Shown: piece by piece, positions 1-34,631 of the stretch | How the letters are laid out: each line of letters begins with the position of its first letter | How positions within the stretch are numbered: position 1 is the first letter of the stretch | DNA from: Alphaproteobacteria bacterium | GTDB lineage: Bacteria; Pseudomonadota; Alphaproteobacteria; Rickettsiales; JABCZZ01 | Direction: 5' to 3' | Assembly: GCA_013286285.1 (NCBI GenBank) | Contig: JABDGA010000012.1 | Coordinates: 1-34,631, forward strand | Length of the DNA stretch: 34,631 nt | Program-made: the position numbers and the translations under genes | The notes under the pieces: generated by a model | Databases searched by the model: none | Seen by the model: the letters and a program-made list of their open reading frames with translations, nothing else | What the model was told of the DNA's origin: nothing

Positions 1-548
1 CGCTGCTTCGGGAGTGTCGCGATAATTTTTTTTATGTCACGGATGAACCCCATGTCCAGCATGCGATCCGCTTCGTCCAGCACCAGAAACGATACCCCTT
101 TAAGGCTCACATGCCCTTGATTGATAAGATCGAGCAGCCGTCCGGGAGTGGCGATGAGCAGGTCTACCCCTCTGGAAAGGTAATGCACCTGGGGGTTCTG
201 CGATACACCGCCAAAAATGACGCAGTGCCGCAAAGAGAGATTCTGACCGTAAATCTTGCAGTTATCGGCAATCTGAATGGCGAGCTCGCGTGTCGGGGCA
301 AGTATCAGCGCCCGTACATTACGGGGTATGGGATCTATTTGGGTCTGAAAGAGTTTCTGCAGTATAGGCAGGGCGAATGCGGCAGTTTTACCCGTCCCTG
401 TCTGGGCGATACCCAGCAAATCCCTGCCTTCCAGCAGCGGCGGCAGAGCGCTGAGCTGAATGGGAGTGGGGTGAGTATAGTTATTTTCAGCCAGCACGCG
501 GGTAATGGGGTCAATAATCCCCAAATTATGAAAACTCTGTGCGATCAT
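1..548 (-). CDS. DEAD-box RNA helicase (RhlE/DeaD-like), partial, runs off the window start
   Basis: Reverse-strand translation MIAQSFHNLGIIDPITRVLAENNYTHPTPIQLSALPPLLEGRDLLGIAQTGTGKTAAFALPIL...APTREL...TPGRLLDL...VLDEADRMLDMGF: Q motif, Walker A (AQTGTGKT), PTRELA, TPGR and DEAD motifs. Confidence 0.95.
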   Translation of the reverse strand, partial: MIAQSFHNLGIIDPITRVLAENNYTHPTPIQLSALPPLLEGRDLLGIAQTGTGKTAAFALPILQKLFQTQIDPIPRNVRALILAPTRELAIQIADNCKIYGQNLSLRHCVIFGGVSQNPQVHYLSRGVDLLIATPGRLLDLINQGHVSLKGVSFLVLDEADRMLDMGFIRDIKKIIATLPKQ

Positions 549-700
549 ATCATATCCTTTTTTATTATTAGCCAGGTTAAGGCTGATGATACTGCGTAAT
601 CATCTTGTACATATATCCCCGATGACAATTCAGAATGAACCGCGCGGACAGTGCGGTGTAGCGCGTATATCTCTGGGAGACTAGGAAAATAAAGGATTCC

Positions 701-774
701 TGGAGCGGGTAGAGGGAATCGAACCCTCGTATTCAGCTTGGAAGGCTGATGTTCTACCATTGAACTACACCCGC
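701..774 (-). tRNA. tRNA-Gly(TCC), CCA encoded
   Basis: Reverse complement GCGGGTGTAGTTCAATGGTAGAACATCAGCCTTCCAAGCTGATTACGAGGGTTCGATTCCCTCTACCCGCTCCA-type cloverleaf: acceptor GCGGGTG/TACCCGC, anticodon loop CTTCCAA (TCC), T loop GGTTCGATTCC, 3' CCA. Confidence 0.96.
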
Positions 775-845
775 GCCTTAAAGAGCAACAGGCTGGATTT
801 ATAGCTCCAGGATGTTAAAAAGCAAGCAAGTAGTCAACTTGCGTA

Positions 846-1697
846 CTACTGCTTCTGCTCGATTTTCTCGCCCAGCGCCTTTTTAAGGAGGTAATTAAGC
901 TCAGCGCCGTAGATAAAAATGATGTTGCTGACATAGAAAAACAGCAGTGCGGCGATAATGCCTCCGAGCGAGCCGTATATCAGGTTGACCTGGTCGAATT
1001 GCGAAAGATAAAGCGAAAGCAGCCGCGCTGTGCCCAGCCATAACAATGTGACCACCGCTGCACCCGGAACCACCGCATGGATGGTTTGCTTTATATTAGG
1101 CAGGACATAATAAGCTGCGGATACCACGATAAATATCACCGCGATGGAAATATGGGCGATCTGGTCGTTAATGGCCGCGTCCAGATGGAAACTCCTGCCG
1201 AAAAGCGCCAGTATCTTTTCTGATTCTATCGGGATGACCACCAGTGCAATCATCAGCACCACCAGTACAAAGGATACAATAAGCGTCTGGACGATGGAAA
1301 GCAGGCGGCGGAGTATGTAGGACGGCGGCGAGGTGACGTTGTATGCCCGGTTTAAGACGGTGCGGTAGCCCTCAACCTCGGATGAGGATGTCCATAAGGC
1401 TCCGAGGATGGATATGGTGAGCAATCCCTGCGGCGGGCCGGAGATGATTTCGGCGATGCGCGGCTCCAGGGCCTTTACCATGTCCGGCGGCGCCTGCGAG
1501 AACACCAGCCGGATAAGCTCGCTTCCCGCCTGTCCCTCGCCGATGAACCCGGTGAGCGCCACAATAAATACCAGAAACGGGAATAATGCCAGCAATCCCA
1601 GGAATGCAAGGTATCCGGCATGCTCTATCCCGTCATGCGCAATAGTGTTGCGCGCGGCCTGATAAAGGGAATACAGCAATGTCCTTACGGAGAGCAT
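846..1697 (-). CDS. YihY/BrkB family inner membrane protein
   Basis: 283 aa multi-TM protein with HAGYLAFLGLLALFPFLVFIVAL, LWTSSSEVEGYRTVLNRAYNV, YGSLGGIIAALLFFYVSNIIFIYGAELNY, typical of the YihY/BrkB family. Confidence 0.92.
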   Translation of the reverse strand: MLSVRTLLYSLYQAARNTIAHDGIEHAGYLAFLGLLALFPFLVFIVALTGFIGEGQAGSELIRLVFSQAPPDMVKALEPRIAEIISGPPQGLLTISILGALWTSSSEVEGYRTVLNRAYNVTSPPSYILRRLLSIVQTLIVSFVLVVLMIALVVIPIESEKILALFGRSFHLDAAINDQIAHISIAVIFIVVSAAYYVLPNIKQTIHAVVPGAAVVTLLWLGTARLLSLYLSQFDQVNLIYGSLGGIIAALLFFYVSNIIFIYGAELNYLLKKALGEKIEQKQ

Positions 1698-1740
1698 GGG
1701 AACCTTGAATAATGTTTATGCTTGTCCTATATTAGTGTAC

Positions 1741-2133
1741 ATGTACACAAAAACCACGCAAGATATCAAGATTACCGTTCTGCCTTATTATTTGGAGCAG
1801 CAATCCGAACCGGATAATGACTGCTATGTGTGGGCGTATACCATCCAGATGGAAAACCACGGACAGAAAACGGTGACGCTGAAGAACCGTTACTGGCAGA
1901 TTACCGACAGTCTGGGGCGGATTCAGGAAGTGCGCGGTCCCGGTGTGGTGGGCGAGCATCCGGTGCTTAAACCCGGCGAGGCTTTCCAGTATACCAGCGG
2001 CGTGCCGCTTAAGACTCCCTCCGGCATCATGGTCGGCCAGTATGAGATGGAAGGGGAGAGCGGCGAAAAGATTGACGTTGCCGTGCCTGCTTTTTCGCTC
2101 GATAGCCCTTTCGGCATGGGCAGGCCGAATTAG
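1741..2133 (+). CDS. apaG: Co2+/Mg2+ efflux protein ApaG
   Basis: MYTKTTQDIKITVLPYYLEQQS...YVWAYTIQMENHG...LKNRYWQITDSLG...VRGPGVVGEHPVLKPGEAFQYTSGVPLKTPSGIMVGQYEM; internal start at 1741 preferred over the ORF-track start at 1696. Confidence 0.94.
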   Translation: MYTKTTQDIKITVLPYYLEQQSEPDNDCYVWAYTIQMENHGQKTVTLKNRYWQITDSLGRIQEVRGPGVVGEHPVLKPGEAFQYTSGVPLKTPSGIMVGQYEMEGESGEKIDVAVPAFSLDSPFGMGRPN

Positions 2134-2222
2134 TCTCTCTTGTAAACGTTATTCCGTTATGATATTTATTGCTGCCCTGATTTGCCTGCGTAAATTCAGG
2201 CAACAGCGGTTATTGTGCGAAT

Positions 2223-2720
2223 ATGTCGGACCCCAAAAAAAGAATATCTCCTGTCGCCATTATTATGGGCAGCCAGTCTGACTGGGAAACCATGCAGCAT
2301 GCCTCTGAAAAGCTTGATGAGCTTGGTATAGTGCACGAATCCCATATCATTTCGGCACACCGTACGCCGGAGCGGCTCTATGCTTTCGCCAAAACGGCGA
2401 AGGAAGAGGGGATTCAGGTGATTATTGCCGGGGCGGGGGGCGCGGCGCATCTGCCGGGTATGACAGCCTCCATGACACCATTGCCGGTGCTCGGAGTGCC
2501 GATTGCAGGCAAGGCGCTGGAAGGGCTGGACAGCCTGCTTTCCATCGTGCAGATGCCCGCCGGGATTCCGGTTGGCACGCTGGCAATCGGCAAGGCCGGC
2601 GCCATAAATGCCGCGCTTTTTGCGGCCTCCATACTTGCGCTTTCCGATGAAAAGCTGCATGAAAAACTGGAGACATTCCGTGCTCAGCAGACGAAATCCG
2701 TGGCTAAGAAACCCAAATGA
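2223..2720 (+). CDS. purE: 5-(carboxyamino)imidazole ribonucleotide mutase PurE
   Basis: [27 protein letters not shown]...[10 protein letters not shown]...[28 protein letters not shown]; class I PurE signature; 4-nt overlap with purK. Confidence 0.96.
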
Positions 2721-3787
2721 TTCTTCCCGGCGCAACTATCGGCATCATCGGTGGCGGCCAGTTGGGACGGATGCTGGCGATTGCTGCGGCGGAGCTGGGC
2801 TATCTCACGCATATATATACGCCTGAACAGCATTCCCCGGCATCTCAGGTTTCATGGAAAACCACGGTGGCTGACTATTCCGACAGCAAGGCGTTGCAGG
2901 TATTTGCCGGAAGCGTGGATGTTATTACGTTTGAGTTTGAAAATATTCCCCATGAGAGCCTGGAAATGCTGGAAAGCAGGCGGCCGGTATTTCCCAGTGC
3001 CCATGTTCTGAAAACCGGGCGTAACCGCATCCGGGAGAAAACCTTTATCAACGAAACCGGCATTGCCACGGCGGAGTTTTTCAAAATCACCCATGAGGAA
3101 GAATTAAAGCGGGCTACAGGCAAAACCGGGCTGCCTGCCATCCTTAAAACGTCTGAACTGGGGTATGATGGTAAAGGGCAGGTTACCCTGCGTCCGGAAA
3201 GTGATTTGGCGCAGGCATGGAAGGGCCTCCATACGCAGGAGGCGGTGCTGGAAAAATTCGTGGATTTCCGCATGGAGATTTCGGTCATCGTCGCGCGTGG
3301 CAAGGATGGGGCAGTTTCATGTTACGTGCCGGTGCAGAATATCCATAAGAACCACATACTGGATGTTACCATGGCTCCGGCGCCGATAGAAAAATCCCTT
3401 GCCGCAGAAGCGGAGGCAATTGCAGTGAAAATCGCGGAAGCGCTTACCCTGCGCGGCCTGCTGGCGGTGGAGATGTTTGTCACAAAAGATAACCGCTTGC
3501 TGGTCAACGAAATCGCCCCGCGCCCGCATAATTCCGGTCACTGGACGATGGATGCCTGTGTGACCAGCCAGTTTGAACAAGCCATCCGCGCCGTATGCGG
3601 CCTGCCACTCGGCAATCCGCAAAGGCTGTGCGATGCCGAAATGAAAAACCTGATTGGCGATGACGTAAACAGTGCGCGGAACTATTTAACCGATACAAAC
3701 GCCAGGCTTCATCTCTATGGTAAAAAGGAAATCCGTCCCGGACGCAAGATGGGGCATGTGAATATTCTGAAAATTCAGCCGGTATAA
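2717..3787 (+). CDS. purK: 5-(carboxyamino)imidazole ribonucleotide synthase PurK
   Basis: [25 protein letters not shown]...ATP-grasp core...[25 protein letters not shown]; adjacent to purE. Confidence 0.96.
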
Positions 3788-4482
3788 TGAATACGCAGCC
3801 TTCCACGGTCATACCTTCATTCGGGCGCAGGCGCGGACGAAAATTGCGCCAGAGCCGTAGTGTGCTGATGGAAACGCTCTTGCCTGAACTTCTGATTACA
3901 TTGCCTTCTGCCGCTTGCAACCTGCAACTTACAACACTGCTCCCCAATCCCCGTCTTCCCTTATGGTTTGAAATTGGCTTCGGCAACGGCGAACATCTGG
4001 TCGGGCAGGCGATGCGCAATCCGGGTGTCAATTTCATCGGTGTCGAACCCTATATTAACGGTATGGCCAGTCTGCTTGCGGCCATTGACCGGCATGCACT
4101 CACCCATATCCGGATCTTTGACGGTGATGCGCGTGCGCTACTGGAAGCCCTGCCGGATGCGTCGATTGACCGGTTGTTCGTCCTGTTTCCCGATCCGTGG
4201 CCAAAAGCGCGGCATCATAAGAAGCGCCTCGTTTCGGTTAACTCATTGGCGCTGTTCCACCGCAAGCTTAAAGAGGGCGGCAGGCTGCGCATTGCCACCG
4301 ATCATGCGGATTATTGCACTTCCATACTTGAAAACCTGTGTATCTGCGGTAAGTTTACCTGGTCTGCGAGGGTACAGGCCGATTGGAGTGATCCGCCAGC
4401 GGATTGGGTAAGGACGCGCTACCAGGAAAAAGCGGAAGCGGAGGGCAGGAAGGCAACCTTTCTCGAATGGGTTAAGGCGTGA
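3787..4482 (+). CDS. trmB: tRNA (guanine-N7-)-methyltransferase TrmB
   Basis: RRGRKLRQSRS, WFEIGFGNGEHL, GVEPYINGMASLL, LFPDPWPKARHHKKRLV, RIATDHADY motifs. Confidence 0.94.
   Translation: MNTQPSTVIPSFGRRRGRKLRQSRSVLMETLLPELLITLPSAACNLQLTTLLPNPRLPLWFEIGFGNGEHLVGQAMRNPGVNFIGVEPYINGMASLLAAIDRHALTHIRIFDGDARALLEALPDASIDRLFVLFPDPWPKARHHKKRLVSVNSLALFHRKLKEGGRLRIATDHADYCTSILENLCICGKFTWSARVQADWSDPPADWVRTRYQEKAEAEGRKATFLEWVKA
3908..3935 (-). repeat. Degenerate four-unit heptanucleotide array inside trmB
   Basis: Reverse complement GTTGTAA/GTTGCAG/GTTGCAA/GCGGCAG, 7-nt period, related to the GTTGCCR arrays in lnt and hscA. Confidence 0.6.
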
Positions 4483-4484
4483 AC

Positions 4485-5933
4485 ATGAACTCCTTATATT
4501 TCTTCAGGGATTATACCGGCTGGCGGCGCTGGCTGCTGGCGGCACTGTTTGGCGTCATGGCTACGCTTGCCCTGCCGCCGTTATATATATTGCCGCTGCT
4601 GATTCCGGCGTTTTCCGGGTTATTCCTCCTGTTATGGAATGCAAAAACCTTGCGGCAGGCATTTGGTGATGGCTGGTGGTGGGGGCTTGGCCATTTCACC
4701 ACGGGGCTCTACTGGATGTGCATCTCGCTCTATGTCGAGCCGGAAAAATTCGCCTGGATGACGCCGTTCGCGTTATTTGGCATTCCTTCGGTGGCGGCGG
4801 TGTATACAGGATTAGTTGCCAGTTGCCAATTGTCACTTGCCAGAAATTATATGCAACCGGCAACCGGCAACCGGCAACTCCTGCTCTTCGCCACTCTCTG
4901 GATCATCGCCGAATACCTGCGCGCGCATCTGCTGACCGGATTTCCGTGGAATCTGATAGGGTATGTCTGGACGGTATCGGATGCAACGCTGCAGGCGGTA
5001 TGGCTTACCGGCATTTACGGTTTAAGCGGGATAACCGTGTTTGTGGCGACGGCTCCCGCATTATTTGTTCTCAAAGCAAAGCCCATCCTGTCCAATGTGC
5101 TGGCGGCAATGTGCATATTGCTGATGATTGTGTATGGCTGGCAGCGGTTGGAGCATAACCCTACTGCGTACAGCGATGTCAAAATTCGTATCGTGCAGGC
5201 CAATATCCCGCAGGCGGAAAAAATGACTCCGCAGGCGCAATACAGTATCTTGAAGAAATACCTGGATTTAACCCAGTCATCGGGGCTTGACGGTATTAAC
5301 GTAACCATCTGGCCGGAGGCGGCGGTGCCGTATTATATGGCACCGGGATCCATCCTGCTGCGTGATATGGGCAGCATATTGCCGAAAAATGCGCTGTTGG
5401 TGACTGGCGGCCTGCGGGGAAATAATAATATGAAAGACTGGCAGTCATGGAACAGCCTGTTTGTGATTAATCCGGCGGGGCAGGCGCTGGCGCAGTACGA
5501 TAAGCACCACCTGGTGCCGTTCGGGGAATTCATCCCGTTTCGCCATATACTTCCGGTGGAGAATATTTCCGGGGGGCATGGCGATTTTTCCTACGGGAAA
5601 GGCGCAACGACGATTGCAGTTACCTCGCTTCCTCCGTTCAGCCCGCTTATCTGCTATGAAGCGATATTTCCCGATGAAGCGGTGGATAACACGCATCAGG
5701 CGAAATGGTTGCTGAATGTCACGAACGATGCCTGGTTTGGCGTCAGTTCCGGGCCATACCAGCATTTGCAGATGGCGCGCACGCGGGCGGTGGAAAACGG
5801 CCTGCCGCTCATCCGGGCGGCCAATACCGGCATCTCGGCAGTGATTGATCCTTTCGGGCGGATACTTGCCAGCCTGCCGCTGGAGCAGGAAGGAATACTG
5901 GATGCCATCCTGCCGTTGCCTGTGGTTAAATAG
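4485..5933 (+). CDS. lnt: apolipoprotein N-acyltransferase Lnt
   Basis: Multi-TM N-terminus, LLTGFPWNLIGYVW, WPEAAVPYY, KHHLVPFGEFIPFR, CYEAIFPDE, LLNVTNDAWFG, RAVENGLPLIRAANTGISAVIDPFGR. ATG at 4485 or GTG at 4479. Confidence 0.95.
   Translation: MNSLYFFRDYTGWRRWLLAALFGVMATLALPPLYILPLLIPAFSGLFLLLWNAKTLRQAFGDGWWWGLGHFTTGLYWMCISLYVEPEKFAWMTPFALFGIPSVAAVYTGLVASCQLSLARNYMQPATGNRQLLLFATLWIIAEYLRAHLLTGFPWNLIGYVWTVSDATLQAVWLTGIYGLSGITVFVATAPALFVLKAKPILSNVLAAMCILLMIVYGWQRLEHNPTAYSDVKIRIVQANIPQAEKMTPQAQYSILKKYLDLTQSSGLDGINVTIWPEAAVPYYMAPGSILLRDMGSILPKNALLVTGGLRGNNNMKDWQSWNSLFVINPAGQALAQYDKHHLVPFGEFIPFRHILPVENISGGHGDFSYGKGATTIAVTSLPPFSPLICYEAIFPDEAVDNTHQAKWLLNVTNDAWFGVSSGPYQHLQMARTRAVENGLPLIRAANTGISAVIDPFGRILASLPLEQEGILDAILPLPVVK
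4815..4878. repeat. Heptad palindrome inside lnt: four units, 8-nt loop, four complementary units
   Basis: GTTGCCA/GTTGCCA/ATTGTCA/CTTGCCA (4815-4842), GAAATTAT (4843-4850), ATGCAAC/CGGCAAC/CGGCAAC/CGGCAAC (4851-4878). Confidence 0.93.
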
Positions 5934-6052
5934 GTGATAATACTTTATTATATTGATGTATTGATAGAAGGATTAAAATCCTTCTATTATCTGGGCCGCG
6001 CAAGCGGGAGGGGATAGTATATTATTGAGGTTGCCCCTGAAAGCGTGGCTGC

Positions 6053-6724
6053 TCACTCGCGGTAGAATTGCCGTATAGTTTCAGCTTTCGTGTACATCTC
6101 CTGCGCCTCCGCATCCCTGCCCAGAGCAGCCAAGGCGCGTCCGCAGCAGCAATAAAGCTCAGGATAACCAGGAGATATCTCTATTGTTTGCTTATATTTT
6201 TCTAGCGCGCCATCGTAATCTTTAAGAGCATAAAGGGCATCTCCCCATTTGTGATAAGCTATCGTATCCTGGGGATCTATCTCTATCATTTTTTTATATT
6301 GCTCACTCGCCCCTTCGTAATCTTTCAGATCGCGAAGCGTATCTCCCCAACCCCAATAAGCCCACGTATATTGGGGATCCGCTTCTATGGCTTTCTTATA
6401 CTGCTCAACCGCTCCAGCGTAATCTTTAAGAGCATAAAGAGCATTTCCCCAATGGTTATAAATATGCGGATCCTGGGGATCCATCTCTATTATTTTCTTA
6501 TATTGCTCAATCGCTCCCTGGTAATCTTTGAGAGTATGAAGGGCATGTCCCCATCCATGGTAGGCCGCCATGTCCTGTGGATCCGCTTCTAGCGCTTTTT
6601 GATAGTGGACAATCGCTCCCTGGTAATCTTTACGTTTCAGCAGCGCGTTCCCTTGCGCTACATAAGCGCTCTCTAAAGAGACTTTCTGAGGATTATTGGC
6701 GTCTTCAGGCATAACATCCCGCAA
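6053..6724 (-). CDS. tetratricopeptide repeat protein
   Basis: At least five 34-aa TPR units of the type KDYQGAIEQYKKIIEMDPQDPHIYNHWGNALYAL. Confidence 0.92.
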   Translation of the reverse strand: MRDVMPEDANNPQKVSLESAYVAQGNALLKRKDYQGAIVHYQKALEADPQDMAAYHGWGHALHTLKDYQGAIEQYKKIIEMDPQDPHIYNHWGNALYALKDYAGAVEQYKKAIEADPQYTWAYWGWGDTLRDLKDYEGASEQYKKMIEIDPQDTIAYHKWGDALYALKDYDGALEKYKQTIEISPGYPELYCCCGRALAALGRDAEAQEMYTKAETIRQFYRE

Positions 6725-6776
6725 GCATAGGTAACGATGCTATAATAGTAGAATATAACGCCATTTCCAATTCACA

Positions 6777-8024
6777 TTAATTAACCTGCGCGAATTTAAT
6801 CCCTGCGGCGCGGAATGCGTGGATGACTTTCACCATGACCTGGCTTTTGGAAGACACCATGCCCTGCGTGACATCGGGAATCCAGAACACCAGCATGATC
6901 TGGATGCCGCGATCGATAAATTCACGCACGTTGGCTGCCGGATGCGGCTCGGAGATGCAGAGCGGGTGGCTCTTGGCTGCTTCGATCATCAGCTTTTGCG
7001 CGAGTTCCACGTCGGCGTCGTAGGTGACCGTGACGGTGATATCTATGCGACCGCGTGTATTGGTGTAGGTCCAGTTGGTGACCTTGCCGATGATGAGGTC
7101 TTCGTTGGGAATCAGTACCTCGCGCCCGTCGAAAGTTTCAATCAGCGTGTGGCGGATCGCCATCTGGCGTACCCAGCCTTTTTCTGTCCCTACCTCGATC
7201 AGGTCACCCGCCTCAATTGCTTTTTCAAACAGCAATATAATGCCGCTTAAGAAATTGGAGGTGATTTTCTGCAGGCCGAAGCCCAAAGCGACTGCCAGCG
7301 CGCCGCCGAACACAGTAAGGGCGGTGAGATCGACCCCCATTTCGGTCAGGCTGAACAGGAATGCCAGAAAATAGAGCGTGATGCGTAGAAATTTGATGGC
7401 CAGCTCACGCGCGTTAAAGCTTAAATGCGAACGTTTGAGCCAGTTTTCGCCGCTTTTGGAGAGCGCCCCGGCGCCCCAGAACAAAATCACGAGGGTAAAG
7501 ATGCCTTTAACGACATCCAGCAGGGAAATGCTGAATTTCCCCATGTTAAAAGCAATCCTGCTTAAGGAGTCGAGTGTGGGCGCCAGCAGGCCGGTGACGC
7601 TCAGCAAGGTCATCACCAGCATGATAAAATTAATGAAATAGGCGATAAAATGCCGGTGGGCGATGAGTAGCAGGCAACTGGCGATAAGCCATACAAGCGC
7701 AATTTTCACCAGGCTGGCAATGATGATATGGGCCTGCAGGACAGGCATCAGTGCTGCCGTTATCCAGCTTGCCGCCACGAGGCTCATAATCACCATGAAC
7801 GGCAGCAGGACAGAGGAAATAATGCTATTGATAATGTCGGCGTATTTGGGGCTTACCTTCAGCTTGCGCCGTATGACGCGCTCTATCACAATCGATCCGA
7901 GGAACGCCGCTATGAAGGCGATAAGCGATAGAAAAAGCTGCAGATCCACACCGGAGTCGTCCAGCAGGGACAGTACCGTGTTTTTCGCTACCGGGAGCAA
8001 ATCCTTATCGTGAGATTTAGCCAT
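6777..8024 (-). CDS. MscS-family mechanosensitive ion channel
   Basis: Several TM helices then FGGALAVALGFGLQKITSNFLSGIILLFEKAIEAGDLIEVGTEKGWVRQMAIRHTLIETFDGREVLIPNEDLI, the MscS pore helix and beta domain. Confidence 0.94.
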   Translation of the reverse strand: MAKSHDKDLLPVAKNTVLSLLDDSGVDLQLFLSLIAFIAAFLGSIVIERVIRRKLKVSPKYADIINSIISSVLLPFMVIMSLVAASWITAALMPVLQAHIIIASLVKIALVWLIASCLLLIAHRHFIAYFINFIMLVMTLLSVTGLLAPTLDSLSRIAFNMGKFSISLLDVVKGIFTLVILFWGAGALSKSGENWLKRSHLSFNARELAIKFLRITLYFLAFLFSLTEMGVDLTALTVFGGALAVALGFGLQKITSNFLSGIILLFEKAIEAGDLIEVGTEKGWVRQMAIRHTLIETFDGREVLIPNEDLIIGKVTNWTYTNTRGRIDITVTVTYDADVELAQKLMIEAAKSHPLCISEPHPAANVREFIDRGIQIMLVFWIPDVTQGMVSSKSQVMVKVIHAFRAAGIKFAQVN

Positions 8025-8052
8025 TGCTTAGAAACTATTATCTCGATGCCAA

Positions 8053-8081
8053 TTGTCAAACGTTATATACATGCTATAACG
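8053..8081 (+). promoter_or_regulatory. Putative sigma70-type promoter of dps with overlapping 7-bp inverted repeat
   Basis: TTGTCA (8053-8058), 16-nt spacer, TATAAC (8075-8080); inverted repeat CGTTATA-TACATGC-TATAACG (8061-8081). Confidence 0.5.
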
Positions 8082-8115
8082 CTAGCACGTGCAACTTATT
8101 TATAGGGAGATTATT

Positions 8116-8613
8116 ATGGCGCTTACCAAGGTCAAACCGGCAAGCGGTGATATGGATATAGGCCTTAATGCCAAATCGCGCAAGGAAGTCGCGCAGTGCC
8201 TCAGCGAATTGCTGGCGGATAGCTATCTGCTCCAGCTTAAGACCCAGTTTTACCATTGGAATGTCACAGGCGAGAATTTCCTTAACCTGCATTTGCTGTT
8301 CGAGAAACAATATGATGAACTGGCAGAAGCGGTAGATGAGCTGGCGGAGCGTATCCGCGCGCTGGGGCATGTTGCTCCGGGCACATTCCATCAATTTTCC
8401 GAACTGACTTCGCTGGAGGAAGATATCGGCCTGCCGTCGTCATGGCAGAAAATGGTTGTGAATCTGGCAGAGGCGCATGAAACGGTTACCCGTGCCGCAC
8501 GCGAGAAACTGGAGGCAGTGCAGAAAGCCGAGGATGAAGGCACTGCGGATATTCTTATCCGGCGGCTGCAGGCGCATGAAAAATCCATATGGATGTTGCG
8601 CAGCCATCTCTAA
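8116..8613 (+). CDS. dps: Dps/ferritin-like DNA-binding protein
   Basis: LLADSYLLQLKTQFYHWNVTGENFLNLHLLFEKQYDELAEAVDELAERIRALGH: Dps ferroxidase-site signature; start at 8116 (MALTKV). Confidence 0.92.
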   Translation: MALTKVKPASGDMDIGLNAKSRKEVAQCLSELLADSYLLQLKTQFYHWNVTGENFLNLHLLFEKQYDELAEAVDELAERIRALGHVAPGTFHQFSELTSLEEDIGLPSSWQKMVVNLAEAHETVTRAAREKLEAVQKAEDEGTADILIRRLQAHEKSIWMLRSHL

Positions 8614-8625
8614 AATTGCCGTATA

Positions 8626-10575
8626 ATGAATTTTTTACAAATCCATGAGCCGGGGGAGACGCCGAACCCGCATAGTGAAGGTGTTGCCGTCGGGATCGAT
8701 CTGGGCACTACCCATTCTGTGATTGCCGTAGCCAGTGAAGGCAAGGTTACTGTGCTGCATGATATCTGCGGCGGGGTGCTGGTCCCGTCGGTCGTGCATT
8801 ACGCTGAAAACGGGCAGGTTACGGTAGGAAAAGCGGCGCGCGCCTTGCTGGCGGGTGATGGCGTACACGTTGTTGCGTCCGTCAAGCGGCTGATGGGACG
8901 CAGCGGAGCCGATGCAAAGGCGCTTGCGTTCCCGTATCCGCTGGCGGGTGACGAGGGAGCGGTGCGCTTTACGGTCGGTAAGCGTGCGCTTACGCCTGCG
9001 GAAGTATCCGCCGATATCCTGCGCCATATGAAAGCGATTGCGGAAACGGCCTTGGGGCAGGAAGTGGCCAGGGCGGTGATTACGGTTCCGGCCTATTTTG
9101 ACGATGCGGCGCGGCAGGCGACCAAGGATGCGGCAAGGCTGGCCGGGCTTGAAGTGCTGCGCCTGATTAACGAGCCTACGGCGGCGGCGCTGGCATATGG
9201 GCTGGATAAGAACGCGGAAGGCATTTATGCCATTTATGATTTAGGGGGCGGCACGTTCGATATTTCCGTACTGAAACTGGAAAAAGGCGTGTTCCAGGTA
9301 CTTTCTACCGGCGGCGACATTACGATTGGTGGTGATGATTTTGACAAAGAGATAGTTGCCGGTTGCCGGTTGCCGGTTGCCAGTGAAGAAGGGGCGAGGG
9401 GCGAGGAGCAAGGGAAAAGAAAGTTGCGTGAGTACGTGGAGGAGGCACAGCCGACGACCCCGCGCAGCGAGGGGGTAAGCGTAAGCGAAGGGGGCGAACT
9501 ATGCTCGCCCCCTTACAAAAATAATCCGGCCTTGCTTGAGAAAGCGCGGAGGCTGAAGGAGAAATTAAGCGAGGCGGAAGAAGCGGTGTTGGAATGGGAA
9601 GGGAAGGCGATCACGGTCACGCGCACGCAGTTTGAAGCCATGATCGCGCCGTATGTCAGCAAGACGCTTGGCATTTGCCGGCAGGCGCTGGAAGATGCCC
9701 GCCTGACTGCAAACGAGGTCAAAGGTGTCGTACTGGTCGGCGGTTCCACGCGTATTCCTTATGTGCGTGTGGAAATAGAAACGCTGTTCGGGCAGGCGCC
9801 GCTGGCCGATATCAATCCGGATGAAGTGGTGGCGGTAGGTGCGGCGATTCAGGCCGAAGGGCTTACGCAAGGATCGGATAACCTGCTGCTGGATGTGGTG
9901 CCGCTGTCGCTCGGCCTTGAAACCATGGGCGGGATCACGGAAAAGATTATTCATCGCAATACGCCGATTCCGGTGGCGGTGTCGCAGGAATTTACCACCT
10001 ATCAGGACGATCAGACCGGCATGGTCATCCATGTGGTGCAGGGCGAACGCGAGATGGTGGAGCATAACCGGTCGCTGGCGCGTTTTGAGCTGAACGCAAT
10101 TCCGAACCTGCCTGCCGGGATCGCACGTATCAAGGTGACGTTTTCCGTGGATGCGGACGGATTGCTGAGTGTCAGCGCGCGTGAAGAAAATACAGGTGTG
10201 GAGCAGTCCGTTGTGGTCAAGCCTTCCTACGGTATCAGTGAGGAAGAGATAGAGGCGATGCTGCGTGAAAGCATGGAGTTTGCCCGCGCTGATATCACGA
10301 GCCGGTTGCTGCGCGAAGCGGAAATGGAGGCAAAGCGCTCGCTGGAAGAGGTCAAGTCGGCCATAAAGAGCGATGGCGATCTGCTGGATGACAGGGAACG
10401 CGCGCGTATCCATGAACAGATGGGACAGCTTGAACAGGCGCTTGCTACGGGAGATCGCGATAAAATTGATGTGGTCTGCGAGCAATTGCATAACGTTACC
10501 CGACATTTTGCGGAAAAGAGGATGGACAGAGCCATCAATTTAGCCTTAAAAGGGGTGAGTTTAGATAAAATTTAG
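8626..10575 (+). CDS. hscA: Hsp70-type Fe-S assembly chaperone HscA
   Basis: [94 protein letters not shown]; followed by a 2Fe-2S ferredoxin. Carries a non-canonical repeat-derived insert at about aa 244-302. Confidence 0.94.
9355..9382 (+). repeat. Array of four heptanucleotides (GTTGCCG x3, GTTGCCA) inside hscA
   Basis: Exact 7-nt period GTTGCCG/GTTGCCG/GTTGCCG/GTTGCCA, followed at 9391-9411 by GGGGCGA/GGGGCGA/GGAGCAA. Confidence 0.9.
9431..9515 (+). repeat. Dispersed ~85-bp palindromic element, copy A, in frame within hscA
   Basis: GTACGTGGAGGAGGCACAGCCGACGACCCCGC...AGGGGGCGAACTATGCTCGCCCCCT; matches the reverse complements of 27229-27307 and 25181-25260. Confidence 0.88.
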
Positions 10576-10576
10576 G

Positions 10577-10921
10577 ATGCATATGCCGAAAATGACGTTT
10601 GTATATCAGGATGGAAAAGAGCTGGTCGTGGATGCCCCGAACGGCGTTTCCGTGCTGGAAATCGCCCATAAGAATAAAATTCCGCTCGAAGGTGCCTGCG
10701 AAGGATCGCTTGCTTGCTCGACCTGCCATGTAATTGTAGATAAATCCTATTACGATAAGCTCAATCCCGCCACGGAAGATGAGGAGGACATGCTCGATCT
10801 CGCATTCGGGCTTACCCATACCTCACGGCTGGGTTGCCAGATACTGATGTCGGATGCGCTCGATGGCCTGCGTGTCATGCTGCCCGCCGCTACCCGCAAC
10901 ATGATGGTGGATAAGAAGTAA
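10577..10921 (+). CDS. fdx: ISC-type 2Fe-2S ferredoxin
   Basis: [27 protein letters not shown]...[22 protein letters not shown]-x5-C-x2-C...C arrangement, directly after hscA. Confidence 0.95.
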
Positions 10922-10929
10922 TCTTTTAC

Positions 10930-12819
10930 TTAGCGGGAAACCGCTGTCCCAACCGTATAAAATCCACTTGCGCCGGATGTTGCTTTATCGGGAGCGCTCT
11001 GGTTGTTGTATTCGGTTTTTATCCAGTCGGCGGATTCTGCCCCATTAACAATATGCACCTCTTGAATCTTGGCATTGGTTACCGTATTTGGATTATCACT
11101 TGTTCCTATTATCAGATCGCTGGTCGATGTGGTGTTGCCAAGCGGTGAGATACTAGTACCCGGTGCGCCGTATTCTGCACCATTAAAATAAATGTGAGAG
11201 CGGTGGGCAGTGGTATCAACAGTCATTACCACATGATACCAAGTACTAAGAGTCTGATATGTTTCCGCTGTATCATATCCGTGACTACTAGCATCAGTCA
11301 CAGTAGAGCCATAATAAAGTGGTGGGTCAGCACTTGCAAATAGATTATATCCAGATACCGATGATGGCGATCCGCCTTTCCAGATCATATCAAAATAACT
11401 GGTGGGATTGCTACCTATGTTTACCCAGCAACTTTGTGTGAAACTCCCTGTTCCGAAATCTAGATGATGATCTGCCGGATTTGGAATATCTATATAGTTG
11501 GTATTGCTACTATTGCCGCTAATTGAAATAGCATTACCAAAAATCCCACTCGCTCCTTGTGTTACCGTCCCCAATTTTGTTCCTATGCTTCCATAACTCG
11601 TAGAATCCAATACGCTTCCGCTGCTTTCACCGAGATGCCAGACACCTTTATAGGTATTATTCCAAGTTCCATGCTGGTTAGACTGGTCGGTAGTAATAGC
11701 CGTGTTTCCGTACTGGAGGTAGATGACGGTATCTGTGGTGTGGGAAACGGTGGGGACTTGTACCCAGAATACGGCTGCGCCGGTGGTGGCATTCCAGCTT
11801 TCACGCTCGAAGGGAAGCAGATGGGTTCCGGCAGCATCGGAGGTAAAGGTGATATCATATCCACTGGCATTCGTGACCATGCCGCCATGCCCTGTAGTGG
11901 CAAGGTAAGGGGTAGTAGTAGCGGTGCCGACAAACAGCACGGGAAAACTGCTTTGGTCGGTGTTGTTGACCGTGCCGACCTTCGTATGATCCAGGGTGAC
12001 GGTGCGATAGTATGTGGGGGGAACGGCACATCCCAGCGTATTGGTTGACAAGCTTGGCGTCATCATCTGCCAGAATTCTTTGTAGGTGACGATATCATCG
12101 AAACCGGTAAGCAGGCTTCCGGCAGTGGCTATGGTCGGGGCTTTCTGCACATAGGTCACCGGCGAAAGAATGCCTGCGCCCCCCGTATGCGCGGCGCTAT
12201 TGTCGCAATGACAGTTGGCCTGCTCATCCGCATTCGTGCTTTTTGCATTGACGGCGATGCCGCCCGAGCTATATGCGCCGTGCCCATTCGCGCCGTGGCT
12301 GACAATGACATAAATAGCGGTGGTGCTGCGCGCCGCTCCGGAAGCGTCGTTTACGGTAATGCCGGGGGTGGAGACTGAACCCGTTAACGTGCAGTTCGTG
12401 GTGGAAGTGACGGTATAATCCGGATTTACGGCATAGCGGAACTTACGTCCCCAGCCGTCAACCATGTAGCTGTCGGGCAGGCGCAAGGCGCGGGTAGGAA
12501 TACCGCCTTCCACTGTTCCTGAAGCGGCGGCGAAGTTAGCCGCAGGTGAACCACCAGTGCATGTACCTGTATTTGCAGCTTCCACGCCATAATTGGCGCT
12601 GGATGCGGTTGCGGTCAGATCGGAAGGACAAGGAATGCGCCCAAACGCCACCCGGTAATCCAGCAGCGCCTTCTCTATGGCGTCCATCGTGGTGACGGTC
12701 GAATTCACCTGAGAGGTTTGGACTCCGGTTACCAGTAACCTCATGCTGCCGTATAGAATGATGCCGATAAGGGCGAGTACTACGGAAATTTCGATGAGGG
12801 TGAAACCGTTTTTTTTCAT
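10930..12819 (-). CDS. Type IV prepilin-like protein with DUF2341/LamG-like C-terminal region
   Basis: N-terminus MKKNGFTLIEISVVLALIGIILYGSMRLL (class III/prepilin signal, G/FTLIE). C-terminal half YLQYGNTAIT...KGVWHLGESSGSVLDSTSYG...FTQSCWVNIGS...STWYHVVMTVDTTAHRSHIYFNG resembles LamG/ConA-like. AGGAGG upstream of the ATG at 12819. Confidence 0.85.
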   Translation of the reverse strand: MKKNGFTLIEISVVLALIGIILYGSMRLLVTGVQTSQVNSTVTTMDAIEKALLDYRVAFGRIPCPSDLTATASSANYGVEAANTGTCTGGSPAANFAAASGTVEGGIPTRALRLPDSYMVDGWGRKFRYAVNPDYTVTSTTNCTLTGSVSTPGITVNDASGAARSTTAIYVIVSHGANGHGAYSSGGIAVNAKSTNADEQANCHCDNSAAHTGGAGILSPVTYVQKAPTIATAGSLLTGFDDIVTYKEFWQMMTPSLSTNTLGCAVPPTYYRTVTLDHTKVGTVNNTDQSSFPVLFVGTATTTPYLATTGHGGMVTNASGYDITFTSDAAGTHLLPFERESWNATTGAAVFWVQVPTVSHTTDTVIYLQYGNTAITTDQSNQHGTWNNTYKGVWHLGESSGSVLDSTSYGSIGTKLGTVTQGASGIFGNAISISGNSSNTNYIDIPNPADHHLDFGTGSFTQSCWVNIGSNPTSYFDMIWKGGSPSSVSGYNLFASADPPLYYGSTVTDASSHGYDTAETYQTLSTWYHVVMTVDTTAHRSHIYFNGAEYGAPGTSISPLGNTTSTSDLIIGTSDNPNTVTNAKIQEVHIVNGAESADWIKTEYNNQSAPDKATSGASGFYTVGTAVSR

Positions 12820-12870
12820 GAACGCCTCCTGCATATAGAACCAGCAGGGCAGATCCCTGATGGCAGGGGA

Positions 12871-13011
12871 GTTCAGAAAACCTCATTGTTGGAAAGGTTT
12901 GAATCTGTCTTTAAGCTTGCGCTCTGGACATGCACAGATTCCTCCCCAGCCATGGACTAGGGAGTACAAATTACGGTTGTACAAATGCCGCCAACAATGA
13001 GAGGTTCTGAC
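12871..13011 (-). ncRNA. Candidate structured RNA or small palindromic element upstream of the prepilin gene
   Basis: Closing helix GTTCAGAAAACCTCATTGTTGG (12871-12892) with CCAACAATGAGAGGTTCTGAC (12991-13011), enclosing GAATCTGT/ACAGATTC (12901-12908/12934-12941), CTCCC/GGGAG (12942-12946/12960-12964) and GTACAA/TTGTAC (12964-12969/12977-12982). Strand is inferred. Confidence 0.5.
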
Positions 13012-13160
13012 ACCCCATGAATGCTTATTGCATTCACGCATTCACTATATCAGTAAATTCAGTTAAGGTCAAAGCGTGTATGGAACATGTTGATAAAGTT
13101 GTCCCTAAATCAAAAACACTTGATATTATAATATAACATAATGCAGGAGGCAGGTAAAAA

Positions 13161-13997
13161 ATGTTAAGGGCCAATAGTATTGTTTATTTCAAAGATCGGT
13201 TCCTGGAAGAAAGCAAATGCCATATTTCGTTGCGTGACCGATCGTTTCGTTTTGGCGATGGTATTTTTGAGACCGTATTGGTCGTAAATGGCCGGCTGTA
13301 TGACATGCCGGCGCATCTGGACAGGTTGAGAAGAGGATTGGACGCATTTCGCCTCGTGCTGGATACCGAAAATTTAAGTGAAATATGCCAGCAGGTGATT
13401 CAACATAATCATCTTACCCAGGGCTATGTCCGTATCATCGTGTCGCGTGGGGTGGATGAAGAGGGAGTAGTCGGGTACATAACCAAGGGAAGCAGACCCT
13501 ATTTCGTTGTTCAGGCCGTCAGTAAACCCTATCCCGCTTTCAAGCCGCTGAAGTTGTGGCTTTCATCCTATAGGGTGAGTTTTCATGCGCCGTCAAAAAC
13601 GAATAATGCCTTGCTTTATACCCTCGCGATGCTGGAAGCGTCTGACAACGCATGCGATAATGCGCTCTTGCTGGATACGGAAGGCCATATCTGTGAAACC
13701 GCATCCGGGAATATATTCTGGATTAAAGGCAATATACTTTGCACGCCGGATACTGCCTTGCCCTTTGTACCCGGCACCATGCGGTGCAAAGTGATGGAAT
13801 TATGGCAAGGTGAGGTGAGGGAAGGGCATTTTACCCTGGATGACCTGAAATGTGCCGACGAAATTTTTATGACCAATGTAGGAACCCTCATCGCGCCCAT
13901 ATTAACAATAGCGCCCATCGGCATTGCCTTGCCCGCTGGTCCTTGCACAAAAGCCTTGCGGCTTGCGCTGGATCAGGCAATATGTAAGGCAGCATGA
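13161..13997 (+). CDS. Class IV PLP-dependent aminotransferase (D-amino acid/branched-chain aminotransferase or 4-amino-4-deoxychorismate lyase-like)
   Basis: SLRDRSFRFGDGIFETVLVVNGRLYDMPAHLDRL, KTNNALLYTLAMLEA, NALLLDTEGHICETASGNIFWIKG: class IV fold motifs. Confidence 0.9.
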   Translation: MLRANSIVYFKDRFLEESKCHISLRDRSFRFGDGIFETVLVVNGRLYDMPAHLDRLRRGLDAFRLVLDTENLSEICQQVIQHNHLTQGYVRIIVSRGVDEEGVVGYITKGSRPYFVVQAVSKPYPAFKPLKLWLSSYRVSFHAPSKTNNALLYTLAMLEASDNACDNALLLDTEGHICETASGNIFWIKGNILCTPDTALPFVPGTMRCKVMELWQGEVREGHFTLDDLKCADEIFMTNVGTLIAPILTIAPIGIALPAGPCTKALRLALDQAICKAA

Positions 13998-14065
13998 GGT
14001 CAGCGCTTGGGAAAGTGGCGTGATATAAACCTTGATATTAGACTCGGTTGAGGTAGATTGCAGCC

Positions 14066-15757
14066 ATGATCAAAACGTTCCTGTTAAGAACTACCTCCTT
14101 ATTCGTCTTTGCGGGGATGGTTACCTGTGGTTCGGACAATGCGGCTGCATATGATCCAAACCGGCAGCACCATATGTTGCCGAGTATAGAAATCAATCTG
14201 GATGTGTTGAACGATATCGCGGAAAAGCCGGTATATACCCGTCCCGAACCGGCACCGTCGTTTAGGGAAGAAGCCATCCAGCTGGAGGCAAGGCCTGTTG
14301 CGAAGGCACCCGTGGAAGCTGCTCCGGTAAAGCATAAGCAGCTGAAGCATAAAAAGAAGCCTTCCCACCGACAGCGCAAGGTAGATACGGCACCGGAAGT
14401 ACAGGTCGTGGCGGATAAAGAGGCGGAGGCAAATCTCGCGCCTGTCCCGATGCCGCCTAAACCCAAGCCTCCTGTAAAGCTGCAGAAAAAACCCTTGCCT
14501 GTGCAAATGCCTGCGCCGGTGATTGAGTCATTGCCCGCGCCTCCTCCGCCACCGCCGCCGGTTCCTGTTAAACCTGCAGTGAATACAAAACCGCAAAACG
14601 TCAAGAAAACTGCGCCCGCTGCACCAATAGAGGCATTGCCCAGCGATTTCACGGATCTTGCCAAGCCGTCGGTGATGCCTGTGCCTCCGTCACTTCCACC
14701 GCTTCCTCAGGCGAAGCCCACTCCGCTTCCGCCCACACCGACGGTAAAGGCAGTAGAACCATTGCCGCAGATTAACGGGCTGCCGTCTTTACCGGTAACT
14801 CCTCCGGCGCTGCCCCCGCTTCCGGAAACCGGAGCAATGCCGCCAGTGCATAAACCCCCGATACAGGAAATAGAACAACTACCGCAACCGGAACAATTAC
14901 CTCCCGTACCGGCGACGCCGCCCTCACTTCCGGCACTACCTAAAATGGGAACAGTGCCCCCTGCGCATAAATCCCCGGTGCAGGAAATAGAGCAATTGCC
15001 GCAACCTGAGCAAATGCCGTCTTTACCGGGGACACCTCCGGTACCGCCTTCGCTTCCCGCCCTTCCGGAGCTGGGGAACGCATCGCCTGTGCATGCGGCT
15101 CCGGTACAGAAGATCGAGCGGTTGCCGCAGCCGGAGCAGATGCCACCCTTACCCGCGACGCCTCCTTCGCTTCCGCCATTGCCGCCCATGGGCGTACCGT
15201 CCTCCTTGCCGCCTGCGTCTGCGCCGGGATTGCCCTCCCTTCCGCCACTGCCGGAGAGTAAGCCTGTGCCGGTTACGCATAAGCCGTCGGCGGCTGCCCA
15301 GCCATTGCCTGAAATAGGCATGATGCCGTCTGCGATTACGCCCGCGCCTCCCTCTTCGCCGCCGCCGCTGGTCGAAGCAAAGAAAGGCAGCGCGCCTCCG
15401 CCACCTGCCGCGCCTGTGAAAACAGAGAGCAACGCAGCAGGTTCCAAGCCCGATCTGCAGATAGTCTTTAATGAGAATGAAACCGAGATTCCGTTGAACA
15501 TGACGGGTAAGCTTGATGACATTTCCAAATGGCTTGTCAGCCATGCTAATGCACGCGTCAGCGTGGTGGCCTATGCCTCCGGTTCGGAATCGGCCAGCAT
15601 TTATCCCAAGAGGGTTTCGCTCGCGCGTGGAATCGCGGTGCGTAATGCCCTGATTTCCAAGAATAGCCTGGATGTGGAGCGTATCACCGTCAAGGCGCTG
15701 GGCAATAAAAGCGAGTCGGGGCCAAGCAACCGGGTGGATCTGTTCATCATACAATAG
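14066..15757 (+). CDS. Proline-rich protein with C-terminal OmpA-like domain
   Basis: Signal-like N-terminus, long Pro-rich tandem repeat region, C-terminal LQIVFNENETEIPLNMTGKLDDISKWL...ASIYPKRVSLARGIAVRNALISKNSLDVERITVKALGNKSE. Confidence 0.8.
   Translation: MIKTFLLRTTSLFVFAGMVTCGSDNAAAYDPNRQHHMLPSIEINLDVLNDIAEKPVYTRPEPAPSFREEAIQLEARPVAKAPVEAAPVKHKQLKHKKKPSHRQRKVDTAPEVQVVADKEAEANLAPVPMPPKPKPPVKLQKKPLPVQMPAPVIESLPAPPPPPPPVPVKPAVNTKPQNVKKTAPAAPIEALPSDFTDLAKPSVMPVPPSLPPLPQAKPTPLPPTPTVKAVEPLPQINGLPSLPVTPPALPPLPETGAMPPVHKPPIQEIEQLPQPEQLPPVPATPPSLPALPKMGTVPPAHKSPVQEIEQLPQPEQMPSLPGTPPVPPSLPALPELGNASPVHAAPVQKIERLPQPEQMPPLPATPPSLPPLPPMGVPSSLPPASAPGLPSLPPLPESKPVPVTHKPSAAAQPLPEIGMMPSAITPAPPSSPPPLVEAKKGSAPPPPAAPVKTESNAAGSKPDLQIVFNENETEIPLNMTGKLDDISKWLVSHANARVSVVAYASGSESASIYPKRVSLARGIAVRNALISKNSLDVERITVKALGNKSESGPSNRVDLFIIQ
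14860..15200 (+). repeat. Imperfect tandem repeats encoding IEQLPQPEQxPxxPxTPPSLPxLPxxG units
   Basis: Recurring PVQEIEQLPQPEQLPPVPATPPSLPALPKMGTVPPAHKS-like blocks of about 39-42 aa. Confidence 0.8.
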
Positions 15758-15780
15758 GCTTCCTCTGAAACTCTACTGCG
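15754..15780 (+). repeat. Half copy of the TAGACTTCCT palindromic element
   Basis: ATAGGCTTCCTCTGAAACTCTACTGCG compared with ATAGACTTCCTCCGAAACTCTACTGCG at 27650-27676 (two differences); its TAG is the stop codon of the upstream gene. Confidence 0.75.
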
Positions 15781-15837
15781 ACTTTTCCTATTCCTTTGGA
15801 AAGATAGTGTGTTACATAAGGAAATGGAAAGTGATTT

Positions 15838-16896
15838 ATGAGACATGATACGATACGCCAGCCGGCTGACATGGAGCAGCACCAGGGGAAAAATGTACCG
15901 GTATTTGCCGCGCTGGATCTGGGCACCAATAATTGCCGCCTGCTGATTGCGCGTCCGTCCGTGTACCCGATAGGAGTGGAGTACGGGATAAAGGTGATTG
16001 ACAGCTTTTCCCGCATTGTGCGTCTTGGCGAAGGCCTCAGTGCCAGTAACCGTCTTTTGCCGGACGCCATGCACCGGACCCTGGCCGCGCTTAAGACATG
16101 CCAGAAAAAAGTGGAACGTCTCCAGGTGCCGTTTGCACGTTATGTGGCCACCGAAGCCTGCCGGCAGGCGGATAACAGTGAAGAATTCCTTGCCCTGGTA
16201 AAGAACGAAACCGGCCTAGAGATTGAAACCATCAGTAACGAAGAAGAAGCTAAGCTCGCGTTTCTCGGCTGCTCCAGCCTGCTGTTGCCGCAATCCGAGC
16301 ATGCGCTGGTGTTCGATATCGGCGGCGGCAGCACGGAATTCCTGTGGGTCAAGCGTGACAACATGGCGCCGCCGGAGCTTTTGTGTGACCACCGCATCAT
16401 TGATTGGCTTTCGCTCAACCAGGGCGTCATGAATCTGTCGGAGAAGTTTGGCGGCACGGCGTTTTCCGAAATGTATTTCGATGAGCTGGTGGGGCATCTG
16501 GTGAAAACCCTGCGCGCGTTCGATCGCAAAAACAAGATCAGCGAAGCGGCTGCTGCCGGATGCGTGCAGTTGCTTTCCACCTCCGGCACGCTGACCACAT
16601 TGGCTGCGATCCATCTGGGGCTGCCACATTATGAGCGTTCGCGCGTAGACGGTATCAGCTTCGAGCTGGACGATTTGCGCGATGCGGCGCAGTCCATCCT
16701 TGCCATGCGCCCCTCCGAGCGTTCGGCCAATGCCTGCATCGGGCCGGAGCGTTCGGATTACATCGTTTCCGGCTGTGCCATTTTCGAAGCGATATGCACC
16801 TTATGGCCCATCGCCAAAATCACCGTCGCTGACCGCGGCGTGCGTGAAGGGGTAATCATCTCCCTGATGCATGAATATATGCGGGGGACGATGTAA
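15838..16896 (+). CDS. Ppx/GppA family exopolyphosphatase/phosphatase
   Basis: FAALDLGTNNCRLLIA, SFSRIVRLGEGL, ATEACRQADN, LVFDIGGGSTEF motifs. Confidence 0.93.
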   Translation: MRHDTIRQPADMEQHQGKNVPVFAALDLGTNNCRLLIARPSVYPIGVEYGIKVIDSFSRIVRLGEGLSASNRLLPDAMHRTLAALKTCQKKVERLQVPFARYVATEACRQADNSEEFLALVKNETGLEIETISNEEEAKLAFLGCSSLLLPQSEHALVFDIGGGSTEFLWVKRDNMAPPELLCDHRIIDWLSLNQGVMNLSEKFGGTAFSEMYFDELVGHLVKTLRAFDRKNKISEAAAAGCVQLLSTSGTLTTLAAIHLGLPHYERSRVDGISFELDDLRDAAQSILAMRPSERSANACIGPERSDYIVSGCAIFEAICTLWPIAKITVADRGVREGVIISLMHEYMRGTM

Positions 16897-16905
16897 TAAG
16901 CCATT

Positions 16906-17589
16906 TTATTTATTCCTCTCGCTTTGATCTCTCATGGCTTGTAGAAGTATCTGAGCAGCTTTAGGGTCAGTAAAGCTTACACGCCCTTTTGTTAGCTGGG
17001 TTCCTTTTTCAGTATAAGAAGAACCTAATACTGTGCTGGCAGCAGTGATTACGATTCTTGCATCTTCGGGATTTAGCGCCTCAAACTCTACCCCTCCATC
17101 TGTTTCTACTGGATGGTGAGATGATAAGATTATAGCTGCTTTGTCTAATAGGATGGATGAAGATTGTTCTTGCGCAGTGATACTGCCATTCTCTTTAGAT
17201 GCAAAAAATCTTCGATCTCCAATGGTGTGCTGTACACCATAGGAATTTCCAAGTGGCGGGAATTCTTGTGTAGAGTTTAGCAGCGAGGCTTTTTGTTCAG
17301 GGTTTAATAGCCAGGGCGATGGTTCAGATGTGTCCTGGGCAAGTGCAAGCATCATATTTAGTTGTTCTTCATTAAGAATAACACCTAATTCCAGCAACCG
17401 TGGCGCTACTGCATCAAAAAGAATATATATAAATTTCTCGGAAACATAGTATTCTTTAATACCATTAGTATTAAGAAGAGATGCTGCACCTGCTTGATTA
17501 TTAATGCGCCACACAGGCGGATTCCGGTTATCAAACTGTGCTTCATTAGATAATATTTGTCGTAGTGCCTCTTCCGGAAGGTCTTCCAT
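16906..17589 (-). CDS. Hypothetical protein, no recognised family
   Basis: Intact 227-aa ORF between ppx/gppA and ftsH, with no competing ORF; low-complexity free. Confidence 0.6.
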   Translation of the reverse strand: MEDLPEEALRQILSNEAQFDNRNPPVWRINNQAGAASLLNTNGIKEYYVSEKFIYILFDAVAPRLLELGVILNEEQLNMMLALAQDTSEPSPWLLNPEQKASLLNSTQEFPPLGNSYGVQHTIGDRRFFASKENGSITAQEQSSSILLDKAAIILSSHHPVETDGGVEFEALNPEDARIVITAASTVLGSSYTEKGTQLTKGRVSFTDPKAAQILLQAMRDQSERNK

Positions 17590-17768
17590 CTAGTAACCCT
17601 TTCCCTAGTCGGATGATGGTCTTAGTTATACTGTAGTCAGGAACTTCTATAATGGCACCTTAGCCAAGGTATTTAATAAAGCTCTGTCTTCTTTCTGCCA
17701 TAAAATACTCCTTAAAAACACCATAAAACTCTGCCCCTTTTTGGGCTATCCGGCAAAAAGTATTTCGT

Positions 17769-19703
17769 TTACGCCGTTGCTGGTTTCTCATCCAGCGCGC
17801 CATCGGTTTTCTTGCGGCTAGAAGGGACAGAGGTCTTGGTGGCGGGTTTGCTGCCGCTATCGTTATTATTGCGGTCAAGCGGCTCGCCTTTTAAGAGCGC
17901 CTTGATATCCGCGCCGCTCAAGGTTTCGTATTCCAGCAGGTTCTTGGCGATGAGATGCAGCTCATCCATATGCTCGGTCAGGATTTCCTTGGCCTTCGTA
18001 TGCGCGCCTTCGACGATTTCACGCACTTCCTCATCAATGAGCGCCGCCGTTTTGCTGGACACCTTGCTCGCCGCGGCGCCACTATAGGCATCCTGGTTGT
18101 CAGAGCCGTAGAAAAGCGGGCCAAGCTTGTCGCTCATGCCCCATTCGGTGACCATCGCGCGCGCCAGTGCGGTGACGTATTTAATATCCGAAGACGCGCC
18201 GCTCGATACTTTATCGTGCCCGAATATCAGCTCTTCGGCAACCCGGCCTCCCATGGCGATGGCAAGGTCTGCATACATTTTTTCACGCAGGTAAGAAATT
18301 TTGTCCGCTTCCGGCAGGCGCATCACCATGCCGAGCGCCCGGCCACGCGGAATAATCGTGGCTTTGTGGATCTGGTCGGCAGATGGCTGATGCACGGATA
18401 CCAACGCATGGCCGCCCTCGTGATAAGCAGTCATTTTCTTTTCTTCCTCGCTGATGACCATGGATTTGCGCTCCGCCCCCATCATTACCTTGTCCTTGGC
18501 AGCTTCAAGCTCTTTCATGGTTACGACTTTCTTGCCATTGCGAGCGGCGAGGAGCGCGGCTTCATTCACGAGATTCGCGAGATCGGCACCGGAAAAGCCT
18601 GGTGTACCGCGTGCAATGGTGCGCGCGCTGACATCGGGAGCCATGGGGACTTTTTTCAGATGCACTTCGAGAATCTTCTCGCGTCCATTAATATCAGGGT
18701 TAGGCACCGTGATCTGACGATCAAAACGGCCCGGACGCAGCAGCGCCGGGTCAAGCACGTCGGGACGATTGGTTGCCGCAACGATGATGACGCCTTCATT
18801 GGCTTCAAAGCCATCCATTTCTACTAACATCTGGTTGAGCGTCTGCTCGCGTTCGTCGTTGCCGCCACCCATGCCGATACCGCGATGGCGGCCAACGGCA
18901 TCAATTTCATCAATGAAAATGATACAGGGGGCATTTTTCTTACCCTGCTCGAACATATCGCGCACGCGGCTTGCGCCTACGCCCACGAACATCTCGACGA
19001 AATCGGAGCCGGAGATGGTGAAGAACGGCACCCCGGCCTCACCGGCGATAGCACGCGCCAGCAAGGTCTTACCGGTTCCCGGAGGGCCAACCAGTAAACA
19101 GCCTTTGGGGATTTTTCCACCCAGGCGCTGAAATTTCTGGGGGTCTTTCAGGAAATCTACGATCTCGGCAAGCTCGTCCTTGGCTTCGTCAATCCCCGCG
19201 ACATCCTCAAACGTCACTTTGCCGGTTTTTTCCGTCAGCAGGCGTGCGCGTGACTTGCCGAAACCCAATGCTCCACCGCGACCGCCATCCTTGCCCTGCA
19301 TCTGACGCATGAAGAAGATATAAATACCGACCAGCAACAGGAGGGGGAACCAGGAAAGCAGCGCGTTCCATACCGCATCCATACCGGAATTATCAGGCGT
19401 TGCCGAGATTCTGATTTTTTTCTTCAGGAGCGTCTCCACCAGATTCGGATCTTCGGGGGCATAGGTGATAAAGCGCTCATTATTGGTGGTATAGTGGCCC
19501 AGGATGGTGGTACTTGGCGAGTCGGGAGCTTTTTTGATAATGACGTCCGCCACTTCACCGGCATCCACCTTGGCGATGAAATCCGAAAACGCTAGCCGTT
19601 CATGGCTGTTAACTTCCGTGCCGCCTTCGAACATGTTAAACATGACCAGCAGCAGGAGGAATACGACGAGCCAGATGACAATGTTGCGGGTGATTTTGGG
19701 CAT
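17769..19703 (-). CDS. ftsH: ATP-dependent zinc metalloprotease FtsH
   Basis: Two TM segments, [75 protein letters not shown]; start at 19703 (MPKITRN). Confidence 0.97.
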
Positions 19704-19828
19704 AATTTTTCTTTTACACGGAACAAAAGCGGTTATAGGCATCTAATATAGTGCAAAAAAAGCATTTTGTCATCCACTACCCGGAAATAATATCGTGCTA
19801 TTCCCCTAAAATACGGGATTCACTATTG

Positions 19829-19856
19829 GTTTCGCGTTGTCCGTTGCGCGTAACGT
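19829..19856 (+). repeat. Degenerate four-unit heptanucleotide array
   Basis: GTTTCGC/GTTGTCC/GTTGCGC/GTAACGT, 7-nt period, in the gap between cpaF and ftsH. Confidence 0.5.
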
Positions 19857-19861
19857 ACCGC

Positions 19862-21301
19862 TTAAGCCTGTTTGCCCAGGCGCACGGCCTTGGGGAATTT
19901 GACGCCCAGCGCGTTCTCCAGGCGTTCGATATCGCCGTAATATTCGATGCGACGCACGAAGCGCGGCATGATACCCGACCATTTGAATTTGCCGATGACC
20001 CTGCCGGCAGCGTCTTCACCTTCGGCTTTGAAGTTGAACAGATCGTGCATGGTAATCATATCGCCTTCCATGCCGACCACTTCCGACACGAAAGTGATAC
20101 GCCGGTGGCCGTCGCGCATACGGCTGATCTGCACGATGAGGTGCAGGGCCGAGGCGATCTGGTAGCGCAGGGATTTCATTGGAATCTGTAGATCGGTCAT
20201 GCTGATCATGTTTTCCAGACGGGAAAGCGCATCGCGCGGGTGGTTGGCATGTATGGTGGTAAGCGAACCTTCATGGCCGCTGTTCATGGCCTGAAGCATG
20301 TCGAACGCTTCCGCACCGCGCACCTCGCCGACAATAATACGATCCGGACGCATGCGCAGGGCGTTGCGCACCAGATCGCGGATGGATACGTCCTCATCGG
20401 CGTGCATCCCGACATGGTGCGGGCGGGTTTCCAGGCGCACCACATGCGGCTGCAGGAGTTTTAATTCCGCAGCGTCTTCGATGGTGACCACGCGCTCTTC
20501 CTTATCAATATGTTCCGAAATCGCATTGAGGAGCGTGGTTTTACCGGAGCCGGTGCCGCCGGAAATAACGATATTGAGACGGCATTTTCCTGCCACTTTA
20601 AGAAATTCGGCTACTTCCCGGTTCATATTGCCGTTTTCCACCATGGAATCGAGCGTGATCCGGCGCTTGGAGAATTTGCGGATGGAGATACTGGTTCCAT
20701 CCACCGCCAGCGGCGGGGCGATGATATTGACGCGGCTGCCGTCGAGCAGGCGGGCATCCACCAGCGGGCGGTCCCTGTCAATTTTACGCCCGATATCTTT
20801 CACGATATTATTCGCCAGTGCATACACCTGGTCGTCGCTGGAAAATGCAATGCCGGTTTTTTCCAGAATGCCGGAGCGTTCTACATAAATGCTGTTGCAG
20901 CCGTTTATGAGAATGTCGTTGATGCTGTCATCATTGATAAGCGAGGCGATAGGTCCCATATCGGATTGGGCGTTATTGCCCTTGGCAGGTGTTGGGCCCG
21001 CTTCTGTATGCGTTGCAGGTGTCGAGGGTTCCGTGGTGTTAGTGATCGGCACTCTGCTGAGCAGTTTTTCTACATCCGGAAGGGCAAGTAGATCAATAGT
21101 TGCAGAAGCGCGCGCGATGACCGTGTCCTCAAAGGATTCTCCACGGATAAGGCTTTTCGCTCCGAAGATTTCACCTACCCCTGCGATGCGGCTTTCGCCT
21201 TTATGTATGACCTCCACCTTACCGGACAACAGGATAAAGGCGTTTTCGCAACTGCCGCCTTCCTCGCAGATAATTTCGTCCTTGGAAAAAGAGTGGATCA
21301 T
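19862..21301 (-). CDS. CpaF/TadA-type secretion ATPase with N-terminal cyclic-nucleotide-binding-like domain
   Basis: N-terminal [65 protein letters not shown] (CAP_ED-like); C-terminal [71 protein letters not shown] (CpaF). Confidence 0.92.
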
Positions 21302-21673
21302 TGGTCCTACCTGAACTGGTTAATCTGTCGCCCACGGTAAATCTAACAGAAAAATGTAAAAATTCTCTTAATATGACGAAGTTTTAGCAAATAGTTAAGA
21401 CATGTTCCAATGACTGCTAGCGCATGTAGCAAATAAAGAATTCTGTGTTGTTTTCTCTTTGATACGTATATTTTTACTTGCTTTCCTTGCATGCCGCACC
21501 CCGTTGTACGACGATGCTGGATTCCCGCAATAAATCCAGGGTGATATATTTATAATATATACAATAAGTTATATTATTCGCTCAATAATCTTAAGATATA
21601 CAAGAGTGTCACGAAATTGTCATTTCTTTATGTTAATGTGTACTTACGTAATCAAGCTTTAAGGGTAAAAATT

Positions 21674-22615
21674 ATGACAGGCTCATATTCACAAACCAGA
21701 CGCGACTATTTAAATCAATTAGGGGAGGGGGTTGAAAATATAAGAAAAACATTAGGGATATTTGCGTCGAATGAAGTAATTATACCAATCCTTAGAGAGC
21801 AAGCGGCACGGTCTGCGGAGACAGCCCAATCATATGGACATAAAATTAACCCACAACAAGGAAAATTGGCAAAAGAACTTACAGAGAAAGTTACTGAAGA
21901 ATTTATAGCCGCGATGTATGCGGGAAAGACAAACGAGAAGGGATACTTTGATCCTGATGGTATGACTCCTGCAGAAAGAACCGCAGCTCGGCAACAGGCT
22001 GGTAAGACTACGGTAAAAGAAAAAAAAGATGCTTCTTCTGCACAATTTTCCTCACCATCTATTGATCCGGATGGGGAAAATGTGCGAGGAAGGTCTGCTC
22101 AGGGGGCTGCGTCCCAGCCATCCCGACCGCAACATGATGATATAGAAAAGCAAAGCAGTGTTGCTGCTAGAAGGACTTTACTAGATGGCTTAGCAAGCTA
22201 CACGGAGAGCCGAAGGCAAGGAGGAGCTTCTGACCCTGAAATTGTGCAGGAAATACTAGCGCAACCGCGAATAGATTCACAAGTTGTCCTTGAATTTTTA
22301 GTAGCGCTGAAAGATGGAAGAAAAAACGATAGGGAATTGATAGATCCTGACGGACAGCAAGTAGAGAACCGTCAAGGCCAGGCAGTAGGGCAGGGGAGTG
22401 AGGCCATTACTCCAAGTCCAACTCCACAACGTGTTGGCCAACAGGTCCCTCGCCAGCCTGGCCAAGTCACAGAAACTGCTGTAAGTGAGAGAAATAGAGA
22501 AGGAACTATGATTATTCCGGAAGTGACTACACACGAGAACCAACCAGAACGAATAGAAATTCAGGCAAACATCGCTGCTTTAAAAGCTAAAGTGCGTTCC
22601 GAACGGGGGGTATAA
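21674..22615 (+). CDS. Hypothetical protein, Gln/Arg-rich, with repeated DPDG motifs
   Basis: Intact ORF with start at 21674 (MTGSYSQTRRDYLNQLGEG) after an A/G-rich AAGGGTAAAA; no recognised family. Confidence 0.6.
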   Translation: MTGSYSQTRRDYLNQLGEGVENIRKTLGIFASNEVIIPILREQAARSAETAQSYGHKINPQQGKLAKELTEKVTEEFIAAMYAGKTNEKGYFDPDGMTPAERTAARQQAGKTTVKEKKDASSAQFSSPSIDPDGENVRGRSAQGAASQPSRPQHDDIEKQSSVAARRTLLDGLASYTESRRQGGASDPEIVQEILAQPRIDSQVVLEFLVALKDGRKNDRELIDPDGQQVENRQGQAVGQGSEAITPSPTPQRVGQQVPRQPGQVTETAVSERNREGTMIIPEVTTHENQPERIEIQANIAALKAKVRSERGV

Positions 22616-22634
22616 TTCGCTATATCGACGGAAG

Positions 22635-24179
22635 TTAAACGCCGTTCAGCACTTCTTTTACTTTGCTCGCCAGTTGCTTGAGGGTAAAGGGCTTGGGGAG
22701 GAAATGGAATTCACGCTGGCTCCCGTAGCTTTTGACAAACACATCTTCCGCATAGCCGGAGATAAATATCACCTTGACCCGTGGAAATTTGGGAATGATC
22801 GTCTCTATCATGCTGGGGCCGTTAATGCCGGGCATGATCACGTCGGTAATGATCAGTTCCACTTCATTGCCCTGTTCTTCCATCATTTCGATGGCCATTT
22901 CCCCGCAATCCGCCTCCAGCACCGTATAGCCCTTGTTGCGCAGCGCCCGGGCGGCGAAGGTGCGCACCGGCGTCTCATCTTCGACGAGTAACAGGGTGCC
23001 TTTGCCGGTGAGATCGTCATTCACCGTGCGCTCCGGCGCCTGCGCTTCCGGTGGCGCGGCGTCTTCCGCCTTGTAACGTTTGAAGAATATGCTGAATGTC
23101 GTTCCTTTGCCTTCCTGGCTCTGCACATAAATATAGCCGCCGGTCTGCTTGACGATTCCGTATACAGTGGCAAGGCCAAGCCCGGTGCCGGATCCGACTT
23201 CCTTGGTCGAAAAGAAAGGCTCGAATATCTTCTGCAGCAACGTGCGCGGAATACCGGTGCCCGTGTCCATCACTTCCACTAACACATAATCCCCATCCGT
23301 TATCGCCTCGTCTTCGGCGGGGGGGATGAGGCTGCGGTTGATCGGGGTCCTGGCATTGATGGTGACATGGCTGGTTTTGATGGTAAGCCCGCCGCCGTTC
23401 TGCATGGCGTCGCGGGCGTTTACCGCCAGGTTGATAAATACCTGCTCCAGTTGCCCCTGATCGGCTTTTACGAGCCCTAAATCGCGCCCATGCACCATTT
23501 TCAACTCGATATTCTCGCCAATCAGGCGACGGACCAGGTTGGAAAGCTCGGCGAGGACATCGGTGATGTCGAGCATTTTCGGCTGCAGCGTCTGGCGGCG
23601 CGAGAAGGCGAGCAGCTGGCGCACCAGGTTTGCCGCACGGTTGGCGTTTTGTTTGATCTGCATGATGTCGGCAAATGACTGGTCCCCGGCAGGGTGGCGC
23701 ATCAGGAGTAGATCGCAAAAGCCGATCATGGCGGTGAGCAAGTTATTGAAATCATGGGCAATGCCACCCGCAAGCTGGCCGACTGCTTGCATCTTCTGCG
23801 AATGGGTGAAGCGTTGCTCCAGGTTTTTCTGCTCCGTGGTGTTGATCATATGCACGATGATCTCTGAACGGTCGTACCCCATGCTGTTGATATAGAGCGA
23901 TACGGTGATTACCTCTTCCGTATTCAGCGTGATGTCCAGAGGCTTCCTGTCTATCGGCTGGCCCTGAGAAATTTTTGCGATAAGCGCCTTGATATCGGAG
24001 CGATTGTCTTCTTTGATGATATCGAAGAATGACCAGCCGCAGTCCGCGACCCGGAATTTCAGCAGTTCGCGCAGGGAGTCATTGCAGTCGAGCACCCATC
24101 CATCCTGCCCGATTACGGCGATAGCAAACGGGGAAAAGGAAATAAAACGCGGCAGGCTGAGAATAAAATCTTTTGGCAT
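22635..24179 (-). CDS. cckA: CckA-type hybrid histidine kinase, catalytic half (PAS-HisKA-HATPase-REC)
   Basis: FTHSQKMQAVGQLAGGIAHDFNNLLTAMIGFCDLLLMRH, VNARDAMQNGG, GTGIPRTLLQKIFEPFFSTKEVGSGTGLGLATVYGIVKQTGGYIYV, LVEDETPVRTFAARAL...ELIITDVIMPGINGPSM. Confidence 0.9.
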   Translation of the reverse strand: MPKDFILSLPRFISFSPFAIAVIGQDGWVLDCNDSLRELLKFRVADCGWSFFDIIKEDNRSDIKALIAKISQGQPIDRKPLDITLNTEEVITVSLYINSMGYDRSEIIVHMINTTEQKNLEQRFTHSQKMQAVGQLAGGIAHDFNNLLTAMIGFCDLLLMRHPAGDQSFADIMQIKQNANRAANLVRQLLAFSRRQTLQPKMLDITDVLAELSNLVRRLIGENIELKMVHGRDLGLVKADQGQLEQVFINLAVNARDAMQNGGGLTIKTSHVTINARTPINRSLIPPAEDEAITDGDYVLVEVMDTGTGIPRTLLQKIFEPFFSTKEVGSGTGLGLATVYGIVKQTGGYIYVQSQEGKGTTFSIFFKRYKAEDAAPPEAQAPERTVNDDLTGKGTLLLVEDETPVRTFAARALRNKGYTVLEADCGEMAIEMMEEQGNEVELIITDVIMPGINGPSMIETIIPKFPRVKVIFISGYAEDVFVKSYGSQREFHFLPKPFTLKQLASKVKEVLNGV

Positions 24180-24184
24180 ACCCG

Positions 24185-25168
24185 TTATGCGGACTCCTGC
24201 AGATCCACTGCTGCGCTTATTCCATAAGTCCGGCCACCTTCGACCAGCAATTTCTGCTGAATGTTCGTGGTCACCGTGGCGCGGTTTTTCTGTTTTATTA
24301 TCACCTGGCCGTTAAAATCGCTGAGCAGCAGGATGCCCGTATCATGCTTGACATACTGGTGGAAGATGTGCCCCAACAGCATCCTGGACTGCAGTATTTC
24401 GCCGGCATTATATCCCAACCATTGCTCGAAATCCTTGCTGACGGCGACTATCTTGCCATTGCTGTCGGCGACGATTTGTCCGCCTTCCACGGTGCGTACC
24501 GCTTCCTGAAGCAGCGTGATGACATGCTTATCCCCATTTTTGGGTTCCGTATCCTCGGCACGTTTTTCCACATAATCGCGCCCGCGTATAATGAAATATC
24601 CTCTAGGGCGTGTGATAACATCTACGGCAACCATCATGGTCAGCTTATCGCCATTGCTGTCATGAAACGATAGTACCATATGATCGGATTTATTTTGTTT
24701 CAACGCTTGGAATATCTGATTCTTTGCCTCGTCTGATATGTCGGTAAACGCGAAGAGGTCGTGCAACGTGTAACTGCCGTTATTGAGAAAATTTACAAAA
24801 ATTTTCTGGAATCCCGTATCGACATAAAAAATCGTTCCCTCGGCATTGGTGATAAAGCAGAAGCGTGTGCCAATCTGGGTGGCGGAGGCAAGCAGTGCTG
24901 CCTGAAATTCGGTGGCCATAAGCAGGTTGCGGAACTTCACCATAAAGAACCAGATAATGGATCCGAACGCGGCGACGCTTGCCACCAGCACCGCCAGAAA
25001 TACCCCGCTGATGGTGGCATCCTCGACCGTGTAAGCGGAAAGGCAGATAATATCGAACACCACCAGAAAGATCATGAATGTCTTGAGGATGCGTGGCACG
25101 CGGTTGCGTACGACAAAACCGCTGCCCTCAAGATTATTTAATATATTATCGCTGAACCGGATGCTCAT
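24185..25168 (-). CDS. Membrane PAS sensor protein, apparent N-terminal half of a split CckA
   Basis: Two TM segments (LKTFMIFLVVFDIICLSAY, FLAVLVASVAAFGSIIWFFMV) followed by PAS-like regions; stop is 5 nt from the start of the downstream kinase ORF. Confidence 0.8.
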   Translation of the reverse strand: MSIRFSDNILNNLEGSGFVVRNRVPRILKTFMIFLVVFDIICLSAYTVEDATISGVFLAVLVASVAAFGSIIWFFMVKFRNLLMATEFQAALLASATQIGTRFCFITNAEGTIFYVDTGFQKIFVNFLNNGSYTLHDLFAFTDISDEAKNQIFQALKQNKSDHMVLSFHDSNGDKLTMMVAVDVITRPRGYFIIRGRDYVEKRAEDTEPKNGDKHVITLLQEAVRTVEGGQIVADSNGKIVAVSKDFEQWLGYNAGEILQSRMLLGHIFHQYVKHDTGILLLSDFNGQVIIKQKNRATVTTNIQQKLLVEGGRTYGISAAVDLQESA

Positions 25169-25180
25169 GATGATCCTATT

Positions 25181-25260
25181 TATTGGGGGGCACGCTGCCC
25201 CCGATTTTACTCCGTAAAATCTCCCCTGCGGGGTCGTCGTATAGCACTCCTCCGCGTACC
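25181..25260 (-). repeat. Dispersed ~80-bp palindromic element, copy C
   Basis: Reverse complement GGGTACGCGGAGGAGTGCTATACGACGACCCCGCAGGGGAGATTTTACGGAGTAAAATCGGGGGCAGCGTGCCCCCCAA; aligns to copies A and B. Confidence 0.92.
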
Positions 25261-25292
25261 CTTGCGCCGTCTTGCTTTTTTATATTCCGCAC

Positions 25293-26360
25293 TTATTTTC
25301 TTCCCCGTAAACGATATACGTAGCTTATGACTTCCGCCACTGCCTTATAATGTTCGGCGGGGATCTCTTTGTCAATATCTACTGTCGCATAAAGCACTTG
25401 AGCAAGCGGAGGATTTTCAAATAGCGGGATGTTGTGTTCTTTCGCGACTTCGCGGATGCGCAGCGCGATAAGATCCAGGCCTTTAGCCACCACGATCGGC
25501 GCACGCATGGATTTTGAATCGTATTTCAGCGCGACGGAATAGTGCGTCGGGTTGGTGATGATGACGTCTGCGGTCGGCACCGCCGCCATCATGCGTTTTT
25601 TGGCGCGCTCCACCCGAATCTGGCGGATGCGCTGCTTGATTTTCGGATCGCCTTCCTGCTGCCGATATTCTTCCTTGATTTCCTGCTTGGACATGCGCAG
25701 GCTTTTTATAAATTCGTAACGCTGGTAGAGATAGTCGATCGCGGTAATGAGAAACATGACGATGCATACGCCTATCATCATGCGCTTGGCCGTGGCGGCC
25801 AGGTACGCCACCACGCCAAAGATGCCGATATCCGGCAGTTGCTTCAATTGCGGGAAATAGGGCAGGACGCCATAATAGGCCACCACGGAAACCAGGATTA
25901 TCTTGATAATGCTTTTGCCGAATTCCGTGAGCGATCGCATGGAAAAAAGCCGTTCCAGCCCTTTGAGGATGGATATTTTCTCGAGTTTGGGTATGATGGG
26001 CTCCAGCGAAAAGACGAACCGGTTCTGTATGGCGTTGGATACGATTATCGCCGCGATGAAAGCCACGAAAGGTATTAACAGCACGCCTGCGCACATTTCC
26101 AACGTGTCTATCAGCAGGCTGCCCAGCGCCTGGTTATCCGCAGCGAAGCTGTCGGGCCGCTCAATAAATACGGCAAGCGAGTATTGCACTTTATGGAATA
26201 ATTTAGGCGCGATCCACACCAGCGCCAGGGTAAAAGCCAGCAGCATGAAGAAGCTCGTCGCCTCGCGTGACGTAATCGACTGGCCACGCTCAGCGGCTTC
26301 TTCCAGCCGCTTTCGCGTAGGTTCTTCGGTTTTTTGCGAATCGTCCTGTTCGTCGGCCAT
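25293..26360 (-). CDS. flhB: Flagellar biosynthesis protein FlhB
   Basis: QKTEEPTRKRLEEAAERGQ, SKQEIKEEYRQQEGDPKIKQRIRQIR, autocleavage site NPTH in VIITNPTHYSVALKYD. Confidence 0.97.
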   Translation of the reverse strand: MADEQDDSQKTEEPTRKRLEEAAERGQSITSREATSFFMLLAFTLALVWIAPKLFHKVQYSLAVFIERPDSFAADNQALGSLLIDTLEMCAGVLLIPFVAFIAAIIVSNAIQNRFVFSLEPIIPKLEKISILKGLERLFSMRSLTEFGKSIIKIILVSVVAYYGVLPYFPQLKQLPDIGIFGVVAYLAATAKRMMIGVCIVMFLITAIDYLYQRYEFIKSLRMSKQEIKEEYRQQEGDPKIKQRIRQIRVERAKKRMMAAVPTADVIITNPTHYSVALKYDSKSMRAPIVVAKGLDLIALRIREVAKEHNIPLFENPPLAQVLYATVDIDKEIPAEHYKAVAEVISYVYRLRGRK

Positions 26361-26365
26361 AAGAG

Positions 26366-26451
26366 AGGTGCTAGGTTCTAGGTGCTAGGTTTTAGAAGTA
26401 GGAATGTTTCTATAGAAACACTAGAACCTAACACCTAGAACCTAGCACCTC
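26366..26451. repeat. Heptad palindrome: four 7-nt units, spacer with its own palindrome, four complementary units
   Basis: GGTGCTA/GGTTCTA/GGTGCTA/GGTTTTA (26368-26395), spacer containing TGTTTCTATAGAAACA (26405-26420), TAGAACC/TAACACC/TAGAACC/TAGCACC (26422-26449). Confidence 0.95.
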
Positions 26452-27217
26452 ATTTCAGATAACCCATAATAGCCATAATCCGGTCTTTGTAAAATTCCAT
26501 GTAAAATAACATGATGGCGCTGAAGGTGGTGATGAAGATAAAGAAGCCCACCATCAATTGCGGGGCGACGAGGACGAAGAACACTTGAATGGTGGGCATC
26601 AGCCGCGAGATGATACCGGCGCCCAGGAAAAGCAGTGTTCCGGTAATGAGGACAGGGGCCGATATCTGCACTGCCGTGGTGAATGTGTCGGAGGTGATAT
26701 GGGCGATGGTGCTGGCAAAATCTCCCAGCGGCGGCAGCTTGCCGACCGGGAACACCGTGTAACTCTCGGTAATTCCGCGTAGCATCATGTAATGCAGGTT
26801 GGTGCTGAACAATAGCACAATGGTGATGATGCCGAAGAAATTACCGACAATCGAACCCTGGCTGCTTTGGTTGACGTCAAATATCACGGCGGAGGATACG
26901 CCCGCCTGTACCGAAAAGATTGCGCCGGCAATATGCGTTACGGCGATGATGGTCTTGCATATAGTGCCGATGAAGATGCCTATGAGTATTTCATTGGCAA
27001 CCATCAAGAACAGTATGGTATTGGAGGGGGGCAAGGGTGGCATGGCAGGTCCTAGCACCGGGGTCAGCACCAGAGTGACCATCAGTGCAAAGCAAAGCCG
27101 GATATTGGCTGACACATAGGTTTCACCATATCCCGGCAGCACCATGATGCCGCTGCCCACGCGGCAGAATATCAGGAAAAAAGAGAAAATCTGGGAGATG
27201 AGGAAATGCTCTAGCAT
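26450..27217 (-). CDS. fliR: Flagellar biosynthetic protein FliR
   Basis: MLEHFLISQIFSFFLIFCRVGSGIMVLPGYGE...FSVQAGVSSAVIFDVNQSSQGSIVGNFF...; start at 27217, between flhB and fliQ. Confidence 0.93.
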   Translation of the reverse strand: MLEHFLISQIFSFFLIFCRVGSGIMVLPGYGETYVSANIRLCFALMVTLVLTPVLGPAMPPLPPSNTILFLMVANEILIGIFIGTICKTIIAVTHIAGAIFSVQAGVSSAVIFDVNQSSQGSIVGNFFGIITIVLLFSTNLHYMMLRGITESYTVFPVGKLPPLGDFASTIAHITSDTFTTAVQISAPVLITGTLLFLGAGIISRLMPTIQVFFVLVAPQLMVGFFIFITTFSAIMLFYMEFYKDRIMAIMGYLK

Positions 27218-27228
27218 AGAGTTATATA

Positions 27229-27307
27229 ATCGGGGGCGCGCCGCCCCCGATTGCACTCCGTGCAATCTCCCCTGCGTGGTCGTCGGCTGTGCCTCCTCCG
27301 CGTACCC
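27229..27307 (-). repeat. Dispersed ~80-bp palindromic element, copy B
   Basis: Reverse complement GGGTACGCGGAGGAGGCACAGCCGACGACCACGCAGGGGAGATTGCACGGAGTGCAATCGGGGGCGGCGCGCCCCCGATT; two perfect hairpins. Confidence 0.93.
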
Positions 27308-27324
27308 ACGAGACTTGATTTTTT

Positions 27325-27606
27325 TTATTCATCATTGCCCCGCCCGATGTCCACAATCCGCTTATTCAGTTCTTCGTTGAAATCCGAAAGCGTGCTGATC
27401 ATGAACGGCATCAGAAAAATCAGCGATATAAAAATGATAAATATTTTCGGCACAAACGTAAGCGTCTGCTCCTGAATCTGCGTCAGCGCCTGGAACAGCG
27501 ATACGATCAGCCCCACTGCAAGGGCAATCAGCATCAGCGGCATCGCTACCTTGAAAAAAACGATCAGCCCCTGCCTGCCGATTTCCATCACTTCAAGAGA
27601 ATCCAT
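27325..27606 (-). CDS. fliQ: Flagellar biosynthetic protein FliQ
   Basis: MDSLEVMEIGRQGLIVFFKVAMPLMLIALAVGLIVSLFQALTQIQEQTLTFVPKI. Confidence 0.96.
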   Translation of the reverse strand: MDSLEVMEIGRQGLIVFFKVAMPLMLIALAVGLIVSLFQALTQIQEQTLTFVPKIFIIFISLIFLMPFMISTLSDFNEELNKRIVDIGRGNDE

Positions 27607-27650
27607 GCGTGCACTATAGTGCTATTTAATAGTGCATGCCAGAAAAAGAA

Positions 27651-27797
27651 TAGACTTCCTCCGAAACTCTACTGCGCCGGAAAATCTGCTTGAAAATTCC
27701 GTACTCAAAACTCACGTACTTCTCTGTACGCTCAAGTTTTTCCGTGCCGAATTTCCTTCGCGCTTTTCTCGCCGCAGCGAGTTTCACAGGAAGTCTA
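27651..27797. repeat. 147-bp imperfect palindromic element between prfB and fliQ
   Basis: TAGACTTCCTCCGAAACTC (27651-27669) inverted as GAGTTTCACAGGAAGTCTA (27779-27797), two mismatches in 19; imperfect complementarity continues inward. Confidence 0.85.
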
Positions 27798-27801
27798 ATG
27801 G

Positions 27802-28927
27802 CTATCGCTCTTCCACCATCTCGGTTTTACCTTTTACCCGATCGGCGAGGGCAGCGGACATGAATACTTCCAAGTCACCGTCGAGCACGCCTTTGGTGTC
27901 GCTGGTCTCCACATCGGTGCGCAAGTCCTTGACCATCTGGTATGGGTGCAGCACATAAGAGCGAATCTGGTGGCCCCAGGCATTGTCGGTTTTGGTGGCG
28001 TTGAGCGCGTCTGCCTTGGCCTCGCGCGCGCGCAGTTCCTGCTCATAAAGCCGCGCCTTGAGCATGCTCATCGCCTCTTCTTTATTTTTATGCTGCGAGC
28101 GCGTGGTCTGGCTCTTGACGACAATGCCGGAAGGCATGTGCGTAATGCGCACGGCACTTTCGGTTTTGTTGACATGCTGGCCGCCTGCGCCGCCGGAACG
28201 CATCGTATCGATCTGCAGATCCTTTTCATCTATCTTGATGGCGATAGTATCGTCCACGACCGGATAGACCCAGACGCTGGCGAAGCTGGTATGGCGGCGG
28301 GCGTTGCTGTCAAAAGGCGAGATGCGTACCAAGCGGTGCACGCCTGATTCCGTTTTCGCCCAGCCATACGCGTTGTGGCCGGACACCTTGATGGTGGCGG
28401 ACTTGATGCCGGCTTCCTCACCCGCGAGTTCGTCCACCAGTTCAACCCTGAAGCCGCCCTTTTCCGCCCAGCGCATATACATGCGCAGCAAGATGGAAGC
28501 CCAGTCCTGACTTTCCGTACCGCCTGCGCCGGGATGTATCTCGATGAAGCAGTCATTGCCGTCAGCCTCGCCGGAGAGGAGACTCTCCAGTTCGAGGCGG
28601 CGCAGTTTATCGGCGATGCCTGTAAGCGTTTTTTCCGATTCGGCAAGAAGCGCCGTGTCGTTTTCTTCCTCGGCGAGCGCCGCCAGATCCATATTGTCCT
28701 TATAATCCCGCGTCAGGGCTTCATAATTATGGATGATCTCTTCGAGGTGATTGCGTTCACGCAACAGCGTTTGCGCTTTTGCCGTATCGTTCCAGAGATC
28801 GGGATCGGATGTAAGCGCGTTCAGCTCATCACGGCGGCGCAGGGCATTATCCCAGTCAAAGATACCTCCGTAATTGGATCTGTGACTGTTCGATACGTTT
28901 GGATAGGTTGATGATTTCAGCTTTCAT
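27802..28927 (-). CDS. prfB: Peptide chain release factor 2, expressed by programmed +1 frameshift (join 28927-28859, 28857-27802)
   Basis: Main ORF has [36 protein letters not shown]. Upstream frame [26 protein letters not shown]; site CGGAGGTATCTTTGAC; +1 shift gives [37 protein letters not shown]. Confidence 0.95.
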
Positions 28928-28971
28928 GATGTTTCCTTTATGTAAGTTGGCCAGTGGCTCGTGAGGTGTAT

Positions 28972-31512
28972 TTAGTACAATCCGCCCGTGCCTTCACTAT
29001 GATGGTTATTATCATACCGGGAAGGCGGGAGGAAGCCGGGTGCGGCGGTTTTCGGGTCGGGAAAATAATGGCTGGAAGCAGGTGGTTCCACTTGTTCGGA
29101 GGGGAAGTTATAGCTTGGCGCGGGACCTTGAGGTAAAAGGCCGAATAGGTTGTCCTTGGCAGCTTCTTCACTACCCTGGCCGGGATGCTCGCCTTCCTTA
29201 AAGGCCTCCAGCACGATGCGGTCAGGCGTGCCGGGGTAGGGCGGCATACCGGTTTTTTCATCCACCTGGATGAAGTTAATACCGGGTGGCACGCGGAACG
29301 GGGTTGAAGGTGTGTTTTTAAGGGCGCTTGCCATGAACTTGATGAACCCCGGCAGGGCGACGCTTGCTCCGGTTTCTTTTTTACCCAGCGTCTGCGGCTG
29401 GTCGTAACCGACATAAATGCCTGCCACCAGATCCGGCGAGAAGCCGACAAACCAGGTATCCTTGCTGTCGTTCGTGGTGCCGGTTTTTCCGGCAAGTATC
29501 TTGCCGAGCTTGTGGGCGGCATAACCGGTACCGTGCTCAACCACTCCCTGCAATATCGACACCATCTGATACGCCGCGCGGTTATCGACAATCTGAGTCC
29601 GGTTGTCCGGCAGCACCGGCGGCTGCATATCCGGTTTTAGCTGCGTTTCATCAGCCAGCTTACAGGCATCACACGTGCGTGTGTCACGGCGTAGGATAGT
29701 TTTCCCGTTTTTGTCGTCAATGCGCTCTATCAGCCAGGGGGAGACTTTTTTGCCGCCATTATCCAACATACAATAGGCGTTGGTAAGCCGTATCAGCGTG
29801 GTCTCCTGCGCACCGAGCACGATAGAGAACTGTTCGGGAAGCTTGTCGTAAATGCCGAAACGCTGGCCAAGCTCGATAATTTTGTTGATCCCCAGTATTT
29901 CTGCCAGCTTCACTGTCATGGCGTTGCGCGATTTTTCGACACCGGTACGCAGCGTCGCAGGGCCTAAGTAATCGCCGTGGTAATTAACCGGATGCCATAC
30001 CGGCATTCCGTTACCCTGGCTGAGTTCCACCGGCTCGTCCACCACAATGGAGGCGGGGGTGAAGCCATTCTCCATTGCGCTGAGATATACAAATGGCTTG
30101 AACGCGGATCCGGGCTGCCGGCGCGCCTGAGTGGCACGGTTGAATTCCGTGCCGCCGTAACTATAACCGCCGGACATTGCCAGCACCCGGCCTGTATGCG
30201 GATCCATGACAATCATTGCACCGTTCACTGCCGGGATTTGGTGTATCGTATAAGTATCCTTTTCTCCTGCGGGAGCCACCACGAGGACATCGCCGATGGT
30301 AAGCGGTTTGGTGTCCGTCCACTTGACCGATTCCTTATCCAGCATGGCCTTGGTATTATTGGCGAAGAATAGGGTCGTTTTTCCTTTAATAACATCCGCT
30401 ACCAGCGCCAGCCGCTCATTATCAAAGAGCGGCGCTTTTTTACTCGCCTCAATCGCTATAAGCTGTTTCTGCCAGTCGCCGTAATGCGTCATATGTGCTA
30501 CCGGCCCGCGCCAGCCATGGCGGTGATCATATTCCCTTAAGGCAAGGCGCAATCCTGCGTCCGCATATTCCTGCAGTTCCGGATCGAGTGTGGTTTTTAC
30601 GAACAGACCGCCTTTATAGAGCATATCATCGCCATACTTCGCGGCGATTTCGCGGCGCACCTCTTCGGAGAAAAAATCCGCATGCGCCATTTCCGTCCTG
30701 TCACGCGTGCGCAGCGTGATGGGTTTGGTAATCGCATCATGGGCATCGGCGGCGCTGATATAGCCGTCCTCCATCATGCGATTGATGACATAGTCACGAC
30801 GATCCTTGGCGCGATCGTAATGGAGCACGGGATCGCTCCGTCCCGGTGCCTGCGGCATGGCGGCCAGAAATGCCACTTCCTCAATGGTAAGTTCGTCCAG
30901 CGATTTGTTGAAATAGTTCAGTGCTGCGGCAGCGACACCGTAAGAGCCTTTGCCGAGATAGATTTCATTGAGGTAGAGCTCAAGGATACGGTCTTTGCTA
31001 TAGACCTCGGTGATGCGGAAGGCGAGGATGGCCTCTTTGACCTTGCGGCTGATGGATTTTTCCGGCGTCAGCAGAAAGTTCTTCACCACCTGCTGGGTAA
31101 TGGTCGAACCGCCGGAGATGGTATGGCCATGCCCCAGGATCGCTTGGAAATTTTGCCGCAGCGCCCGCGCGATGCCATAGATATCCAGGCCGTTATTGGA
31201 ATAAAAATTTTTGTCCTCCGCCGAGATGAAAGCTTGCGAAACCCGCTTGGGGATGGAGGTGAGCGGCACATATACACGCCGTTCCACTGCGTATTCCGCC
31301 AGCAGCTTGCCGTCAGCGGCATAGAGCCGCGTCGTGGTGTCCGGATCGTAATTGGCAAGCTCGTGATAATCAGGCAGATCGCTGTTGAAGTGAATAAATA
31401 ACGCACCCAGCGCCACCATGGAAATGATGAGGCAGGTAAACACGGCGCTGGCTAAGCCCGCTAACACTCGTATCAGGAATTTTCGCAAGGGATATTTCTT
31501 AATAAACGGCAC
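28972..31512 (-). CDS. mrcA: Penicillin-binding protein 1A (glycosyltransferase/transpeptidase)
   Basis: AFISAEDKNFYSNNGLDIYGIARALRQN, GGSTITQQVVKNFLLT, RQPGSAFKPFVYLSAME, AGKTGTTNDSKDTWFVGFSPDLVAGIYVGYD. Confidence 0.96.
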   Translation of the reverse strand: MPFIKKYPLRKFLIRVLAGLASAVFTCLIISMVALGALFIHFNSDLPDYHELANYDPDTTTRLYAADGKLLAEYAVERRVYVPLTSIPKRVSQAFISAEDKNFYSNNGLDIYGIARALRQNFQAILGHGHTISGGSTITQQVVKNFLLTPEKSISRKVKEAILAFRITEVYSKDRILELYLNEIYLGKGSYGVAAAALNYFNKSLDELTIEEVAFLAAMPQAPGRSDPVLHYDRAKDRRDYVINRMMEDGYISAADAHDAITKPITLRTRDRTEMAHADFFSEEVRREIAAKYGDDMLYKGGLFVKTTLDPELQEYADAGLRLALREYDHRHGWRGPVAHMTHYGDWQKQLIAIEASKKAPLFDNERLALVADVIKGKTTLFFANNTKAMLDKESVKWTDTKPLTIGDVLVVAPAGEKDTYTIHQIPAVNGAMIVMDPHTGRVLAMSGGYSYGGTEFNRATQARRQPGSAFKPFVYLSAMENGFTPASIVVDEPVELSQGNGMPVWHPVNYHGDYLGPATLRTGVEKSRNAMTVKLAEILGINKIIELGQRFGIYDKLPEQFSIVLGAQETTLIRLTNAYCMLDNGGKKVSPWLIERIDDKNGKTILRRDTRTCDACKLADETQLKPDMQPPVLPDNRTQIVDNRAAYQMVSILQGVVEHGTGYAAHKLGKILAGKTGTTNDSKDTWFVGFSPDLVAGIYVGYDQPQTLGKKETGASVALPGFIKFMASALKNTPSTPFRVPPGINFIQVDEKTGMPPYPGTPDRIVLEAFKEGEHPGQGSEEAAKDNLFGLLPQGPAPSYNFPSEQVEPPASSHYFPDPKTAAPGFLPPSRYDNNHHSEGTGGLY

Positions 31513-31604
31513 GTTTTACGGTGAAAGACTATATTACTACACGGGCTGCATAGCAATTATTATCTCCTGTGAATGCCCAGCAGTATGGAGGGAGCGCACC
31601 GGGC

Positions 31605-31640
31605 AAAAAAACCCCTTCCATACATTAAGCATGAAAGGGG
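31605..31640 (-). terminator. Rho-independent terminator of carD
   Basis: Minus strand CCCCTTTCATGCTTAATGTATGGAAGGGGTTTTTTT: GC-rich stem followed by seven T, about 30 nt after the carD stop. Confidence 0.85.
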
Positions 31641-31670
31641 CAAAAGAAAGGTATTCAAGAAAAATATCTT

Positions 31671-32186
31671 TTACGCGGCGACCTGCTGCTGCCTCAGAAC
31701 ACCAAGCAACTTTTCTGTGGCGGCTTTCGCATCTACTTTCTCAGCGGCGGCCAATTCATGCGTCAGGCGCGAGAAGGCCGATTCATAAATCATTCTCTCA
31801 CTGTAAGAGCGCTCGGACTGATCGACATTCCGGTGCAGGTCGCGTACGACTTCCGCTACCGAAATCAGGTTGCCGGAGTTAATTTTTGCTTCATATTCCT
31901 GGGCACGGCGGCTCCACATGCCGCGCGAAGTGCGGGCCCGCCCCTTTAAGGTGGTAAATGCCTTGGATATCTCATCATTAGAACTGATATTACGCAGGCC
32001 TGCAGCATTCGCCCTGTGCACCGGCACGCGCAACGTCATTTTATCTTTTTCAAAGGAAATTACGAAGACTTTGAGTGATACGTCACCGATTTTCTGCGTT
32101 TCTTCTGCAAGAATCTTCCCGACTCCGTGTGTCGGGTATACTACGTAATTTCCAACCTTGAACTCAGGGGAGGATTTTTTGGTCAT
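31671..32186 (-). CDS. carD: CarD/CdnL family transcriptional regulator
   Basis: FKVGNYVVYPTHGVGKILAEE...FVISFEKDKMTLRVPVHRANAAGLRNIS...KGRARTSRGMWSRRAQEYEAKINSGNLISVAEVVRDLHR; start at 32186. Confidence 0.94.
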   Translation of the reverse strand: MTKKSSPEFKVGNYVVYPTHGVGKILAEETQKIGDVSLKVFVISFEKDKMTLRVPVHRANAAGLRNISSNDEISKAFTTLKGRARTSRGMWSRRAQEYEAKINSGNLISVAEVVRDLHRNVDQSERSYSERMIYESAFSRLTHELAAAEKVDAKAATEKLLGVLRQQQVAA

Positions 32187-32269
32187 GACTTCACACCTTC
32201 GATTTTTAATTATAAAAACCACGTTCTATTATTACTATAACATAGTTTTAAGAAAAATCACGAAAATTG

Positions 32270-32284
32270 TTAAGATTGTGTTAA
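32270..32284. promoter_or_regulatory. Putative CtrA-type binding site TTAA-N7-TTAA upstream of carD
   Basis: TTAAGATTGTGTTAA, exact match to the Caulobacter-type CtrA consensus, about 85-100 nt upstream of the carD start. Confidence 0.4.
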
Positions 32285-32325
32285 TCTTTTTGCATCTTAT
32301 TGAAAATTATAATAATAACTGTGTG

Positions 32326-32769
32326 TCATTTTACCGTAATCATCACCTTTTCTTCAAAATCCTGGCCATCGACCGTTATGATTTCAACCGCAACCGTATC
32401 CATTCCGCTGAAATCGTGCTCCGGCGTGTAATCGGCATATATACCGGGATGTTTAGTTTTATTGCATGCCGAGCGAGGATTTTGCGGAGGATAGGAGGTA
32501 TAGCCGTCACGCTGGACTACCTTCACCGTGCCGTGCTCCGGCTGTTTTATAATTTTCAATGTGTTAATACCGGGCGAACTGCAATCGGGATTGAGCGCAG
32601 TCACTCCGCTGATCGTGATGGTTTTACCGGCGGGCACGGTTTTATTAATGATTCTTGGTCCAGACGACGTCACTGCGGGGCGCACCGCAGGTGCACTGGC
32701 TTGCTGTTGCACCACACAGCTGGCGAGTAGCAATAAAGCGGCAGAAGAAAACGTAAAATGTTTCATCAT
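32326..32769 (-). CDS. Putative lipoprotein with Ig/cadherin-like beta region
   Basis: MKHFTFSSAALLLLASCVVQQQ: signal peptide with lipobox LLASC; IKQPEHGTVKVV...ADYTPEHDFSGMDTVAVEI resembles Ig-like repeats. Confidence 0.7.
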   Translation of the reverse strand: MMKHFTFSSAALLLLASCVVQQQASAPAVRPAVTSSGPRIINKTVPAGKTITISGVTALNPDCSSPGINTLKIIKQPEHGTVKVVQRDGYTSYPPQNPRSACNKTKHPGIYADYTPEHDFSGMDTVAVEIITVDGQDFEEKVMITVK

Positions 32770-32797
32770 AACAGTATATTATTTGATTGTTAACGGG

Positions 32798-33811
32798 TTA
32801 TTTCCCATCCACCCAGGTTTTGCGGTTGAAATTGTGCTCTGCGTCAATCACGCGCACGGTTCCGGTGCGCGAGCGCATGATGATGGAGTGGGTATACGCG
32901 CCGCCGGGGAATCGCCGCACGCCGCGCAGCATGGAGCCATCGGTCACGCCGGTTGCGGCGAACATCACATCATTGCCGCTTGCCATGTCCATCAATGTAT
33001 ATTTGCGGTTCAAATCTTCTATCCCCATGCGTCTTGCCCGCGTTTTTTCCTCTTCCTCATTGAAGAGGAGCCGTCCCTGCATTTGGCCGCCGATACAGCG
33101 CAGCGCTGCTGCCGCCAGCACGCCCTCCGGTGCGCCGCCGATGCCCATATAGATATCAATCCCGGCTTCCTTCCGCGAAGTGGCAATCACGCCAGCAACG
33201 TCGCCGTCGGTGATAAGCTGGATGCGTGCCCCGGCTTCCCGTACTTTGGCAATCAATTCTTTATGGCGCGGGCGGTTCAGTATGCAGGCGACCAGATCGG
33301 AAACCTCGCATTTTTTTGCCTTTGCCAGCCGCTTAAGGTTTTCCTCTGGGCTGTCATCGAGGTCAATAACGCCGTCCGGCAGGCCGCCGCCCACCGCAAT
33401 TTTGCTCATATAGACATCCGGCGCATGGAGAAATCCGTTTTTATCGGCCATTGCCACCACGGCCAGTGAGTTAGGGCCGCCGGTGGCGCAGAGCGTCGTG
33501 CCTTCCAGTGGATCAAGCGCGATATCTACCGCAGGCCCGCTGCCAGTGCCAACTTTTTCCCCGATATACAGCATGGGGGCTTTGTCGCGCTCGCCTTCAC
33601 CGATGACCACCGTGCCGTCAATCGTCAGGCCGTTAAGCGCCTCGCGCATGGCATTCACCGCCACCTGATCGGCATCTTTCTCATTCCCGCACCCCATCAG
33701 CTTTGAGGCGGCAAGCGCGGCGGCTTCCGTCACGCGCACTGCTTCCAGCGCGAAATTGCGATCCATGGTGAAGTTTTCGGAATAGGCGGCTGTTTTGGCA
33801 GGGTTGGTCAT
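32798..33811 (-). CDS. glpX: Class II fructose-1,6-bisphosphatase GlpX
   Basis: TVVIGEGERDKAPMLYIGEKVG, DIALDPLEGTTLCATGGPNSLAVVAMADKNGFLHAPDVYMSKIAVG, GIGGAPEGVLAAAALRCIGGQMQGRL. Confidence 0.95.
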   Translation of the reverse strand: MTNPAKTAAYSENFTMDRNFALEAVRVTEAAALAASKLMGCGNEKDADQVAVNAMREALNGLTIDGTVVIGEGERDKAPMLYIGEKVGTGSGPAVDIALDPLEGTTLCATGGPNSLAVVAMADKNGFLHAPDVYMSKIAVGGGLPDGVIDLDDSPEENLKRLAKAKKCEVSDLVACILNRPRHKELIAKVREAGARIQLITDGDVAGVIATSRKEAGIDIYMGIGGAPEGVLAAAALRCIGGQMQGRLLFNEEEEKTRARRMGIEDLNRKYTLMDMASGNDVMFAATGVTDGSMLRGVRRFPGGAYTHSIIMRSRTGTVRVIDAEHNFNRKTWVDGK

Positions 33812-34631
33812 AATTTTTCTATCCTTATCATATGGGGAGGCTCGATAACGGAATCCAGCACCGCAATCGACTTTAACGCATTGCGCATGGAAAGTTCAAG
33901 CGTTTCATGGGTGGTGATGACCACTTGCACGGTTTCGCCGGGCCGGTGGGAGTTCTGCAGGAACGAGCCTACGGAAATGCCCTCGTTAAGGAAAATACTG
34001 GTGATCGCGGCAAGCACGCCGGGCTTATCCACTACGCCCAGGCGGATATAATACGATGTTTTGAGGCTCTCCATCGCGGCAAGCGGTAGCGCCTTCAGGC
34101 GATCTACCGAAATTGTGAACGGCTTATACGCTGCGCCGCCCGCGATATCGGCGATGTCCGCGACTACGGATGAGGCGGTAGGGCCTTCGCCTGCGCCTCT
34201 TCCTTCCAGCGTGATGCGCCCTACGGAACTGCCTTCCACGATGATTCCGTTATAGGCATCGCTTACCCTGCCGATGGAGGAGGATTTCGCCACCATGGCA
34301 GGGTGGACGCGCGCTAATATCCCATCCTGTGTGCGTGTCGAAATCCCCAGCAATTTTATGGCAAACCCCAACTGATCGGCAAATTCCATATCGGTGATAG
34401 TGATATGGCGGATACCTTCCACGTAGACAGCGTCTATGGCCAGTGGGCAACCATAGGCAAGGCTGGTGAGAATCGCCAGCTTATGGGCTGTGTCGATGCC
34501 GTCAATATCGAAGGTCGGATCCGCTTCGGCATACCCGATACGCTGCGCATCCGCCAAGGCTTCGGCAAAATCCTTCCGTGTATTCCACATCGACGTCAGG
34601 ATGAAGTTGCAGGTGCCGTTTAATATCCCCG
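33808..34631 (-). CDS. hom: Homoserine dehydrogenase, C-terminal part, runs off the window end
   Basis: GILNGTCNFILTSMWNTRKDFAEALADAQRIGYAEADPTFDIDGIDTAHKLAILTSLAYG...GRGAGEGPTASSVVADIADIA plus C-terminal ACT-like VVDKPGVLAAITSIFLNEGISVGSFLQ. Confidence 0.95.
   Translation of the reverse strand, partial: GILNGTCNFILTSMWNTRKDFAEALADAQRIGYAEADPTFDIDGIDTAHKLAILTSLAYGCPLAIDAVYVEGIRHITITDMEFADQLGFAIKLLGISTRTQDGILARVHPAMVAKSSSIGRVSDAYNGIIVEGSSVGRITLEGRGAGEGPTASSVVADIADIAGGAAYKPFTISVDRLKALPLAAMESLKTSYYIRLGVVDKPGVLAAITSIFLNEGISVGSFLQNSHRPGETVQVVITTHETLELSMRNALKSIAVLDSVIEPPHMIRIEKL

Follow-up and report, generated by a model that had tools for sequence, protein, structure and literature searches.

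We found that hscA, the gene for the Fe-S assembly Hsp70 chaperone, carries within its reading frame an insert in which two arrays of 7-nt repeats precede a copy of a dispersed structured element. In the explanation that we favor, and that we consider very probable, a lineage-specific structured element with heptamers on its 5' side was inserted in hscA, where it would be tolerated and translated in the manner of the palindromic elements RPE and WPE. The DNA analyzed here, called the window below, is a stretch of 34,631 nucleotides that constitutes contig 12 of G000, a MAG with a size of 1.45 Mb and a completeness of 53%. Comparisons were made with two congeners (G001 and G002) and with another genome of the same family (G003).

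The insertion in hscA

The hscA gene (8626–10575, + strand, 649 aa) was identified by its match to the NCBIfam profile TIGR01991, with 779 bits against a cut-off of 708.55. This match is split in two blocks, and the break between them is the insert. After GGDDFDKEI, we found a first heptamer array, GTTGCCG repeated 3.9 times (9355–9381, + strand), which was delimited by Tandem Repeats Finder and reads VAGCRLPVA in translation. It is followed by a second array, AGGGGCGAGGGGCGAGGAGCAAGG, with the units GGGGCGA, GGGGCGA and GGAGCAA (9390–9413, + strand; translated EGARGEEQG), and by a type 1 copy of the dispersed element (9427–9512, + strand), located by profile search. This copy is strongly folded (fold z of -2.4) and terminates in the hairpin GGGGGCGA..TCGCCCCC. 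The frame stays open across both arrays and the element copy, and the peptide encoded by the type 1 consensus is nearly equal to that of the element copy in hscA, in the same frame. Direct reading, Tandem Repeats Finder and the element profile search all agree with the in-frame stacking of repeats that the original prediction had described.

The insert had been predicted to be peculiar to this hscA, and the alignment of orthologues bears this out: the spacing between GGDDFD and KEKLS is 70 aa in G000, compared with 22 and 24 aa in G001 and G002, whose corresponding loops read GGDDFDRAIAEHYLSGADQVLLARARAAKEKLS and GGDDFDRAIAENIGNQAVPSQILLAKARATKERLS, respectively. In the remaining orthologues the spacing goes from 16 to 36 aa (excluding mis-set motif matches of 9 and 40), and the loop at the insertion site is already variable in length among them. 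These spacings give a net gain of 46–48 residues, a value below the length of the insert because about ten native loop residues have been replaced. An insertion of about 50–60 extra residues had been expected; the insertion itself stands, while its size has to be reduced to this net gain. The refutation set beforehand was a segment common to distant orthologues at the protein level, and we observed it in none of the 24 Rickettsiales HscA orthologues. In addition, the insert gave no match in NCBIfam at E-values up to 10. Alignment with DnaK places it in the nucleotide-binding domain, directly after the GGEDFD of DnaK, as anticipated from its position after GGDDFD; this segment is, as we take it from the established Hsp70 structure, subdomain IIB. 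The AlphaFold model of HscA, built on an alignment of 5 sequences, had low confidence between residues 232 and 331.

Since insertions are common in this lineage, one could argue that hscA is decaying and that the insert is the mark of a pseudogene. However, the open frame is accompanied by a full-length match to the HscA profile, and comparison with the congeners gave a dN of 0.15–0.22 and a dS from 1.5 to saturated, with dN far below dS on both flanks of the insert. Judging from these rates, hscA is under strong purifying selection. Its neighbors, a hscB-like and a ferredoxin-like ORF identified by inspection, one on each side, are both intact, and there is no second hscA in the examined sequence of the 53%-complete genome. 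We therefore regard decay as very unlikely. According to our favored explanation, the hairpin-rich element of approximately 80–90 nt and its 5' heptamer arrays would have entered hscA after the split from the congeners, landing in the length-variable loop of subdomain IIB. HscA would then be made with around 47 extra residues, and the insert would persist because the frame is kept and the loop tolerates them.

Distribution and structure of the element

Using a profile search, we detected 58 copies of the element in 1.51 Mb of the three congeneric genomes. Among 55 Rickettsiales genomes, it was found in four, all from the same family: G000, G001 and G002, with at least 16 copies each, and G003, with 5. 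It was absent from the other 51. The element is about 80–90 nt long and presents two forms, type 1 and type 2, with approximately the first 40 nt in common. Neither of its termini, CG[TA]GGGTACGC and GTGCCCCC, looks like an inverted copy of the other.

We aligned 30 copies of type 2 and observed three hairpins with 96.3% of the helix cells paired. Changes on both sides were present in 12 of the 20 base pairs, including all eight pairs of the middle helix, and we counted 66 compensatory cells, compared with 15.7 +/- 4.1 in shuffled alignments. This covariation exceeds that of all 500 shuffles and all slides. Hence, the structure, be it of RNA or of single-stranded DNA, is maintained during the spread of the element, whatever it encodes. 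The original prediction spoke of a 'dispersed palindromic element': dispersed it is, but several hairpins take the place of a single palindrome.

Two further copies, both of type 2 and both on the - strand, lie in the window. No open frame spans the first (25186–25263), and the second (27232–27310) is intergenic, before a fliR-like start assigned by inspection. The latter, together with the copy at 4041 of locus L207 in G001, was considered as a gene-breaking insertion and discarded: both are intergenic and gave only shadow-frame matches. We also looked at the strand of the copies. On contig C3 of G002 (1–460000; L140–L159 and L230–L232) all the copies found were on one strand, and agreement with the sign of the GC skew was 20 out of 21 in G002, 3 out of 17 in G001 and 12 out of 20 in G000. 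A replication-strand bias was rejected, as the sign in G001 is opposite to that in G002 and G000 is mixed, which leaves no consistent rule.

Other repeats are present in the window. A 28-nt direct repeat, 93% identical, at 15753–15780 and 27649–27676 is a possible second dispersed element, and inverted arms of 19 nt occur at 27651–27797. There is also a tandem array of 102-nt repeats at 6177–6632, which probably encodes a helical repeat protein, and a series of 117-nt repeats of biased composition at 14523–15253, inside a large open frame.

Element copies within genes

The element is found between genes and also in frame within conserved genes. In-frame copies were identified in HscA, LeuS, AmpD, the linker of Der and an AddB-like gene in G000; in ThiL, PheS, an AmpG-like transporter, KdsB and CarA in G001; and three times in PriA in G002. 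Genes were named by recognition of conserved motifs, HscA being the only one that was profiled. For most of them, orthologues free of the insert were aligned, and such orthologous sites carry the element in one species and lack it in another. On this comparison between species, the element may be mobile.

To avoid choosing open frames, we used a frame-blind test in which the flanks of the element were compared with orthologues in any frame. All six copies that two-sided homology identified as intragenic preserve the frame. The type 2 consensus is free of stops in five of the six frames, the type 1 consensus is so in the frame used by hscA, and the heptamer arrays are frame-independent, so in-frame insertion would be easy. 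The frame and strand in which the element is read differ from gene to gene, with several frames and both strands in use, which makes a selected peptide unlikely. Most probably, some enzyme inserts the element together with its heptamer flank, and selection leaves only frame-keeping insertions in permissive loops. The element itself would be selfish or near-neutral and tolerate translation, as RPE and WPE do.

These data bear on two other explanations. The byp elements of some yeast mitochondria are bypassed by the ribosome, and the hscA insert, being hairpin-rich and located within an essential domain, could be bypassed in the same way or cut from the RNA, and hence remain untranslated. But removal would not need the frame to be kept or stops to be avoided, and both were observed in the six copies with two-sided homology; besides, there is no match to a self-splicing RNA family and no group II reverse transcriptase. 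We consider an untranslated insert hardly likely. It could also be argued that the insert is an assembly artefact, given that the MAG is 53% complete and that repeats are prone to misassembly. Against this, the genome contains many distinct in-frame junctions, and two more assemblies, of which one is near-complete in 6 contigs, also have the element in frame. An artefact is, in our opinion, extremely unlikely.

Heptamer arrays

The search for tandem arrays in 677 kb of G000 gave 24 arrays of period 7, compared with 0 to 3 at periods 5, 6 and 8–11. In 435 kb of the same genome there were 10 period-7 arrays and 0 or 1 at the other tested periods with the same score threshold, at which 400 kb of a congener gave none. 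Elsewhere, period-7 arrays amounted to two weak ones in G001 (356 kb) and were absent from the 480 kb examined in G002. The pattern GTTGCCNGTTGCC matched 20 times in G000, while its reversed control did not match at all. On the basis of these counts, heptamer arrays are near-specific to G000. Units are homogeneous within each locus and vary between loci (GTTGCCR, GTTGCAR, GTGTCRG, GGTTTCR, GTCACGA, GTAACGA and CTAGGTN). A consensus GNNNC or GTNRCRA can be written for them, but it is post hoc and carries no weight in the argument.

Most of the 24 arrays are in open frames, including those of LeuS, ValS, KdsB, SucB, Lnt, the AddB-like gene and HscA. Since the length of the unit is not divisible by 3, each array encodes one and the same heptapeptide whichever frame of its strand is read. 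On contig 8 of G000 (L221, 11261–13125), one long open frame resembling AddB, a recombination nuclease, contains four arrays and an element copy. Arrays adjoin the element on the 5' side in four cases and on the 3' side in none. Yet they are not simply a flank of the element, since there are arrays without it at the second site of LeuS, in ValS and in SucB.

The main rival to our favored explanation is that heptamers come first and the element after. Heptamers would spread by templated copying, with slippage and inter-strand template switching that yields inverted copies nearby, and the element would land preferentially in or beside them. Several observations are consistent with this. Arrays are clustered, with 11 pairs less than 1 kb apart against 0.79 expected (a value reached in none of 2000 simulations), and inverted pairs occur within LeuS, CarA, KdsB, Lnt and a CysG-like gene; in LeuS, the arms are separated by 92 nt of host sequence. 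At the second site of LeuS and the first of CarA, arrays overwrite native codons and the length is unchanged. Moreover, element and heptamers are found at the same loops in different species: G001 has the element where G000 has heptamers in the CarA, KdsB, CysG-like and LptE-like genes, and in PriA the element of G002 corresponds in position to a heptamer-like peptide in G003. On the other hand, many elements have no detectable heptamers, and the coincidence could come from repeated use of a few permissive loops. We take this alternative seriously without expecting it to be correct.

The window contains two heptamer palindromes of its own. In the lnt-like gene (4815–4878, + strand), a GTTGCCA-type arm, a short spacer and an arm of 3.7 GCAACCG units are in frame, and the orthologues of this gene do not have the palindrome. 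The other, made of CTAGGTN units (26365–26451, with no strand assigned), has 31-nt arms that are 94% complementary; it lies outside any open frame and adjoins a flhB-like start.

A broader proposal would be a process that generates heptamers and places 7-nt arrays in coding sequence, in part by overwriting codons without changing the length and by making inverted copies nearby. Together with the three-hairpin element, with which they share loops of essential proteins across species, the arrays would form a coupled coding-repeat system not described before. We put this forward tentatively and judge it rather unlikely. Filled and empty orthologous sites make the phenomenon of translated palindromes testable, and the coding heptamers raise a distinct question, namely how 7-nt repeats arise and spread without breaking essential genes.

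Comparison with known systems

REP/RAYT elements and MITEs are small dispersed repeats that form hairpins. The element described here is similar to them in size and hairpins and differs in its frequent in-frame intragenic copies. A REP/RAYT origin was discarded, as the cognate Y1 transposase (PF01797), present in 5 control genomes, was found in none of the four genomes of the family (G000–G003). Neither was a reverse transcriptase, and both enzymes were thus rejected as mobilizers of the element. The element has no RNA family match, introns included, and a group II intron was likewise discarded.

To our knowledge, reports of mobile palindromes that are translated come from few organisms, above all Rickettsia and Wolbachia. 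Our results add a new family of elements and another type of repeat to these rare protein-coding palindromes.

Heptameric tandem repeats are known from Xanthomonas and Nostoc, where they are mostly intergenic (PMC4692102), and the P6b stem of the Nostoc trnL intron has 7-nt motifs on complementary arms (PMC4476775). Their 7-nt units are like ours; theirs are mostly intergenic or intronic, whereas here most of the 24 arrays are in open frames, several of them in essential genes. In mitochondria of Nematomorpha, according to the abstract of the report (PMC6649704), inverted repeats occur in coding sequence and their arms encode conserved protein. These coding palindromes resemble ours in lying in conserved coding sequence but are not, as far as that abstract goes, a dispersed shared element. 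A limited literature search did not reveal a repeat element and heptamers combined within coding sequence.

The closest likeness is to RPE (Ogata et al. 2000; see PMC2229807), hairpin-forming repeats of about 100 nt, located between genes and in frame in conserved genes. Our element, of comparable length and from the same bacterial order, is also dispersed and hairpin-forming, with copies both between genes and fused to conserved reading frames, and in these respects it resembles the protein-coding palindromic elements in general. It differs from RPE in its association with heptamer arrays and in being read in several frames and on both strands. Identity with RPE1 was rejected: its profile (TIGR01045) had no match in G000–G003, compared with 48, 21 and 7 matches in three genomes of one other genus of the order; it is these matches that point to Rickettsiales as the order. 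The same paper cites WPE (Ogata et al. 2005), protein-coding palindromic repeats of Wolbachia, a Rickettsiales genus; the likeness, a protein-coding palindromic repeat in Rickettsiales, is one of description only. A second family in another lineage of Rickettsiales, distinct from RPE1 by profile and read in several frames and on both strands within essential genes, points to more than one origin of such elements in the order. On the best reading of these comparisons, the element would work like RPE while being unrelated to RPE1 by profile.
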